Part shown: positions 1 through 64,000 of the stretch, piece after piece | Layout of the letters: each line of letters opens with the position of its first letter | Position numbering within the stretch: the first letter of the stretch is position 1 | DNA from: an uncultured Eggerthellaceae bacterium | GTDB taxonomy: Bacteria; Actinomycetota; Coriobacteriia; Coriobacteriales; Eggerthellaceae | DNA length: 64,000 nucleotides | Direction: 5' to 3' | Assembly (NCBI GenBank): GCA_903789375.1 | Contig: CAIFEB010000004.1 | Span: 1 to 64,000, forward strand | Notes under the pieces: generated by a model | Told to the model about the DNA's origin: nothing | What the model saw: only the letters and a program-made list of their open reading frames with translations | The model's database searches: none | Position numbers and translations under genes: made by a program

Positions 1-191
1 GCCCCGCGCAGCGCGAGCGTCGAGATGGCGCCCACGACGACCCACCAGTCGGCCGTCTCCACCGTCTCAAGCTCGTACGGGAGCTTGCGCTGGTCGATAT
101 AGCGCAGCTGCGCGCGCCCGTCGTCTCCGCGCACGAGCTCGATGGTGCGCGGCAGCCGTTCCATATGCAGTTCGAAAGGGTTGGTGCCCAT
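1..191 (-). CDS. mtnA: S-methyl-5-thioribose-1-phosphate isomerase, 5' part
   Basis: Only the first 63 codons lie in the window; the gene runs off the left edge. The peptide has the MtnA N-terminal pattern: a RTIELV stretch, a DQRKLPYE segment and an LRGA motif at the edge, where the family continues with PAIG. MtnA isomerises methylthioribose-1-phosphate to methylthioribulose-1-phosphate in the methionine salvage pathway. The ATG at 191 is preceded by AAGGAGG at a normal distance. The call rests on a short stretch, so another aIF-2B/MtnA-fold protein is not excluded. Confidence 0.72.
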   Translation of the reverse strand, partial: MGTNPFELHMERLPRTIELVRGDDGRAQLRYIDQRKLPYELETVETADWWVVVGAISTLALRG

Positions 192-214
192 ATCAGTCCT
201 CCTTGGTCGCATCC

Positions 215-220
215 ATTATA
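215..220 (-). promoter_or_regulatory. -10 box of the mtnA promoter
   Basis: A perfect TATAAT reads on the minus strand about 24 bases upstream of the mtnA start codon. No convincing -35 hexamer lies 16-18 bases further upstream, so the promoter is weak or activator-dependent, or the match is fortuitous. Confidence 0.4.
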
Positions 221-245
221 GAGGTTGCCGGCGCTATCGCCTTCC

Positions 246-273
246 TTGACATTTCCCGGCGCTCACCTAGGAT
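246..273 (+). promoter_or_regulatory. cysK promoter
   Basis: A consensus -35 TTGACA (246-251) is followed after 16 bases by TAGGAT (268-273). This is a sigma-70-like promoter about 85 bases upstream of cysK. The same TAGGAT with a 16-base spacer recurs at the hsmA-family promoter near 60.28 kb. Confidence 0.6.
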
Positions 274-357
274 TTCTAAGCAGACGGAACAACCGCGCGC
301 ACGGCCCGCCGCAAAGTGGGAACGCGCCGCGCCCGACCTCGATGGGAAGAAGCGACC

Positions 358-1287
<930 letters not shown>

Positions 1288-1347
1288 GGCGATTGCGGAT
1301 TCCCTCATGCCGTGCCCGACCGCACGGCGGATCAACCCGCACGCTGG

Positions 1348-1385
1348 AGGCCCGAGGGCGCAGCTCATACGTCCCCGGGCCTTTT
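1348..1385 (+). terminator. Rho-independent terminator after cysK
   Basis: AGGCCCG (1348-1354) pairs perfectly with CGGGCCT (1376-1382), and an inner GGG/CCC extends the stem. Four T residues (1382-1385) follow. Confidence 0.65.
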
Positions 1386-1680
1386 CCCTGTATGCGCCGC
1401 CCGAGCGGGCTGCGCCGGCGGCTGCGTCCTACTCGCAACGAGCGGGACCTTGCCAGGGCGTATGCAAGCATCCGAACGAGGGGAGAGATAAAGGGCGCTC
1501 GCTCCCACCGGCCCCCGTCGCCTGGACGCACGCGACCGCTCGCGCGCTTGGCGTTCGCACGCACATCACAACCCGATGGCAGACGGCGCGGCGCTCTCGC
1601 TGGTCGCGTGCGCTGTGCTATCATGCTCCTTAAATCCTAGTAAAGTATGGGCGATTAACGCCCCGACGAAGTGAGCGCCT
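1386..1680. other. Gene-free leader upstream of the Rrf2 regulator
   Basis: No coding signal is convincing here. The last 60 bases before the Rrf2 start are noticeably A+T-richer than the surroundings and contain CTATCATGC and CCTTAAATCCTAGTAAAGTATGG. This is a plausible promoter/operator zone for the Rrf2 gene, but no clear palindrome or well-spaced -35/-10 pair could be assigned. Confidence 0.35.
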
Positions 1681-2118
1681 ATGAAGATTTCTACGAAAGG
1701 CCTCTACGCCGTCAGGCTCATGCTGTACCTGACCGAGCGCGGCGAGGCGGGCCCGGTGTCGCTGAAGGAGATTTCGGACACCCAGCACATTTCCAAGAAG
1801 TACCTCGAGCAGATCACGCCGAGCCTGACGGCGGCCAAGCTGCTGCGCAGCGTGCGCGGCGCGCAGGGCGGCTACCGTCTGGCGCGCTCGGCGTCCAAAA
1901 TCACCGTCTACGACGTGCTGTCCGCTACCGAGGGCAGCGTGTCGCCGGTCAACTGCATCGAGAACGGCGAGCTGTCGTGCACCATGCCCGCGCCCTGCCT
2001 CGAGGCCAACATGTGGCGGGGGCTCGACCGCGTCGTGCACGACTATCTGGCCGGCATCACGTTGCAGCAGATCGTCGACCGCGAGTCGGCCATCGCCGCC
2101 GACAGCTACTCGATCTAG
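1681..2118 (+). CDS. Rrf2/IscR-family transcriptional regulator
   Basis: A 145-residue winged-helix protein of the Rrf2 family. The N-terminus (MKISTKGLYAVR) and the wing motif GAQGGYRLAR (60-69) are typical. Three cysteines, C92, C100 and C106, sit where IscR binds its [2Fe-2S] cluster (spacing X7 and X5 rather than X5 and X5), so it probably senses an iron-sulfur cluster or thiol state. Position between cysK and mnmA suggests control of sulfur or Fe-S metabolism. CymR-type cysteine regulators normally lack this cysteine triad, so IscR-like is the better label. An amidotransferase gene follows 10 bases downstream, implying co-transcription. Confidence 0.88.
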   Translation: MKISTKGLYAVRLMLYLTERGEAGPVSLKEISDTQHISKKYLEQITPSLTAAKLLRSVRGAQGGYRLARSASKITVYDVLSATEGSVSPVNCIENGELSCTMPAPCLEANMWRGLDRVVHDYLAGITLQQIVDRESAIAADSYSI

Positions 2119-2128
2119 AAGGACCGCC

Positions 2129-3052
2129 ATGGACGAAACTCCCTCCGCGCCCGCTGCCTCCGCACCCACCGGCGGGCAGGACGCCGCCGCTGCCACCTGC
2201 CCGCTTGCCGACGAGATGCTCACCGGGCGCCGGCCCGTCATCGGTATCGTCCCGACGCTTCTGCCCGAGCAGGACACGCTGCACATGCCCAACCGTTACG
2301 CCAACGCGGTCATCGCAGCCGGCGGCGCTCCCATCGTGCTGCCCCTGACAAACGACATCCATGTCTACGAGACGCTGTTTCCGCTGATGGACGGCTTCCT
2401 CCTGTCCGGCGGGCAGGACATCGACCCCGACCAGTACGGCGAGGCGCCCCAGTCGCCCAAGCTGAGCGAGTTCACACCGACGCGCGAGGAAGTCGAGTGC
2501 CTCATCCTGAGCTACGCGTACCGCTACGACGTACCGGCGCTCGGCATCTGCCGCGGCATGCAGATGATGAACGTGTACTTCGGCGGCACGCTGTACCTCG
2601 ATCTGGCCGACCAATTCGCGGGACACCGCCATGCGCACCTGGGAACGGTTGTCAACCACGCCCAGAAGAGCGACTACAGCAAGCCGACGCACTTCGTCGA
2701 CATCGTGCGCGCGTCCAAGCTCTACGACATCCTGGACACCGATCGGCTCGCCACCAATTCGATGCACCATCAGGGCGTGCGCGAGGTGGCGCCGCTCATG
2801 CGGCCCGCCGCCTACGGGCCCGACGGCCTGGTCGAGGCGATCGAGGTGCGCGACCGCACGTTCATCCTGGGCGTGCAGTGGCACCCCGAGTTCTTCGCGG
2901 GGAACAAGAGCATGGGATGCCTGTTCACACAGCTCATTATGGAGGCGGCCCGCGCCCGCGCAACCGGCCGCGCCGGGTCGGTGTGCCGGCTGTGCGCCGA
3001 CGACCTGGGGCTCGACCACGATGGAGAGGCCATGAGCGATGGCTTCGAATAA
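2129..3052 (+). CDS. Class I glutamine amidotransferase-like protein (PuuD/peptidase C26 family)
   Basis: A 307-residue cytoplasmic hydrolase of the gamma-glutamyl-GABA hydrolase (PuuD-like) group. The nucleophile elbow GICRGMQ places C141, and the catalytic His-Glu lies in VQWHPE (H252, E254). The DGFLLSGGQDIDP segment is typical of this family. A roughly 30-residue Ala/Pro-rich N-terminus is unusual. The C-terminus carries an extra CRLC segment. It overlaps the mnmA start by 14 bases, so translation is coupled. No polyamine genes surround it, so the physiological substrate (a gamma-glutamyl amide) is unknown. Confidence 0.88.
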   Translation: MDETPSAPAASAPTGGQDAAAATCPLADEMLTGRRPVIGIVPTLLPEQDTLHMPNRYANAVIAAGGAPIVLPLTNDIHVYETLFPLMDGFLLSGGQDIDPDQYGEAPQSPKLSEFTPTREEVECLILSYAYRYDVPALGICRGMQMMNVYFGGTLYLDLADQFAGHRHAHLGTVVNHAQKSDYSKPTHFVDIVRASKLYDILDTDRLATNSMHHQGVREVAPLMRPAAYGPDGLVEAIEVRDRTFILGVQWHPEFFAGNKSMGCLFTQLIMEAARARATGRAGSVCRLCADDLGLDHDGEAMSDGFE

Positions 3053-4187
3053 CGCATCCGCGCACGCGGAAGCCGCCCTGTCCGGTGCGCATCCCCGGGC
3101 GCTTGCGGCCATGTCGGGCGGGGTCGACAGCTCGGTAGCGGCGTATCTGCTGACTGACCAGGGCTTCGAAACCGAAGGCGTCACGCTCAAGCTGTTCGAG
3201 AACGAGGATGCGTGCCTCGCCTCGTCGCGCGTGTGCTGCTCGCTCAAGGACGCCGAGGAGGCGCGGCAGGTGTGCCTGACGCTCGGCATCCCGCATTTCG
3301 TATACAACTTCACGCGCACGTTCAACCACGACGTCATCGACCGGTTCTGCGACGGCTACCTTGCGGGTGAAACGCCCAACCCGTGCATCGACTGCAACCG
3401 CTACGTCAAGTTCGCCGCACTTCAGCAGCGCCGGCGCGAGCTGGGCTACGACTACGTCGCCACCGGCCACTACGCGAGGCGCGCCTTCGACGAGGAGACG
3501 GGGCGCTATCTTCTGCTCAAAGGACGCGACGCCAACAAGGACCAGAGCTACGTGCTGTTCCACCTGACGCAGGACACGCTCGCGCACATGCTGTTTCCGC
3601 TCGGCGAGCTGACGAAACCCGAGGTGCGCGCCATCGCCGCACGTCAGGGGTTCATCAACGCGAACAAGCCCGAAAGCCAGGACATCTGCTTCGTGCCCGA
3701 CGGCGACTACGCGACGTTCATCGGGAAGCGGCGCGGCACGGCGTTTCCGCCCGGCGACATCGTCGACCGCGCGGGGCACGTGCTCGGGCGGCATCGCGGG
3801 CTCATCCACTACACCGTGGGACAGCGCAAGGGCATCGGCGTGGCCGCGCGTGAGCCTTTGTACGTGTGCGCGAAGGATGCTGAGCGCAACCTTCTGGTCG
3901 TGGGAACGGACGCCGAGACCCGCTGCACGGGCGTCGTCGTGCGCGACGTCAACCTCATCGCGCTGGCGGAGCTTTCCGGCCCCGTGCGCTGCGAGGTGAA
4001 GACCCACTACCGCCAGACGGCGCGGCCCGCCGTCGTCACGCCGCGCGAAGACGGCGGCGCGACCATCGCGTTCGACGAGCCCCAGCGCGCCTGCGCCCCC
4101 GGTCAGGCCGCCGTTTTTTACCAGGGCGACGTCGTCGTGGGCGGCGGCACGATCGAGAGCGTGCAGGGGCTCGGCGCGGGCTGCTAG
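3039..4187 (+). CDS. mnmA: tRNA-specific 2-thiouridylase MnmA
   Basis: A 382-residue enzyme that adenylates U34 of Glu, Gln and Lys tRNAs and installs the 2-thio group. The PP-loop SGGVDSS is at 26-32. The two catalytic cysteines are C116 in NPCIDCN and C217 in SQDICFV. Start at ATG 3039 lies inside the preceding amidotransferase gene. Many bacteria have iscS beside an Rrf2 regulator and mnmA, but here the sulfur-donating cysteine desulfurase is absent from the cluster and must be encoded elsewhere. Full family length with no truncation. Confidence 0.95.
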   Translation: MASNNASAHAEAALSGAHPRALAAMSGGVDSSVAAYLLTDQGFETEGVTLKLFENEDACLASSRVCCSLKDAEEARQVCLTLGIPHFVYNFTRTFNHDVIDRFCDGYLAGETPNPCIDCNRYVKFAALQQRRRELGYDYVATGHYARRAFDEETGRYLLLKGRDANKDQSYVLFHLTQDTLAHMLFPLGELTKPEVRAIAARQGFINANKPESQDICFVPDGDYATFIGKRRGTAFPPGDIVDRAGHVLGRHRGLIHYTVGQRKGIGVAAREPLYVCAKDAERNLLVVGTDAETRCTGVVVRDVNLIALAELSGPVRCEVKTHYRQTARPAVVTPREDGGATIAFDEPQRACAPGQAAVFYQGDVVVGGGTIESVQGLGAGC

Positions 4188-4206
4188 CAAAGCGCCGTAC
4201 GCCTAA

Positions 4207-4231
4207 GGGCGAGGCAGGCAGCGTCTCGCCC
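4207..4231. terminator. Possible terminator hairpin between mnmA and luxR
   Basis: GGGCGAG (4207-4213) pairs perfectly with CTCGCCC (4225-4231) between two convergent genes. There is no T-run on either side, so termination is inferred only from position. Confidence 0.35.
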
Positions 4232-4308
4232 GATGCGAGCCGCGCACGCAGCATCCTCCCATCAGCGCGGAGGCCGTCGACAACCACTCGGGTGCTGGGC
4301 ACAATCCG

Positions 4309-5790
4309 CTAGCGCGCCGCCCCGCCAGTCGCACCGTTTTCCTGAAGACCGTCGATGCCGAGCACTTCGAACAGCTCCTCGCGCGAATGGATGCCGAACT
4401 TCTGGTAGATATGGCGCACATGCGCCTTCGCAGTGCCGTTGGCGATGTAAAGCTCGTGCTCGATCATGCTCACCGTCTTATGCTGCGCGAGCAGGATGAG
4501 TACCTCGGTCTCGCGCGAGGTGAGTCCGAACTGCTTCGCGAGCAGCTCGCACCGGTCGACGATCTCCTGTTTGCGCACCATACCGTTCTCCTCGAGTCCG
4601 GACTCGAGGAACGCCGCACCCCAGCGATTGCCCTGTTCCTTCTGCGACAGCATGAGGAACGTCCCCATCATCACCGCCACGATAGCGATGCCGATGGCGA
4701 TCGTCGTACCCTGCACGGATCCCACTTGAATGAGCCCTCCGTACTCGTAGACGCATCGTCCCAAGAACATGAACACGAGCCTCAAGCTGCGCTCCATTCC
4801 GAACAGCCACACAGCCGACACTCCGTAGCGATAGCACAGGTTGCTGCAGAGCACCATGATGAGAATGCTGAACGCCGTGTATCCGCCGGCGACGCAGTAC
4901 CCGCTGATCTGGTCGTCCGCGAACCCGAGCGCCGATATGAGAAACAGCGCCACAACGGTGAGCGGCAGCGCGAGCCGGCACAGGCTGTTGAAGTCGAACC
5001 GCTCGCGGTGCACCGAAACTCCGATGATCACGATGACGGCGACGACGAACGTCCCCGGTGACGAGTGAGGACCGAACAGACCGTTGTACGCGCTTGACTC
5101 GATGATGCCGTACGAGAATGCGTAGAACGCCATGAGCAACATGATCATCCAGGGAACCGAAATGCTCACCCATGACGACTGCGGTCGCTCCCCTTCGGGC
5201 ACGACTTGGAACCCCTTACGCGCGCAAACGAGCGACACGATGGGCAGGATAGCCGTCAGCACGAACAGCCAGGGAAGCTTGAATCCCATGTACACATAGA
5301 TGATGATCGCCCCCGCCGCGAGCGAGGCGGCATAGTAGAGCGTCACGCGAATGGGATTGAGACAGCCGTACAGCTCGCTCCAGATGAGGATAATGAGCCC
5401 CAGACCCAAGCCACCCGTCACCGATGCCGGGACGCTCAGCGGTGCCGACAAACTTGGATCGAAGAACGACACGAACAGCATGACCGTCGAAGCCACCATG
5501 AGCACGCCGCATACGATGAACAGCCAACGCTTTCGATACAGCGGGCCGATCCGCCGCGCGCACAGGACGAATGCGGACATCTCGATGACCGCCGTGAAAT
5601 CAAACAGGTCGCGTGATTCGAGCGTAGCCATGGGAAAACCGACGAACGAACCGACGAACGTTATCTCGATCCACGCGCGGTACACTCCGAGTCCCAGAAA
5701 GACCACGGGTATCTGCACAAGCAGCCCCGCCAGCGCATGAAGGTTCGCAGAACCGACGACGCGTCTTCCTTCAGACGCTCCCGCACCCAC
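4309..5790 (-). CDS. LuxR-family regulator with multi-span membrane domain
   Basis: About 493 residues. Roughly the first 390 form a string of about 12 hydrophobic segments. The C-terminal 70 or so carry a LuxR/GerE helix-turn-helix: FGLTSRETEVLILLAQ, then GTAKAHVRHIYQKFGIHSREEL. Such membrane-bound LuxR proteins are expanded in Eggerthellaceae, usually beside a redox enzyme gene. Here it is divergent from the Tat flavin reductase at 6155, which it probably controls. The GTG at 5790 is chosen because AAGGGGGAA lies just upstream. An ATG at 5847 in the same frame would add 19 residues with no ribosome-binding site. Ligand unknown. Confidence 0.87.
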   Translation of the reverse strand: MGAGASEGRRVVGSANLHALAGLLVQIPVVFLGLGVYRAWIEITFVGSFVGFPMATLESRDLFDFTAVIEMSAFVLCARRIGPLYRKRWLFIVCGVLMVASTVMLFVSFFDPSLSAPLSVPASVTGGLGLGLIILIWSELYGCLNPIRVTLYYAASLAAGAIIIYVYMGFKLPWLFVLTAILPIVSLVCARKGFQVVPEGERPQSSWVSISVPWMIMLLMAFYAFSYGIIESSAYNGLFGPHSSPGTFVVAVIVIIGVSVHRERFDFNSLCRLALPLTVVALFLISALGFADDQISGYCVAGGYTAFSILIMVLCSNLCYRYGVSAVWLFGMERSLRLVFMFLGRCVYEYGGLIQVGSVQGTTIAIGIAIVAVMMGTFLMLSQKEQGNRWGAAFLESGLEENGMVRKQEIVDRCELLAKQFGLTSRETEVLILLAQHKTVSMIEHELYIANGTAKAHVRHIYQKFGIHSREELFEVLGIDGLQENGATGGAAR

Positions 5791-6154
5791 TTGTTCCCCC
5801 TTGAAATTCGCCGCGCGCCCTCGTCCCCTCGATTGGCATCGCGGCATCCCTGTGGTTATTCTAGAGTAAACCCTGCCTGTCCGCAGAGCGACACCGTGAA
5901 TCCATGTTCGCTCTTTTCCCTGGTCATAAGGGGGTTATTTGAAGGGGTTACGGAAATAGTCCCCCGTTTGCCGGGAAAAGTCGATGCAATCTCCCATTTG
6001 TGTAGATACCGTGAAGCTCGCAGATGGCACGCGGAACCCGCCGATCGGCACCGCCGCACGCATGAAGGAGAGCATGCTGCGAGCCATGCCGATATGCCCG
6101 GCTCCGTTTGCCCGAAGGGATGAAATGGGGATTTCGAAGGAAAGGTCGGACACC
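5791..6154. promoter_or_regulatory. Divergent regulatory region, luxR / flavin reductase
   Basis: This 364-base gap must hold both promoters. A minus-strand TAGAAT (5858-5863) lies about 70 bases before the luxR start, without a clear -35. Around 5928-5955 there are two head-to-tail copies of AGGGG(G)TTA, followed by a C-rich CCCCC block, in a locally A+T-richer stretch. This is a reasonable candidate operator for the adjacent regulator. No open frame here looks real. Confidence 0.4.
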
Positions 6155-7798
6155 ATGAGCAAGGAACTATCTCGTCGCGACATGCTCAAGTTCAGCGGCA
6201 TCGCAGCCGCGAGCATTGCGGGCGCATCGATGCTCGCAGGATGCGGGTCGAAGAAATCGAGCGGCAAGCAGGCAAGCTCCGCATCGTCGTCGCAGTCGAA
6301 GACAACGGCAGCGGGCCATGAACGCTCAGGGTTGCCGAGCTTCCTCGAGAAGCCGGCGGAGATTACCGACATCAAGAGCACGAAGGACTACGACGTCGTT
6401 ATCGTGGGCGCCGGCGCGGCGGGCATTCCCGCAGCCATCACGGCAAAGGAAGCGGGGGCGTCGGTCGCCGTCATCCAAAAGGAGAGCACGGCGATTTCGC
6501 AGGGAAACACGGCAACGGGCATCCTGCTCGACCAATCTGACCCGGCGGGTGTCGAAGCGGTCGTCTCCACGCTCCTGGCGAAGCACGAGTACCGCGCTAA
6601 ACGCGAGCAAATCGAACTGTGGGCGAAGAACTCAGGCGAAGCCATCACCTGGCTGTACGGCATAGCGCAGGAAGTGGGCGCACAGGTTTCCGACACCACG
6701 GCGAAATGGACCTCCGGCATCAAAACGGTCAACGGCTACAGCATGGGGTACCTGTCGATCGATTTCGGGCCCAAGCCGTACAACACCGGCGACGGCATGC
6801 GCGCCCTCGCACAGTACGCCGCCGACAAAGGCGTCGACTTCTTCTATTCAACCGAAGCCAAACAGCTGGTCGGCGACTCGTCCGGCATCACCGGCGTCAT
6901 AGCGAAGGGCTCCGACGGCAACATCAAGTTCACAGCGAAGAAGGGCGTCATTCTGGCAACTGGCGACTACCAGAACGACGATGAAATGGTGAACTACTAC
7001 CTGCCCGACTTGAAGAACCTCGGCCGCAAGCAGACGAACAAAACGGGCGACGGACACAAGATGGCTATCTGGGCAGGCGGCGCCATGGAGGACATCGGTC
7101 ACACGAAGATGCTCCACGACTTCGACGGCGGCCCGGGATCGATGTGCGATATGCCCTTCCTCGCCGTCAAGATGAACGGGACGCGCTTCTGCGACGAAAC
7201 CTGCGGCATGTCCATCATGAATAACTACCTGCGCAGCGCCGACGACCAGGGCAACTACTGCCAGATCTTCGATGCGAACTACATGGACACGGCGGCGTCG
7301 TACCCCGGGAAGCTCGTCGACCCCGAAGGCATGAAGATGTACATGCCCGAAGAGCCCGGCGAGAAAAAAGGCGTCTACGAAGGACAGATCGCCACATTCA
7401 AAGCCGATACCCTCGAGGAGCTGGCAGGCAAGCTGGGCATCACCGATGCCGCGGCGTTCAAGAAGACGGTCGAGCGGTACAACGAGCTTGCCGCATCCGG
7501 AACCGACGATGACTTCGGCAAGCCGGGGAAGTTCCTTGCCCCCATCGACACAGCGCCGTTCTACGGTATCCACCGCCATGTGCGCGTGTCCGCCATCGTG
7601 TCGGGAGTCAACGTCAACGAGCATATGCAGGTGCTCAAAGACGGAACACAGGATCCGATTCCCGGACTGTTCGCCATCGGCAACACGGCGGGCAATTTCT
7701 TCTGCGGCGTTGACTACACCATGTGGATGCCGGGTCTCTCACTTGGACGCGCCCATACGCAGGGCTACGTGACCGGCAAGTACGTCGCCGGACTGTAG
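6155..7798 (+). CDS. Tat-exported FAD-dependent reductase (fumarate reductase/flavocytochrome c-like)
   Basis: A 547-residue extracytoplasmic flavoprotein. A twin-arginine signal SRRDMLKF (6-13) runs into a lipobox LAGC with C30, so it is probably a Tat-exported lipoprotein. A Ser/Lys-rich linker follows, then the FAD dinucleotide fold VIVGAGAAGIPAA (about 83-95). The C-terminal half has the FAD-closing GLFAIGNTAG pattern of the fumarate reductase/succinate dehydrogenase flavoprotein family. No haem motif is in this protein; the haems are on the next gene. Together they resemble the flavin reductase plus cytochrome pairs with which Eggerthellaceae reduce fumarate analogues or xenobiotics. Substrate cannot be deduced. 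The ATG at 6155 follows AAGGAAAGG; upstream in-frame starts lack support. Confidence 0.88.
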   Translation: MSKELSRRDMLKFSGIAAASIAGASMLAGCGSKKSSGKQASSASSSQSKTTAAGHERSGLPSFLEKPAEITDIKSTKDYDVVIVGAGAAGIPAAITAKEAGASVAVIQKESTAISQGNTATGILLDQSDPAGVEAVVSTLLAKHEYRAKREQIELWAKNSGEAITWLYGIAQEVGAQVSDTTAKWTSGIKTVNGYSMGYLSIDFGPKPYNTGDGMRALAQYAADKGVDFFYSTEAKQLVGDSSGITGVIAKGSDGNIKFTAKKGVILATGDYQNDDEMVNYYLPDLKNLGRKQTNKTGDGHKMAIWAGGAMEDIGHTKMLHDFDGGPGSMCDMPFLAVKMNGTRFCDETCGMSIMNNYLRSADDQGNYCQIFDANYMDTAASYPGKLVDPEGMKMYMPEEPGEKKGVYEGQIATFKADTLEELAGKLGITDAAAFKKTVERYNELAASGTDDDFGKPGKFLAPIDTAPFYGIHRHVRVSAIVSGVNVNEHMQVLKDGTQDPIPGLFAIGNTAGNFFCGVDYTMWMPGLSLGRAHTQGYVTGKYVAGL

Positions 7799-7817
7799 GC
7801 TCTTTACACCCCTACCC

Positions 7818-7856
7818 GGAAGCCGGGCGGTTCGCCCTCACGCACGTCCGGCTTCC
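7818..7856 (+). other. Intercistronic hairpin between reductase and cytochrome
   Basis: GGAAGCCGG (7818-7826) pairs perfectly with CCGGCTTCC (7848-7856). It ends 16 bases before the cytochrome Shine-Dalgarno and has no T-run. It may stabilise or partly attenuate the operon mRNA; the role is inferred. Confidence 0.4.
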
Positions 7857-7882
7857 CGCGAATGCTCTCATCAGGAGATGAA

Positions 7883-8575
7883 ATGAACAGCACCGATACC
7901 GCCGGCGAAACGACGCCGGCACCCAAGAGGAAGGGAAAGAAAGGCATCGTCATCGGCATCGTCGTCGCCGTCATCGTCGTGGTTGGCATAGGCTTCTGGG
8001 CGTGGCACAACACGCCGGGTTTCTGCAACGCCTTCTGCCATTCGCCCATGGACCCGTACCTTCAAACTTACGAAGCGCAGTCCGGCACGCCGGCTACGGA
8101 CAAGTACGGCCACGACGTCTCCAACGGAAGCGCGATGCTCGCCGTCACCCATCGCGAGGCGAACGTCGGATGCCTTGGCTGCCACGTTCCCACAACCAGT
8201 CAGCAGATTGCCGAAGTTCAGGAGGCCATCACCGGAGACTACTACGACCCCATCCCGGAGAAGACGATAAAGACGCTCATGGAGAACTCGGACCAGGCGT
8301 CCACCGACGAAGCAACGTTCTGTTTGAAGAGCGGATGCCATGCCGATGAGTCGGGTACGGAAATCACCTCGCACGAGCAGCTGGAGCAGGCGACTGCGAA
8401 CCTTGCGTTCAATCCGCACGATACCCATCACGGTGCCATCGACTGCAGCAACTGCCACAAGTCGCATCGCGCTTCGGTGATGTACTGCACGCAATGCCAC
8501 AGCGAAGCCGCCGCTTCGATGCCCGACGGATGGGTCGACTACACCACCGGACAGAAGCTCGGACAAGCAGCGTAA
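7883..8575 (+). CDS. Membrane-anchored multihaem cytochrome c (NapC/NrfH or cytochrome c3-like)
   Basis: A 230-residue protein with a lysine-rich N-terminus, one membrane anchor (about 21-41) and an exported haem domain. Five putative haem sites are visible. Three are canonical: CLGCH (97-101), CSNCH (188-192) and CTQCH (202-206). Two are expanded: CNAFCH (48-53, CX3CH) and CLKSGCH (147-153, CX4CH). It would carry electrons from menaquinol to the flavoprotein encoded just upstream. The ATG at 7883 has AGGAGAT in front; an ATG seven codons earlier is less well placed. A strong terminator follows, closing the two-gene operon. Confidence 0.88.
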   Translation: MNSTDTAGETTPAPKRKGKKGIVIGIVVAVIVVVGIGFWAWHNTPGFCNAFCHSPMDPYLQTYEAQSGTPATDKYGHDVSNGSAMLAVTHREANVGCLGCHVPTTSQQIAEVQEAITGDYYDPIPEKTIKTLMENSDQASTDEATFCLKSGCHADESGTEITSHEQLEQATANLAFNPHDTHHGAIDCSNCHKSHRASVMYCTQCHSEAAASMPDGWVDYTTGQKLGQAA

Positions 8576-8610
8576 ACGCATCCACCGCATACCGGATCGA
8601 GTCCGACAAA

Positions 8611-8645
8611 AACAGCCGCCTGCAACATTGCAAGGCGGCTGTTTT
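8611..8645 (+). terminator. Rho-independent terminator after the cytochrome gene
   Basis: AACAGCCGCCT (8611-8621) pairs with AGGCGGCTGTT (8633-8643) and a TTTT tail follows. The A-rich left flank lets it also serve the converging minus-strand gene at 8687. Confidence 0.88.
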
Positions 8646-8686
8646 CTGCTGGGCGACGTCAACAGCGCCCAGCCCTGCTCGGACTG

Positions 8687-9553
8687 CTAGCGCAGCGTCA
8701 CGCCTTCGGGCAGCGTGATCTTCGACAGGTCGATGTCGTCATCGTCGTCATCCGACGAGCGCTTCGCCTCGGGGCGCGGGGCGCGGCGCTCGACTTCCTC
8801 GCGGCCGAACACGCGCGCGAACGGCTCTTCGAACGCCCGCGGAACGGCGAACGCCACGGTGCCGATGGCGCCGGGATGCGCGTCGAGCCATTCCTTGAAC
8901 AGCCCCGTGACCTGGCCGGGATCGAAGCCCTGGCGCCCGCAAGCGAACGCGCCCACGATGAGCGCCTCCACCCCGTTGGCCGCGGCGATGGACAGCAGCG
9001 TCTCGATGCGGTTCTTCAGGCATTCGTCGCATTCGGCCTCGGAGCGGTGGTTCTCAAGCGCGCGGGAGCGGTTGGGCTCGGGCAGCGCGATGACGTCGGC
9101 GCGGCGCACCTCGCCGTTGTGCGTGAACACGATGTCGGGCAGGTAGAGCGCGCGGTCGGTGAACAGCTGACCCGACGCGTAGCCGCGGTTGCCCGCATAG
9201 TACAGGCGCCGGCAACCCAAAAGCACCGGATAGAGGTTGCTGTCCGCGCAGAGCACCTGTTCGGGCCCGAAGGCGCCATCTTCGTACGAGCCGCCCGGGC
9301 GGGTGAACGAGCACGGGTCGACGACGCAGACCTTGCCCTCGACCTGCAGGGAGAATAGCTCGCGCGGAGCGAAACGCGTGGTCACGAACGTCTTCGTCTC
9401 CGAAAACGGCGCCTCGTGGAGCTCGAGCGAGCGCCCGTCACCATCCTCGTACACGTGCGCTGCGTCGATCGACGCGCGCGTGTCCGCCTCGAAGGCGCCC
9501 TTCATCAGCGCCAGATGACTCTGTGCCTCGGCCTTTCGCTGTTCGCGATCCAT
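8687..9553 (-). CDS. TIGR02452 family protein (microbial PARG-like macrodomain)
   Basis: A 288-residue protein resembling bacterial poly(ADP-ribose) glycohydrolase-type macrodomains. Family features are the RPGGSYEDGAFGPEQ segment aligned with the PARG signature, YLPDIVFTHNGE, and ALIVGAFACGRQGFDP near the end. The signature is altered: the third Gly of GGG is Ser, and the QEE triad reads PEQ, so the usual catalytic Glu position appears to be Gln. Activity is therefore doubtful. It ends in an Asp-rich tail (seven D in a short run). The ATG at 9553 follows AAGGAGGACCGC. It stands alone between two terminators, so its partner process is unknown. Confidence 0.75.
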   Translation of the reverse strand: MDREQRKAEAQSHLALMKGAFEADTRASIDAAHVYEDGDGRSLELHEAPFSETKTFVTTRFAPRELFSLQVEGKVCVVDPCSFTRPGGSYEDGAFGPEQVLCADSNLYPVLLGCRRLYYAGNRGYASGQLFTDRALYLPDIVFTHNGEVRRADVIALPEPNRSRALENHRSEAECDECLKNRIETLLSIAAANGVEALIVGAFACGRQGFDPGQVTGLFKEWLDAHPGAIGTVAFAVPRAFEEPFARVFGREEVERRAPRPEAKRSSDDDDDDIDLSKITLPEGVTLR

Positions 9554-9717
9554 GCGGTCCTCCTTCGCATCGGTTCCTTCCCCGATTGTAGCCGTATCAG
9601 CCGAAACCCTCTCCGATGTAACCACAACGAAAAGGAAACGTCCGGTAAGCGCCATCGCGCGCACGCTCACATTCGGATATGAACGCAGGAAGCACCGACG
9701 CACCGTCAATCAACAGC

Positions 9718-9754
9718 AAAGCGCGCCCGACACCGACGTGCCGAGCGCGCTTTT
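9718..9754. terminator. Bidirectional terminator downstream of ppdK
   Basis: AAAGCGCGC (9718-9726) pairs with GCGCGCTTT (9745-9753), with TTTT on the plus-strand side and a T-rich TTTGCTGTT on the minus-strand side. It lies downstream of the ppdK stop codon and is oriented to end ppdK transcription. Confidence 0.6.
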
Positions 9755-9761
9755 GAATGAC

Positions 9762-9812
9762 GTTCATGCTGATGGACGATGTTCATGCTGATGGACAATG
9801 TTCATGCTGAGG
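9762..9812. repeat. 19-bp tandem repeat, about 2.7 copies
   Basis: The unit GTTCATGCTGATGGACGAT (9762-9780) repeats at 9781-9799 with one change, and a partial third copy GTTCATGCTGAGG follows at 9800-9812. It lies in the 3' flank of ppdK and codes for nothing recognisable. Confidence 0.85.
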
Positions 9813-9931
9813 GGCGCAGGCCCGTGCGAGGCGAACCGCTTCCCACGGTTCGAACCACGCAGGGGCCGCATCCCATCGGCGGCGCGCCCGCTGCGGGAGC
9901 GCCGCCGAACCAAGCTGCGAAATGCGCCGTG

Positions 9932-12652
9932 CTATTCGGCGTCCTCGATGGCCGCCTGGGCCGCCGCAAGACGCGCGACCGGCACGCGGTACGGAGAGCA
10001 GCTGACGTAGTCCACGCCGATCTTGTCGAAGGTGTGGATGGAGTCGGGATCGCCGCCGTGCTCGCCGCAGACGCCGCAGACCAGGTCGGGGTTGCCCTTC
10101 TTGCCCAGCTCGACGCCCATCTTCACGAGCTTTGCCACGCCCGGGTCGATGGTCGCGAACGGGTTGTACGGCAGCAGCTTGTCCTGCAGGTACTGCGGGA
10201 TGAACTCGCCTTCAACGTCGTCGCGGCTGAAGCCGAACGTCGTCTGCGTCAGATCGTTGGTGCCGAAGCTGAAGAAGTCGGCCTGGGTGGCGATCTCGTC
10301 GGCGGTGACGGCGGCACGCGGCAGCTCGATCATCGTGCCGACCTTGATCGTAAGCTCGACGCCCTCCTGCTCGGCAACCTCGGCAACCGTGTCCTCTGCG
10401 ACCTTGCGCAGACGCGCAAGTTCCTTCACGGTACTGACCAGCGGAATCATGATTTCGGGCTGCGGGTCGAGACCCTCCTTCTTCAGGCGGGCGGTCGCCG
10501 TGGCGATGGCGCGGACCTGCAGGACCGGCAGAATCGGGTACACGATGCCCAGACGGCAGCCGCGCAGGCCGAGCATCGGGTTGGCCTCGGCGAAGGAGTC
10601 GATCTTCTCCATGAGCGCGCGCTTCTCGGCGATGACGGCCGCATCGGCGCCCTGCTCCTCGAGGTGGGCGATTTCCACATCGAGCGTGCGCGGGCTCTCG
10701 AGGAACTCGTGCAGCGGCGGATCGAGCAGGCGGACGATGACGGGCAGTCCGTCCATCGCCTTGAACATGCCGTAGAAGTCGCCGGTCTGCGCCTCGTAGA
10801 GCTGCTCGGCAGCCTTCTGGCGGATGTCCTCGTCATCGTTCAGGATGAACGTCTGGATGATCTGCTTGCGGTCGCCCAGGAACATGTGCTCGGTGCGGTC
10901 GAGGCCGATGCCCTCGGCGCCGAACTCACGCGACAGCTTGGCGTCGTCGGGGTTGTCGGCGTTGGCGCGCACGCCCAGGCGGCGGTACTCGTCGGCCCAT
11001 TCGAGGATGGTGTCCAGGTCGCCGGTGAGCGACGGACGCACCAGGTCGACGGCGCCCAGCACGACGATGCCCGTCGTGCCGTCGATGGAGATGACGTCGC
11101 CCTCGTGCAGCACGACGTCGGTGCCGGCGACGGTGGCCTCCTTGCGGTCGGCGTCGATGTGCAACGCCTCGGCGCCGCAGACGCACGGCGCGCCCATGCC
11201 GCGCGCGATGACGGCGGCGTGCGAGGTCTTTCCGCCATGGGAGGTGAGGATGCCCTCGGCGGCGATCATGCCGGCCAGGTCGTCCGGCGTGGTCTCCCAG
11301 CGCACGAGCACCGTGTGACGGCCCTCGGCGGAAGCGGCGACGGCGTCGGCGGACGAGAACACGACCTCGCCCACGGCGGCGCCCGGCGACGCGTTCAGGC
11401 CGCGCGCCAGCACGTCGTAGTTGGCGTTGACGTCGAACTGCGGGTGCAGCAGCTGGTCGAGCTGCTCGGGCTCGACGCGGCAGACGGCCGTCTTCTTGTC
11501 GATAAGGCCCTCGGCCTCCATGTCGATGGCGATCTTGAGCGCAGCGGCGGCGGTGCGCTTGCCGACGCGCGTCTGCAGCATCCAGAGCTTGCCCTGCTCG
11601 ATGGTGAACTCGATGTCCATCATGTCGTGGAAGTGGTTCTCCAGGATGCCGAAGACGTCCTCGAGGTCCTGGCCGGCCTGCTGCAGGCCCTCGACGTGCT
11701 TGAGCTCGGAGATGGGGCTGGTGTTGCGGATGCCGGCGACGACGTCTTCGCCCTGGGCGTTGACCAGGTAGTCGCCGTAGAACTCCTTGGTGCCGTCAGC
11801 GGGGTTGCGCGTGAACGCGACGCCCGTGGCCGACGTGTTGCCCTTGTTGCCGAAGACCATGCACTGCACGTTGACGGCGGTGCCCATGTCGTCGGAGATC
11901 TTGTTCTTCTTGCGGTACAGCACCGCGCGCGGGTTGTCCCAGCTGCCGAAGACGGCCTCGATGGCGAACTTCAGCTGGACCATCGGGTCCTGCGGGAACG
12001 CGACGGCGCCGTCGACCACAAGCTCGGGATGCTCTTCGGCCGAAACGTTCTGCGAGAAGATCTTCTTGAACTCGGCGACGAGCTCCTGCAGGTCCTCGGT
12101 CGTGAGCTCGGTGTCGTCCTTGACGCCGCGCTTGGCCTTGGCGGCGATGATGGCGTTCTCGAACAGGTCACCGTCGAGGCCCATGACCACGTTGGAGAAC
12201 ATCTGGATGAAGCGGCGGTAGGAGTCCCATGCGAAGCGGGGGTTCTCCGTCTGCTTGACCAGGCCGTTGATGGACTGATCGTTCAGGCCCAGGTTGAGGA
12301 CGGTGTCCATCATGCCGGGCATGGAGATGGGAGCGCCGGAACGAACGGAGACGAGCAGCGGGTCCTCGGCATCGCCGATCTTCTTGCCGATGCGCTCCTC
12401 GAGGTCGAGGCGGTACTCGTGGATGGTGTCGAGGGCGCCTTCAGGCCAGGTGTTGCCCGCGTTGGAATACTCCATGCACGTTTGGCACGTGATGGTGAAT
12501 CCCGGAGGCACGGGAAGGCCGATGTTGGCCATCTCGGCAAGGTTCGCACCTTTGCCGCCGAGCTGCGGCTTCATGTGCGTGTTGCCCTCCGTTACGTTGT
12601 TGCCCTGTGCGTCCTTGCCGAAGCGATAGACGCGTTTGACCTGTTCAGTCAC
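9932..12652 (-). CDS. ppdK: Pyruvate, phosphate dikinase
   Basis: A 906-residue enzyme that interconverts pyruvate, ATP and phosphate with PEP, AMP and pyrophosphate. The N-terminal ATP-grasp domain starts at KPQLGGKGANLAEM. The phosphohistidine loop GGKTSHAAVIARG lies near residue 478, with its preceding threonine as the usual regulatory phosphorylation site. The C-terminal PEP/pyruvate barrel contains FFSFGTNDLTQ and the CGEHGGDP segment with the catalytic Cys. Length fits the family. The GTG at 12652 is preceded by TAAGGAGAA; the open frame extends far upstream to 13126 but only with non-family sequence. ppsR, encoding its likely regulator, lies 2.8 kb away. Confidence 0.96.
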   Translation of the reverse strand: MTEQVKRVYRFGKDAQGNNVTEGNTHMKPQLGGKGANLAEMANIGLPVPPGFTITCQTCMEYSNAGNTWPEGALDTIHEYRLDLEERIGKKIGDAEDPLLVSVRSGAPISMPGMMDTVLNLGLNDQSINGLVKQTENPRFAWDSYRRFIQMFSNVVMGLDGDLFENAIIAAKAKRGVKDDTELTTEDLQELVAEFKKIFSQNVSAEEHPELVVDGAVAFPQDPMVQLKFAIEAVFGSWDNPRAVLYRKKNKISDDMGTAVNVQCMVFGNKGNTSATGVAFTRNPADGTKEFYGDYLVNAQGEDVVAGIRNTSPISELKHVEGLQQAGQDLEDVFGILENHFHDMMDIEFTIEQGKLWMLQTRVGKRTAAAALKIAIDMEAEGLIDKKTAVCRVEPEQLDQLLHPQFDVNANYDVLARGLNASPGAAVGEVVFSSADAVAASAEGRHTVLVRWETTPDDLAGMIAAEGILTSHGGKTSHAAVIARGMGAPCVCGAEALHIDADRKEATVAGTDVVLHEGDVISIDGTTGIVVLGAVDLVRPSLTGDLDTILEWADEYRRLGVRANADNPDDAKLSREFGAEGIGLDRTEHMFLGDRKQIIQTFILNDDEDIRQKAAEQLYEAQTGDFYGMFKAMDGLPVIVRLLDPPLHEFLESPRTLDVEIAHLEEQGADAAVIAEKRALMEKIDSFAEANPMLGLRGCRLGIVYPILPVLQVRAIATATARLKKEGLDPQPEIMIPLVSTVKELARLRKVAEDTVAEVAEQEGVELTIKVGTMIELPRAAVTADEIATQADFFSFGTNDLTQTTFGFSRDDVEGEFIPQYLQDKLLPYNPFATIDPGVAKLVKMGVELGKKGNPDLVCGVCGEHGGDPDSIHTFDKIGVDYVSCSPYRVPVARLAAAQAAIEDAE

Positions 12653-13255
12653 CTTGTTCTCCTTAACGCTCTTGTTACAATCCAAGACACACGTTTCCGG
12701 CGCGCCCACGCGGCACGCGCAGCGCGAGCGAACCGTCGAACGTTCTAATGGTAACTCATGCAGTCCGCATAGATTACCCGGACGGCCGAAAATCCCGTGA
12801 AGGGACTGCGCGCAGCTCCCAGATGAGCAGGCACGGCGCGAAATCGAACGGCTGACGGGCTCGTTTTTTGAAGCGTGCGGGACCCGCGGCGCGCGCCTTT
12901 TCGGAGCTTTTTCGCGCGGCCGAACGGAGCGGGCAGAAGCCTCGCCGCCATCGCGCGGATCGGGACGTCTTCGCGAGCCGTCGATTCCGCGAAGACGGCC
13001 TGCGCTTGCAATGCGCGCTCCGTCTTGACGGAAACCGATGCTATCGAGGGTGTCTGAAAAGGCTCTGAATGTAAGAGCCTCGTAAAGCCGCAGGAGGTTC
13101 AGAGAGTTTTCAGCTCCGCGATACAATATGGACGGTGTTCACATTGGCAGCGTCTGTCCGACGCAGTAAACCCGCCCGGCGAATCCGAACGCGGGAACGC
13201 TCCGGGGAAGCGAACCGTCACAGGGACCCCTCCGGTAGAAGCGAATCGAGGAACC
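12653..13255. promoter_or_regulatory. Divergent intergenic region, ppdK / two-component system
   Basis: About 600 bases with no credible gene. On the ppdK side, TTGGATTGTAACAAG reads on the minus strand just before the start and may hold a -10. On the plus side, a hairpin AGGCTCT/AGAGCCT (13060-13080) precedes a TACAAT -10-like box (13122-13127) that lacks a good -35. This fits a promoter needing an activator such as the response regulator itself. Confidence 0.35.
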
Positions 13256-13927
13256 ATGCAGATACTGATTGTCGAAGACGATGTCCGGCTCGCCAACGCG
13301 CTCGCGAGCATCCTTTCCGACAACGGCTACCTGACCGACGTCGTCTACGACGGCGAAAGCGGTCTCGACTACGCTCAGAGCGACCTGTACGACGTCGTCA
13401 TCCTGGACGTCATGCTTCCCAAACGCGACGGCTTCTCGGTTGTGGAGCAGATGCGTCGGCGCAACATCTCCACGCCGGTGCTCATGCTGACGGCGCGCAG
13501 CACCGTCCCCGACAAAATCGAGGGGCTGGATTCGGGCGCCGACGACTACATGACCAAGCCCTTCTCCCCCGCCGAGCTGCTCGCCCACCTGCGTGCGCTC
13601 ACACGGCGCCAGGGCCAGGTGGTGTTCGAGCGGCTCGAGATGGGCGACCTCGCGCTCAACCTGGAAAGCCACGACCTCGCCTGCGGCGAGAAGTCGATCA
13701 ACCTGAGCTTCAAGGAGTTCGAGATCCTGCGCATCCTCATGGCCAACCGCGGCCAGATCGTCTCGAAGGAGCAGCTCATCGCCAAGGTGTGGGGCGTCGA
13801 TTCCACCGCCATGGACAACAACGTGGAGGCGTACGTGTCGTTTCTGCGCAAGAAGCTGAAGTTCCTCGGGTCCGCCGTGCGCATCGAGACGGTGCGCAAA
13901 GTGGGTTACCACCTGGTCGAAGAATAG
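13256..13927 (+). CDS. OmpR/PhoB-family response regulator
   Basis: 223 residues. The receiver domain (1-115) has acidic residues E7-D8-D9, phosphoacceptor D51 in VILDVMLP, T/S in LTARS and K in TKPF. A winged-helix DNA-binding domain (about 125-220) ends in ETVRKVGYHLVE. The histidine kinase gene follows after 18 bases, giving a classical two-component pair. Targets are not evident; the neighbouring ppdK and PARG-like genes are candidates only by proximity. The ATG follows CGAGGAACC. Confidence 0.94.
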   Translation: MQILIVEDDVRLANALASILSDNGYLTDVVYDGESGLDYAQSDLYDVVILDVMLPKRDGFSVVEQMRRRNISTPVLMLTARSTVPDKIEGLDSGADDYMTKPFSPAELLAHLRALTRRQGQVVFERLEMGDLALNLESHDLACGEKSINLSFKEFEILRILMANRGQIVSKEQLIAKVWGVDSTAMDNNVEAYVSFLRKKLKFLGSAVRIETVRKVGYHLVEE

Positions 13928-13945
13928 CCCCACGGAAGGACGCCC

Positions 13946-15241
13946 ATGCCATCCCGCACCGATACCGAATCGATCAGCGCAGCCGACCACAAGATGTTTC
14001 GTCGCCTGCGCGCGAAGTTCGTCGCGATCATCATGGTCACCATGGTCATCGTTCTTGCGGCCATGTTCGCCGCCATCTGCTATTCGGAGTACCAGCGCAG
14101 CGTGCAGGCGGTCGCCGGGTCGATGCAGGAGGCCATCACGCACGCGGTGAAGCAGAACGACGAGAACGCCGGCAAGGGTAAGTTCGCGCCGCCCATGATC
14201 GGCGGCCACGACGGCGACAACGGCACGACGCCGGTCGCCGTGTACCTCATGGACGAGACGGGCGCGCTCGTCGTGCAGGAGGCGTCCACCACCGCCTCGC
14301 TTTCCGACTCCGTCGCCGACGAAGCCGCCAACGAGGTCCTGGCCAGCGACGACGGACCCGGCACGCTGTCGGCCCTGCGCCTCGTCTACCTCAAGCAGAC
14401 GGTCAACGACCAGGTGTACATCGCGTTCGCCGACCTCTCCACGGTCGAAGGGTGGCAGTCGCTCGCCATCAGGCTGGCCGCCGCGGGCGCCGTCGTGTTA
14501 GCCATCGTGTTCCTGACGAGCTTCGTCTTCGCCAATTGGGCGCTCGAGCCGGTGCGCGCCGCCTGGAGCTCGCAGCGTCGTTTCGTCACCGACGCCTCGC
14601 ACGACCTGAAGACGCCGCTCACGGTGATCCTCGCCAACGCGTCTATCCTGCTCAAGCGCCCCGAGCGCACCATCGCCAGCCAGAGCCAGTGGATCGAGAG
14701 CACCCAGGTGGAAGCCGAGAACATGCAGGGGCTCATCAACGAGATGCTCGAACTGTCCCAGGTGGAGGAGCAGCACGCCGCCGAGTTCAGCGACGTCGAC
14801 TTCTCCGATCTGGTGGACGGCCTCTCACTGCAGTTCGAGTCGGTGGCGTTCGAGCGCGAATGCACGTTCGACACCGACATCGCGCCCGACATCCACGTGT
14901 CGGGATCGGAGGCGCACCTGCGCAAGATGGTGACGACGCTCATCGACAACGCGCTCAAGTACGCCGACGAGAAGGGCGAGGTGTCCGTCACGCTCGACAC
15001 CGCCGGCTCGCACGTGCGCCTGCGCGTGCACAATTCCGGCCCCACCATCGCAGCCGACGACCTGCCCCACCTGTTCGAACGGTTCTACCGGTCGGACAAG
15101 GCGCGCACGTCCGGCGAGGGCGGGTTCGGCCTGGGGCTCGCCATCGCGCAGGAGACGGCGCACGTGCACAACGGACGCATCACCGTCGAGAGCTCAGACG
15201 GCGAAGGCACCACCTTCACCGTGACGCTGCCGCAGGCGTAA
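13946..15241 (+). CDS. Two-component sensor histidine kinase
   Basis: 431 residues. TM1 is at about 26-46, with an extracytoplasmic sensor of about 130 residues and TM2 at about 178-205. There is no recognisable full HAMP domain, only a short linker. The dimerisation/phosphoacceptor box SHDLKTPL carries H219. The ATPase domain has an N-box LIDNALKYA, a G1-like HNSGP, an F-box FERFYR and a G2 GFGLGLAI. The extracellular domain is Asp/Thr/Ala-rich and not recognised, so the stimulus is unknown. It pairs with the response regulator immediately upstream. Confidence 0.93.
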   Translation: MPSRTDTESISAADHKMFRRLRAKFVAIIMVTMVIVLAAMFAAICYSEYQRSVQAVAGSMQEAITHAVKQNDENAGKGKFAPPMIGGHDGDNGTTPVAVYLMDETGALVVQEASTTASLSDSVADEAANEVLASDDGPGTLSALRLVYLKQTVNDQVYIAFADLSTVEGWQSLAIRLAAAGAVVLAIVFLTSFVFANWALEPVRAAWSSQRRFVTDASHDLKTPLTVILANASILLKRPERTIASQSQWIESTQVEAENMQGLINEMLELSQVEEQHAAEFSDVDFSDLVDGLSLQFESVAFERECTFDTDIAPDIHVSGSEAHLRKMVTTLIDNALKYADEKGEVSVTLDTAGSHVRLRVHNSGPTIAADDLPHLFERFYRSDKARTSGEGGFGLGLAIAQETAHVHNGRITVESSDGEGTTFTVTLPQA

Positions 15242-15334
15242 GGCCGGCGCCGCAAAGGCACGCGAGGCCTGCCGCACGTGCCGTCTGCGAGGGCGCGCAC
15301 GCGAACCCCCGCGGGGAGGACGCCCAGACAAAAG

Positions 15335-15380
15335 CGAGGGCGCCGGCCAGCGCGTTTCCGCACCTGTGCCGGCGCCCTCG
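15335..15380 (-). terminator. Terminator of ppsR
   Basis: CGAGGGCGCCGGC (15335-15347) pairs perfectly over 13 bp with GCCGGCGCCCTCG (15368-15380). On the minus strand the stem is followed by CTTTTGTC, so it ends ppsR. It probably also blocks read-through from the converging kinase gene. Confidence 0.8.
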
Positions 15381-15407
15381 TCCGGTCGCGTATGTCCGTT
15401 GCAGAAG

Positions 15408-16295
15408 CTACAGCTCGATTCCCTGCTCCCACACGGGATGGTAGCGCTCGTAGTAGCGGATGATCTCCTGCGCCGTCTCCTCGACCGCGCGCCGCTCGGT
15501 GTGCACGACCATGCAGCCGAGCCGCCGCATGAGCTTGCGCGCGTCTTCGAGCTCCTGGTAGACGTGCTCGGGGTCGGCGTAGTCCGACGCCACGGCGCGG
15601 GCCTTGCCCAGGCGCCGCGTACGGATGTCGACGAGCACGTCCGGTGTCGTCATCAGGCCGAACAGGCGCGTTGTGTCCACGGCGTATATTTCCTTGGGCG
15701 GCGTGGTCTGCGAGTCGATGGGCACGTTGGCCACGCGGTAGCCCTGCTGCGACAGGTAGATCGACAGCGGCGTCTTCGACGAGCGCGACACGCCCAAAAG
15801 CACGATGTCGGCGCGCGTGAGGTCCTGCGGGTTGCGCCCGTCGTCGTGCTCGATGGTGAACTCCACCGCGTCGATGCGCTTCATGTAGGAGCGGTCGACG
15901 CTGTGGAGCATGCCCGAGGAGTTGGACGGGCAGAAGCCCGTGAACGACTCGATGGCCTCGATGGCGGGCGTGAGCACGTCAACGGCCGTGATGTCGGGGT
16001 TGTCGGCGGCGTACTGGGCGAACGCCTTGGCGAGCTTCGGATCGACGAGCGTGAAGAACACGAGCATGTGCGACGACCCCGTGTGCTCCTTGTGCCACTT
16101 GGCGTGCTCCTCGAAGAACGGCACGATCTCCTCCATCGAGCGCACCTTCGAGATGGTCTCAATGCACGGCTCCTGCACCCCGAACTGGACGGCCGCCGCG
16201 CGCGCCACGCCCGTGGCCGTGATGCCCACCGAATCGGACAGCACGTGGATGGTCGGCAGCGACGTCTTGTTCTCGAGCGCGACGAAATCCTCCAT
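15408..16295 (-). CDS. ppsR: PPDK regulatory protein / bifunctional kinase-pyrophosphorylase (PpsR, DUF299)
   Basis: 295 residues. Proteins of this family inactivate PPDK (or PEP synthase) by ADP-dependent phosphorylation of a threonine next to the catalytic histidine, and reverse it with phosphate. The P-loop GVSRSSKTPLS is at 168-178, the N-terminal IHVLSDSVGITA segment is characteristic, and length is typical. With ppdK 2.8 kb away on the same strand, the partner is almost certainly that enzyme, so it switches pyruvate/PEP flux. The ATG follows an AAAGGCGGGG ribosome-binding site. Confidence 0.94.
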   Translation of the reverse strand: MEDFVALENKTSLPTIHVLSDSVGITATGVARAAAVQFGVQEPCIETISKVRSMEEIVPFFEEHAKWHKEHTGSSHMLVFFTLVDPKLAKAFAQYAADNPDITAVDVLTPAIEAIESFTGFCPSNSSGMLHSVDRSYMKRIDAVEFTIEHDDGRNPQDLTRADIVLLGVSRSSKTPLSIYLSQQGYRVANVPIDSQTTPPKEIYAVDTTRLFGLMTTPDVLVDIRTRRLGKARAVASDYADPEHVYQELEDARKLMRRLGCMVVHTERRAVEETAQEIIRYYERYHPVWEQGIEL

Positions 16296-16321
16296 CGCTC
16301 ACCCCGCCTTTCTCGATACGA

Positions 16322-16365
16322 AAACGGCCGTCGGCCCCGGCGCATGCCGGCAGCGACGGCCGTTT
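16322..16365 (-). terminator. Terminator after glyS
   Basis: AAACGGCCGTCG (16322-16333) pairs perfectly with CGACGGCCGTTT (16354-16365). The minus-strand product ends in TTTTCGT. It separates the glyQS operon from ppsR. Confidence 0.82.
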
Positions 16366-16400
16366 AGCGGCATGGGGACGGCACCTCCGCCCCCTGCTTC

Positions 16401-18488
16401 CTATTTTCCGGCCTTCGCCATCTTCGCGAAGTCGGCAACCGACGCGAACACGGCCGCGAAGCGGTTGAGCAGGCGCAGGCGGTTGGTCCGCAGCGCCTCG
16501 TCCTCGTCCATGACCATGACCTCGGCGAAGAAGCGGTCGATCGGGTCGCGCAGAGACGCCAGCTCGTCGAGGGCGCTTGCGTAGTCGTCGGCGGCGAGAG
16601 CCGCATCGACCTTGCCTTGCGCCGCGTCGACGGCGGAAAGCAGCGCCTTCTCCGTTTCGCCGAGCAGGCTCTGGTCCACGTCGGCGCCGGCCTTCGCATC
16701 GCGCAGGTTGTTGGCGCGGGCGAACGCGACGGCCAGGTCGTTGAACGTCTCCGGCTCGTTGGCGCGGGCGTTCTCGAGCGCCTGGGCGCGCGCCACGATG
16801 ACGAGCGGCTCCTCCACGCCGGCGGCGAGCACGGCGTCGATCGTGTCGGCCGCGATGCCGCGGTCGCGCAGCACCACGCGCGTGCGCGTGACGAAGAAGT
16901 CGATGATGGCGGCGCGCACGGCGGCGACGTCGAACTTGATGCCGTCGTCCTGATAGGCGCGCAGGCCCTCGTCGATGATGGGCAGAAGGTCCACGGCAAG
17001 CCCGTCCTCGAGCATCGCCAGGATGCCGATGGCGCCGCGGCGCAGCGCGAACGGGTCGGACGAGCCGGTCGGCGCCTGGTCCACGGCGAACAGGCCGCAG
17101 ATGGTGTCGAGCTTGTCGGCCGTGGCGACCACCTTGCCGACGAGCGAGCGCGGCGTGTCGTCGCCGGCGAAGCGCGGCCGGTACTGGTCGGCGATGGCGT
17201 CGGCCACCTGATCGGAGTCGCCCTCGGCGCGGGCGTAGTACGAGCCCATGACGCCCTGGACGCTCGTGAACTCCACGACGGCGCCCGTCACGAGGTCGGC
17301 CTTGCAGAGCTTGGCCGCGCGGCGCGCGTCGGCGGCGTCGGTCTCGCTCAGATGCGCCTCGTCCGCCAGCGCGCCGGCCAAGCGCTCGATGCGCTTCGAC
17401 TTGGCGGCGAGCGTGCCCAGGTCCTCCTGGAAGACGACGCTGTCAAGCTGCGTCGTGTAGTACTCGAGCGGGTGCTTCAGGTCCTCGTCGTAGAAGAACT
17501 TGGCATCGTACAGGCGCGCCGCGACGACGCGCTGGTTGCCGTCGACGATGTTCTCCTCGAACGCCGGATCGCCGTTGGCCGTGATGAGGAACTTGTTGGC
17601 AAGCGCGCCGTCCTGGTTGAACAGCGGGAAGTAGCGCTGGTGCACGAGCATCGCGTCGACCGTGATCTCCTTGGGCACCGCCAAGAAGCTCTCGTCGAAC
17701 GTGCCCACCATGACGGTCGGGTACTCGGCCAGGTTCACAACCTCGCGCATCGTGTGCGCAGGCAGGTCGGCCACAAGGCCCGTCTTCTGCTCGGCCTGCT
17801 TCACCTGGTCGCGGATGATGCGCTCGCGCTCGTCCTCGCTCGGGACGACGTACGCGGCCCGCAGCACGTCGAGCAGGCTGTCGGCATCGGGCACCACGTG
17901 CGCGCCCGGCGCCAGCACGCGATGGCCGAACGTCTCGTTTCCAGCCGCGACGCCGGCGTACGTGACCGGCACGACCGTGTTGCCGAACAGGGCCACGAGC
18001 CAGCGCACCGGGCGGCTGAACGTCTCGGAGTGCGCGCCCCAGCGCTGCGTCTTGGGCCACGGCACGTCGACGATCAGCTTGCCGAGCAGCGCGGGCAGAA
18101 GGCTGGCCACGTCGCAGGCGGGCGTGTGCTTGACGGCGAACACGTAGTCGGTGCCTTTGACCGTGCGGCGCTCGAGCGCGCTCACGTCGACGCCCTTGCC
18201 GCGGGCGAAGCCGAGCGCGGCCTTCGTGGGGTTGCCGTCAGCGTCGAAAGCGATGCGGGCGGCCGGGCCGCGGAACTCCTCGTCGGTCGCGGCGGTCTGC
18301 TCGGGTACGTCGCGCACGATCACGACCAGGCGACGCGGCGAGTTGTACGCCTCGACGGCGCCGTGGGGGATCTTCGCATCGTCGAAGGCCTTCACGGCAA
18401 TCGCCGGCAGCTTCTTCGTAGCGTCGTGCAAATCGAACGCCGGCAGCTCCTCGGTGCCGATTTCGAAAGCGAGCGTCCTATTCGCCAT
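16401..18488 (-). CDS. glyS: Glycyl-tRNA synthetase beta subunit
   Basis: 695 residues, normal for the beta chain of the bacterial alpha2beta2 enzyme, which charges tRNA-Gly. The N-terminus [11 protein letters not shown] and the [13 protein letters not shown] and [13 protein letters not shown] segments are typical; the C-terminal part is the anticodon-binding helical domain. The ATG at 18488 lies inside the last codons of glyQ (11-base overlap), indicating coupled translation and equal subunit supply. Confidence 0.95.
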
Positions 18489-19446
18489 CTGCGGCCCCCT
18501 TCCCCTCATCGGTGGTTTCTCGGGCCGCGTCCGGGTCTGCGACGTTCTTCAGGTAGCTGGCGCAGCACGCCTTGGCGATTTCGCGCACGCGAAGGATGTA
18601 GCCCATGCGCTCGGTCTGCGAGATGACGCCGCGAGCGTCGAGCAGGTTGAACGCGTGCGAGCACTTGAGCACGTAGTCGTAGGCGGGAAGCGGCAGGTCC
18701 TGGGCGAGGACGCGCTTGCACTCGGCTTCGTAGCGGTCGAACTCGCCGAACAGGAACTCGGTGTCGGCCACCTCGAAGTTGTAGGCGGAGAACTCGCGCT
18801 CGTTCTCGAGGAACACGTCGCCGTACGTGAACACGGTGCCGTCCTCGTGGCGCGACCAGACGATGTCGTAGACCGAATCGACGCCCTGGATGTACATGGT
18901 CAGGCGCTCCAGGCCGTAGGTGATCTCGGACGGAACGGGGTTGCATTCGAAGCCGCCCACCTGCTGGAAGTAGGTGAACTGCGTCACCTCCATGCCGTCG
19001 ATCCACACCTCCCAGCCGAGGCCCCAGGCGCCGAGCGTCGGGCTTTCCCAGTCGTCCTCGACGAAGCGCACGTCGTGCTGCTCGACGTCGATGCCGATGG
19101 CGCGCAGACTGTCCAGGTACAGGTCCTGGACGTTGTCCGGCGACGGCTTGATCAGCACCTGGAACTGGTAGTAGTGCTGCATGCGATTGGGGTTCTCGCC
19201 GTAGCGGCCGTCGGTGGGACGGCGGCAGGGCTGCACGTAGGCGCAGCGCCACTTCGCCGGGCCGAGCGCGCGCAGCGTGGTGGCGGTGTGGAACGTGCCG
19301 GCGCCGACCTCGTTGTCGTACGGCTGAAGCACGACGCACCCCTGGCCGGCCCAGTACCGCTGAAGGTTCATGATGACGTCTTGGAACGTCGGCGCGGAGG
19401 CGCGCGCCGCTGCGGCGGGCTCGCCCGATGCAGATTCGAGTGCCAT
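18478..19446 (-). CDS. glyQ: Glycyl-tRNA synthetase alpha subunit
   Basis: 322 residues, the class II catalytic chain of the tetrameric glycyl-tRNA synthetase. [34 protein letters not shown] and the [10 protein letters not shown] motif carry the active site. There is a short Ala-rich N-terminal extension before TFQDVI. TAAGGAGAA precedes the ATG. It follows lepB by 64 bases on the same strand, so it may belong to the rpsP-to-lepB transcription unit or start from its own promoter. Confidence 0.96.
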
Positions 19447-19510
19447 GGTTCTCCTTAACTTCCCCTCGTCGTGAAAACACGAAGCCGCTCGCGTGGCGGG
19501 CGGCCCCTTC

Positions 19511-20101
19511 TTACTGCAGTATACCGATATCGGACAGCGGCCAGTACGTCCAGACCGCTTTGCCGGTGATCGTCGAAACCTTTATCGCGCCGAAGTAGCG
19601 CGAGTCCTGGGAATTCGTGCGGTTGTCCCCCATCACCCAGACCGAACCCTCGGGCACGGTGTACGGGAACGTGATCTTGGAGTTCTCGAGCGGGTACGAC
19701 GGCTTGCCCTCGGTGTAGGGCTCGTCGAGCACCTGCCCGTCGACGACGACATGACCGTTCTGCAGGTCGACCGTCTGGCCGCCCACGGCGATGACGCGCT
19801 TGATGAGCGTGCGTCCCGCAACGTTGGGATCGGCGAACGTGATGATGTCGCCCTGCTGGGGTTCGCCCAGATAGTAGGTGATTTTCTCCGAAAAGACCAT
19901 GTCTCCGGTCATGATGGTGTCCTCCATCGAGCCGGACGGGATCTCGTAGGGCACGAACACGAACGTGCGCAGCCCCCACACGAGGACCACCACGAACACG
20001 ATCATGACGATGAAGCTTATGAACTTGCTGAAAGCGCTTTGCGGACGCTCTTGCGTCCCCCGATCAGATGGCATGGGACCTGAAGGTTCCTTTCGAGACA
20101 A
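19511..20101 (-). CDS. lepB: Signal peptidase I
   Basis: 196 residues, a membrane serine protease that removes signal peptides from secreted proteins. One N-terminal membrane span lies at about 27-47. The catalytic Ser is S58 in PSGSME and the general-base Lys is K101 in [11 protein letters not shown]. The box [15 protein letters not shown] is the conserved region E. The compact single-span form is typical of Gram-positive bacteria. It lies 46 bases downstream of trmD at the end of the rpsP operon. Confidence 0.94.
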
Positions 20102-20147
20102 TGCGGATGCCGCTTGAAGACGCGCGGCGGTCTCACCATCGTATCCC

Positions 20148-20966
20148 TCAACGGGGCCGGTCGGCGGCCTCGTCGCAACTCTTCAGAAAACCCCAATCGG
20201 CATCGTCGAGCTCGCCCGCGGCATCCGCGCGTTCGATGAGGTCGGGACGCAGGCGCGCCGTGCGCTCGAGCGCTCGCTCGCGGCGCCACCGCGCCACCGC
20301 GCCATGGTCGCCTGACAGGAGCACCGGCGGCACCTCCTGACCGCGGAAATCGGCGGGACGCGTGTACTGGGGATATTCGAGCAGGCTGTGGGCGAAGCTC
20401 TCGTCGTCGGCGCCTCCGCGGGCGCCGAGCACGCCGTCGAGCTTGCGCACGACCGCGTCGATGATGACCATCGACGCCAGCTCGCCCGAGGTCAGAACGT
20501 AGTCGCCGAGCGAAACCTCGTAGTCGGCCAACGCGTAGACGCGCTCGTCGATGCCCTCGTAGTGGCCGCAGATGAACAGCAGCCGCTCCTCGTGCGCGAG
20601 CTCCCGCACGAGCTCCTCGTCAAGCGTGCGTCCGCAGGGACTCAAAAACACCACCTTCGGCGCCGGCGCATCGGCGTGCTGCGGCGCGGGGCCCGTTTTG
20701 GGCTCGCCGCCTGCTGCGGGCGGTTGCGGGTGCGGCAGACCGCACAGGTCCTCGTACGCCTCGAAGATCGGCTCGCACTTCATGATGAGTCCGCAGCCGC
20801 CGCCGAACGGATCGTCGTCGGTCGTGCGATGGCGGTCATGGGTCCAATCGCGCAGGTCGTACGCCGTGAAATCGAGAATGCCCTTCTCCTGCGCGATGCG
20901 CATCATCGACGACCCCATGACGGAGTCGTACATGTGCGGGAATGTGGAGAGGGTTTCGATGATCAA
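20148..20966 (-). CDS. trmD: tRNA (guanine-N1-)-methyltransferase TrmD
   Basis: 272 residues. It methylates G37 in tRNAs reading CNN codons using SAM. The trefoil-knot SAM site appears as FICGHYEGIDERV and LGDYVLTSGELA, and DDDPFGGGCGLIMK is the conserved substrate loop. A Pro/Ala-rich insertion of about 25 residues (after LCGLPHPQ) sits between the FGGG loop and the VVFLSPCG strand and is not typical. The start is TTG at 20966, preceded by AAGAAGG. It follows rimM in the classical order. Confidence 0.95.
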   Translation of the reverse strand: MIIETLSTFPHMYDSVMGSSMMRIAQEKGILDFTAYDLRDWTHDRHRTTDDDPFGGGCGLIMKCEPIFEAYEDLCGLPHPQPPAAGGEPKTGPAPQHADAPAPKVVFLSPCGRTLDEELVRELAHEERLLFICGHYEGIDERVYALADYEVSLGDYVLTSGELASMVIIDAVVRKLDGVLGARGGADDESFAHSLLEYPQYTRPADFRGQEVPPVLLSGDHGAVARWRRERALERTARLRPDLIERADAAGELDDADWGFLKSCDEAADRPR

Positions 20967-21029
20967 AGCGGTTCGCCTTCTTGCTGGAACGGGCGGAAAC
21001 GAGGGGTATTGCGTGCGACCGGGCTTGCG

Positions 21030-21548
21030 CTACAGGTCGAGCAGGCCGTCCGGCAGCGTCGTCTCAACCGTGCGCGCGTCCACGTCAACAGCGGCGATAA
21101 ACGCGTCCACCACCGGCACGAGCGCCGTCGAGCCGTCGGGGCGCGCCACTTCGAGCAGGTCCTGCTGGGGTCCCTCGACGAAGTCGGCAATGGTTCCCAC
21201 CTCGCCGAAGCGCGCATCCACAACGCGCCAGCCGCGCCACGTCCCCGGCGCGTGCTCGAAGTCGTCGGCCGGGATGTCGGCCCGCTTGACCAGGCAATGG
21301 CAGCCGACGAGCCGCTTGGCCACGGCGATGTCCTCAATGCCCGAGAACACGGCGTACGCCGTTCCATCGTCGCGTTCGTCAACGCGCTCGACGCGGGCCG
21401 CACGGGGCGTGTCGGTCTGCGGGGGCACGAAGCGCACCTCGCACCCCTCGAACAACGAAAAGGGAAGCCCCGCCGTCGCTTTGACGGCGAAGCCTCCCTT
21501 CAGGTTCCGGGTTCTCGTCAGAACCGCAACGTCGGTCCAAGGCCGCAT
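21030..21548 (-). CDS. rimM: Ribosome maturation factor RimM
   Basis: 172 residues, matching RimM, which assists 30S head assembly by binding ribosomal protein S19. A two-domain layout is visible: an N-terminal beta-barrel with RTRNLKGGFAVK and a C-terminal PRC barrel with GWRVVDARFGEVGTI and LVPVVDAFI. Its ATG abuts the khpA stop codon. The sequence is fairly diverged, but operon position between khpA and trmD makes the call firm. Confidence 0.92.
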   Translation of the reverse strand: MRPWTDVAVLTRTRNLKGGFAVKATAGLPFSLFEGCEVRFVPPQTDTPRAARVERVDERDDGTAYAVFSGIEDIAVAKRLVGCHCLVKRADIPADDFEHAPGTWRGWRVVDARFGEVGTIADFVEGPQQDLLEVARPDGSTALVPVVDAFIAAVDVDARTVETTLPDGLLDL

Positions 21549-21803
21549 CTACTCGAGGACCTCGACTTCGACGCGCTCGTTGGAGCGTGCGGCCGCGGCG
21601 CGCGCGAGCGTGCGGATCGACTTGATCACGCGGCCCTGGCGGCCGATGACCTTGCCGGCGTCCTCTTCGTTCACGCTGATTTCGATGCGAACCGTGCCGT
21701 CATCGGTTTCGTTCGCCTCGATGACCAGGTCGTCAGGATTGTCGACGAGCGGGCGCACGATGCAGTCAACGAGACCGATGAGCTCCTCAGTCTGGCCGGC
21801 CAT
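21549..21803 (-). CDS. khpA: KH-domain RNA-binding protein KhpA
   Basis: 84 residues. A single KH domain with the diagnostic loop GRQGR inside AGKVIGRQGRVIKSIR. KhpA (YlqC) acts with KhpB in RNA binding and envelope/division control in Gram-positive bacteria. It lies 5 bases downstream of rpsP and directly abuts rimM, the standard arrangement. The ATG at 21803 is chosen because family members begin a few residues before the LVDCIVRPLVDNP helix. Confidence 0.93.
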   Translation of the reverse strand: MAGQTEELIGLVDCIVRPLVDNPDDLVIEANETDDGTVRIEISVNEEDAGKVIGRQGRVIKSIRTLARAAAARSNERVEVEVLE

Positions 21804-21808
21804 GGCTG

Positions 21809-22051
21809 TTAAGCGTCCTCGCGGGCGTTCTTGAGCAGACGAGCGACGGTGTCCGTCGGCTGCGCGCCGTTGGCGATCCAGTAATCGATGCGGTCCTGCT
21901 TGAAGCTCACCATCGCCGGATGCACGCACGGATTGTAACGGCCGACCTCCTCGATGAAGCGGCCATCACGCGGCTTGCGCTCATCAGCGACGACGATACG
22001 GTAGTACGGGCGCTTCTTGGCGCCGTGGCGGGCAAGGCGAATCTTGACCAT
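21809..22051 (-). CDS. rpsP: 30S ribosomal protein bS16
   Basis: 80 residues: [20 protein letters not shown] is the unmistakable S16 start, followed by [14 protein letters not shown]. First gene of the rpsP-khpA-rimM-trmD-lepB unit. A consensus promoter lies about 90 bases upstream. Confidence 0.97.
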
Positions 22052-22139
22052 GGGGATGAACTCCTTCGTGCGAATCTCTATTGTTGCGAAGCGGCCGTGG
22101 CATACGCCCCGCCGCTTTCCCTCAAAACAGCAATTGCTT

Positions 22140-22168
22140 ATATTACGGCTCAAACGGGCCTTTGACAA
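22140..22168 (-). promoter_or_regulatory. rpsP operon promoter
   Basis: On the minus strand TTGTCA (22163-22168) is followed after exactly 17 bases by TAATAT (22140-22145), a near-consensus sigma-70 promoter. The rest of the 330-base gap between rpsP and the LRR gene (22052-22381) shows only G+C-rich sequence with no gene. Confidence 0.82.
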
Positions 22169-22381
22169 GCAGCTTCATGTATTGTACCGATTGCGCGGCA
22201 CGACACCGGCCCTCTTCACAGGTACGCCATGAAAAAAGGGCGCGGGCACGGCGCACCACGTGCGCTTCCCTTGTCGGAACCCGCGCGGGCATTTCTCACG
22301 CGCTCGAATTCCACGGCCGCGCAACAAGCGCGCTGCGGGCGCTGACGGCACAGCCGGGCGCGACGCGCTTCCGAGGCGCCG

Positions 22382-23224
22382 CTACTGCGGCAGTCCCGGC
22401 TCGAGCGTGGGCTGCGGCACGATGGGCTCCTTCTCGTCGAAGGCGTCGGGCGCCACCTCGAACCGCTTGAGCGCCGCGGGGTCCACATGAAGCGCCGAGC
22501 AGCCCGCGAACGCCCGCGCCTCGATGAACTCGAGGCTTCCCGGAAGGCCCACGCGCGAAAGCTTCTCGCACCCCTCGAACGTGGCCTCCTCCAGGTAGGT
22601 CACGCCCTCGGGCAGCACCGCGCGCTCGAGCGAGCGGCAGTCCTTGAAGCAGCGCTGGCCGATCCAGCGCACGCCTTCGGGCAGGTCGGCCGCCCGCAGG
22701 CTCTGGCAGTCCTGGAACGCCTCGCTGCCGAGCGTGTCGAGCGCGCGCGGCAAGTGGTCGAGGTCCAGGTCGGTGCAGTCGCGGAAGGCCCCGTCGCCGA
22801 TGATCTCCACGGTTTCGGGCAGAGCCTCGAAGTTCAAGCGCACGGCGTGCTTGAAGCAGCTCTCGCCGATTTCGACGAGTCCGGACGGAAATTCCACGTG
22901 GCGCAGGCAGCGGCAGCGCAGGAACATGTTGCGCGGGAGCATGCGCAGCCCCGTCGGCAGCTTGATGCTCAGCAGGTTGCGGCAGCCCTTGAACGCCGCC
23001 TCGTCAATGCGCTCCACCGAGTCGGGGATGGACACCTCGTGCAGGTGGATGCAGGCGGAGAACGCCTCGGCCTCGATGACGCGCAGACCCTCGGGCAGCA
23101 CGAGGTTCTGCATGCCCCGGTTGTTCGCGAACGCGCGCCGGCCGATGACCTGGACGCCTGCGGGAACGACCACCTCGGAATCGCTTCCCGTGTACTTGCT
23201 GACGGTGAGCTCGAACGTTCCCAT
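22382..23224 (-). CDS. Leucine-rich repeat protein (BspA-like LRR_5 type)
   Basis: 280 residues made almost wholly of about nine repeats of 23 residues with the pattern LPEGLRVIEAEAFSxCxxL. Examples are VPAGVQVIGRRAFANN, IPDSVERIDEAAFKGC and LPEGVTYLEEATFEGC. This is the LRR_5/BspA type, usually found in surface proteins. No signal peptide, membrane segment or sorting motif is present, so this copy looks cytoplasmic. It starts 4 bases after the ffh stop codon, so it is co-transcribed with the SRP genes. Function unknown; a protein-interaction role is the general expectation for the fold. Confidence 0.85.
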   Translation of the reverse strand: MGTFELTVSKYTGSDSEVVVPAGVQVIGRRAFANNRGMQNLVLPEGLRVIEAEAFSACIHLHEVSIPDSVERIDEAAFKGCRNLLSIKLPTGLRMLPRNMFLRCRCLRHVEFPSGLVEIGESCFKHAVRLNFEALPETVEIIGDGAFRDCTDLDLDHLPRALDTLGSEAFQDCQSLRAADLPEGVRWIGQRCFKDCRSLERAVLPEGVTYLEEATFEGCEKLSRVGLPGSLEFIEARAFAGCSALHVDPAALKRFEVAPDAFDEKEPIVPQPTLEPGLPQ

Positions 23225-23228
23225 GACG

Positions 23229-24683
23229 CTACTTGGACTGGTCGTCGAGCATCGACTGGATGCGACGCAGGTCGGACATGCTCATGCCGGGCATGCCGGG
23301 AATCGCCATGCGCCCGCCGCGACGCCCCTTCTTGCCCTTCTTGCCTTTCTTGCCCTTCTTGTTGCGGCCGCGCGTCATGTTCTCGTTGGCCGCGACGTTG
23401 GCGTACATCTTCTTGACCATGCGGCGCGTGTCCGCGTACTTCTTCATCAGCTGGTTGACCTCGGTGACGGTGACGCCGGCGCCGGCGGCGATGCGCTTAC
23501 GGCGGCTGCCGTTGATCAGGTCGGGCTTCTCGCGCTCGGCTTTGGTCATGGAGTTGATGATGACCTCCATGTCGTCGAGCGCCGACTCGTCCACCTGGCC
23601 CTGCGCCAGCGCGCGGTCGCCGCCCGGCAGGGCGCTCACGAGCTTGGACACGCCGCCCATCTTGCGGATCTGGCGGTTCATGTCGATGAAGTCGTTCATG
23701 TTGAGGTCCATCCGGCGCAGGCGCTCGGTGGCCTCGGCTTCCTCCTCCTGCTTCTGGACCTTCACGGCGCTTTCGATGAGCGACACCATGTCGCCCATGC
23801 CGAGGATGCGCTTGGCCATGCGGTCGGGATGGAAGGCTTCGAGCGAGTTGGGCTTCTCGCCCGAGGAGATGAACTTGATGGGCTTGCCGGTGACCGCGCG
23901 GACCGACAGCGCGCCGCCGCCGCGGGCATCGCCATCCATCTTGGACATGATGACGCCGTCGAAGTCGACCTTCTCGGCGAAGGCCTTGGCTACGTTGACG
24001 ACGTCCTGGCCGGTCATCGCGTCGATGACCATGAGGATCTGGTCAGGCTTGACCGCCTCCTTGATATTGGCGGCCTCCTCCATCATCTCGTCGTCGACGT
24101 GCAGGCGTCCGGCGGTGTCGATGATGACCACGTCGCACAGGTTGTCGATGGCGCACTGCACGCCCTCGCGCGCAATGTCGACGGGGTTGGCGCCGTCGTG
24201 GCGGTACACGCGCACGCCGATGCCCTCGCCGAGCGTTTGCAGCTGGTCGGCGGCGGCGGGGCGGTACACGTCGCAGGCGACGAGCAGCGGATGGTGGTTC
24301 TCCTGCTTGAGCAGGTACGCCAGCTTGGATGCGGCCGTCGTCTTGCCGGAGCCCTGCAGGCCCACGAGCATGACGACGTTGGGCGTGCGGTTGGGCGCGA
24401 GCTCGAGCTTGGGGTCGCTTTCGCCGAGCAGGTTGGTCAGCTCGTCGAGGACGACCTTGACGACGTTCTGGGCGGGCGTCAGCGAATCGAGGACCTCGGC
24501 CGTCAGGCAGCGCTCGGTCGTCTTGGACACGAAGTCCTTGACAACGCGGAAGTTGACGTCGGCTTCGAGCAGGGCCAGGCGAATTTCGCGCATGGCCTTG
24601 GAGATGTCCTCTTCGGTGAGGCGGCCCTTGCCGCGCAGGCCCGAGAACACGTTCTGCAGGCGCTCGGAAAGACTATCGAACAT
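23229..24683 (-). CDS. ffh: Signal recognition particle protein Ffh (SRP54)
   Basis: 484 residues. Order is N domain, GTPase G domain with P-loop GLQGSGKTTAASK, DTAGRLHVDD and SKMDGDARGGG, then a methionine-rich M domain (GDMVSLIESAV, ending PGMPGMSMSDLRRIQSM). A lysine/glycine-rich run (KKGKKGKKGKKG) near the C-terminus is typical of some actinobacteria. It binds SRP RNA and signal sequences and docks on FtsY, encoded just upstream. The ATG at 24683 is chosen for the TTGAGGAGC ribosome-binding site and the MFDSLSERLQ start. Confidence 0.96.
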   Translation of the reverse strand: MFDSLSERLQNVFSGLRGKGRLTEEDISKAMREIRLALLEADVNFRVVKDFVSKTTERCLTAEVLDSLTPAQNVVKVVLDELTNLLGESDPKLELAPNRTPNVVMLVGLQGSGKTTAASKLAYLLKQENHHPLLVACDVYRPAAADQLQTLGEGIGVRVYRHDGANPVDIAREGVQCAIDNLCDVVIIDTAGRLHVDDEMMEEAANIKEAVKPDQILMVIDAMTGQDVVNVAKAFAEKVDFDGVIMSKMDGDARGGGALSVRAVTGKPIKFISSGEKPNSLEAFHPDRMAKRILGMGDMVSLIESAVKVQKQEEEAEATERLRRMDLNMNDFIDMNRQIRKMGGVSKLVSALPGGDRALAQGQVDESALDDMEVIINSMTKAEREKPDLINGSRRKRIAAGAGVTVTEVNQLMKKYADTRRMVKKMYANVAANENMTRGRNKKGKKGKKGKKGRRGGRMAIPGMPGMSMSDLRRIQSMLDDQSK

Positions 24684-25010
24684 GGGGATGCTCCTCAAAC
24701 AACCGCGGCAGCGCGGTTTTCATCGGTTGTGGACGGCGCCATTCTAGCAGATGGGCTGGATGGGGGCGCCGCCGTCGCTCACCTGCGCTTTCATCCCCAC
24801 AAGCTCTGCAAGCGCGGGGACGCGGGGCGCGCTCGCAAGCATGCGGGTGCGCGGGAGCGATGCAGGCAGGCGAAAGCGGAAACGGGGGCGCCAGACGGGT
24901 GCGCGGCCGTGCTGGTGAAACGCGTCCACCGGCTCGGCGACAGGCCGGTCCGGCGGCGCGCTCCGGCATCGGCGCGCATGCGGTGGAGCGCCGCATGCGC
25001 ATGCGCGTCC
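24684..25010 (-). promoter_or_regulatory. ftsY-ffh intergenic region with extended -10 promoter
   Basis: A 327-base gap without a gene. On the minus strand TGCTAGAAT (24741-24749) is an extended -10 element about 58 bases before ffh, with no good -35. It is probably a separate promoter for ffh and the LRR gene. Confidence 0.5.
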
Positions 25011-26519
25011 CTACTTCTCCTTGCGCCAGCGCTGCCAGAAGTGCTTCTTCTTGGGTTTGGACGCGTCCTCGGACTCGTCGTCGGAGGACTCGCCCGCTTC
25101 GCCGGCGGACTCGTCGGCCTCGCCGGCGGCCTCGTCGTCAGCTGCGGGCGCAGCCTCGTCGGTTGCGGGCGCAGGCTCGCCAGCTGCCTCGTCGGCGGCT
25201 TGCGCGCCGGCGGATGCGGGCTCCCCCGCCTCGTCGACCGCATTCCCAGCGGACGCGGCGTCCGCGCCGGCGCCTGCGATTTGGTCGTCGGTATCCACTT
25301 CAGCGCTCTCAGCTTCCGCATCGACGGCTGCAGTCTCCTCGGCAGCCGCGATTTCGGGTTCGGCCTCCGTCTCATCCACGTCAGCAGCGGCCGCGCGCAC
25401 GGCTTCGGCGTCCGCACCGGCCGCTTCGCCGGCAGCACCAGCCACTCCCTCGGCGCCAGCCACGCCTGCGGCTTCCGGCGCCGAGGCGGACCCGTCCTCT
25501 TCGCCGGCGGCGCCTTCCCCGCCCTCGTCGGCGGGTCGCTCGGCACGCTCGTCGGTGCGGGGCACGTCGATAGGCGTCTCGTAGTCGTCCTCGTCATCGT
25601 CGTAGCGCTCGTCGAAGTCGCCGATGAGCGCGCTCGAGTACTCGTGCGCGTCGAAATCGCGCAGGTCGTCGATGCCCTCGCCGACGCCGATCTTCAGAAT
25701 GGGCAGCTCCAGCTCGTGCGACACGGCGAGCGCGATGCCGCCCTTGGCCGTCCCGTCGAGCTTGGTGATGATGATGCCGTCCAGATCGAGCGTGCGGTTG
25801 AACTCGCGCGCCTGCGCGAGGCCGTTCTGACCCGTGGTGGCGTCGATGACGAGCACGATGTACACGGGCAACGTGGAGCGCTTGCGCACGACCGAGACGA
25901 CCTTCTCGAGCTCGCGCATGAGGTCGGCCGAGTTGTGCAGGCGCCCGGCCGTGTCGATGAGCACGAGGTCGGCGTTCTTCTGCTCGCCGCGCTCGATGGT
26001 GTCATAGCACACGCTGGCGGGATCGGCCCCGCGCTCGCGTTCGACCACCTCGACGTCGGCCCGGCGCGCCCACACCTCGAGCTGTTCGATGGCGGCGGCG
26101 CGGAAGGTGTCGGCCGACCCGAGCACGACCGTGCGGCCGGCGTCGTGGGCCTCCTTGGCCAGCTTGCCGACGGTCGTCGTCTTGCCCGTGCCGTTGATGC
26201 CCACGAACACGACGCAGGCGGGGTCGCCGCCCAGAATCTCCTCGCCGCCAGGGGTGAACGTGGCCGCGATCTGGTCGTTCAGCAGATCGAGCACGGCGTA
26301 CGCGTCGGGCAGCGCGTCACGCGTCGCCTGGTCGCGCAGGCCCTCCACGATGCTCGCGGCGGCCGACCCGCCCACGTCGCTCAAGATCAGCGTCTCCTCG
26401 AGCTGGTCCCAGAACCCTTCGTCCAGGTCGGGTCCGCGGTCGAGCAGCACGTTCATGCGCTCCTTGAACTTGCTGCGCGAACGAGACAGCCCCTTGCTCA
26501 CCTTTTTGAAGAATCCCAT
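25011..26519 (-). CDS. ftsY: Signal recognition particle receptor FtsY
   Basis: 502 residues. The NG domain occupies 1-300: a basic start MGFFKKVSKGLSRSRSKFKE, P-loop GINGTGKTTT (near 107-116), DTAGRLHNS, TKLDGTAKGG and the closing GVGEGIDDLRDFD. It lacks the N-terminal acidic A domain of E. coli FtsY. Instead about 185 residues of Ala/Glu/Asp-rich low-complexity sequence follow the G domain (about 301-487), ending in a basic aromatic motif KPKKKHFWQRWRKEK that could bind membrane. The ATG at 26519 follows AAGGAG. It acts as the membrane receptor for SRP-ribosome complexes. Confidence 0.95.
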   Translation of the reverse strand: MGFFKKVSKGLSRSRSKFKERMNVLLDRGPDLDEGFWDQLEETLILSDVGGSAAASIVEGLRDQATRDALPDAYAVLDLLNDQIAATFTPGGEEILGGDPACVVFVGINGTGKTTTVGKLAKEAHDAGRTVVLGSADTFRAAAIEQLEVWARRADVEVVERERGADPASVCYDTIERGEQKNADLVLIDTAGRLHNSADLMRELEKVVSVVRKRSTLPVYIVLVIDATTGQNGLAQAREFNRTLDLDGIIITKLDGTAKGGIALAVSHELELPILKIGVGEGIDDLRDFDAHEYSSALIGDFDERYDDDEDDYETPIDVPRTDERAERPADEGGEGAAGEEDGSASAPEAAGVAGAEGVAGAAGEAAGADAEAVRAAAADVDETEAEPEIAAAEETAAVDAEAESAEVDTDDQIAGAGADAASAGNAVDEAGEPASAGAQAADEAAGEPAPATDEAAPAADDEAAGEADESAGEAGESSDDESEDASKPKKKHFWQRWRKEK

Positions 26520-26618
26520 GACCCGCTCCTTCTCACCCGGCGGCCGGCGCTCCAACCGCCGAACCGCCTGTCTGAACTTCCCCGTGCGCTCGAACGTGCC
26601 CCGAAAGCCGCGCCGCCG

Positions 26619-29600
26619 CTACTCGGCGTTCTTCAGCGCGTGCTCGAGCTTCTGACTGATGACCTTGGTCACGCCGTCGGACTGCATGGACACGCCGAAC
26701 AGTACGTCGGCCATCTCCATCGTACGCCGTTGGTGCGTGATCATGATGAACTGCGTCGTGGAACGCAGCGAATCGATGTAGGCGACGAGCCGGCGCAGGT
26801 TCGTGTCGTCGAGCGCCGCCTCGACCTCGTCCAAGATGTAGAACGGGGTCGCACGCGTGCGGTACACGGCGAACAGAAGCGCCATGGCCGTGAGCGACTT
26901 CTCGCCGCCCGACATGAGCGACATCTTGGTGATGCGCTTGCCACGCGGCTGCGCCTCCACCTCCACGCCGGTGTGCTCCATGTCGTCGGGGTCCTCGAGC
27001 ACAAGCCGCGCCGATCCGCCCGGGAACAACGTGGAGAAGATTTCGCCGAAGTCCTTGTTGACCTGGTCATACGTGCGCTCGAAATCGTCCTTCATGCGCC
27101 GATCGATGGCGCGCGTGATCCGCCCGAGCGACCGCGTGGCGCTCTCCATGTCGTGCAGCTGCCCCGCCATGAAGTCGTAGCGCTTCTTCAGCTGCTCGTA
27201 CTCCGCGGCGGCGTCGGGGTTGATGGCGCCCATCTTCTTGATACGCCGCGTGAGCGTGGCCACCTGGTCCTCGACGCTCGTGCGATTCTCGGGCGCGGCC
27301 AGCTCCTTGGCGCGGTCGAGCGGCGTTGCGCAGTCCTCCGTGATGACGCGGACGGCTTCGTCGACGCGCACCTCGAGCCGGCCCTTCTCGACGCGTGTCT
27401 GGTTCATGCGCTCGATCGTGGCGTCGAGGCGCGAGCGGGCGGTCTTCGCCTCCTCGCGCGCGGCGGCCTCGGAGCGGCGCACGTCCTGCGACGCCGATTC
27501 CGCCTCGTCGATGGCGTCGTCGAGTGAGCGCAGGCGGCGGCGCAGCTCGGAGGCCAAAAGTTCGATGCCGTCGGCCAGCGGCACGGCGCGACGCTCCACG
27601 GCGTGCTTGACGGCGATAGTCGCTCGCGAGGAGCGCTCCGACGCGATGCCGCGGTCGATGTCGGCCGCGCGAGTGTCCACCATGCGCGACGCGTACGCGC
27701 GCCGCTCCTTGAGCTGGGCGGCTTCGAGCTTGGCCTGCGTGAGCTCGTCGGCGAGGCGGCCCGCCTCGCGGCGCAGCGGCGCCACGCGCTGGGCGGCCTC
27801 CTCCTGGTCCTGGGCCATGCGCTTGAGCGATTCCTCCAGCTGCCCGATGGTCGCCTCGACCGCCTCGACGTCGGGGCGCAGCTTCTCGACGGCTGACTTC
27901 GCCTCGGTGCGCTGGCGCTCGATGCTCTCGAGCTCGCTGGTGGCGGAGGCGAGCCGCTTCTCCGCACGCTCGAAGTCCTGACGGGCTGAGCGGGCCGTGC
28001 CCTGCTGGGCGGCCAGGCGCTGGCTCGCCTTGAGGCTTTCGGTCTGCGCGGCGCGGTACGTCTCCTCGGCTTCGGCCGCCGCCTGCGCCGTGCGGTCGCG
28101 CTCGGCCTCGGCCTCCTTCAGGCGTCCGCGCAGCTCCTCGAGCCGCCGTTCGCGGGCGAGCGCGCCCTCGTGCTGTTCGGGCTGGGCGCCGAGCACCTGC
28201 ACCTTGCCGGACGGCCACACGATGCAGCCGTCCTCCGAAGCGAAGCGCAGGCCGCTTTCGTCCTGCTCGTGCGCGGCGAAGGCGTCATCGCGCGTGGCGC
28301 ACACGACGATGTCGCCGAGAAGCGCCTCGACGGCGCCCCGGGCCGATTCGGGGTACGAGAGCTCGTCCACGAGCGCGCGGCCCGCCGAACAGGCGCGCGC
28401 CTGGGGCGCCTTGCTCGCATGGTCTGCCGCACGCGCGACGAGGGCCACGTCGCCGACGCGGCCTTCCCGCTGCACAGCGGCCGCCACGGTGCGCGCTCCC
28501 TGCGCGTCAGCCACCGACACCGCCTCGGCATCGGCGCCCAGAAGCCGCTCGATGAGCGATTCGAGCCCCGTCGGCGCCTTGATCGCCTGCGCCACGGGCG
28601 CGAGGTCACCTCCCACGACTTCGGCGTTGTCCAGAAGCCAGAGCAGCGCGGGATCTTCGGCCGCTGCGGCGCGCTGCGCAGTTTCGACCGCGCGAATCTC
28701 GGAGGCGAGCACGCGCACGGCGTCCGCCGCCTCATCGCGCGCCGCACGCGCGGCATCGCGCTCCGAGAACGCCTGCGCCATCGTGTCCTTGGCGGATTTC
28801 TCCTCGGCCTGCAAGCGCTCCAAGCTGGCCTGCGCATGCTCGCGGGCGGTCTTCAGGCCCTCGAACTCGCCGCGTGCGGCGTCGAGCGATTCCTCGAGCT
28901 CCACCCGGCGGGCTTCGACGAGCTTCTCGCGCGCGACGCCGCTCGACAGGCTGTCGGCGAGCTGGGCGCGTTTGCGCTGCTGGGCGTCGCGCTCGCGTTC
29001 GGTGCGCTTGAGCGCCGAAGCCAGGTTGTCCGCCTCGTGCTCGGCCTCCTGGCGCTTGCGGGACGCCTCTTTGCGCTTCTGCGCGAGCTCGCCCGCCCGC
29101 GCGTCGGCCTTCTTGAACGCCTCGTCCGCCTGCGCGAACTGGGCGCGCGCCTCGTCGAGCTCGCGTCTGGCCGCCGCGCGCTTGGCCGCCGCCTCTTCGA
29201 GCGAGATCTGCAGGTCGGCCGCATAGCTCTGAGCCGCACGCCGCCGCTCGCGCACGAGGCGCTCGGCGCTGTCAAGACGCTCGGCCGCCTGCGAGGCGCG
29301 CCGCTGCGCCCGCGCGAGCGCACCCGCGTCGGCGCTCCCCTTCTGGATGACCGCCTGCAGCGAGGCGATGGTGCGCTCGTGTTCGCCCACTTCGCCGCGC
29401 GCGGCCTTAACGGCTCCGGCCAGCTCCTTCTCCTGGGCGCACACGGCATCCCACGACTGCTGCAACCGGCGCAGGTCGTCCACGGCCAGCACGAGCTTGG
29501 CCTGCGCGAGCTCGCCGGACGCCTCCTCGTACGCGCGGGCCCGCTTTGCCTTGCGCTCGAGCGGCTTGAGCTGGCGTTCCAGCTCGGAGGCAACGTCGCG

Positions 29601-30173
29601 CACGCGCGCGAGCGAGTTGTCCATCTTCTCCAGTTTGCGCAGGCTCTTCTCCTTGCGCTGCTTGTGCTTGAGAACGCCGGCCGCCTCCTCGATGAGGGCG
29701 CGGCGGTCCTGGGGACTGGACTGCAGGATGGAGTCGAGGCTGCCCTGGGAGATGATCGAGTGCGTGCCGGTGCCAAGGCCCGAGTCGTGCAGGATGTCGA
29801 GCACGTCCATACGGCGCGCGATCGTGCCGTTGATCAGGTACTCCGACTCGCCCGAGCGATACATGCGCCGCGTGATGGCCACCTCGTCGAAATCGACCGG
29901 CAGCGTGCGGTCGGAGTTGTCGAGCACGAGGTCGACCTCGGCGACCGACACCGGCTTGCGCGCGGACGATCCCGAGAAGATGATGTCCTCCATGGACTGG
30001 CCGCGCAGGTGCCGCGCGTTGCGCTCGCCGAGCACCCACAGCACGGCGTCGGAGATGTTGGACTTGCCCGACCCGTTGGGGCCGACGATGGCCGTGATGC
30101 CCGGTTCGAGCGACAGGACGCTGCGATCGGCAAACGATTTGAATCCCTTGAGCGCCAGCGACTTCAGATACAT
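26619..30173 (-). CDS. smc: Chromosome segregation protein SMC
   Basis: 1,184 residues, full length for bacterial SMC. The N-terminal head has MYLKSLALKGFKSFA and Walker A GPNGSGKSN. Two long coiled coils flank a hinge (about 500-660, around LLDNAEVVGGDLAPV to GDIVVCATRDDAF). The C-terminal head has the signature LMSGGEKSLTAMALLFA and Walker B FYILDEVEAALDD. It organises and segregates the chromosome with ScpA/ScpB, which are not in this window. Gene order rnc-smc-ftsY is the usual one. It begins immediately after the rnc stop codon. Confidence 0.97.
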   Translation of the reverse strand: MYLKSLALKGFKSFADRSVLSLEPGITAIVGPNGSGKSNISDAVLWVLGERNARHLRGQSMEDIIFSGSSARKPVSVAEVDLVLDNSDRTLPVDFDEVAITRRMYRSGESEYLINGTIARRMDVLDILHDSGLGTGTHSIISQGSLDSILQSSPQDRRALIEEAAGVLKHKQRKEKSLRKLEKMDNSLARVRDVASELERQLKPLERKAKRARAYEEASGELAQAKLVLAVDDLRRLQQSWDAVCAQEKELAGAVKAARGEVGEHERTIASLQAVIQKGSADAGALARAQRRASQAAERLDSAERLVRERRRAAQSYAADLQISLEEAAAKRAAARRELDEARAQFAQADEAFKKADARAGELAQKRKEASRKRQEAEHEADNLASALKRTERERDAQQRKRAQLADSLSSGVAREKLVEARRVELEESLDAARGEFEGLKTAREHAQASLERLQAEEKSAKDTMAQAFSERDAARAARDEAADAVRVLASEIRAVETAQRAAAAEDPALLWLLDNAEVVGGDLAPVAQAIKAPTGLESLIERLLGADAEAVSVADAQGARTVAAAVQREGRVGDVALVARAADHASKAPQARACSAGRALVDELSYPESARGAVEALLGDIVVCATRDDAFAAHEQDESGLRFASEDGCIVWPSGKVQVLGAQPEQHEGALARERRLEELRGRLKEAEAERDRTAQAAAEAEETYRAAQTESLKASQRLAAQQGTARSARQDFERAEKRLASATSELESIERQRTEAKSAVEKLRPDVEAVEATIGQLEESLKRMAQDQEEAAQRVAPLRREAGRLADELTQAKLEAAQLKERRAYASRMVDTRAADIDRGIASERSSRATIAVKHAVERRAVPLADGIELLASELRRRLRSLDDAIDEAESASQDVRRSEAAAREEAKTARSRLDATIERMNQTRVEKGRLEVRVDEAVRVITEDCATPLDRAKELAAPENRTSVEDQVATLTRRIKKMGAINPDAAAEYEQLKKRYDFMAGQLHDMESATRSLGRITRAIDRRMKDDFERTYDQVNKDFGEIFSTLFPGGSARLVLEDPDDMEHTGVEVEAQPRGKRITKMSLMSGGEKSLTAMALLFAVYRTRATPFYILDEVEAALDDTNLRRLVAYIDSLRSTTQFIMITHQRRTMEMADVLFGVSMQSDGVTKVISQKLEHALKNAE

Positions 30174-31136
30174 CTACCGGGTGCTCCCGTTTCCCTCGTC
30201 GTGTCCGCTCTCGGCGGCATCGTCGGCATGCTTGCGCTTGCGGCCGGCCTTGCGGCGCGCCTTCTGCTGCGCCTTCTTGACCTTGGCCTGCGCGGCTGCC
30301 ACCTGCTTCTCGGCGCGGGCCTGGGCGTCGGCCACCTGCTTCTCGGCGCGGGCCTGGGCGTCGGCCACCTGCTTTTCGGCCTTGCTCTGGGCGCTGGCCA
30401 GCTGCTTTTCGGCGGAGTCCGTCCCGTCGACGCCGATGCCGAAGAACTCGGTCAGCCGCGCGAGTGTGCTCTTGGCCGCCTGGCTTTCGGCTTCCTTCTT
30501 CGTGCGCCCCGTGCCGCTGGCGAGCCCGCGGCTGCCGGCGAACACCTGCGCGACGAACGTGCGGTCGTGCGGCGGCCCCTGGGTGTCGATGAGCTTGTAG
30601 GTGGGCGTGATGCCGTCCTCCTGCAGCTTCTCCTGCAGGGCGCTCTTGGGGTTCTCGGGCTCGGAGGCGAGCTCGATGGTCATGCGCGGGATGAGCGTGC
30701 GCTCGATGAACGCGCGCGCCGCCTCCATGCCGCCGTCCAGGTAGAGCGCGGCGACGATGGCCTCGTAGACGTTCTCGAGCGCGGAGTGCAGACCGCGCTT
30801 GCCCGTGCCCTTCTCCGAGGAGCCGAAGACGATGACGTCGCCGAAGCCGAGCTCCTGGCCCACTTCCGACAGGCAGGCGCCCGACACGAGCGCCACCTTG
30901 ATGCGCGTGAGCCCGCCCTCGTCGAGTTCGTGGTAGCGGTGGAACGCGATGGACGCGACGATGGCGCCCAGGATGCTGTCGCCCAGGAATTCCAGGCGTT
31001 CGTATGAGTACTTGACCGGTCTGCCCTCGGTGGCCGAGGGGTGTGTGATGGCGCTCAGGAGCAGCTGTTCGTTTTCGAACTGGTAGCCGATGATCTCCTG
31101 CGCGCGGGCCAGTTTGGCCCTTTGCTCGTCGTTCAC
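30174..31136 (-). CDS. rnc: Ribonuclease III with repeat-rich C-terminal tail
   Basis: 320 residues, about 85 longer than usual. The catalytic domain (1-150) carries the signature ERLEFLGDS (47-55) and ENVYEAIVAALYLDGG. The dsRNA-binding domain lies at about 163-232. After it come four 11-residue repeats of the type EKQVADAQARA (243-286) and a Lys/Arg-rich stretch, then a charged C-terminus. The repeat would form a coiled coil, and the basic part may add RNA binding. The GTG at 31136 is chosen because GGAAAGGCAGAA precedes it and the family start (NDEQRAKL) follows. It processes rRNA and other dsRNA. Confidence 0.95.
   Translation of the reverse strand: MNDEQRAKLARAQEIIGYQFENEQLLLSAITHPSATEGRPVKYSYERLEFLGDSILGAIVASIAFHRYHELDEGGLTRIKVALVSGACLSEVGQELGFGDVIVFGSSEKGTGKRGLHSALENVYEAIVAALYLDGGMEAARAFIERTLIPRMTIELASEPENPKSALQEKLQEDGITPTYKLIDTQGPPHDRTFVAQVFAGSRGLASGTGRTKKEAESQAAKSTLARLTEFFGIGVDGTDSAEKQLASAQSKAEKQVADAQARAEKQVADAQARAEKQVAAAQAKVKKAQQKARRKAGRKRKHADDAAESGHDEGNGSTR
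30300..30398. repeat. 33-bp tandem repeat inside rnc
   Basis: Two identical 33-bp units (30300-30332 and 30333-30365) and a diverged third (30366-30398) encode the 11-residue repeats of the RNase III tail. The identity of two neighbouring units suggests recent duplication by slippage. Confidence 0.9.
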
Positions 31137-31419
31137 GGGTATTCTGCCTTTCCGGCGGCAAATCAACGCGGACGATCGGTTCCTGGCGGAAGCCGATCGT
31201 TCGCGCTATTCGCTTCGAGCCTGTTCGCTTGCGATTTGCACGCGCCATCCGGCGCGCGCCTTCTCTCCTTTTCTTACTGTAACCGCACGTCGCACGCTTG
31301 CGCGCATCCGTTTGGAAACCGTTTTAGTTCCGTTTTGCGTCTGCGCCTGCAGACGGGGCGCCGCACTCGATGCGCGCCCGGAGGCGGGAGCTGCCGCTTC
31401 TCCGCCTGCCGGGCAACGC

Positions 31420-32451
31420 CTATTCCGCAGCCTGCGCAGCCGCTTCCGCACCACGCGCACGGTCGGCGGCCACCTCCTGCGCGATGACGCCGGCCACGTC
31501 CTCGCGCACGATGCGCGCCGTCGTGAGCACGCCGTTCTTCACCGCTTCGGCGTTCGATGAGCCATGCCCCACGAGCAGGGCGCCCTTGACACCCAGGAGC
31601 GGCGCGCCGCCGAATGTGTCGGGGTTGACGCTCTTCTTCAGGTCGGACAGCCCGCCCATCATCGTGGCGGCGCCGAGCTTCGTGAGCGCGGACTTGGTCA
31701 TGATGCGCTTGATCTCGCCGAACAGCACCTTCGCCGTGCCCTCGATCGTCTTCAGGCAGACGTTTCCGGTGAAGCCGTCGCAGACGATGACGTCGTAGGT
31801 GCCCGCCATGACGTCGCGGCCCTCGGCGTTGCCGGCGAAGGCCGGCAGCTCGCTTTTCAGCAGGGCGTACGTTTCCTGGGCGAACTTGGAGCCCTTCGTC
31901 TCCTCCTCGCCGATGTTCAGCAGAGCCACGCGCGGGTCGGACACGCCGACGATGCGCTCGGTGAAGATCTGCGCCATGCGGGCGAACTGCAAAAGGTACT
32001 CCGGCTTGCAGTCGGCGTTGGCGCCCACGTCGCACATGACGACCGGCTTGGAGGGACACGGCACGATGGTGGCGAGCGCCGGACGCGCGACGCCCTTGAT
32101 GCGGCCCATGACGAGCGTGCCCGCGGCCAGGCAGGCGCCGGTCGAGCCGGCCGAGAAGAATCCCTGGGCCTGTTCTTCCTTCACCAGCCGGCAGCCCACG
32201 ACGATCGACGAGTCCTTCTTCTTGCGCACCGCGTTGGCGGGGTGTTCGCCCATCGTGATGACCTGGGTGGTCGCGCGTGCTGTGCAGCGCTCGTGGGACG
32301 CGGCGAACGGCTCCACCACGTCGGCGGGGCCGCACAGCACGATGCTCACGTCATCCGTCTGGGCAAGCGCCTTGTCGCAGCCTTCGAGCACCACGCCGGG
32401 CGCGTTGTCGCCGCCGAGCGCGTCGACCGCGACCGTAACCATGTCCGACAT
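31420..32451 (-). CDS. plsX: Phosphate acyltransferase PlsX
   Basis: 343 residues. It converts acyl-ACP to acyl-phosphate for phospholipid synthesis by PlsY. The N-terminal VAVDALGGDNAPG, FSAGSTGACLAAG, DVGANADCKPEYLLQFA and DGFTGNVCLKTIEG blocks are diagnostic. Gene order rpmF-plsX-rnc is common, although acpP is missing here. AAAGGAGGG precedes the ATG. The 283 bases between plsX and rnc hold no gene. Confidence 0.96.
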   Translation of the reverse strand: MSDMVTVAVDALGGDNAPGVVLEGCDKALAQTDDVSIVLCGPADVVEPFAASHERCTARATTQVITMGEHPANAVRKKKDSSIVVGCRLVKEEQAQGFFSAGSTGACLAAGTLVMGRIKGVARPALATIVPCPSKPVVMCDVGANADCKPEYLLQFARMAQIFTERIVGVSDPRVALLNIGEEETKGSKFAQETYALLKSELPAFAGNAEGRDVMAGTYDVIVCDGFTGNVCLKTIEGTAKVLFGEIKRIMTKSALTKLGAATMMGGLSDLKKSVNPDTFGGAPLLGVKGALLVGHGSSNAEAVKNGVLTTARIVREDVAGVIAQEVAADRARGAEAAAQAAE

Positions 32452-32472
32452 TCGAACCCTCCTTTACAAAAG

Positions 32473-32507
32473 AAGCCTCCCGCCCAAACTGCTGGTGCGG
32501 GAGGCTT
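32473..32507 (-). terminator. Terminator or attenuator between rpmF and plsX
   Basis: AAGCCTCCCGC (32473-32483) pairs perfectly with GCGGGAGGCTT (32497-32507). On the minus strand CTTTTGT follows, so part of the rpmF transcript should stop here, giving more L32 than PlsX. Confidence 0.78.
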
Positions 32508-32538
32508 TTCCATGCGTTGGAACGATGATCGCCGACGG

Positions 32539-32718
32539 TTATTCCGTCTCGATGACCTCGCGATCCTTGTAGTAGCCGCAGTTCGGGCACACGCGATGCG
32601 GAAGCTTCACCTCGCCGCACTGCGGGCACACGGAACGCGACGGCGCGTCGATGCGGTCGTGCGAACTCCGACGGGTATGCGTACGAATACGGCCCATGCG
32701 TTGTTTAGGTACAGCCAT
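32539..32718 (-). CDS. rpmF: 50S ribosomal protein bL32
   Basis: A 59-residue ORF. It starts MAVPKQRMGRIRTHTRRSSH, the L32 N-terminus, and has two zinc-knuckle pairs, CPQC and CPNC, so it is the zinc-binding (C+) form. The stop is TAA at 32539-32541. It lies directly upstream of plsX, a conserved gene pair in bacteria. Confidence 0.96.
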   Translation of the reverse strand: MAVPKQRMGRIRTHTRRSSHDRIDAPSRSVCPQCGEVKLPHRVCPNCGYYKDREVIETE

Positions 32719-32784
32719 GTCTCTCTATCTCCTTCGCTAAGCCGCTTCGCGGCGCATTGATGATTCACAAACATGCGAGGTGAT

Positions 32785-32813
32785 ATACTATCAAACCAAC
32801 CTCATCTGCGCAA
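32785..32813 (-). promoter_or_regulatory. rpmF-plsX promoter
   Basis: TTGCGC (32808-32813, minus strand), a 17-base spacer and TAGTAT (32785-32790) give a reasonable promoter about 67 bases before rpmF. The same A+T-rich patch reads TTCACA-16-TACTAT on the plus strand and may drive the divergent membrane protein gene. Confidence 0.55.
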
Positions 32814-32953
32814 TCGCCGCACAGAGCATTCACAATTATCGCGTGACCTGCGCGCTGGGGCCCCGATGCGCTTCGCAAAGAGATCCGCACTGCGCGATGC
32901 GTCGAAGCAACGCACGCGTATGACGACGGAACGACCTCCTCCGGAAAGGATCC

Positions 32954-33598
32954 ATGATGTCCGCACAACCGAACCCCCGCCCCGCCCCCACGACAGCCGA
33001 CGAAACCGGCGCGGAGCACGTCGCTGCCGCCACCGCTAAGCAGCCTGATGGCGTGACCGCGCCCGCCGTCCCGGCAACGAGCCAGCGCGATGACGCGAAA
33101 ACGCCCCGCACCCGCGGCCAGCGCGCACGTTCCAAAGCCCAGCACGTCGCCGGCTGGACGCGGCTCGTCGCGGGCCTCCCCGCCATCGCCCTGTTCGTAT
33201 GCTCGGTCGTTTTGGTAGTTCGCACGACGGTGAGCGCGTTCGAGGCCACGGCGGAAGCCGCCGTCGGCAAGATCGCCGGCACCGAGCTTGCCATCGAGTA
33301 CGTTGAGTACGCCGACCTGTTCCTTCTGGCCGTCGTGCTCTACATCATGGCGCTCGGCCTGTTCACGCTGTTCATCACCGACAAAATCCCGTTGCCGAGC
33401 TGGCTTGAGTTCAACGACTTCGACGATCTGAAGGAACGCCTCGTGAGCGTCATCGTCGTCATGCTCGGCGTGTACTTCCTGGGCGTCGTGCTCAATGGCG
33501 AGCGCGGCATCGACCTGCTGTGGCTCGGACTCGCCATCGGCGCCGTCATCGCCGGCCTGACCGCCTTCGCACACCTCGTGTTCAAGGGCGGCGAATAG
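32954..33598 (+). CDS. YqhA/UPF0114 family membrane protein
   Basis: 214 residues. A charged, low-complexity N-terminal tail of about 65 residues precedes three or four membrane spans. The middle segments VEYADLFLLAVVLYIMALGLFTLFI and WLEFNDFDDLKERLVSVIVVML match the UPF0114 pattern (a DLFLL span, then a conserved D-DLK motif). Function of the family is not established. The long Pro/Ala-rich N-tail is unlike the short E. coli YqhA. GGAAAGGA precedes the ATG pair at 32954 and 32957. Confidence 0.82.
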   Translation: MMSAQPNPRPAPTTADETGAEHVAAATAKQPDGVTAPAVPATSQRDDAKTPRTRGQRARSKAQHVAGWTRLVAGLPAIALFVCSVVLVVRTTVSAFEATAEAAVGKIAGTELAIEYVEYADLFLLAVVLYIMALGLFTLFITDKIPLPSWLEFNDFDDLKERLVSVIVVMLGVYFLGVVLNGERGIDLLWLGLAIGAVIAGLTAFAHLVFKGGE

Positions 33599-33645
33599 GC
33601 GGAAAGCGGTAGGCGCAGAGCAAAATCCAGAGAGCTAGAAAAACA

Positions 33646-33681
33646 AAGCGGGCCGACGGCTTTCGAACCGTCGACCCGCTT
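33646..33681. terminator. Bidirectional terminator between UPF0114 gene and surface protein
   Basis: AAGCGGGCCGACGG (33646-33659) pairs with CCGTCGACCCGCTT (33668-33681) with one mismatch. The minus-strand tail is TTGTTTTT, so it ends the surface-protein gene best. The remaining bases 33682-33954 hold nothing recognisable except a palindrome GCAGGCGCGCCTGC at 33840-33853. Confidence 0.72.
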
Positions 33682-33954
33682 CTTGTATGCGCCCGCTCTA
33701 CGTGCGCCCGCGCCGAATGCATGCCGATGCCGCAAGCTCCCGTGCGGGGACGATGCTACGCTTCGCGAGACGCAAGCCCTTTCAACAGATACGCCCACGC
33801 AGGGCGCGGCCGCACCCGCGCAGAACGCACGCTGTTACTGCAGGCGCGCCTGCGCGGCTTCTCTGCGCAGCGCAGACTGTACCTACAGGTGCGCCCTTAC
33901 GGGATGCGAGCCGCCGCTGCGGCGTGCGCCCACGTGAGGCGCACGCCGGTTCGC

Positions 33955-36900
33955 TTAGCGGCGGCCGTGGCGCGCATGCGCACCGCGGCGTGCATTGCGG
34001 CGCTGCACCAGGGCGAACGCGATGCCCGCAATCGCTACCACCACGACGATGAGCGCCACGGTGGCGATCAGACGCAGCTGGTCGCCCGTCTGGGGCGCGT
34101 GGCTCGTCGCAGCCGCAGAGGAAGCCGCCGGAGCAGCGGTAGCAGCACCCGCCTCCGTCGTCGGCGTGTCGACGGCCGGCTGCTCAGGCGCGCTCGGCTG
34201 ATCCGGGTTCGTCGGCTGGTCAGGGGTTACCGGCTGGTCCGGATTGTCGGGCTGGTCGGGATTCACCGGCGGCGTGGCCGGCTTGGTCATCTTCACCGTG
34301 AAGCTCACGTTCGAGCTGGTGGGGTTCGCAGCATCGGAACCGTCAGCCCACTGCGTGCCGTTCCACGCGAACGAGTACGCACGCTGCGCGCCGCTCTGGC
34401 TGGTCGCGAGCGCTTTGAACATGCCCGAGACCTCGCCCGTCGTCGTGATCTGCGTGCCTTCGGCGACATCGGCCGACACGTTCACGGCCGGGATGATGAC
34501 CTTCATCCAGCGCGGACCCTGCGCGCCGTCCTGCACGCCCGCGCTCTCGACGATGCTCTTCAGGTCGGCGTACGTATGGATGCCCTCCGGGTCAGCCAGG
34601 GAGAAGCCGATGGTCGCCGTGTCGCCCTTGACGTTGACCGACGACACCTTGAACCCGGGCTCGAATCCTATCATCTCGATGTCCTTGTCCGAAAGCGAGC
34701 TGGGGAACGAAAGCCCCTCTCCCAGCTTCACCTTCGCCGTGAACCCGAAGTCGCGCACGTCGATGGCGATGGTCGACCCATCCGGGCTGCCGAACGACTG
34801 CTCGATGGCGTCCATCTGGCCGAGGATGTCCGTCGTGTCAATGGCGCTGACCATATCGAGCGTCGAGCCCACCGTCGTCTCGAAGACAGCGTCGTGCTCG
34901 GTGTCATGCGACCCGTCTGCGGTGCGCACGAGCATGTCGGCTGTGAGCTCGGACTGAACCGGCTCGGGCGCCTTGACCGTCAGCTGAATAGCATCGTCAC
35001 CGTCGGTTAGCACGACATCGCGGCCATCGGGCGTCTGCGTGCCCGTCCAGCGGAATGAGAAGTCCTTCTCGGTGCCGGCCGCAGACGTGGCCACAGCATC
35101 GAACGTGCCCGTGATCGTTCCCGTCATCGTGAGGTTCGTGCCGTCGGCGACGCTCTCGCCGACCACAACGCCCGGCACCGTCACTTTGAGCGTGTCGCCG
35201 AGCGCGTCGACCGCGTCTTTGAGCTGCTTGTAGTTGGTGATGCCGTCTTTGAGGCCCATCGTGACCGTGAGCACGTTGCCGTTCGCCGTCGCCGAATCGA
35301 TGGTGTAGGTGTTGGCGAACCCGTCGGTTACCAGCTTCTTCGCATCGATGCCCTGCGGGAACGAAAGCCCTTCAGGCAGCGTGAACGTCGCCGTGAACTT
35401 CGAGCTCAGGTCGGAGATTCTGATCGACGCGAACTCGGCCGGGTCGGTCTTGCCCATCAGCTCTTCGATGGAGGTCATCTGCGTCTTCACGCCCGTCGCA
35501 TCGATCGATCCCGTCACGTTGAGCTCAGAGCCGGGGAAGACGCCGATGACGTGCGTGTGCTCGGTGTCAGTGCCGGCGGCTTTGCGGTCGTCGCTGGTCG
35601 GGTTGGCCGGCAGGACCGTCGCCTGCATGTCGGCGCCCAGCTGCTCGTCGTACGGCTTCTTCACCAGGATCGTCTGCTGGATCGTGGTGTCATCTGTCGC
35701 CTGTACGTCCTTGCCGGCGGGGACCTGCTTTCCGTTCCACGTGAACGAGAAGTGCTTGACCTTGCCGCTCGTGCCCTGCGCAAGCGCGTTGAACGTGCCG
35801 GACACCTTTCCGATGGCTACCAGATTGTCGCCGTTCGTGACGGAGTCGCCGTCGAGCGACAGGCCCGGGATGGTGAGCTCGATGGCGTCGGTCATCGGGT
35901 CGAGCGCGCTCGCCGCACCCGCAGCAGAACCCGTCGAGTTGACGGCGTCTTTCAGCTGCTGGTAGGTGGTGAACGCCTGGCTGAGCTCGAACGTGATCGT
36001 GATGGTGTTACCGTCCGCAACGGCGCTCGTCACCTTGAAGCACGAGTCCAAGCCCTTCGCCTGCACCTGCGGATCCGCCGGCGCGACAACGCCGTCGGGT
36101 AGCGTGATCTTCGCCGTGAACGTCGAGGCGGCATTTGCCAGCTTGATGTTGGCCAGGTTGGAAGCGTCCTCGTTGAACTGTGACTCGATCGACTCCATCT
36201 GCGCCTTGATGGGCGCAACGTCGACGGCGCCCGTGAGCGAGAACGTGTTGCCGTCGCCCGGCGTCACCTTGAGCACGGACGTGCTGTCAGCCTGGCTGCC
36301 TTTGCCCGCGTCTCCCCACAGGTCACTATCGAGCTCGTTTTCGGCCGTGACGTTCTGGACGTCGGCGTTCTGCTTCCATTTCAGGTAGTAGATCGTGTCG
36401 CTCGTGATATCAGGGTTGTCGCCGTTGATCTTGAAGATCCCCCAAAACATGTGGTCGTCGAATCGGTAGCTCGCGCCCTCGCCCGCCGAGTCGGTGAACC
36501 AGCCATCGGCATCCGCGAGCTCAGATCCCATGAGGCTCGCGTCCGCCTTGCCGGGCGTCAGGTCGTTGTAGCTCACCGATCCCAGAAGCTCCCGCAGTTT
36601 CTGGTTGTACTGCGCCGTGGCCTTGAGGTAGGCAACCTCGCCGCCCGTCGCATCGTGCTCGATGGTGAACACGTCGGGGTTCTGCTTGAAGATGCTGTTG
36701 TCGGAGAACGTGCCGCCGTTCGCGGAGAAGCCCACGCGGTAGGCGTCCTGCGTGTACTGCGCGTACAGGTCCTTCTGCGTCTCGCCGGAAGCGAACGCAA
36801 GCGCGCTCGCGGCGTCAACCGTCTGGCCCGACCCGTCAAGGGCGGTGTTCCACGAGCTGAACTCCTTGCCCGGGATGTTGAAGGCGTCGTTCTGCTTGGC

Positions 36901-38868
36901 AACGTCGGCGAACGACAGGACCGGAGCGCTCGCTGCGCTCTGCGCGACGGCCTGGATGTAGCTCGCACCCGCGCCGTTGTGGTAGACGACCGTCTTGGCG
37001 TCCCACTTCGCGTAGACCTCGGTGTCGGAGTCGAATTCCGTCGTCTTGTAGTCGAACGCGTGCTCGGCACCCGAAGCGTCGCGGTAGAACCAGCCGAGGA
37101 ACTTCGTGCCCTGCGAATCGGTGGGCACGCCCGGGTTGCCGGCGGTGTCGTTGCCCGCAACCTCGCCGAGCGTGTAGCCGCGCACGGTCTGGGCCGTCTT
37201 GTCGGCGCTCGTGCCGTCGGCGAACGTCGCGTTGCCGTTGTTCAGGGTAAACGTCACGGTGGCGGCAGGCACGAACACGTGCTTCTGACCGTCCGCGCTC
37301 GCGTTGGCCACCGGATACGCGTAGCGCGCCCCTTTGGCGTTGATGGGGTTGAGCTGCGTCGTCGAGGAATCGGCCAGCGTCAGCAGCGACAGCCGCTCGT
37401 TGCCGTTGGCCGTGCCGTTCGTCGGCGTGGTCACGTCGTGGCTGTACGTCGGATCGTAGGCCACGAGGTACGAGCCGCCCGTCACCACGTACGAGCTTCC
37501 CGTGTCGCGGTTCGCACCACCGTCGTCGGCCGTCTTGTCCTTCGCATCGGTGTTGACGACGCAGTTGCCCGTGAAGGTGATCGAGCACGGACCGTACGAC
37601 TGACCGGCGCCGTACGAAGGAATGTACTTCATGTTCGTTGTCTCAAACGTGGAGTCGTTGAACGTCGCCGCGCCCGAGCTGTAGTTGACGTTGAGGCCGC
37701 CCGCCGTGCTGTTGCGGATGACGACCTTGGAGTGGTCGACTGTGAGCGGCGCCGAAAGCGTCACGCGCGAGCCGTCGGCGATGAGCGTCGAGCCGTTCTT
37801 GATCTCGGACGTGCCGAGCAGGGACATCACCTGTGTGTAGCTTGAGCTGCCGGTGGCTTTGTACGCCGTGAAGTCGGAGTTGTCCATGTGCAAGCCGCCG
37901 AGACCGCCCGCTGGGTCGAAGTAGTACCACACGCCGCGCGTCGTGAGCGAGGTGTTGGTCATATAGAGGCCCGCGTACTCCTCGGACAGCTGCAGCGGCG
38001 CTTCTATGTTGACCGTGCAGTTGACGAAGCGCGAGAGGTTCTCATACGAGAACGCGCTGCCCGCGCCCTTGCCCGTGCTCTTCGTACCGGAAATGGTAAG
38101 CGCTGTGCGCGACGTGCCCTGGAGCTTGCCCGAGCCCTTGAGCGCGAACGCGCTGTAGTTGCCGTCGAGGACGTAGGTGCCGTCGTTGACCTGAGCACCG
38201 TCCTTCACCGTGAGCGCGGTCTTGAAGCCGCTCATCGTGAGGACAGCACCGTTCGCACACGTAATCGACGCGCCCTTTTCGAGGATGAAGCCGTCGGCAC
38301 CTGCGCCCGTCATGGTCGTGTTCGCGGCGACCTCGACCGCAACCCCCGCGGGAACGTCGAGGGTGGCGGGGCTGTCAAACGTGCCGGCAAGGCAGATCTT
38401 CGTGATGCCGGTGTTCGCCTTGAGCGCCGCCGCGGCGGCCGTCGTCGTCTTCAGGGCCTTCGCCTGCGACGAGCCGTCGTTGTCATCGGAGCCGTTCGTG
38501 CCGTCGATCCAGAGCACGGTGGTCGACGTCGTGTCGGTCGCGCCCGCCTGCGGGTCATCCGCAGTGGCATCGGCTGACTTCGCATCCTGGGTCGTGGCGG
38601 CTGCCGACGCGCCGGGATGCGCTTCCCCTTCGGACGCGGACTGCGCTGTGCTCGCGGATGCGCCTTGGTCGGATGCGTCCGCGCCCTGACCGGATGCCGG
38701 CGCCGTCGCCTCCGCCGACGTCTGCGCGCCTTGGTTCTCATCAGCCGAAACGACGGTCGAAGCGGAATTCGACGGCGCCTCCTCGGCGATGGCCTGGAGG
38801 GCGCCGCTCGGCACGCACATACCGATGCCGAGCATGATGCTCACCAGGAAGCTCATGAACTTCTTCAT
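33955..38868 (-). CDS. Large cell-wall-anchored surface protein
   Basis: 1,637 residues. In order: a signal peptide (MKKFMSFLVSIMLGIGMCVP); an Ala/Ser/Asp-rich stalk (to about 125); a parallel beta-helix-like region starting LWIDGTNGSDDNDG (about 125-480); InlB/Listeria-Bacteroides-type repeats with FLGWFYRDASG and FDSDTEVYAKWDA (about 540-720); three tandem domains of about 215 residues (about 860-1528), each with a TYxQLKDAV-type motif and a closing FxWNGTQ; a PDQP-type proline-rich linker; then the sorting signal APQTGD (near 1589), a membrane span and a basic tail. The motif differs from LPXTG in its first residue. It is probably an adhesin or carbohydrate-binding protein; no catalytic site was recognised. 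The ATG at 38868 has TAGGAGGAA. Confidence 0.9.
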   Translation of the reverse strand: MKKFMSFLVSIMLGIGMCVPSGALQAIAEEAPSNSASTVVSADENQGAQTSAEATAPASGQGADASDQGASASTAQSASEGEAHPGASAAATTQDAKSADATADDPQAGATDTTSTTVLWIDGTNGSDDNDGSSQAKALKTTTAAAAALKANTGITKICLAGTFDSPATLDVPAGVAVEVAANTTMTGAGADGFILEKGASITCANGAVLTMSGFKTALTVKDGAQVNDGTYVLDGNYSAFALKGSGKLQGTSRTALTISGTKSTGKGAGSAFSYENLSRFVNCTVNIEAPLQLSEEYAGLYMTNTSLTTRGVWYYFDPAGGLGGLHMDNSDFTAYKATGSSSYTQVMSLLGTSEIKNGSTLIADGSRVTLSAPLTVDHSKVVIRNSTAGGLNVNYSSGAATFNDSTFETTNMKYIPSYGAGQSYGPCSITFTGNCVVNTDAKDKTADDGGANRDTGSSYVVTGGSYLVAYDPTYSHDVTTPTNGTANGNERLSLLTLADSSTTQLNPINAKGARYAYPVANASADGQKHVFVPAATVTFTLNNGNATFADGTSADKTAQTVRGYTLGEVAGNDTAGNPGVPTDSQGTKFLGWFYRDASGAEHAFDYKTTEFDSDTEVYAKWDAKTVVYHNGAGASYIQAVAQSAASAPVLSFADVAKQNDAFNIPGKEFSSWNTALDGSGQTVDAASALAFASGETQKDLYAQYTQDAYRVGFSANGGTFSDNSIFKQNPDVFTIEHDATGGEVAYLKATAQYNQKLRELLGSVSYNDLTPGKADASLMGSELADADGWFTDSAGEGASYRFDDHMFWGIFKINGDNPDITSDTIYYLKWKQNADVQNVTAENELDSDLWGDAGKGSQADSTSVLKVTPGDGNTFSLTGAVDVAPIKAQMESIESQFNEDASNLANIKLANAASTFTAKITLPDGVVAPADPQVQAKGLDSCFKVTSAVADGNTITITFELSQAFTTYQQLKDAVNSTGSAAGAASALDPMTDAIELTIPGLSLDGDSVTNGDNLVAIGKVSGTFNALAQGTSGKVKHFSFTWNGKQVPAGKDVQATDDTTIQQTILVKKPYDEQLGADMQATVLPANPTSDDRKAAGTDTEHTHVIGVFPGSELNVTGSIDATGVKTQMTSIEELMGKTDPAEFASIRISDLSSKFTATFTLPEGLSFPQGIDAKKLVTDGFANTYTIDSATANGNVLTVTMGLKDGITNYKQLKDAVDALGDTLKVTVPGVVVGESVADGTNLTMTGTITGTFDAVATSAAGTEKDFSFRWTGTQTPDGRDVVLTDGDDAIQLTVKAPEPVQSELTADMLVRTADGSHDTEHDAVFETTVGSTLDMVSAIDTTDILGQMDAIEQSFGSPDGSTIAIDVRDFGFTAKVKLGEGLSFPSSLSDKDIEMIGFEPGFKVSSVNVKGDTATIGFSLADPEGIHTYADLKSIVESAGVQDGAQGPRWMKVIIPAVNVSADVAEGTQITTTGEVSGMFKALATSQSGAQRAYSFAWNGTQWADGSDAANPTSSNVSFTVKMTKPATPPVNPDQPDNPDQPVTPDQPTNPDQPSAPEQPAVDTPTTEAGAATAAPAASSAAATSHAPQTGDQLRLIATVALIVVVVAIAGIAFALVQRRNARRGAHARHGRR

Positions 38869-39549
38869 GGTTCCTCCTACGGGAAATATATGAGAAGACG
38901 CAGCCGTTCCTGCCACCGCGTCGTCTGAGCTGACGACGGTTCCCATCGCCGAGCTGCCCGAACGGCGGCCGTTCCCGCGACCGCCACCAAGGTTACTCTA
39001 AATTAATTAATAGTACCTTGTATCAACGCTGTTCAAGCCGTGAGTCGAATATTACACGTCGCTTACAAGCGTGTGAGTCGCATCTCCACAACCCGCGCTG
39101 CGCTTGCCGCAGATCGAACGCAATTCGTTTCGTTTCGCCGCGAACCGTGCCGTGAGGGTTCGCACGAATTGCAGGAGATGCTCGCGATGCTTGGGCCCGC
39201 ACGTGAGAGCACGCGCTGACGGACATCGGGCGCTCAAGGGACGCGGGGCGGGATCGCCCGCGCACGCGAGCGCGAGCCCAATTCAAACGTGCGCTCGGGC
39301 GCAAACCGAGCCCTTGTGCGAAATCGAGCCCGAGCTCAGTCCGCAGGCGGGTGCAAACACAAACGCGCGCTGCCTGCAGGCCGGGCGCTCTGCAGACGCG
39401 GGATATGACGGGTAGAATGGGCAACGCCGTTACGCAGATTGCTCCCGCCTGCGAGGATCCGCGCATCGGCATGGGGTCCCACCCCATCCCAAACCCAACG
39501 CTCCCAACGAGCGCAGCCGTTGCGCGCTCGCTCATGTGAAAGGAAGTCC
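38869..39549. promoter_or_regulatory. Divergent intergenic region, surface protein / AEC transporter
   Basis: 680 bases without a credible gene. A sharp A+T-rich island at 38996-39030 (AAATTAATTAATAGTACCTTG) carries minus-strand promoter elements, for example TTGAAC with TATTAA 18 bases on, for the surface-protein gene. Two direct copies of GTGAGTCG (39040-39047 and 39073-39080) flank it. A plus-strand TAGAAT (39413-39418) could serve the transporter. The remaining G+C-rich part shows no structure I can name. Confidence 0.45.
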
Positions 39550-40473
39550 ATGCTCGCCATATTCTCCCAGCTGGCGATTCTATTCGTCATCATCGCCGTC
39601 GGCTACGCGCTCAAGCGCCTCGGCATCATGACGAAGGACTTCGATGGGCGGCTCTCGAAGGTCGTGCTCGACGCGACGCTGCCGGCCATGATCCTGGGCT
39701 CGGTGCTCGCTGCCGACACGCTCCCCTCGCCCGCGCAGATCGGCACGTCGTTTCTGCTCTCGCTCGCGAGCTATGCCGTGCTCATCGCGTTCGCGCTCGC
39801 AGCTACCGCGGTGCTGCGCGTCAAGCCTGGTCAGCGTGGCGTCTACCGCTTCATGATCATCTTCAGCAACGTGGGGTTCATCGGATTCCCCGTGCTGTCG
39901 GCCGTGTACGGCAGCGAGGCCATCATCTACGGCAGCATCATGAACCTGCCGTTCAACGTGCTCGTGTTCACCGTGGGCGCCTACCTGCTGGCTCAGGACA
40001 ACGACTGCGGCGTGAAGGTGCGCGTGAACGCGCAGATGTTCCGCTCGCCCACGCTCGTCGCGTGCATCGCGTCGATCGCGCTCGCCGTGGCGAACATCCA
40101 CAGCGTTCCGTTCGTGGGAGACGCGCTCAACGCCCTCGGCGCCATGACGACGCCCGCCGCACTGCTGATCATCGGCTCGTCGCTCGCGAACCTGCCATTG
40201 CGCGACCTCGCGGGCACGCCGCGTCTGTGGGTGTGCTCGCTGCTGCGCGTCGTGGCGGCGCCGCTCGTCGTCTGGGCGGTGTTCCACCCGTTCGTCTCCG
40301 ACCCCGAGCTGCTCGGCATCCTCGTCATCATCGCCGCGATGCCCGTCGCCACGAACGGGACGCTTCTGTGCTACCAGTACGGAGGCGACTCGCGCACGAT
40401 GGCTCAGGGCACGTTCATCACGACCGTGCTCTCGCTCGCGACGATTCCCGCGCTCGTCGCGTTCGTCGCCTGA
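39550..40473 (+). CDS. AEC-family transporter (auxin efflux carrier-like permease)
   Basis: 307 residues with about ten hydrophobic spans in the two-halves layout of the AEC/membrane-transport protein family. Typical segments are LDATLPAMILGSVL in the first half and FSNVGFIGFPVLSAVYG in the middle, with LLIIGSSLANLPL and AAMPVATNGTLLCYQYGGD near the end. Members export or exchange malate, malonate and other small acids; this substrate is unknown. The ATG at 39550 follows AAAGGAAG. It is flanked by a long upstream gap and a downstream terminator, so it is a single-gene unit. Confidence 0.9.
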   Translation: MLAIFSQLAILFVIIAVGYALKRLGIMTKDFDGRLSKVVLDATLPAMILGSVLAADTLPSPAQIGTSFLLSLASYAVLIAFALAATAVLRVKPGQRGVYRFMIIFSNVGFIGFPVLSAVYGSEAIIYGSIMNLPFNVLVFTVGAYLLAQDNDCGVKVRVNAQMFRSPTLVACIASIALAVANIHSVPFVGDALNALGAMTTPAALLIIGSSLANLPLRDLAGTPRLWVCSLLRVVAAPLVVWAVFHPFVSDPELLGILVIIAAMPVATNGTLLCYQYGGDSRTMAQGTFITTVLSLATIPALVAFVA

Positions 40474-40668
40474 TTGCGGTCGCGCTGCGGTTCGGAGTAC
40501 GCCCGGCGTCAAGCAGGGTCGCGGCGTTGAGCGCAGCGGAGCGAAGAATAGCCGTAAACGGGCGCGACACTGCACGAGCGCGATTTGGCGCGAAGCGGCA
40601 GCGCACACGGTCGTATGCCAAGGCTACCGTACAAGGACGGTCGCAGCCTTAAGCTCGCGCAGAAAGCG

Positions 40669-40712
40669 AAAGCGGCGGGACGCCCTCGAATGGAAGCGTC
40701 CCGCCGCTTTTC
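40669..40712. terminator. Bidirectional terminator between AEC transporter and nitroreductase
   Basis: AAAGCGGCGGGACGC (40669-40683) pairs perfectly with GCGTCCCGCCGCTTT (40696-40710), and TTCTTTTT follows. It lies in a 349-base gap (40474-40822) between convergent genes that otherwise shows nothing. Confidence 0.88.
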
Positions 40713-40822
40713 TTTTTGCTCTTATATATGAAGGATACGAAGGCGCGTGCCGCAGCCTTGTATGAAGGCGCACATCGCAGCCGCTTCGGCGCGCGAGGCC
40801 GGTTTCGTGCAAACAGCCCTCG

Positions 40823-41395
40823 CTACGCGAACACCTTCACGCGATCGTCGACGTTTTCGGCATCCTTCGCGCCTGCCGGGGTGACGATGCCGCCGAACGG
40901 CATTTGCGCCACGAGCGTGTAAGAGGCCGGCACATCGAACAGCTTGCGCAGCGCGTCGTCGATCACCGGGTTGTAGTGCTGGATGTTCGCGCCGATGCCC
41001 AGGTCGCGCAGGGCCGTCCACACCGAGATCTGCAGCATGCCGTTGGACTGCTGCGCCCACGCGGGGAAGTTCTGTGCGTAGCGCGGGAACTGGTCCTGCA
41101 TGCGCTTGACCGTGTCCTCGTCGACGTAGTACAGCACGGTGCCCGCCGCAGCTTTGAAGCCGTCGACCTTCTCGCGCGCGACCTTGCCGCCGAACGCGTC
41201 GTAGACGGCGTCCCATAGAGCGTCCTGCTTGTCGCCGAGCGCGATGACGACGCGCTGGCTGTGCATGTTGAACGCGTCCGGAACGAGCTCGACGGCGCGC
41301 TTGATCGCAGCGACCGCCTCGTCGGACGAAACCGGGAGTTCCTTGTTGAGCGCATAGACGGTGCGGCGCTGCGCGAGCGAATCGAGAATAGCCAT
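40823..41395 (-). CDS. Nitroreductase family protein (Frm2/Hbn1-like)
   Basis: 190 residues. An FMN-dependent oxidoreductase fold is suggested by LAQRRTVYALNKELPV at the N-terminus, FNMHSQRVVIALGDKQ, and LQISVWTALRDLGIGANIQHYNP with the C-terminal GIVTPAG segment. This resembles the subgroup related to fungal Frm2 and bacterial homologues rather than NfsA/NfsB. Substrates of the group include fatty-acid-related and nitroaromatic compounds; no specific substrate can be read here. AAAGGGG precedes the ATG. Transcribed alone. Confidence 0.86.
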   Translation of the reverse strand: MAILDSLAQRRTVYALNKELPVSSDEAVAAIKRAVELVPDAFNMHSQRVVIALGDKQDALWDAVYDAFGGKVAREKVDGFKAAAGTVLYYVDEDTVKRMQDQFPRYAQNFPAWAQQSNGMLQISVWTALRDLGIGANIQHYNPVIDDALRKLFDVPASYTLVAQMPFGGIVTPAGAKDAENVDDRVKVFA

Positions 41396-41600
41396 GTCCG
41401 ACCCCTTTCAGGAGATGTTTACCGTATGCGCCAAGTATCCGCGCCGGATCCGGCGCAAAGCAAATACTTCGCCGACTCTGACACCATCCCGTTACGGCAC
41501 ATCTGGGGTCTTAAGCAGGGGCTTCACCGCACGGTGCGCACGGCGCCGCGAGCGGTCGCCAAGAGGCGCAAGCGGCACTGAGCGTGCGTCGTTTCGAAAA

Positions 41601-41939
41601 TCAGAGCCTGCTCGCCTCGGGATGCGCCGCCAGGCACTCCTCCAAAAGGACGTCCAAATCGTCGGTGTAATCCGTAACGCCGTCCTCGTAATCGAGGTCC
41701 TCCACGACATCGTAGGAGATAGCGTCCTCACCGTGCGCGCGCCACAGCTCCTGGAGCTTCTTGTTGCGCAGCGTTCCCGTCTCCGCCTGCAGGCGCGTCC
41801 GGTTGAGGAACGCCGGTACGTTCTTCGCCGTGGCGAAGAAGACGTCGCCAGTCGCCTCGCAGGTGAACGACACCACGCCCATCTGAGGTTTGAACTCACG
41901 CGCCTGCCTTTTCAGCTCACGCTTGCGTTCCTGATCCAT
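41601..41939 (-). CDS. GIY-YIG nuclease-like small protein
   Basis: 112 residues. It resembles a small family of GIY-YIG-related proteins: a basic start MDQERKRELKRQAREFKPQMGV, then LNRTRLQAETGTLRNKKLQELWRAHGEDAISYDVVEDL, where the RNKxLQxxWxxxGEDAxxFxVLE pattern is characteristic. The GIY and YIG strands themselves are not recognisable (GVVSF and FFATA at those places), so nuclease activity is doubtful. It stands alone between the nitroreductase and the DUF5692 gene. Confidence 0.72.
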   Translation of the reverse strand: MDQERKRELKRQAREFKPQMGVVSFTCEATGDVFFATAKNVPAFLNRTRLQAETGTLRNKKLQELWRAHGEDAISYDVVEDLDYEDGVTDYTDDLDVLLEECLAAHPEASRL

Positions 41940-42059
41940 GCGGCATCCCCTTTCGGATTCCTTATGCCCTGTGCGCCTTGCGGGTCATTCTAACAAACGG
42001 GGCGCGATCGGTACGAGGAGGATGCCGACGACGCGCGCAGCCTACTTGCAGACGAGAGA

Positions 42060-42090
42060 ACGCGCCGAGCGCATCATGTGCCCGGCGCGT
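42060..42090 (-). terminator. Probable terminator of the DUF5692 gene
   Basis: ACGCGCCG (42060-42067) pairs with CGGCGCGT (42083-42090). The minus-strand tail TTCTCTCGTC is only moderately T-rich. Confidence 0.5.
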
Positions 42091-42137
42091 AGCTCCCCTC
42101 TCTTTGCGAAATGAAGGTTCTCTCGTTTAACCTGCGT

Positions 42138-43220
42138 TTACGCCGCCAGCTCGGCTTCGTCGATGCGGGCGCGTGCCTGCTCGTAGTCGCGCGTTCCGAC
42201 GAAGACCTCGTGCTTGTACGGGTTCACGCCGAGCTTCTTCGCGCGGTACGCGATGTAGGCGATGGCGAAGACGTTGACCGCCAGGGCGATGAGCGACACC
42301 GTCAGGTTGGCCGTGTAGTTGAGCGTGGAGTTCACGGCGAACACGGAGTCGAAGCCCATGTCGGGGAAGCTGTCCTGGAACTGCGGGAACACCTGGGCGA
42401 ACATGCACCAGATGGCCAGCGTGTTCGCGCGATTCTGGATCCAGCCGCCCTTGTTCCAGAAGGCGTTGGCGACGGTCGGCGCGAGCAGCAGTGCCAGGCC
42501 GCAGTACCACGCGTGGTTGGGCAGGCAGTTGTACGTGTAGCAGAAGTTCCAGATGTCGTACGCCAGGATGAACACCCAGGTCATGTCGGCCCAGACCATG
42601 TCGTCCTTCTTCTTGGACGTGTAGATGGCCCACCAGCCGGTCATGCAGAAGATGTTGATGAGGCCGGCTATGCCGTTGAACAGGTTGTTGTAGCCGGCGA
42701 TCTGCGTGGCGTGCTCGCTCGTGACCCACACGACCGAGCCGTTCTGCACGAACGCACCCGCCGAACCCGGGACCGACGGATCCTGGATGATGCCAGCCGT
42801 GTACTGCAGGTAGTGCGCGAAGGACTCGAAGTCGGACACGTTGGCAATCATGATGTTGATGGCCACAATGATGAACGGGAAGCACTTGAACATCTCGGAT
42901 TTGCCGAGCTTGCCCCAGTGGTACTTGATGATCATGAAGCCGATGCATCCGGCAAGCGCCGCGTACACCTTGGCGTAATGGAACCACCCGTTCTGGAACA
43001 GCACCGTAGGATTGTTGACACCCCAGCTCAGGCCCGCAGCGGCGGCGGCCGTCACAGCGATACAGTAGGCCGTCATGAAGATGGGCAGCACGATGAACAT
43101 GATGATGCCGCCCGTTTTGGACCGACGCGCGAACTCGTTGAGCAGAATGAGGCCGACGAACACCATCGCCCAGCCCAGCCACTGAAACAGCGCGTTGTCG
43201 CCGTACACTTGAAATAACAT
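42138..43220 (-). CDS. DUF5692 family membrane protein
   Basis: 360 residues with about ten membrane spans, starting MLFQVYGDNALFQWLGWAMV. The pattern fits the DUF5692 family seen in Coriobacteriia and other anaerobes; no transporter or enzyme motif is evident. Conserved-looking features include NGWFHYAKVYAALAGCIGFM, VSDFESFAHYLQY and YDIWNFCYTYNCLPNHAWYCG. The ATG at 43220 is chosen for GAGGAGGTAA; the frame is open for 84 further codons upstream without homologous sequence. A TetR regulator lies 196 bases upstream on the same strand and probably controls it. Confidence 0.78.
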   Translation of the reverse strand: MLFQVYGDNALFQWLGWAMVFVGLILLNEFARRSKTGGIIMFIVLPIFMTAYCIAVTAAAAAGLSWGVNNPTVLFQNGWFHYAKVYAALAGCIGFMIIKYHWGKLGKSEMFKCFPFIIVAINIMIANVSDFESFAHYLQYTAGIIQDPSVPGSAGAFVQNGSVVWVTSEHATQIAGYNNLFNGIAGLINIFCMTGWWAIYTSKKKDDMVWADMTWVFILAYDIWNFCYTYNCLPNHAWYCGLALLLAPTVANAFWNKGGWIQNRANTLAIWCMFAQVFPQFQDSFPDMGFDSVFAVNSTLNYTANLTVSLIALAVNVFAIAYIAYRAKKLGVNPYKHEVFVGTRDYEQARARIDEAELAA

Positions 43221-43416
43221 GGGGTTACCTCCTCGTCGTTTCAGATTGCAGCGTTTCGATTGCACGAACGTCTCTGATGTATCGAACCGTTTCAGCACGC
43301 AGCGGCCCTGAGACCCCGCCCCCCTCGAGGTCCTCTCGCGATGATTTTCTATGACTGCGCAGGCGCTCCCGCGCCCACGCCATAGTCGCCGCCGCAGACT
43401 GCGCCTTGCAAGGGCG

Positions 43417-44067
43417 CTACCGATCGCGTGCCTGCCCGTCGGGGCCCTTGCTGGCCGAACCGTCAAGATCAAGGCGAAGCGCCTGCGCGATGAGGTCTTC
43501 TAAAAGCTCATCGGGCGCATCCGGATTCTTCCGGACATAGCCGACCAGCCCCACTACGAGCAGATAGAACGTTTCGTACACGTGGTCGATCTGCTGGTAG
43601 TGAAACTGAGCGTACTCTGCGGCGGTGGTATCGGTGAGATACCGCGCGAGCCGCGACGCCGTGAGCGAGATGAACTTCAGGTACAGACCCGCGTTCTCGC
43701 TGTTGACCATGCTCCAACGGAACGGCTCGGAATCGAACACGCCCCGCCTGAGCATCTTCACGCAGGAGACGAGCGCTCCTCTGACATCCCCGCGGACGCG
43801 CGACTCGTTCCAAAGCCGCACCATCTCGACGAAATCCTCGACGTAGGAATCGAGAACCGCCTGCGTGACGTCCTCCTTGCTGGAGAAGTAATGGTAGAAC
43901 AGGCTGCGCGTCACGCCGACCCGCTCGGTGATGTCCTTGACCGTGGTGTTGGCAAGACCCTGGGCGTCGTAAAGCTCGCGCGCTGCCTCGACGATTTCGG
44001 CGCGACGCTGGACGCTCTGCGCCGACAGCTTCGTACCGGAGTTCGCACCAAGATCCGTGCCTGCCAT
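43417..44067 (-). CDS. TetR-family transcriptional regulator
   Basis: 216 residues. The N-terminal helix-turn-helix reads RRAEIVEAARELYDAQGLANTTVKDITERVGVTRSLFYHYFSSKEDV (about 21-67), a textbook TetR domain. The ligand domain is not assignable. A perfect 6-bp inverted repeat overlaps its own -35 box, indicating autorepression. The DUF5692 membrane gene downstream is the likely target. AAAGGAGTG precedes the ATG. Confidence 0.93.
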   Translation of the reverse strand: MAGTDLGANSGTKLSAQSVQRRAEIVEAARELYDAQGLANTTVKDITERVGVTRSLFYHYFSSKEDVTQAVLDSYVEDFVEMVRLWNESRVRGDVRGALVSCVKMLRRGVFDSEPFRWSMVNSENAGLYLKFISLTASRLARYLTDTTAAEYAQFHYQQIDHVYETFYLLVVGLVGYVRKNPDAPDELLEDLIAQALRLDLDGSASKGPDGQARDR

Positions 44068-44115
44068 GGACGATTCACTCCTTTCGCTTCCGATGAACGA
44101 TTCGATGATGGCGTC

Positions 44116-44146
44116 ATACTATCTTCACAATTGACATTGAGTCAAT
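44116..44146 (-). promoter_or_regulatory. tetR promoter with overlapping operator
   Basis: On the minus strand TTGACT (44140-44145), an 18-base spacer and TAGTAT (44116-44121) form a promoter. The palindrome ATTGACATTGAGTCAAT (44130-44146; arms ATTGAC/GTCAAT) covers the -35, as expected for a TetR autorepression site. Confidence 0.75.
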
Positions 44147-44536
44147 GAGCACTTTATAGGTAAGCGTCAACGGATTTTATCGCGCACGAACTGGTGCGAT
44201 GTGACGCTCTGCCGAGGTGCGTCAACCGGTGCGGCAGTGAGCGGCAGTTTGGGACTGGTGAGCTGTCGAGAGCCGTCGATGGCGCGCGGAAGCGCTGGCG
44301 GAAGCGGGCGGCCCGCAGGCGGCGAGTGATCTCCGCTGGCGGAAGCGGGCGCGGCGATAGCTGGCCGGGCTGGCTGTTGTCGTGCATCCCCTATCGCCAC
44401 CATCGCGCGCGGCAGGCGACGAGCGGTCGCTGTTGGCAGACGTAGGCGCGGCGAACATGCCTCAGACGCGCGCGGCAGGCGGCGCACGGTCGCCGTGCAC
44501 TCCGGGAACAGCGATTCAACCGACAAATGAGCAAAC

Positions 44537-44591
44537 GGATGGATGGACGGACGGCCGGACGAACGAACGAATAAACAAACAAACAAACACT
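44537..44591. repeat. Tetranucleotide repeat tract
   Basis: A run with 4-base periodicity drifts from GGAT through GGAC and GAAC to AAAC units (GGATGGATGGACGGAC ... AAACAAACAAACAAACAC). Such tracts are slippage-prone; no gene reads through it convincingly. Confidence 0.85.
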
Positions 44592-44634
44592 TAGACGATC
44601 GGTTCGGATGTCCACGAAACACATGCTGCGGAAG

Positions 44635-44690
44635 CCCATCCATATTCTGGAAATTTTGCCGAATCCGGGCATTTCTTTCAGAGTTTGGAT
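44635..44690 (-). repeat. Palindromic repeat element, copy 1
   Basis: Read on the minus strand this 56-base element matches copy 2 at about 80 percent by eye. Shared blocks are CCAAACTCTG, GGATTCG and TTTCCAGAAT-TGGATGG. It is itself an imperfect hairpin. Confidence 0.7.
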
Positions 44691-44785
44691 TATCTGTATC
44701 TGTGTCTAAATCATGATCAAGCGGCCACGAACGCCGCTGCTCCCGCAGTGCAGGATCCGCATAGCGTATAGTCGGCAAATGCGCT

Positions 44786-44814
44786 GTTAAATACTATTTT
44801 ATTATCGCTATAAT
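44786..44814 (+). promoter_or_regulatory. Orphan promoter-like element
   Basis: A perfect TATAAT (44809-44814) lies in an A+T-rich island, with a weak GTTAAA (44786-44791) 17 bases upstream. It points into the repeat region, where no gene is recognisable, so it could start a non-coding transcript or be chance. Confidence 0.35.
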
Positions 44815-44890
44815 ATGAGCAGGGTTGCTGAGTCGGTTGCAATGCGAACAATTCCGGCTCAGACCGGCTCGACGTCAATCCAGAAACTGC

Positions 44891-44963
44891 GAAATCCAGC
44901 GGCTAACTTTCCAAACTCTGGAATAAATGACAGGATTCGTCATTATTTCCAGAATTTGGATGG
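44891..44963 (+). repeat. Palindromic repeat element, copy 2
   Basis: A flank AATCCAGCGGCTAACTTT leads into a 49-base hairpin. The left arm (44911-44931) and right arm (44939-44959) match at 18 of 21 positions around a 7-base loop AGGATTC. The shared flank recurs at copy 4. Confidence 0.75.
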
Positions 44964-45096
44964 CGCTGACGGGCTGGTAGCGCCCGGACAACGGACGCAA
45001 AGCCCGCTCCCCCGAGGCTTTTTACACAACATCCGTGCGTACCACCGCCACAACATCTGTGCGCACCACCGCCGTGACCTCGGCAGGTCTCGATTT

Positions 45097-45190
45097 CCCC
45101 AAGAAACGCAAATCCCGCCAACGAGAATGCGATTGGGCCCCAAGTTACAGCAATAACGGCAATCTCGGGCGAAAAGTCCATTTCTTGGTG
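45097..45190 (-). repeat. Palindromic repeat element, copy 3
   Basis: Bounded by CCAAGAAA and TTTCTTGG arms. On the minus strand it contains GATTGCCGTTATTGCTGTAA followed by CTTGGGG, nearly identical to copy 4 at 45435-45461. Confidence 0.6.
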
Positions 45191-45390
45191 ATCGTCCGAG
45201 CCCGCGATGGGCGGCAGCTGCTATCCCCTGCGCCACCACCGCGCTCTTCAAAGTGATGATATTTGATAAATCGTGAATTATGCCTGATAGTTTTTATTTT
45301 CGTATTTGCATGTATTCACTTCCGGCGAATGAATCTCTCGTCGAAGCGTTGTAGCGGTCGCTTCCCGAAGAGGACAACACCAACAAACGC

Positions 45391-45466
45391 AGATTCCGGC
45401 GGCTAACTTACCAACCAACGTCGAAAGCGGCACGGATTGCCGTATTTTCTGTAACTTGGGGATTTC
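45391..45466 (+). repeat. Palindromic repeat element, copy 4
   Basis: Carries the ATTCCGGCGGCTAACTTACC flank of copy 2 and the GATTGCCGTATTTTCTGTAA block of copy 3. It leads directly into the 92-bp tandem repeat. Confidence 0.6.
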
Positions 45467-45850
45467 ACCGCTGCTGGATGCGAGGAGCCACGCGTTGGGG
45501 ATCCGGGGAACCGTCGCGGTCGGGAGTCGGAAAGCAACGCGTTCGGCAGCCAAGCGTCAGCGCGTAGGAATCCGGGGAGCAACGCGTCTGGGATCCGGGA
45601 AACCATCGCAATCGGGAGCCGGGAAGCGATGCGTTTGGCAGCCGAGCGTCAGCGCGTAGGGATGCGGGGTGCCATGCGTTGGGAATCCGGATACCGATGC
45701 GACAGGATTCATGCGTGCAACGCGTTGGGAATCCGGGGATTTCAACGCTGCCGGATGCGAGGGGCCACCACAGTTGCGAACCGGGAAGCGACGCGCTGTG
45801 TGGCCGGATGCCAACACAACAGGAATCCGAGAATCTACCACGACCGGAGG
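45457..45850. repeat. 92-bp degenerate tandem repeat, about four units
   Basis: A unit starting AACCGTCGCGGTCGGGAG at 45509 recurs at 45601 (AACCATCGCAATCGGGAG) with about 85 percent identity. A decayed third unit starts near 45692 and a fourth near 45768. The lead-in GGGGATTTCACCGCTGCTGG (45459-) recurs at 45736 as GGGGATTTCAACGCTGCCGG. No ORF of family character. Confidence 0.75.
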
Positions 45851-46103
45851 CTTAACACCTGGCGATGGCGCGTGGCGCGTCGGCAGCCTGGACCCGATGC
45901 ACTTGTCCGAGTGCGGCGCTGCTGCGGCAGAGACTGCGCGTCAAGCTATGCGACTGCGGCTGTCGGTCGGCGTTGCCGCGGGGGGCAGTGCAATCATCAA
46001 CACGGCTGCCCAGCGCCTGCATAGCAACCAGCCGTACAGTTGCCCCGCAATGGCGAAGCAGTCGGCAGTACGGTCGCCGCGGCGGCGCACGCTCGCGCGC
46101 CCA

Positions 46104-46955
46104 TCACACGCCGGCGGTCAGGTGCACCGCGTAGAAGACGAACCGCACGGCGAAGCAGCCGACGAGAGCGACCGCTGCGGCGCCGACGGTCCACGCCCGC
46201 CGATGCCCCTCGCTGCCGATGCCGGCAAATCCGCAGGCCACAGCCCCCGCGACGCACGCAACCACCACCGCGATCACCGCGTCGTATCCCGGCACGAGCT
46301 CAAGCGCCGACGGTTGCTGGGCGACCGTCGCAAGGCTGGCGAGCGTCGCGCGCTGCACTCCGAAGAGCACGCACATCGCAACGCCGCCGACCGCCGCCGC
46401 CCCCACCAGCGCACGCCCGCGCGCTCGCGGATCATCGATGCGCGCGCAGGCAAGCGCCGCCAGCGCGATGAGCGGCCCGGCAAAGACGGCACACGCCCAC
46501 TGCGCCGCCGGCACGTACGCTTCGTTCCAGGTCAGCACGCTCTCGACCGCATAGGCGTGCGCGACGAGCGCCACGAACACGAGCGCGGACGCCGCCGCGA
46601 CCACGCCCCATGCGCGTTTCGCCCGCCCGCGGTGCGGCCGCGGGAACGAGTACATCCAGAACGACCCCCCGAGCACGAGAAACGCCGCCGCCGAGGTGAC
46701 CTCGTTCGAAAGCGGCGACCGCCCCAAGCCGGTGAGCACGTACAGCGCGTTCGCCGGCGTTCCCAGATGGGTCGCCGACGCGATGAGCCCGGCAAGCACG
46801 CACGTCAGCGGCACCACGAGCCAATGTTCAATGCGGTTCGCCCGCGCTTCGTCCGACAGGTTCGACTCGAGCACAAGACAGAAGAACGCGACGGCGCCCG
46901 CCGGTGCGAGCGTCGTGAAGAACACGAGCGTTATCTCCTGAAGGGCGAACTGCAT
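46104..46955 (-). CDS. DmsC-like membrane anchor, second copy
   Basis: 283 residues with eight hydrophobic spans. It matches the DMSO reductase anchor family: N-terminal LVFFTTLAPAGAVAFFCLVLE, then ATHLGTPANALYVLTGLGRSPLSNEV, where the HLGxPxxAxxxLxxLxxSPLSxE pattern is diagnostic, and a C-terminal RFVFYAVHL. It would bind menaquinol and pass electrons to the iron-sulfur subunit. It is the last gene of the locus, 9 bases after the TorD-family chaperone gene. The other anchor at 47775 is a clear paralogue. Confidence 0.88.
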   Translation of the reverse strand: MQFALQEITLVFFTTLAPAGAVAFFCLVLESNLSDEARANRIEHWLVVPLTCVLAGLIASATHLGTPANALYVLTGLGRSPLSNEVTSAAAFLVLGGSFWMYSFPRPHRGRAKRAWGVVAAASALVFVALVAHAYAVESVLTWNEAYVPAAQWACAVFAGPLIALAALACARIDDPRARGRALVGAAAVGGVAMCVLFGVQRATLASLATVAQQPSALELVPGYDAVIAVVVACVAGAVACGFAGIGSEGHRRAWTVGAAAVALVGCFAVRFVFYAVHLTAGV

Positions 46956-46964
46956 AGCTCTTCC

Positions 46965-47609
46965 CTATCGATAAAACCGCACGACGCGCGGATGCAGGTC
47001 GAATTCCACGCGAACGCCCTCGAGCGTGTCGTCGGCCAGCTGCGCCGCGCCCCGGTAGAGCGGATGGCGCGCCTCGGGGATGAGCTTGGCGAAGTAATGA
47101 TGGCTCCACATGAGCACGTGCTGCTCGAGGTACTCCGCCAGAAGTTCGCGGTCATGATCGGCGACGTATCCCGCCAGGTCGAGCAGCGCCCCGATGTGGT
47201 CCTCGGCGCGCGCGGTGCCGTACGCGCTCGCGATGCCGTGCGCGCGCAGCCACGAACGCAGCTCGAGCGTCGTCGCACCGAACACGACGCCGTCCTTGTC
47301 GGTGTACACCGACCCCCACGGCGGCGCCACCCGATGCTGGGGCCCACCGATGAGCCGGGCGTACTCCGCACGCAGACCGAGGTCGTCCGCGTCCGTCGAA
47401 AGGCCGGCCTCTATGTCGTCGAAATCGCGCGCGGCCTGGTCTTCCGTCACGAACGGCCACTCGGCGCGCAACGCCGCCGCTGAGCCCTTCCATGTGGCGA
47501 GCGCCTCGCGCACCTCGGGGCGGTCGGGCTCGTACAAGAAGAACGGCGACAGCGCCCGGCAGGCGTTTCCGACCGCCTCGGCCGCACCTGGATCGGTCAA
47601 CGTGCTCAC
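46965..47609 (-). CDS. TorD/DmsD-family molybdoenzyme chaperone
   Basis: 214 residues, all-helical in character. TorD-family proteins bind the Tat signal of a molybdoenzyme and help cofactor insertion before export. Family-like segments are AEYARLIGGPQHRVAPPWGSVYTDKDG and EDHIGALLDLAGYVADH with WSHHYFAKLI near the end. The presumed client is the DmsA-like protein at 49244. It begins with GTG at 47609 after AAAGGAGAG and is followed directly by the second DmsC gene. Confidence 0.88.
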   Translation of the reverse strand: MSTLTDPGAAEAVGNACRALSPFFLYEPDRPEVREALATWKGSAAALRAEWPFVTEDQAARDFDDIEAGLSTDADDLGLRAEYARLIGGPQHRVAPPWGSVYTDKDGVVFGATTLELRSWLRAHGIASAYGTARAEDHIGALLDLAGYVADHDRELLAEYLEQHVLMWSHHYFAKLIPEARHPLYRGAAQLADDTLEGVRVEFDLHPRVVRFYR

Positions 47610-47690
47610 GATCGCTCTCCTTTCAACGGACGTTCATGGCTGCGCCGCCCGCATGCGGGTGCCGCCAGCGTCCCGCTTCGCAACGACGAA

Positions 47691-47724
47691 GCGCGCACGG
47701 CGGGCGTACAGCCACCGTGCGCGC
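47691..47724. other. Hairpin between dmsC and torD
   Basis: GCGCGCACGG (47691-47700) pairs perfectly with CCGTGCGCGC (47715-47724) in the 165-base gap that splits the locus. It may attenuate read-through into torD and the second dmsC; there is no strong T-run. Confidence 0.45.
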
Positions 47725-47774
47725 AGCCTTTTCGCCGGCTCCGATTATACGCAGCGTCTCCGCCGCTCACGCGC

Positions 47775-48620
47775 CTACAGCGCGATGCTCATCTGCAAAC
47801 CGTAGAACCCGATGCGGGCGAAGAACACGCCCACGGCGACGACGACGCAGGCGACGACGGCGAGCGCGACGTTTCCGCGCTTGAGCGCCATCGCCCCGAA
47901 CACGACGCCTGCGACGGCGCACACTGCGAGCACGGCGAACAGGCCCCAGATCGCGGGGACGAGGCTCGCGGCCGTGCCCCACACGTTGGAGATCGTCTGG
48001 CACAGCCCGATCTGCCCGCCGAAGCCGACGAGCGCCAGCACGAAGCCGATTGCGGCGACGACGCCAAGCGGGCGCGCGAGCCCCTCAAGCGACGGCGTGT
48101 GCGCGACCTCGAGCGTGAGCAGGCCCAACGCCGACCCGCCCAGAAGCCCGTAGCCGAGCATCTGCACGACGGTGAACGGCGTGTCCCACGACGGGATGGT
48201 CTCGACCATGTACGCCAGCCCGCAGAAGGCGGAAAACGCCACAGCCAGAACCGACAGCGCGACAAGCCAGCCCCGACGCGCGCCGTCGCCCATCTTCCCG
48301 CGCGCAGACAGCACGCAGAACACGAGCGCGACCACGACGAACAGCCCGCCGACGGCGATCTCGTTCGTGAGCGGCGAGCGGCCCAGCCCGGTGAACGCGT
48401 AGATGCCATGCGCCGGCGTGAGCGTATGGCTCGCCGCCCCGCAGAATCCCACGAGCACCACGACGAGCGGGAGCCACACCGCCCGGTTGATGCGGGTTGA
48501 TCCCCCTTCGGCGAACGCGCCCTTCATCTGAGCGATCAGCAGCGCGATGAACGCGCAAGCGCCCATCGGCGCGAGCGTCGTGAACAGCGCGAGAGGGGCT
48601 TCGGCGAATCCCTGGCCCAT
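47775..48620 (-). CDS. dmsC: DmsC-like membrane anchor subunit
   Basis: 281 residues with eight spans. The start APLALFTTLAPMGACAFIAL and the box SHTLTPAHGIYAFTGLGRSPLTNEI mark the DmsC/NrfD-like anchor family. The gene begins 2 bases after dmsB, so it is the cognate anchor of the DmsAB pair. The ATG at 48620 is chosen because it follows GGAGGTGAAGTAACT and the preceding codons overlap dmsB. Confidence 0.9.
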   Translation of the reverse strand: MGQGFAEAPLALFTTLAPMGACAFIALLIAQMKGAFAEGGSTRINRAVWLPLVVVLVGFCGAASHTLTPAHGIYAFTGLGRSPLTNEIAVGGLFVVVALVFCVLSARGKMGDGARRGWLVALSVLAVAFSAFCGLAYMVETIPSWDTPFTVVQMLGYGLLGGSALGLLTLEVAHTPSLEGLARPLGVVAAIGFVLALVGFGGQIGLCQTISNVWGTAASLVPAIWGLFAVLAVCAVAGVVFGAMALKRGNVALAVVACVVVAVGVFFARIGFYGLQMSIAL

Positions 48621-48622
48621 AG

Positions 48623-49240
48623 TTACTTCACCTCCGGCTTGTTGGCGACGTGCACGCTGGAATCCCCATGGGGACGGTACGCGTCGCACGACACGATGTA
48701 CAGATTGGGACCGGTCAGGGCCGGGTCGGGCAGCGGTGCCACATCGGCACGCGAATCGCTCGGCGCCAAGTCCTCCACCAGGCCGAACGTGATCGCGCGC
48801 TGCGTGCACGCGTCAACGCAGATGGGGTTTTGACCCTGGGCGACGCGGTCCTTGCAGCCGTCGCACTTCACCGAATGGCCGAGCGAACGGTCGACGGTGG
48901 GCGCGTTGTACGGGCACGACATGGCGCAGTAGCCGCAGCCGATGCACCGCTCGGTGTTGACCGACACGAACCCCTGGTCATCCTTGTGCATGGCGCCCGT
49001 CGGACACACCTTCGTGCACGCCGGATGGTCGCAATGCTGGCACGCGAACGACACGTAGTACGTGAACGAGTCGGTGACCCAGCAGCCGTTCGCGTCCTTG
49101 GAGAAGCTGCCGCCCTCCATCTCGTAGACGTGCCGGTAGGTGATGTCGATCGGCAGGTCGTGATAGTCGCGGCACGCCGCCTCGCACGTCTTGCACCCCG
49201 TGCAGCGGGCCGCGTCGTAGTGGAATCCGTATTGCGGCAT
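48623..49240 (-). CDS. dmsB: DmsB-like iron-sulfur subunit
   Basis: 205 residues with 16 cysteines in four ferredoxin-type groups: CTGCKTCEAAC, CQHCDHPACTKVC, CIGCGYCAMSC and CDGCKDRV...CVDAC. This is the four-[4Fe-4S] electron-transfer subunit that links the membrane anchor to the catalytic subunit. It is located 3 bases after dmsA and 2 bases before dmsC. It has no signal peptide, consistent with co-export with the Tat-targeted subunit. Confidence 0.94.
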   Translation of the reverse strand: MPQYGFHYDAARCTGCKTCEAACRDYHDLPIDITYRHVYEMEGGSFSKDANGCWVTDSFTYYVSFACQHCDHPACTKVCPTGAMHKDDQGFVSVNTERCIGCGYCAMSCPYNAPTVDRSLGHSVKCDGCKDRVAQGQNPICVDACTQRAITFGLVEDLAPSDSRADVAPLPDPALTGPNLYIVSCDAYRPHGDSSVHVANKPEVK

Positions 49241-49243
49241 TGG

Positions 49244-51664
49244 TTACGCACCTGCTTTCGAAATCTGGGCGAGCACGCTGTGCTGGCCCGTGCCTTTGGA
49301 AATCGTGTTGGGGTGCAGGCTCGTCAGCGTGTTGAGGCATCCGCCGTGGTCGACCTTGTCGCCGGCCATGTCGGCCTTATGCCAGTAGCCCTGCCCCATA
49401 GCGAGCACGCCGGGCATCACGCGGTTGGTGACCTTCGCCTTCGTGCGCAGCTCGCCCTGGGCGCTCGTCACCGCCACCTCGTCGCCGTCGGATATCGAGC
49501 GCTCCGCCGCGTCGATCGGGTTGATCCAGACGCTCGGCTCGGACATCTTGTGCAGCACCTCGTTGCACGCGTAGGTGGAATGCACCGTGCCCTTGGTGTG
49601 GAAGCCGGTGAGCTGCAGCGGGTACTCGTCGGTTGCGCTCTCGGGGCCGTCGTAGCCGGGCACATACACCGGCACCGGGTAGATGGCGTCGCCTTCGGGC
49701 AGCGTCCACGTGGCGGCGTACTCGGCGAGCTTCGGGGAGTAGATCTGGATCTTTCCCGTCTCGGTCTTGAGCGGGTTCGCCTCAGGGTCGTCGAAGTACG
49801 GGTCGATGCCGGCATCGGCGGGATAGCCCTCCTTGACCGCGCCCTGCGCGACGGCCTCGTCGTACGTGGGCAGCTCGCTGTGCTTTTCGCGGAAGTCGTC
49901 GTAGACCTTGCGGCGCCAGCCCTCGCGCGAAAGCCCGCCCGCCGAGTACTCGTCGTACACGCCGAGCTTCTTCGCCACCTCGCCGAACACCTCGTAGACC
50001 TCGCGGCGCTCGTACTTGGGCTCGCCAATGGGGTCGCCCATCCAGATGCCCTTCGTGTCGTTGCAGTCGCCCTGCGTCGTCATGGAGTAGGTCTCCTGGA
50101 CGGCCAGGTCGGGCAGGATCAAGTCGGCGTAGTTGCACGAGTCGGTGAAGTTGACGTCGTAGGACACGATGAACTCGCACAGCGACTCGTCCTTCAAGAT
50201 CTCGGTCGTCTTGTTGATGTCGGCGCCCTGGCCCGCCATCGTGTTGTTGCCGAAGTTGACCATCATCTTGATGCCGCACGTCAGCTTGTCGGCGCCCTGG
50301 ATACCGGCGTTCTCGGCCGTGAGCTTGTCGCCGTTCTTGATGACCTCCGGCCACAAAAACAGCGGGAACTTCGCCTTCACGGGGTTGTCGCCGGACGACA
50401 TCGACAGGTCGTCAGGGTCGTAGCCGTTGTTGCCCTCGCGGCCGCCGGAGTTGGTGCCGGGCTTGCCCACCTGGCCGACCAGAAGCGGCAGGATCATGAT
50501 GGCGCGGCTGCCTGAGTCGCCGTTGGTGCGGCGCTGCGGGCCCCAGCCCTGGCAGATGAAGCACGGGTCTGCCGCGGCGATCTCATGCGCGAGCTGCACG
50601 ATGCGCGCCTCGGGAATGAGCGTGATGGCCGATGCCCACGCCGGGGTCTTCTCCACGTGGTCGTAGCCGTCGCCCATGACGTAGGCACGGTACGAGGTGT
50701 TGGGCTCGGCGCCTTCAGGCAGCGTCTCGTCGTCGAAGCCAACGCAGTACGTGTGCAGGAAGTCGAGGTCCACGAGGTCGGACACGATGAGCTCGTGCGC
50801 GATGCCCGCGACGAGCGCGCCGTCGGTTCCCGGTTTGATGGGAATCCACTCGGCGCCCTCGTTGGCGCACACCTCGCTGCGACGCGGATCTATCGAGATG
50901 ATGCGCACGTGCTTCTGCTCGCGGGCGACGTTCAGGTCGTAGCCCGCGCCGTCGCCGGACATGCGGGTATCCGACGGCGCGTTGCCGAACATGACGACCA
51001 GCTCGCCCTCCTGGAGCGTCTTGAACGAGCGCGCACCCCAGCCCGACTTGCCGTATACATACGGATAGACGCCGAATGTGATGGATGCGGACGAATAGCT
51101 GCCGTAGCGGTCGATCTGGCCGCCGCAGAGGTTGAACAGACGGCGGATCGGCGTGCGCGTCATGTAGTTCTGCTCGATGCCCGAGCATTCCTGGCAGTAC
51201 ACCGCCTCGTTGCCATAGGTGGACACGATGCGCGTGAACTCGCTCGCGATCAGATCGATCGCCTCGTCCCACGAGATGCGCTCGTACTGGCCGTCGCCGC
51301 GCTTGGTGCCCTCGACGCGCTTCATCGGATAGTTCAGGCGGTCGGGACCGTTGAGCCACTGGCGGATGGAGCGCCCGCGCAGGCAGGCGCGCGGCTGGAA
51401 CCCTTCGCCGAAGCCCGAGTCGCCCGACGTGTCGCTTTCGACGTACGCCAGCTCGCCGTCCTTGATGTGCATCTTCAGCACGCACTGGCCGCCGCAGTCG
51501 ACGGCGCAATGCTGGTAGACCACCTTGTCCTCGGGCTCGGCGTGCGCCGCGTCCGGGGCGGGCGAAAACAGCGTGCCGGCCGAAGCGCCGACGGCTGCCA
51601 GAGCGCCGGTCGCGCCCGCCGCCTTCATGAATGACCGTCTCGTCATCGATGCGCTTTGAGACAT
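49244..51664 (-). CDS. dmsA: DMSO reductase-family molybdopterin oxidoreductase, catalytic subunit
   Basis: 806 residues. The Tat signal is MTRRSFMKAAGATG (7-20). The first iron-sulfur cluster ligands are C53, C57, C61 and C94 (HCAVDCGGQC and RACLRGRS). YGSYSSAS carries the probable molybdenum-ligand serine, as in DmsA. Bis-MGD binding segments such as CQGWGPQRRTNG and the C-terminal GYWHKADM follow. The true electron acceptor (DMSO, TMAO, methionine sulfoxide or another oxide) cannot be told from sequence. AAGGGGGAG precedes the ATG. It is divergent from the LuxR gene at 51976. Confidence 0.92.
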   Translation of the reverse strand: MSQSASMTRRSFMKAAGATGALAAVGASAGTLFSPAPDAAHAEPEDKVVYQHCAVDCGGQCVLKMHIKDGELAYVESDTSGDSGFGEGFQPRACLRGRSIRQWLNGPDRLNYPMKRVEGTKRGDGQYERISWDEAIDLIASEFTRIVSTYGNEAVYCQECSGIEQNYMTRTPIRRLFNLCGGQIDRYGSYSSASITFGVYPYVYGKSGWGARSFKTLQEGELVVMFGNAPSDTRMSGDGAGYDLNVAREQKHVRIISIDPRRSEVCANEGAEWIPIKPGTDGALVAGIAHELIVSDLVDLDFLHTYCVGFDDETLPEGAEPNTSYRAYVMGDGYDHVEKTPAWASAITLIPEARIVQLAHEIAAADPCFICQGWGPQRRTNGDSGSRAIMILPLLVGQVGKPGTNSGGREGNNGYDPDDLSMSSGDNPVKAKFPLFLWPEVIKNGDKLTAENAGIQGADKLTCGIKMMVNFGNNTMAGQGADINKTTEILKDESLCEFIVSYDVNFTDSCNYADLILPDLAVQETYSMTTQGDCNDTKGIWMGDPIGEPKYERREVYEVFGEVAKKLGVYDEYSAGGLSREGWRRKVYDDFREKHSELPTYDEAVAQGAVKEGYPADAGIDPYFDDPEANPLKTETGKIQIYSPKLAEYAATWTLPEGDAIYPVPVYVPGYDGPESATDEYPLQLTGFHTKGTVHSTYACNEVLHKMSEPSVWINPIDAAERSISDGDEVAVTSAQGELRTKAKVTNRVMPGVLAMGQGYWHKADMAGDKVDHGGCLNTLTSLHPNTISKGTGQHSVLAQISKAGA

Positions 51665-51975
51665 TGCTCCCCCTTCGTTTCCGCGTGGAGGGACGCCGCC
51701 AGACGGCGTGCCCCTCCGGGCGCTTTGGCCGCGCAGTGCGCAGCGCCCGCGCCTTCATCGATGGCGCCCACTATAGACCGCCACCGCTGAGCGCGTGTCA
51801 CCAAAAACCGGTGATTTTAGCGTAATGCCTGGTCAATCGTGTCACCGGACCCAAAAGAGGACAGGAGGGCCGCTCAGCGTTCCTTCGCGTTTGCTAGAAT
51901 CTTCGACACAGTGAACGAGATTAGCCGAAGCGGCGACCGGCGGCTGAGCGGAAGCGAAAGGGGGAAGCGCGTCCC
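51665..51975. promoter_or_regulatory. Divergent dmsA / luxR regulatory region with palindrome
   Basis: TCACCAAAAACCGGTGA (51798-51814) is a palindrome with 5-bp arms. The octamer GTGTCACC occurs at 51795-51802 and again at 51839-51846, 44 bases (about four helical turns) apart. This is a plausible binding site for the LuxR-type regulator encoded next door. A CACTATAGA patch at 51769-51777 may hold the dmsA -10. Confidence 0.55.
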
Positions 51976-53685
51976 ATGGATTCGAAGGCGGTGCGAGCGA
52001 TCGCCCGGCCCAACGTCGAGAACTTCGGGTTCGCCGTCTTCCTGTCGCTCAACGCGTCGACGTCGTGGGGCGGCGTGTACCCCTACCTGCCGGCCGCCGT
52101 GCAGACCGAAGTCTCCACCATCCTGTACTACTCGCTGCAGCTCGCGTTCTTCTCGCTGTCGTACCTCGCGTTCATGCTCATCTCCTACCGCACCGGCGGC
52201 TCGCCGCGCGGCAGGAGCATCGCACGCGCGACGGCGGCGCTCGTCGTAAGCGGCGCGGCCCTCGTCGCCGCCATGTACGTGAAGTCGGCGAGCCTCGCCT
52301 TCATCGTCGCCTCGGCCGTGCTCTACGGCTACGGGTCGGCAGCGTTCATGATCGGATGGCAGCAGGTGTTCTCGGCCGCGTCGAGCACCGAGGGCAGCGC
52401 GAACCTCATCACGGGAACGGCGTACTCGTCTTTGTGCTACTTCGCCCTGTGCCTCGTCCCGGCTGCGCTCGCCGCGTTCCTCATGCCGTTCGTGCTGGCG
52501 CCGCTCGCGGGGCTGTGCCTGTGGATATCCACCGACACGATGGACCGCGACCAGCCGATGTTCGAGGACCTGCCCCACGAGAACCCGGCCGTGTACCGCA
52601 ACATCATGCGCACGAGCCTGCCGCCCGCTCTGAGCATCGGCGCGCTCGGGTTCTGCGCCGGCGCCATGCGGTTTTTGGCGGCCACCCACCAGACCATCGC
52701 GAACGCCCTGAACCAGTGGTCGGCCATCGTGCTTCTGGGCGCGTGCGTCTGCTACCTGCTCGTGTGGATGCGCCGCACCATCAGCTTCGATGTGATGAGC
52801 ATCTACCGGGTGCTGTACCCGGTCATCGGCATCGGGCTTCTGACGATGCCGTTCTCGGACTCGCCTGCGACGCTCACGCTCGGGGCGGCCATCACCTACG
52901 CCTGCTTCATGCTCGCGTCGCTCGTCATGATGATCCACTGCTGCCAGGTGTCGCGCGACAGCGGCGCCAACCCCGTGTTCGTGTACGCGTTCTTCGGCGT
53001 GGTCATCTACCTGATGCAGACGGTCGGCTACGTCGTGGGGTACGCCTCGAGCGCCGGCACGTCGTTCGGCATCGCCCGCGCGTCGACGGTGGCCACGGCG
53101 TCGCTGTTCGTGCTGATGGTGAGCGCGCTTGCCGCCGGACAGATTCGACCGGCGCGCACGACCCGGATGGAGTTCCTCTCGCTTTCATGGAAGGCGACGG
53201 GGCCGGCGAGAGCCATCGCCGCAGCGGCGGGGCAGCATGGCGAAACGGACGTGCGCGACGGTGGCGCGCATGGCGATGCGGCACTTGCAGAGAAACCGCG
53301 CGAAGACGGCACGCGCCCGCTCGATTCTGGCGGCAGCTCGGGTACGCGTAACGACGGGCAGCCATCCGCTGGCGTGTTCGGGCAGGGACGACCCGCCGTC
53401 GCGGCCCCAACCGACGTTTCGCGAGTTCAGCCGACCGCCGAGCGCCCCGCCGAGGACACGGTGGAGCTGCGCTGTGCCGCCATCGCGAAGCAGTACGGCC
53501 TCTCGCCGCGCGAACACGAGGTCATGGGACTCCTCGCGCACGGCAAGACCGGGCCCATGATCGCCGAAGAGCTCTTCATCTCGGAGAACACGGTGCGCAC
53601 CCATATCAAGCGCATCTACGCGAAGATGGGCGTCAGCAAGAAGGCAGACATGCTCGCCGAGATCGAGCGCATCGAGCTACCGTAA
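51976..53685 (+). CDS. LuxR-family regulator with multi-span membrane domain
   Basis: 569 residues. About 12 hydrophobic segments occupy the first 400. A low-complexity charged linker of about 95 residues follows (about 400-495). The C-terminal LuxR/GerE helix-turn-helix contains YGLSPREHEVMGLLAHGKTGPMIAEEL and SENTVRTHIKRIYAKMGV. Same architecture as the protein at 4309, but with a much longer linker. Divergence from dmsA implies control of the Dms locus. The ATG follows AAAGGGGGAAG. Confidence 0.88.
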   Translation: MDSKAVRAIARPNVENFGFAVFLSLNASTSWGGVYPYLPAAVQTEVSTILYYSLQLAFFSLSYLAFMLISYRTGGSPRGRSIARATAALVVSGAALVAAMYVKSASLAFIVASAVLYGYGSAAFMIGWQQVFSAASSTEGSANLITGTAYSSLCYFALCLVPAALAAFLMPFVLAPLAGLCLWISTDTMDRDQPMFEDLPHENPAVYRNIMRTSLPPALSIGALGFCAGAMRFLAATHQTIANALNQWSAIVLLGACVCYLLVWMRRTISFDVMSIYRVLYPVIGIGLLTMPFSDSPATLTLGAAITYACFMLASLVMMIHCCQVSRDSGANPVFVYAFFGVVIYLMQTVGYVVGYASSAGTSFGIARASTVATASLFVLMVSALAAGQIRPARTTRMEFLSLSWKATGPARAIAAAAGQHGETDVRDGGAHGDAALAEKPREDGTRPLDSGGSSGTRNDGQPSAGVFGQGRPAVAAPTDVSRVQPTAERPAEDTVELRCAAIAKQYGLSPREHEVMGLLAHGKTGPMIAEELFISENTVRTHIKRIYAKMGVSKKADMLAEIERIELP

Positions 53686-53829
53686 CGCACACCGGCGAAG
53701 CTCCACGCGCGACGGCGCCTGTCTTCAAGAGGCACGCAGCCCCCATTCACGCGACGCCTTCCCCACACTTCGCAACCATGCGCCCACTCGTCCACAACAC
53801 CGTCACATCGCCTTAAGGGTGGTTTCAGG

Positions 53830-53873
53830 GACCGTTCCTACCATGACGCACATCGGGTCAGAAAGGAACGGTC
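53830..53873 (+). promoter_or_regulatory. Hairpin covering the Shine-Dalgarno of the metallophosphoesterase gene
   Basis: GACCGTTCCT (53830-53839) is perfectly complementary to AGGAACGGTC (53864-53873), with a 24-base loop. The right arm contains the Shine-Dalgarno AGGA and ends at the base before the ATG (53874), so the folded mRNA would block initiation. Confidence 0.65.
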
Positions 53874-55100
53874 ATGCGAAACGAATCGAAACGGAGCGCC
53901 ATCAAACGCGGCAGCAATCGCAATGGAGACCGAATCACGCGCACCTGCGCTTCGGAGCCCCACGTCCGCAAGCGCGCAACCTCCACCAACCGCGCGCACA
54001 GCCGCACCGAAACCGCAGTCGGCGACAGCCGCGGCGCGTACGCCGCAAGCGACGCCAGCGTAGCAGCCGACCCCACGCTCGACCGGCGCAGCTTCCTCAA
54101 GACCGCGGGATTCGCCTGCGCGGGCGCGGCCGTCGTAGCGGCGCCGCGCATCGCGGGCCTGGCGGGTGCCAAGCCGTCGCAGCCCGCCGTCACGCGCGCC
54201 TACGCCGACGAGCCCTTTGACGAATCGAGCGCAGGCGCCCTGGTCAACCGCTTCTTCGTCATGAGCGACACGCACCTCGACCTCGGCGGCGGTTCCTACG
54301 AAGAACGGCTCATCGACGCCTTCGAGGACATCGCGCAGATGAATGAGGCACCGGAGTTCATCATCGTCAACGGCGACATCACCAACGACGGCACCGCCGC
54401 CGAATACGATCTGTTCCGCAGCTTGGCAACCGACGCGGGACTCGACTTCGCCAACAGATTCACGCTGGTCATGGGCAACCACGAGCAGTCGACGTCCGAT
54501 ACTCCGGGAGGGGCGGCTGTGTACGCTGAGCGCCGTGCGACGTTCAAAGAGCACGCGGGCACGGACGAGGTGTACTTCGAGCGCTCGATCGCAGGCGCGC
54601 ACCTGATCGCGCTCGGCCCCGACCTGGACCCGACGTCCGACTGGGTCAACTTCAAGCTGAGCGGCGAGCAGCTCGCCTGGCTCGACGCGCAGCTTTCCGC
54701 CGACGAGGTCTCAGGCAGGTTGTCGCTTGTGTTCTGCCACGAGCCCCTGCACGGCACGGTGAAGGACACCACGCCCGGGACCTGGGGATTTACTAACTCC
54801 ATCGAGAACGACGCCGCGCTGGCCGACGTCATCGGGCGCCACGGCAACCTCGTCTTCTTCAGCGGGCACACGCACGCGTACCCCGATTGCGCCGTATCCG
54901 ACGACGGCACGCGCGCGTTCGTCGCATCGGGGTCGGTCGCCTACGAGTACCAGAAGGGCTCCGACGATTCCGAAGGGTCGGACACGAGCGCGTCGAGCGG
55001 CCTGCTCGTGAGCTTGTACGAGCACGCGCTCGCCATCGACGTGCGCGACTTCGACAACGAGCGCTGGGATGACCGCTGGACGTTCGCGCTGCCGCTGTAG
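53874..55100 (+). CDS. Tat-exported metallophosphoesterase
   Basis: 408 residues. A calcineurin-like phosphoesterase fold shows the metal motifs SDTHLDLG (D132, H134), NGDITNDG, GNHE, CHEPLHG and SGHTHAY. A Tat signal DRRSFLKTAGFACAGAAVVA starts at residue 70, after an unusually long, basic, low-complexity 70-residue N-region. No alternative ATG or GTG start occurs before residue 130, and AGAAAGGAAC precedes the ATG. The substrate is some extracytoplasmic phosphoester; nothing nearby identifies it. A hairpin covers its ribosome-binding site. Confidence 0.88.
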   Translation: MRNESKRSAIKRGSNRNGDRITRTCASEPHVRKRATSTNRAHSRTETAVGDSRGAYAASDASVAADPTLDRRSFLKTAGFACAGAAVVAAPRIAGLAGAKPSQPAVTRAYADEPFDESSAGALVNRFFVMSDTHLDLGGGSYEERLIDAFEDIAQMNEAPEFIIVNGDITNDGTAAEYDLFRSLATDAGLDFANRFTLVMGNHEQSTSDTPGGAAVYAERRATFKEHAGTDEVYFERSIAGAHLIALGPDLDPTSDWVNFKLSGEQLAWLDAQLSADEVSGRLSLVFCHEPLHGTVKDTTPGTWGFTNSIENDAALADVIGRHGNLVFFSGHTHAYPDCAVSDDGTRAFVASGSVAYEYQKGSDDSEGSDTSASSGLLVSLYEHALAIDVRDFDNERWDDRWTFALPL

Positions 55101-55290
55101 CGGGCTGCCGCCCGGACGCGGTTTGCCTGAACACACCGCCGTTCATGCGCGCCGCCGATAGCACCATTGCACCGACGCACTTGCCCCCTGACGCGGTTCA
55201 GCCTTTTGAATGCGACGCCCCGATTGGGCCCCTCGGCGAAGAGCAGACGGCCGCCCATCGACCCGACCGGCGTCTCAGCTCGGCGCCACC

Positions 55291-56931
55291 CTATCGGCAC
55301 GCTGCCGCAATCGCGCGGGCGGCCTCGTCCACCCGTTCGGGTGCAAGCCCCGAGTACTGGATGACGAAGCGCGCGCCGTCCTCCGCCGGCTCAATCGACG
55401 CGCCATGGCAGTACGACGAAAGCGGCGCCAGCTTCACGCCCCGCGCTCGGGCCTGCGCGGCGACCTCCGCCTCGCTTCGCTTTGTCGCCACGGCGCACAC
55501 GAAGTGAAGACCCGAATCAGCCTCGCATATCCGCACGTCATCGCCCAATTCCTCATGAAGCGCATCCATGAGCGCGTCGCGCAGCCGGCGCTGCTGGTTG
55601 CGGTAGCGCGCCAGATGGCGCTCGTACGCCCCCGATTCGAGCGTGCGTGCGAGCGTCACCTGGTCGATGACGCTCACCGTGTTCGCGAAGAACCCCACGT
55701 GCGCGTCGAGGTCGGCGCTCAGGCGCTCCGGCACCACCATGTAGGCGATGCGCAACGCGGAGCTCAGGCTTTTCGAGAACGTGGACAGATAGAGCACGCG
55801 CCCTTCGGCGTCGACGGCGGCAAGGGGCGGAATCGGCTTGCCCGCGAACCGGAACTCCCAGTCGTAGTCGTCTTCGACGATGGTGCGGAACGGCTGCTCG
55901 TACGCCCAGCTCAAAAGCTCGTAACGCCGCGACACCGGCATCGGGCGGCCCGTGGGGAACTGATGCGACGGCGTGACGTGCGCGATGGCCGCGCCCGTGG
56001 CCGCAAGCGACACGACGCTCATGCCCGCCTCGTCCACCTGCGCGAACGCGACCGGCGCCCCGTACGACGCGTAGATGTCGGCGAGCCGCAGGTAGCCGGG
56101 GTTCTCGACGGCGTACGTGCGCGCGGTGCCGAGCAGCTTGACGATGACGCCGTAGAGCACTTGCGCGCCCGCGCCGATGAAGATGCGCGCGGGATCGACG
56201 TCCATGCCCCGCGCGCCGCGCAGATACGCGGCAATCGCCGTGCGCAGCCGCTCGTTTCCCCAGGCAGGCTGCGGGCCGAACAGCTCGGCATAGCTCTCGT
56301 GGGCCATGCACGAGCGCAGCGCCCGCGTCCAGAACGTGCCGACTGCGTCCGCTTCGCCGCTGCCCGGGCGCGAGAAGTCGGCGACGAGCGGCGGCTGCGC
56401 CGATGCGGAATCGGGTGCGTCGGCAGTTTGGAACGCGGGCACGTCATGGTCGAATTGCGCCACGCGGGCGGTTTGGCTGGGTTGCACCGTGCGCATGGTT
56501 TGGCTGCCCTGCGCAGCTTGCATGGTCTGATCGCGATTCACTGCACGCAGGGCATCGCCGGCTTGCGCCGCGCGGGCATCCCCCGCAGCCTGTCCAGCTT
56601 GCGCATCGCGCTTCGCATGCGCGAGCGCGCGCCCTCCTTCGCCCGTGTTCGGTTGCACGACAATGCGCGCCCCCGGCTTCCAGATCGCCGGAAGCTCTTG
56701 GCAAAAGTACCCCCGGCGCTCCTCGGCACGCACGTACCCCTCGCCCACGAGCTGGGCGTACGCATTCTCCACGGTGACGAGTCCCACCCCGAGATGCGCC
56801 GCGAGCGCGCGTTTGGACGGCAGCCGCTCCCCCGCCTCGATTTTGCCAGCGACGATATCGTCGCGGATGCAGCGGTACAGATACTCGTAGCGGCTTTCGT
56901 CCCCGCGTTGGTCCAGGTCGTAGCTCAGCAC
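55291..56931 (-). CDS. pdxR: PdxR: MocR-family (GntR/aminotransferase) regulator of vitamin B6 synthesis
   Basis: About 546 residues. An N-terminal GntR winged helix (RYEYLYRCIRDDIVAGKIEAGERLPSKRALAAHLGV) is joined by a long Ala/Gln-rich linker (about 110-190) to an aminotransferase fold I domain with the PLP-lysine box STFSKSL. MocR proteins of this kind sense PLP and activate or repress pdxST, which lies divergently. The GTG at 56931 is preferred because GAGGAG precedes it and relatives start at LxYDLDxRG. An ATG at 56949 would add six residues and overlaps an operator-like repeat. Confidence 0.93.
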   Translation of the reverse strand: MLSYDLDQRGDESRYEYLYRCIRDDIVAGKIEAGERLPSKRALAAHLGVGLVTVENAYAQLVGEGYVRAEERRGYFCQELPAIWKPGARIVVQPNTGEGGRALAHAKRDAQAGQAAGDARAAQAGDALRAVNRDQTMQAAQGSQTMRTVQPSQTARVAQFDHDVPAFQTADAPDSASAQPPLVADFSRPGSGEADAVGTFWTRALRSCMAHESYAELFGPQPAWGNERLRTAIAAYLRGARGMDVDPARIFIGAGAQVLYGVIVKLLGTARTYAVENPGYLRLADIYASYGAPVAFAQVDEAGMSVVSLAATGAAIAHVTPSHQFPTGRPMPVSRRYELLSWAYEQPFRTIVEDDYDWEFRFAGKPIPPLAAVDAEGRVLYLSTFSKSLSSALRIAYMVVPERLSADLDAHVGFFANTVSVIDQVTLARTLESGAYERHLARYRNQQRRLRDALMDALHEELGDDVRICEADSGLHFVCAVATKRSEAEVAAQARARGVKLAPLSSYCHGASIEPAEDGARFVIQYSGLAPERVDEAARAIAAACR

Positions 56932-56947
56932 ACGCACGCTCCTCGTC

Positions 56948-56990
56948 ATCTGGTCCTATCGGTTTCTTTCATCTGGTCCCATTCTGGTCC
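56948..56990. promoter_or_regulatory. PdxR operator repeats
   Basis: Three direct copies of (A/T)TCTGGTCC lie at 56948-56956, 56971-56979 and 56982-56990 in the 147-base divergent region. Direct repeats are the usual MocR/PdxR site form, and the TGGTCC core resembles reported PdxR boxes. Confidence 0.72.
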
Positions 56991-57078
56991 TGTCATTTTG
57001 TCGTGAATTGGACGTTCTCACATCTCCAGACAACGCATACCATCCCAACCATTACCTATCGGAAAGGAAGGCTTTCAC

Positions 57079-57987
57079 ATGTCAGAAACGCAGCAGACCG
57101 CAACCGAGCAGACCCCCGCCGAGCGCGCCAAGCTCAACCGAGAGCTCGCTCAGATGCTCAAGGGCGGCGTCATCATGGACGTCACGACGCCCGAACAGGC
57201 GCGCATCGCCGAGGAGGCGGGCGCGGCGGCCGTCATGGCACTCGAGCGCATCCCGGCCGACATTCGTGCGGCCGGCGGCGTGAGCCGCATGAGCGACCCG
57301 AAGATGATCCGCGGCATCCAGGAGGCCGTGTCCATCCCCGTCATGGCGAAATGCCGCATCGGCCATTTCGTCGAGGCGCAGGTGCTCCAGGCGATCGACA
57401 TCGACTACATCGATGAGTCGGAGGTGCTCTCGCCCGCCGACGACGTGTACCACATCGACAAGACGAAGTTCGCCGTGCCGTTCGTCTGCGGCGCGCGCAA
57501 CCTGGGCGAGGCCCTGCGCCGCATCGCCGAGGGCGCGAGCATGATCCGCACGAAGGGCGAGCCGGGCACCGGCGACGTCGTGCAGGCCGTGAGCCACATG
57601 CGGCTCATCAACTCCGAGATCCGCGCGGTGGCAAGCCTGCGCGAAGACGAGCTGTTCGAGCGCGCCAAGCAGCTCGAAGTGCCCGTCGACCTGGTGCGCT
57701 ACGTGCACGACAACGGCAAGCTGCCCGTCGTGAACTTCGCAGCCGGCGGCGTCGCGACGCCCGCGGACGCCGCTCTGATGATGCAACTCGGCGCTGAAGG
57801 CGTGTTCGTCGGCAGCGGCATCTTCAAGAGCGGCAACCCCGCGAAGCGCGCCCGTGCCATCGTCGGCGCCGTGACCAACTTCCGCGACGCAAAGGTCATC
57901 GCCGAGCTGTCGGAGGATCTGGGCGAGGCGATGGTCGGCATCAACAAGGACGAGATCGAGCTTCTGATGGCGGAACGGGGCAAGTAG
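57079..57987 (+). CDS. pdxS: Pyridoxal 5'-phosphate synthase lyase subunit PdxS
   Basis: 302 residues. It condenses ribose-5-phosphate, glyceraldehyde-3-phosphate and ammonia to PLP in the DXP-independent pathway. A TIM barrel has [30 protein letters not shown] with the Schiff-base K91, [21 protein letters not shown] with the second Lys, and FVGSGIFKS near the end. An N-terminal extension of about 15 residues is present. AAAGGAAGG precedes the ATG. Translated with pdxT 1 base downstream. Confidence 0.97.
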
Positions 57988-57988
57988 C

Positions 57989-58543
57989 ATGACGACGGCG
58001 GTTCTCGCGCTGCAAGGCGCGTTCATCGAACACGAGCGTCGGCTCGCCGACCTGGGAGAACGCACGATAGAGCTGCGCTGCGCCGAAGATCTGGCGCAGC
58101 CGTTCGACCGGCTCGTGCTCCCCGGCGGCGAGAGCACCGTCCAGGGCAAGCTGCTCGGCGAGCTGGGCATGCTCGCGCCCCTGCGCGAGCGCATCGAGGC
58201 GGGCATGCCGGTGCTCGGCACCTGCGCGGGGCTCATCCTGCTCGCTCGCCGCATCGAGGGCGACGGCGGCTGGCTGCAGACGCTCCCCGTGACGGTCAGG
58301 CGCAACGCCTACGGCCGCCAGCTGGGGAGCTTCCACGCGACGGGCACGTTCGGGGCATGGGACGACGTCCCCTTCACCTTCATCCGCGCACCGTTCATCG
58401 TCGAAGCGGACAATGCGGTGGACGTGCTCGCGCGCGTGCGCGGCGACATCGCCGGCGTGCGCTTCGGCAACCAGATAGGCGTGGCGTTCCACCCCGAGCT
58501 CGACCCCGACGACCGCATCCACCAGCTGTTCTTGTCGCTGTAG
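57989..58543 (+). CDS. pdxT: Pyridoxal 5'-phosphate synthase glutaminase subunit PdxT
   Basis: 184 residues. It releases ammonia from glutamine and channels it to PdxS. Catalytic Cys is C79 in GTCAGLI, and the His-Glu pair is H168 and E170 in FHPEL. The GALQGAFxEH-type start (LALQGAFIEH) and LPGGEST are family hallmarks. It starts 1 base after the pdxS stop codon. Confidence 0.97.
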   Translation: MTTAVLALQGAFIEHERRLADLGERTIELRCAEDLAQPFDRLVLPGGESTVQGKLLGELGMLAPLRERIEAGMPVLGTCAGLILLARRIEGDGGWLQTLPVTVRRNAYGRQLGSFHATGTFGAWDDVPFTFIRAPFIVEADNAVDVLARVRGDIAGVRFGNQIGVAFHPELDPDDRIHQLFLSL

Positions 58544-58603
58544 GGACGATTTCCGTTACCTTCGGCATCCCGGAGAAGGAACAGCGGCCCCACGACGAAA
58601 GCA

Positions 58604-58635
58604 ACGGAAGCGGGGGTTGACGCCCTCGCTTCCGT
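58604..58635 (+). terminator. Possible terminator after pdxT
   Basis: ACGGAAGCGGGGG (58604-58616) pairs with CCCTCGCTTCCGT (58623-58635) with one G-T pair. No T-run follows, so it is either a weak terminator or an mRNA 3' end structure. Confidence 0.5.
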
Positions 58636-58766
58636 AAACGCTACATCCTTCCCAGCGGATTGATGGGTAGCTCGTGGCAGCTGTATTCGCTCAGGAGGCG
58701 CGCTGCCATATCTGCAAGGTTTCCGTGTATGTTGCCATCAGGCCGCGTCTTCCAGAATTTGATGCA

Positions 58767-59057
58767 TTATCGTGCAAGCACGAGCCATTCAAGCTCATTG
58801 GCAAACGCGTGTGCTCGAGCGCTACCTCGCTCTGCCCTCCTGAGCCTCCAAGCCACATCTCTCGCATGCGCATCGTAGGCGCCTTCGTGCAACCGTTTCC
58901 CGCAAAGCGGGCAAAACCGCGCCATGAACGACCCTTGCAGCTCGCTGATGGGAAACAGCTCCCCGCATTCGCAGCAGCGAGCGATGCCGTCCTGTTCCCA
59001 CGTAGCCGTCTCGTGCGCGACCTCGCTTGAATCCGAAAAAAACAGTTCTATGCCCAA
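58767..59057 (-). CDS. Small zinc-ribbon protein, function unknown
   Basis: About 96 residues. Two cysteine pairs, CCECGELF and FCPLCGKRL, 20 residues apart, form a probable zinc ribbon; the remainder is charged and helical (RDVAWRLRRAERG). No family is recognised. The TTG at 59057 is preferred because AAGGGG sits about seven bases upstream; a GTG at 59066 is possible but too close to that site. The opposite strand is also open over much of it, so some doubt remains. Confidence 0.6.
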   Translation of the reverse strand: MGIELFFSDSSEVAHETATWEQDGIARCCECGELFPISELQGSFMARFCPLCGKRLHEGAYDAHARDVAWRLRRAERGSARAHAFANELEWLVLAR

Positions 59058-59268
59058 CGTGCCCACCCCTTATCCATTTGTGAAGGTGGGCACGATGATA
59101 CGCTTTTCGTTCAATTCATGAGTACCACAAAGGGGACACCCAGGCGTATTTTTCCGAATGCGAGGATTTCACCAGCGAATTTTTCCGGAAATCGATAGCG
59201 ATTGCGCACGTTCTTGTCACTGTAAGAACAGCTCGAGCACCCTGCGGTCATCTGCTGGTCATCTGCGT

Positions 59269-59305
59269 TCGGGAAGGCGTCGCGCATCGAGAAACGCCTT
59301 CCCGA
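59269..59305. terminator. Hairpin downstream of the antitoxin-like gene
   Basis: TCGGGAAGGCGT (59269-59280) pairs perfectly with ACGCCTTCCCGA (59294-59305) right after the stop codon of the minus-strand gene. No T-run. A smaller hairpin GTTCTT/AAGAAC lies nearby at about 59210-59230. Confidence 0.5.
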
Positions 59306-59311
59306 GCAGCC

Positions 59312-59608
59312 TCACAGCAATCCTCTGCTGCGAAGCCGGTCTGCCTTGATCTCCGCGCGAGACATATCGTCAAACCGCGACGTGCGCGGCTCCGAGATGG
59401 AGTCAACCACATTCGTCTGCCACGCACCCGTCTGCAGAGCGGGCTCCTCGTCTCCCGAAATGAGGAAGGCCGCGCTCTGATCGGCGATCAATCGGTCGTA
59501 CATAAGATTGATAGCTTCCGATGCGGTCAATCCCTCGCGGGCGAGAATCCGATTGCCACGTTCGATCTTCTCGGCGTCCATGCGCGCGATTGCCATCGTT
59601 ATTCCCAT
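59312..59608 (-). CDS. RelB/DinJ-like antitoxin, orphan
   Basis: 98 residues. The N-terminal ribbon-helix-helix fits RelB/DinJ: MAIARMDAEKIERGNRILAREGLTASEAINLMYDRLI, with the GLTxSEAIN motif. A variable C-terminal part would bind a toxin. No RelE/YafQ-type toxin gene lies downstream (only 250 bases, with hairpins) or upstream, so the toxin has been lost or is encoded elsewhere. TTGGGAGGGACACG precedes the ATG. Confidence 0.8.
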   Translation of the reverse strand: MGITMAIARMDAEKIERGNRILAREGLTASEAINLMYDRLIADQSAAFLISGDEEPALQTGAWQTNVVDSISEPRTSRFDDMSRAEIKADRLRSRGLL

Positions 59609-59746
59609 CGTGTCCCTCCCAAGTACACGACCTCTGCGAACGGCTGGAATAAGTCGATGAGCCCAGTTTTTCAGAATGCGACAAGATATTCAAGAGCGTT
59701 TCACTCGGCATTTGCCGGCGCTCCGCAAACGCGCGCCGATCGCGCC

Positions 59747-60235
59747 CTACCGATGCGCGAGTGCGCGCGTGCCGAAGTTCGCGCGCAGGCAGAGCACGCC
59801 GCCGATGCCGACCGACAGGGCGATTGAGCACGCGAGCGCTTCCGGCGCGCCGAACGCGAGCGCGGGGATGCCCATGAGCACGCCGCACGCGTACGGCACG
59901 AGCCAGAACAGCCACACGGCGATGCTCAGACGGTGGAACTGCGCGCGGGCGCTCTCGCTGCCCCGCGCGAGGGTGACCGTGGCCCAGCCCGCATGCACGA
60001 GCATGAGCACGAGGGCGAACGCGCCGGTGACGGCGTGGACGGGGTTCGCGCCCGAGGCGGCGGCGAGGTTCGTCATGACGCTCGTGCCGAACGTGTCGCA
60101 CGCAAGTCCCAAATAGAAAAGGACCAGGTGGCGTGGCTTGAGCGCGCCGGCGCGGCGCTCGGCGAAGACGCCTGCGGTGTAGAAGACGAGTGCGAGGGTG
60201 ATGATGCCCGATGCGAGGGCAAGTTCGAAGTTCAT
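59747..60235 (-). CDS. HsmA/TIGR03987 family membrane protein
   Basis: 162 residues with four to five membrane spans. The pattern LALVFYTAGVFAERRAGALKPRHLVLFYLGLACDTFGT, then HAVTGAFALVLMLVHAGWATVTL and FHRLSIAVWLFWLVPYACGVLMG, fits the HsmA/TIGR03987 family, whose role is poorly defined. GAAAGGAACC precedes the ATG. A promoter with an overlapping inverted-repeat operator lies just upstream, and a TetR regulator gene is the next gene upstream on the same strand. Confidence 0.82.
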   Translation of the reverse strand: MNFELALASGIITLALVFYTAGVFAERRAGALKPRHLVLFYLGLACDTFGTSVMTNLAAASGANPVHAVTGAFALVLMLVHAGWATVTLARGSESARAQFHRLSIAVWLFWLVPYACGVLMGIPALAFGAPEALACSIALSVGIGGVLCLRANFGTRALAHR

Positions 60236-60274
60236 GATGGTTCCTTTCGGTTCGCTCCGTTGATGACAGCTTTC

Positions 60275-60302
60275 ATCCTACGGAGCGCACCGTGAACATC
60301 AA
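60275..60302 (-). promoter_or_regulatory. Promoter of the HsmA-family gene
   Basis: On the minus strand TTGATG (60297-60302), a 16-base spacer and TAGGAT (60275-60280), the same -10 and spacing as at cysK. It starts transcription about 30 bases before the gene. Confidence 0.65.
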
Positions 60303-60352
60303 CGCGCCGGTGTTCACGACGCCCGAGAGCCCGCACCCTGCCGGTGTTCACG
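60291..60352. promoter_or_regulatory. Putative TetR operator overlapping the -35 box
   Basis: CGTGAACA (60291-60298) and TGTTCACG (60311-60318) are perfect 8-bp inverted arms separated by 12 bases and cover the -35 hexamer. A further half-site in direct orientation, GCCGGTGTTCACG, occurs at 60306-60318 and 60340-60352. Confidence 0.7.
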
Positions 60353-60450
60353 CCTGCCCGCAGGCTCGCACCTTGCCTGCGCGCGCCCTCGATCAGATTT
60401 CTGCGGGAGCATGTCGCGGCATGGGCACGTATCCGGCGAACCGCCGGCAT

Positions 60451-61275
60451 TCACACCCGCGGGCCTGCACCGCCCGTCGCTGCCGCAGGGACATCGGCGC
60501 CCGCGCCCGACGGTGCCGCCGGTGCGGCATCGCCCGCTCCCGAGCCATACAGCCCCTGTTCGAGCAGGTAGAACAGAAGCGGGCAGTCCGGCTCTCCCGC
60601 CTGCAGGGCGCTCATCGCGCTGCGCGCCGTGAACTCGACGACCGCTTCGGCGTCGACGCCTGCGGGCAGGCGATCCCACCGTACGCGCTCATCGTGTTCG
60701 AGAACCGCAACGAGCCCGCGCTTGGCGTGCGCGAGCGTCTGGCTTTCGCGCACGTGCGCGGCGAGGCGGTCAGCCTGGGGCAGGTCCTCGCGGTCGACAA
60801 GCCACGTCGCACGGAAATCGTCGAGAACGGCGGCGGCGCGGGCGTACAGTCGCCGGCAGTAGATAACGTAGGTCTCACCTGGCTCGATGTGGCAGAAATC
60901 GTCGAAGAACGCGCGCTCGAAGAAGCGCGTCGCAGCTGCGACCACGATGTCGCTTTTCGTCGGGAACAGCTTGTACAGGTAACCGACCGACACTCCCGCC
61001 GCGCGGGCCACGCCCCGAGCCGATACAGCGGCAAGCCCCTGACGTGCGGCGATGTCGACGGCGGCATCCACGATGGCCCGCCTGCGCTTCGCGGCATCGC
61101 CAGTCGTCGCCACAGGCGCCGGCTTGCTTCCCGGGCTCGACGAGGCGTTCGCGTGCGCCCGCGCGCCTGGCTCCACCGACGCGCCGGCAGCCCTCGACCC
61201 CCGACCAGCCGCTCCCAACGATGCGTGCCCGTTGCCGCCGGCGGCTTCCGCCGTCCGCTTCCCCGCATCTTCCAT
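60451..61275 (-). CDS. TetR-family regulator with long N-terminal extension
   Basis: 274 residues. The helix-turn-helix RRRAIVDAAVDIAARQGLAAVSARGVARAAGVSVGYLYKLFPTKSDIV lies unusually far in (about 63-110), after about 60 Ala/Gly/Pro-rich residues; a similar low-complexity tail ends the protein. The ATG at 61275 has AAGGAGCG upstream. The inverted repeat 130 bases downstream at the hsmA-family promoter is its likely site; the divergent transporter gene may be a second target. Confidence 0.88.
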   Translation of the reverse strand: MEDAGKRTAEAAGGNGHASLGAAGRGSRAAGASVEPGARAHANASSSPGSKPAPVATTGDAAKRRRAIVDAAVDIAARQGLAAVSARGVARAAGVSVGYLYKLFPTKSDIVVAAATRFFERAFFDDFCHIEPGETYVIYCRRLYARAAAVLDDFRATWLVDREDLPQADRLAAHVRESQTLAHAKRGLVAVLEHDERVRWDRLPAGVDAEAVVEFTARSAMSALQAGEPDCPLLFYLLEQGLYGSGAGDAAPAAPSGAGADVPAAATGGAGPRV

Positions 61276-61523
61276 CGTTTTCGCGCTCCTTCGCCCGGCA
61301 GCCTGCGTTCGTGCTCCCTCAGTGTACTATTGACCCCAGCTCGCATCGCCGCCTCGAATCAGCCGAATTCGCAGACATTCCCGCTGCGGCTGCCAGCCGA
61401 AACCTGTTGAACAGCGCGCGGAACGCGCGTCGCCTGCGACGCGCACGGACCGCAATGCGCCACGGCGCCAGAAGCGCACGAACCCGCCGCACGGCGGCAC
61501 GGCATCGCAGAGGAGGCGATCGA

Positions 61524-62498
61524 ATGAAGTTGAGGTGGGCCTGGCTTTCGCTCGGGCGGTTCATCAGCAAGCACCTCGTGCTGCTCATCCCGCTCTGCCT
61601 CGTGATCGCCATCTTCGCGCCCGGCGTGTTCTCGCCGCTGCGACCGCTCGTGCCCACGCTCTTCGCGCTCATGACGTTCCAGAGCTCGCTCGGCAACCGC
61701 ATCGAGAACTTCCGCCGCGCACTCGCCCATCCTGCGCCGATCATCTGCGTCATCGCGTTCGCCCACGTCATCCTGCCCCTTGCGGCGTGGCTTCTGGGGA
61801 GGCTCGTCTTCGGGTCCGACCCCGACATCGTCGCCGGCATCGTGCTTGAGTACAGCGTGCCCATCGCCACGACCATGGTCATGTGGGTGTCGCTGTACGA
61901 GGGCAGCACCGCCACCGCGCTCGCCGCGCTCATGCTGTCGACGCTCATCGCGCCGTTTTCGATTCCCGCGACGCTGCAGATCCTTCTGGGCGCGCAGGTG
62001 CATGTGGAAACCTGGGGCATGATACGCGACATGCTGTACATGACCGCCATCCCGGCGCTCGCCGCGCTCGCATTCAACGAGCTGTCGCACGGCTGGGCGT
62101 CTGAGCACGTGTCGCAGCCGCTCGCGCCCGCCGCGCGCATCGCGCTGCTTCTCATCGTGACAACCAACACCACGAGCATCTCCGACTACATCCTGCACCT
62201 GACACCGCAGCTCGGCGCCGTGCTCGTCTTCATCGGGTTGTTCGCCGCCGGGAGCTACCTCTGCGGCATCCTGGTGGCGCGCGCGACCCACCAGCCGCGC
62301 GCGACGTTCACGCCCGTGGCGTTCGGCTGCGGCATGCGCAACATCTCGGCGGGCGCAGTGCTCGCGGCGCAGTACTTCCCCGCCGCCACCATCTTCCCCG
62401 TCATCGTGGGAACGCTGTTCCAGCAGATTCTGGCGGCGCTGTTCGGCAAGCTGATGAAACGCCAGCTCGACCGCATGGACGACGCCCCGGCGCGCTGA
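61524..62498 (+). CDS. Bile acid:sodium symporter-family transporter
   Basis: 324 residues with about nine to ten hydrophobic spans. The layout and segments such as PTLFALMTFQSSLGN, VIAFAHVILPLAAWLLG, GIVLEYSVPIATTMVMWVSL and FGCGMRNISAGAVLA fit the BASS/SBF family; the central Pro-Ile crossover is visible. The substrate may be an organic anion and need not be bile acid. The ATG at 61524 follows AGAGGAGGCG; the frame stays open upstream across the divergent TetR gene but without family sequence. Confidence 0.86.
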   Translation: MKLRWAWLSLGRFISKHLVLLIPLCLVIAIFAPGVFSPLRPLVPTLFALMTFQSSLGNRIENFRRALAHPAPIICVIAFAHVILPLAAWLLGRLVFGSDPDIVAGIVLEYSVPIATTMVMWVSLYEGSTATALAALMLSTLIAPFSIPATLQILLGAQVHVETWGMIRDMLYMTAIPALAALAFNELSHGWASEHVSQPLAPAARIALLLIVTTNTTSISDYILHLTPQLGAVLVFIGLFAAGSYLCGILVARATHQPRATFTPVAFGCGMRNISAGAVLAAQYFPAATIFPVIVGTLFQQILAALFGKLMKRQLDRMDDAPAR

Positions 62499-62848
62499 CA
62501 GCGGCAGCTGAGACGCAGCGCCCCGCCGATGAGCACCGTTCGGCATGGGGCCGGACGAACGAGGCGCGCGTAAAAAGCGACGCGTACCCGCCGACGCGTA
62601 CCGCCCGACATGGGAACCGACTCGAATCACAGAGCCTACAAATGCAGCGCCGCGGTCCGCCGAGCCGTCGCAGCAACCACCGCCCGCCCCTGCGCGCGTT
62701 CAGCATCTCCTTTCCGGCGCACGCCGCCGAAACGGCACTTTTCAAAATCCGAACATCATCCTTACGGTGCCCTGACCGTCGCGCGTGAGCCTAGCGAGAG
62801 CGTCCGCGCGCATGCGGGCGCAGCCTGCACCCATCCAAGGAGATGTTC
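62499..62848. other. Gene-free spacer before the YibE/F gene
   Basis: 350 bases. ACGCGTACC is repeated in GACGCGTACCCGCCGACGCGTACC near 62580. The last part (62738-62770) is A+T-richer and may hold the promoter. No terminator hairpin with a T-run and no gene is seen. Confidence 0.4.
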
Positions 62849-64000
62849 ATGTCCGAATCCCGCACCACCGAAACCGACGTCGCACCGTCCCGCTCCGCAG
62901 GGCCGACGCCTCCCCGGTCTGCGGCGCACGCCGCGCATCCGAGCGACGCTCCTGCTGCAGCCCACGCCGGCCGCCGTCGCGCACCCGCACGGCGTCTCGC
63001 GGCGCTGCGCCCCTCCCACAGTGACCATCCGACGCGCACCCGCATCGCCAACGTCGTGCTCGCCGTGTTCGTCATCGTGTTCTGCGTGTTTTTGTACCAG
63101 CTGAACACCACGACCGAACGCGTGCCCCTGCGTCCCACCGGCGGCAGCGAGTTCGCGCGCGCCACCGTCGACGAAGTGCTCACATCCAACACCGACACCT
63201 CCGACGAAGGCGAGATGTCGGGCAACCAGACCGTCACGCTGACAATCGACTCCGGCACGTACGCCGGCACCACAACGACCGCCACCTCGCCGTTCTCCAA
63301 CAACTCGGGCGCGTACTGCACGCCGGGGCTGCACGTCGTCATCCTGGCCAACGCGGCTTCCGACGGCTCGGTCACCGCCACCGTGTACAACTACGACCGC
63401 TCCGGCGCCCTCGTCGCGCTCATCGTCGTCTTCCTGGCGCTCTTGTGCCTGGTAGGCGGACGTGCGGGCATCACATCGGCCGTGGGCCTCGTGTTCACGT
63501 TCGCCTGCATCTTCTGGTTCTTCCTGCCGATGGTCTACCGCAGCGCGTCGCCGTTCTGGTGCGCCGTGGCCACCGTCATCCTGGTCACCGTCGTGGGCAT
63601 CTACCTCATAGGCGGCTGCACGGTCAAGACGCTCTGCTCGATTCTGGGCACGGTCGCGGGCGTGCTCATCGCCGGCGTCGTGTGCGCGGTGTTCGGATCG
63701 GTCGCGCACATATCGGGCCTCAACGTCACCGACATCGAGACCCTCGCCTACATCGGGCAGAACAGCGAAATCGACGTCGGCGGCCTTCTGTTCGCCGGCA
63801 TCCTCATCTCGTCGCTCGGCGCCGTGATGGACGTATCGATGTCGGTCGCGTCGGCCGTGTGCGAGCTGAAATCGCGCAACGCCTCCCTCGGGTTCACCGA
63901 GCTGTTCCGCTCGGGCATGACCGTCGGCCGCGACATGATGGGCACGATGACGCACGCGCTCATCCTCGCGTTCGCGGGCAGCGCCCTGAACACGCTCGTC
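62849..64000 (+). CDS. YibE/F family membrane protein, 5' part
   Basis: 384 codons are present and the frame is open at the right edge. A basic, Ala/Pro-rich cytoplasmic N-tail (1-70) precedes a first span (about 73-88), an extracytoplasmic beta-type domain (about 90-185), then a run of spans. Typical YibE/F segments are LIVVFLALLCLVGGRAGITSAVGLVFTF, VYRSASPFWCAV, and LLFAGILISSLGAVMDVSMSVASAV. Family function is unknown. AAGGAGAT precedes the ATG at 62849. Confidence 0.85.
   Translation, partial: MSESRTTETDVAPSRSAGPTPPRSAAHAAHPSDAPAAAHAGRRRAPARRLAALRPSHSDHPTRTRIANVVLAVFVIVFCVFLYQLNTTTERVPLRPTGGSEFARATVDEVLTSNTDTSDEGEMSGNQTVTLTIDSGTYAGTTTTATSPFSNNSGAYCTPGLHVVILANAASDGSVTATVYNYDRSGALVALIVVFLALLCLVGGRAGITSAVGLVFTFACIFWFFLPMVYRSASPFWCAVATVILVTVVGIYLIGGCTVKTLCSILGTVAGVLIAGVVCAVFGSVAHISGLNVTDIETLAYIGQNSEIDVGGLLFAGILISSLGAVMDVSMSVASAVCELKSRNASLGFTELFRSGMTVGRDMMGTMTHALILAFAGSALNTLV

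Follow-up and report, generated by a model that had tools for sequence, protein, structure and literature searches.

The window, that is, the whole 64,000-nucleotide stretch of DNA analyzed here, carries a cluster of related palindromic repeats, and the question that it raises is whether the cluster is the remnant of a mobile element, a structured RNA or a DNA element maintained at its locus. Bacterial intergenic repeats are usually taken for transposon debris. We analyzed the cluster together with the genome to which it belongs, a 2.43 Mb draft assembly (79 contigs, 95% complete), using simple gene calls for the neighborhoods of the repeat units. For arm centers, box offsets, target duplications and the orientation of units relative to genes, the comparison was visual, from printouts of the results.

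Organization of the repeat units in the window

The first-pass annotation had described four related palindromic copies, all of which we found within a few bases of the positions that it gave. Their grouping as four palindromes did not hold: copies 1 and 2 form one unit (W1, 44640–44959), and copies 3 and 4 form a second unit (W2, 45099–45459) in the same direction at an offset of exactly 500 bp. Copies 1 and 2 contain 54-nt inverted repeats that are 85% complementary, and copies 3 and 4 have 27 nt in common at 89%. A unit spans ~350 bp (about 320–360 bp) and has two arms of 49 bp, each composed of a pair of 22-bp sites in inverted orientation, 5 bp apart. The site is asymmetric, with a matrix consensus that is broadly CCAAnnnnYGnnAnnAAYGnC. 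Five or six sites per unit appear in the order (forward), forward-reverse, spacer, forward, forward-reverse. The features of the two units are as follows.

44640–44688: W1 left arm; site 44640–44661 (+), 5-bp gap, site 44667–44688 (–); 21.4 and 23.2 bits
44689–44879: W1 spacer, 191 bp; sequence conservation between units limited to the central box
44784–44803: W1 central AT-rich box, CTGTTAAATACTATTTTATT; conserved columns in the right register; coordinates read off the printed alignment
44880–44901 (+): W1 inner single site (M-right); 10.9 bits, offset +240 as in other units
44911–44959: W1 right arm, the former copy 2; site 44911–44932 (+), 5-bp gap, site 44938–44959 (–); 27.1 and 30.6 bits, zero mismatches to the arm pattern
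45099–45120 (+): W2 outer single site (M-left); 14.8 bits, offset –41
45140–45188: W2 left arm; site 45140–45161 (+), 5-bp gap, site 45167–45188 (–), eroded, 13 bits
45189–45379: W2 spacer, 191 bp
45284–45303: W2 central AT-rich box, CTGATAGTTTTTATTTTCGT; coordinates read off the printed alignment
45380–45401 (+): W2 inner single site (M-right); 17.8 bits, offset +240
45411–45459: W2 right arm; site 45411–45432 (+), 5-bp gap, site 45438–45459 (–); 18.0 and 24.8 bits

The W1 left arm was aligned with the left arms of five other type 1 units, and the W2 right arm with the right arms of C13, C14 and C34. Sites of at least 13 bits in the 64-kb window were confined to W1 and W2, as scored with a 22-bp matrix trained on the same units. 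Both units are among the more eroded of their family.

The repeats reported to flank the copies are also present, namely a tetranucleotide tract (44535–44589), a 24-bp tandem pair (45025–45072) and a degenerate tandem repeat of 45–47 bp and 92 bp (45474–45737). Degenerate tandem repeats with periods of 4, 10–12, 18, 24, 45–47 and 92 bp occupy positions 44260–44590 and 45474–45840. Because they resemble the degenerate tandem repeats in other long intergenic regions of the genome, we treated them as background outside the element.

A family of twelve units in one genome

A search of the same genome with copy 2 returned further arms, in pairs, with E values from 9e-17 to 2e-9, a similarity that chance would hardly produce, and searches with W2 and the copy on contig C13 revealed a sister arm type. 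Using R1, a sequence-only model of the right end, we detected twelve right ends in the genome, each with a left partner; in other words, no solitary end was found among them. The units (W1, W2, C4b, C6a, C6b, C8a, C8b, C13, C14, C20, C24 and C34) were intergenic in all 12 cases. The cluster had been proposed to belong to a dispersed repeat family, and this proved correct; confinement to this locus, which would have spoken against such a family, is not what the genome contains.

The neighbors are ordinary chromosomal genes, such as alaS, recR, uvrB and copA, together with tetR, a molybdopterin oxidoreductase gene, marR, an iron transporter gene, a helicase gene and recN/uvrB. A promoter for one kind of gene was rejected, since the neighboring genes are diverse and belong to no single class. 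Units tend to have a gene start next to their left side and a gene end next to their right side, at roughly 14 of 18 sides with simple gene calls; this tendency was noticed post hoc and is only suggestive. Among the scanned unit-bearing loci, one single 22-bp site of at least 13 bits lies outside the units (L028 8166–8187 (+)); it scores 17.9 bits and precedes the C4b left arm by 403 bp.

Spacing and helical phase of the sites

With the first left site set to 0, the outer site M-left (at least 10 bits) lies at –41 or –42 in 7/12 units and is not recognizable in the other five. The inner site M-right lies at +239 to +241 and precedes by 31 bp the right arm, which lies at +270 to +272; the exception is C24, where both are shifted by ~10 bp (inner site +250, right arm +281). 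The spacer from the left arm to the inner site measures 190–192 bp in 11 of the 12 units and 201 bp in C24. This surplus corresponds to one helical turn and is placed between the left arm and the AT-rich box. The box lies at about spacer position 94, with a distance to the inner site of 95–97 bp in all 12 units (read off the alignment), and its conservation exceeds that of shuffles.

We found that sites of the same orientation lie on one helical face, with a phase coherence of 0.978 at 10.41 bp per turn, the best of the periods scanned (9.0–12.5 bp). Because the units are related by descent, the null model randomized the underlying distances rather than the units individually; within the range 10.3–10.6 bp, a coherence as high was seen in 0 of 3001 random layouts. 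Sites on one face, and a length change, in C24, by a whole turn only, are features of a phased array of DNA-loop operators.

Conservation of arms relative to spacers

Identity between type 1 units is 93–95% in the outer half-sites and about 81% in the inner ones. The outer half-sites L5 and R3 are about 92% identical to each other in type 1, so that terminal inverted repeats are present. Spacers are near random between most units, with a mean in-register identity of 0.33 compared with 0.25 when shifted. For C13 and C14, the most similar pair, identity is 94% over the arms plus M-right and 75% over the spacer (P = 6e-6), and the arms and inner site were conserved above the spacer in all seven pairs tested (P = 5e-5 or less).

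Near-identical copies were absent among the twelve units. Recent spread is not evident, since the closest pair has already diverged by a quarter in the spacer, and recent spread therefore does not account for the conservation of the arms. The conserved arms point to selection, acting either in place or through past mobility. The suggestion of simple decayed foreign DNA fits poorly, because arms and spacings are conserved and spacers have diverged. We also rejected a degraded protein gene, given that two checked ORFs of the region had no Pfam match, and a phage or plasmid origin, with no match among phage records and plasmid matches of only 35–39 bp.

Distribution in other genomes

Neither 60 other relatives nor 139 other genomes of the family yielded a match to R1. 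With one mismatch allowed, the arm pattern identified 15 arms in this genome and did not occur in any of 399 further genomes from the class. GTDB contigs (84,980 species) and viral contigs were scanned for exact half-sites, which returned 12 and 23 stretches, respectively, none of which had an arm. No relevant account of such repeats in Eggerthella, Eggerthellaceae or Coriobacteria emerged from a literature search. The best reading of these searches, which covered genomes containing no second species of the genus, is that the element is private to its lineage.

Hairpin, inversion and mobility as alternative explanations

The palindromic arms might instead represent a family of structured RNAs or single-stranded DNA hairpins, and the hairpin ascribed to copy 2 was indeed observed, as a strong fold of single-stranded DNA (–12.7 kcal/mol, z = –5.8). 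The remaining three arms of the window fold unremarkably (z = –1.5, –0.35 and –1.8), little better than shuffles, and Rfam returned nothing at either the gathering or a relaxed threshold. Hairpin partners in type 1 matched equally well within and between units (0.735 versus 0.741 and 0.765 versus 0.753); that is, the compensatory changes whose lack had been named as evidence against such a family are lacking within type 1, the larger arm type, and the pairing excess over all types follows from the existence of two arm types. The spacing also tracks the pitch of duplex DNA. We therefore regard this explanation as very improbable, and the near-identical outer sites together with the helical pitch suggest that the DNA is recognized in its double-stranded form. 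Slightly less remote, but still improbable, is an inverton, in which a site-specific recombinase acting on the inverted arms would switch the segment. Inverted arms around about 220 bp at multiple loci, with an AT-rich center, would suit it. Nevertheless, the left and right arms of 11 of the 12 units have different 5-bp centers (by eye), spacer orientation is alike in 7/7 units with M-left, no flipped copy occurs in the assembly, and the three tyrosine recombinase genes found are all on other contigs without sites nearby.

Quite possible, if on balance doubtful, is a non-autonomous mobile element, in other words a MITE- or REPIN-like population under selection only via transposition, whose arms would be transposase sites and whose helical phase would be needed for pairing of the ends. 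Dispersal within one genome, intergenic location and two related arm types agree with it, and both transposon ends with multiple sites and phased transpososomes are of known kinds. Unit flanks are mostly unrelated, except for sequence X, which is unbroken beside the C20 unit and split in C4b by 470 bp containing the unit; the two may be a filled/empty pair, with the 470 bp larger than the unit and the boundaries inexact. However, inspection by eye of the flanks of all units showed no consistent target-site duplication, and the divergence of even the closest pair (25% in the spacer) and the lack of near-identical copies are not what such a population leads one to expect. A PF01797 search of this genome (95% complete) had no match to a Y1/RAYT transposase, and a PF00665 search found one rve transposase gene without sites nearby, which we take to be IS3-like from reading its translation. 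Nor did the genome contain end pairs with a larger spacing or a gene between the ends, and no autonomous relative was found among transposases of the two families covered (PF01797 and PF00665). Of the earlier suggestion of a MITE- or REP-like repeat, the dispersed family stands, a strict REP does not (no RAYT and no covariation), and a MITE is unproven.

A Mu- or Tn7-type transposon was rejected, as the single rve gene has no sites nearby. Sequence X (~165 bp; L032 3707–3871, and L028 8472–8540 plus 9011–9101) was detected at no units other than C20 and C4b, and a part of it also lies inverted near L028 8073–8104.

A looped DNA–protein complex as a candidate function

We consider the chances about even that each unit acts in cis as a DNA element on which a looped DNA–protein complex forms, and that it is kept by selection at each locus. 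This reading is favored by the identical site order in twelve units without a solitary end, by a spacer whose length is kept, with a whole-turn change in C24, while its sequence is near random, and by the phase coherence, the conserved box and the conservation of arms above the spacer. Conserved geometry and phase are observed directly; the protein, the loop and the use of the loop we infer from them. A putative sequence-specific protein would recognize the asymmetric 22-bp sequence and bind both clusters, possibly by means of two parts that each read DNA, like those of AraC-type regulators or transposases. The clusters, ~26 turns apart on one helical face, would be joined into a loop holding the central AT-rich box, which the loop would present or close. 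The elements might have spread long ago within the lineage, perhaps as a transposon derivative, and would now be selected in place as a regulatory or chromosome-organizing element.

Several observations weigh against the looped complex. There is no candidate protein and no single class of neighboring genes, and five units lack a recognizable M-left. A consensus promoter scan was negative at the W1 box and gave a single marginal site (9 of 12) that overlaps the W2 box. Moreover, arm conservation could also reflect past selection for mobility, or gene conversion. A more specific proposal, which we put forward tentatively and with some doubt, is that the units are lineage-private chromosomal architectural elements, twelve loops whose phase is selected in place and which organize or co-regulate the chromosome via one dedicated protein. 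A spacing fixed to 1–2 bp, or to a whole turn, around a spacer of free sequence is natural evidence for a DNA loop, and the binding protein, if found, would tell parasites from working parts of the chromosome. Searches for conserved geometry, in addition to conserved sequence, may also bring to light elements that are split or overlooked when repeats are sought in the ordinary way.

Comparison with known systems

Phased looping by the AraC araO2–araI, Lac and Gal operators provides precedents alongside transposition complexes. Like these operators, the units have several sites on one face, some 200–270 bp apart, and tolerate whole-turn changes; the operators, however, serve one promoter at one locus, whereas the twelve units adjoin unrelated genes. 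The ends of Mu and Tn7 each contain several 22-bp transposase sites, and Mu has an internal control element. The clusters likewise have several 22-bp sites, but no transposase or cargo lies between them, there is no consistent target duplication, and they are not mirror images.

REPINs are inverted pairs with less conserved spacers (PMC3116915). The units resemble REPINs and REP-RAYT systems in having a pair of palindromic ends, inverted and set at a constant distance, around a less conserved spacer (PMC3116915, PMC8049555), and REPINs in being dispersed in extragenic space and lineage-specific. REPINs, however, measure about 70–110 bp and have hairpins with compensatory changes and a RAYT gene, whereas the units measure about 320–360 bp, show no pairing covariation in the larger type, number only 12 copies and include extra single sites and a central box, and no RAYT was found with them. 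The length periodicity of Paramecium IESs has been read as looping; there too, length is tied to the DNA helical repeat and the interior sequence decays (PMC3464196). IESs are eukaryotic, excised and of many lengths, whereas the units described here share a single length, exceeded by one turn in C24, and contain internal sites that are conserved.

A separate repeat array on contig C8

Contig C8 contains a further 36-bp repeat, GTTTGACCCCGGTCYGAAAACCGACCGCCATTCAAC, in ten copies of one orientation, mostly 340–460 bp apart (L153 6273–7488 and L068 3839–6640, corresponding to 32272–33487 and 43838–46639 of the contig). Neither 40 relatives nor viral contigs yielded a copy of the repeat, and the three tyrosine recombinase genes detected in the genome all lie on contigs other than this one. 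Between the copies lie small ORFs or gene fragments, including a DUF3784 protein, a phage scaffold fragment, a tRNA-Gln call and the C8b unit, and judged by this layout the repeats look like a cassette array.
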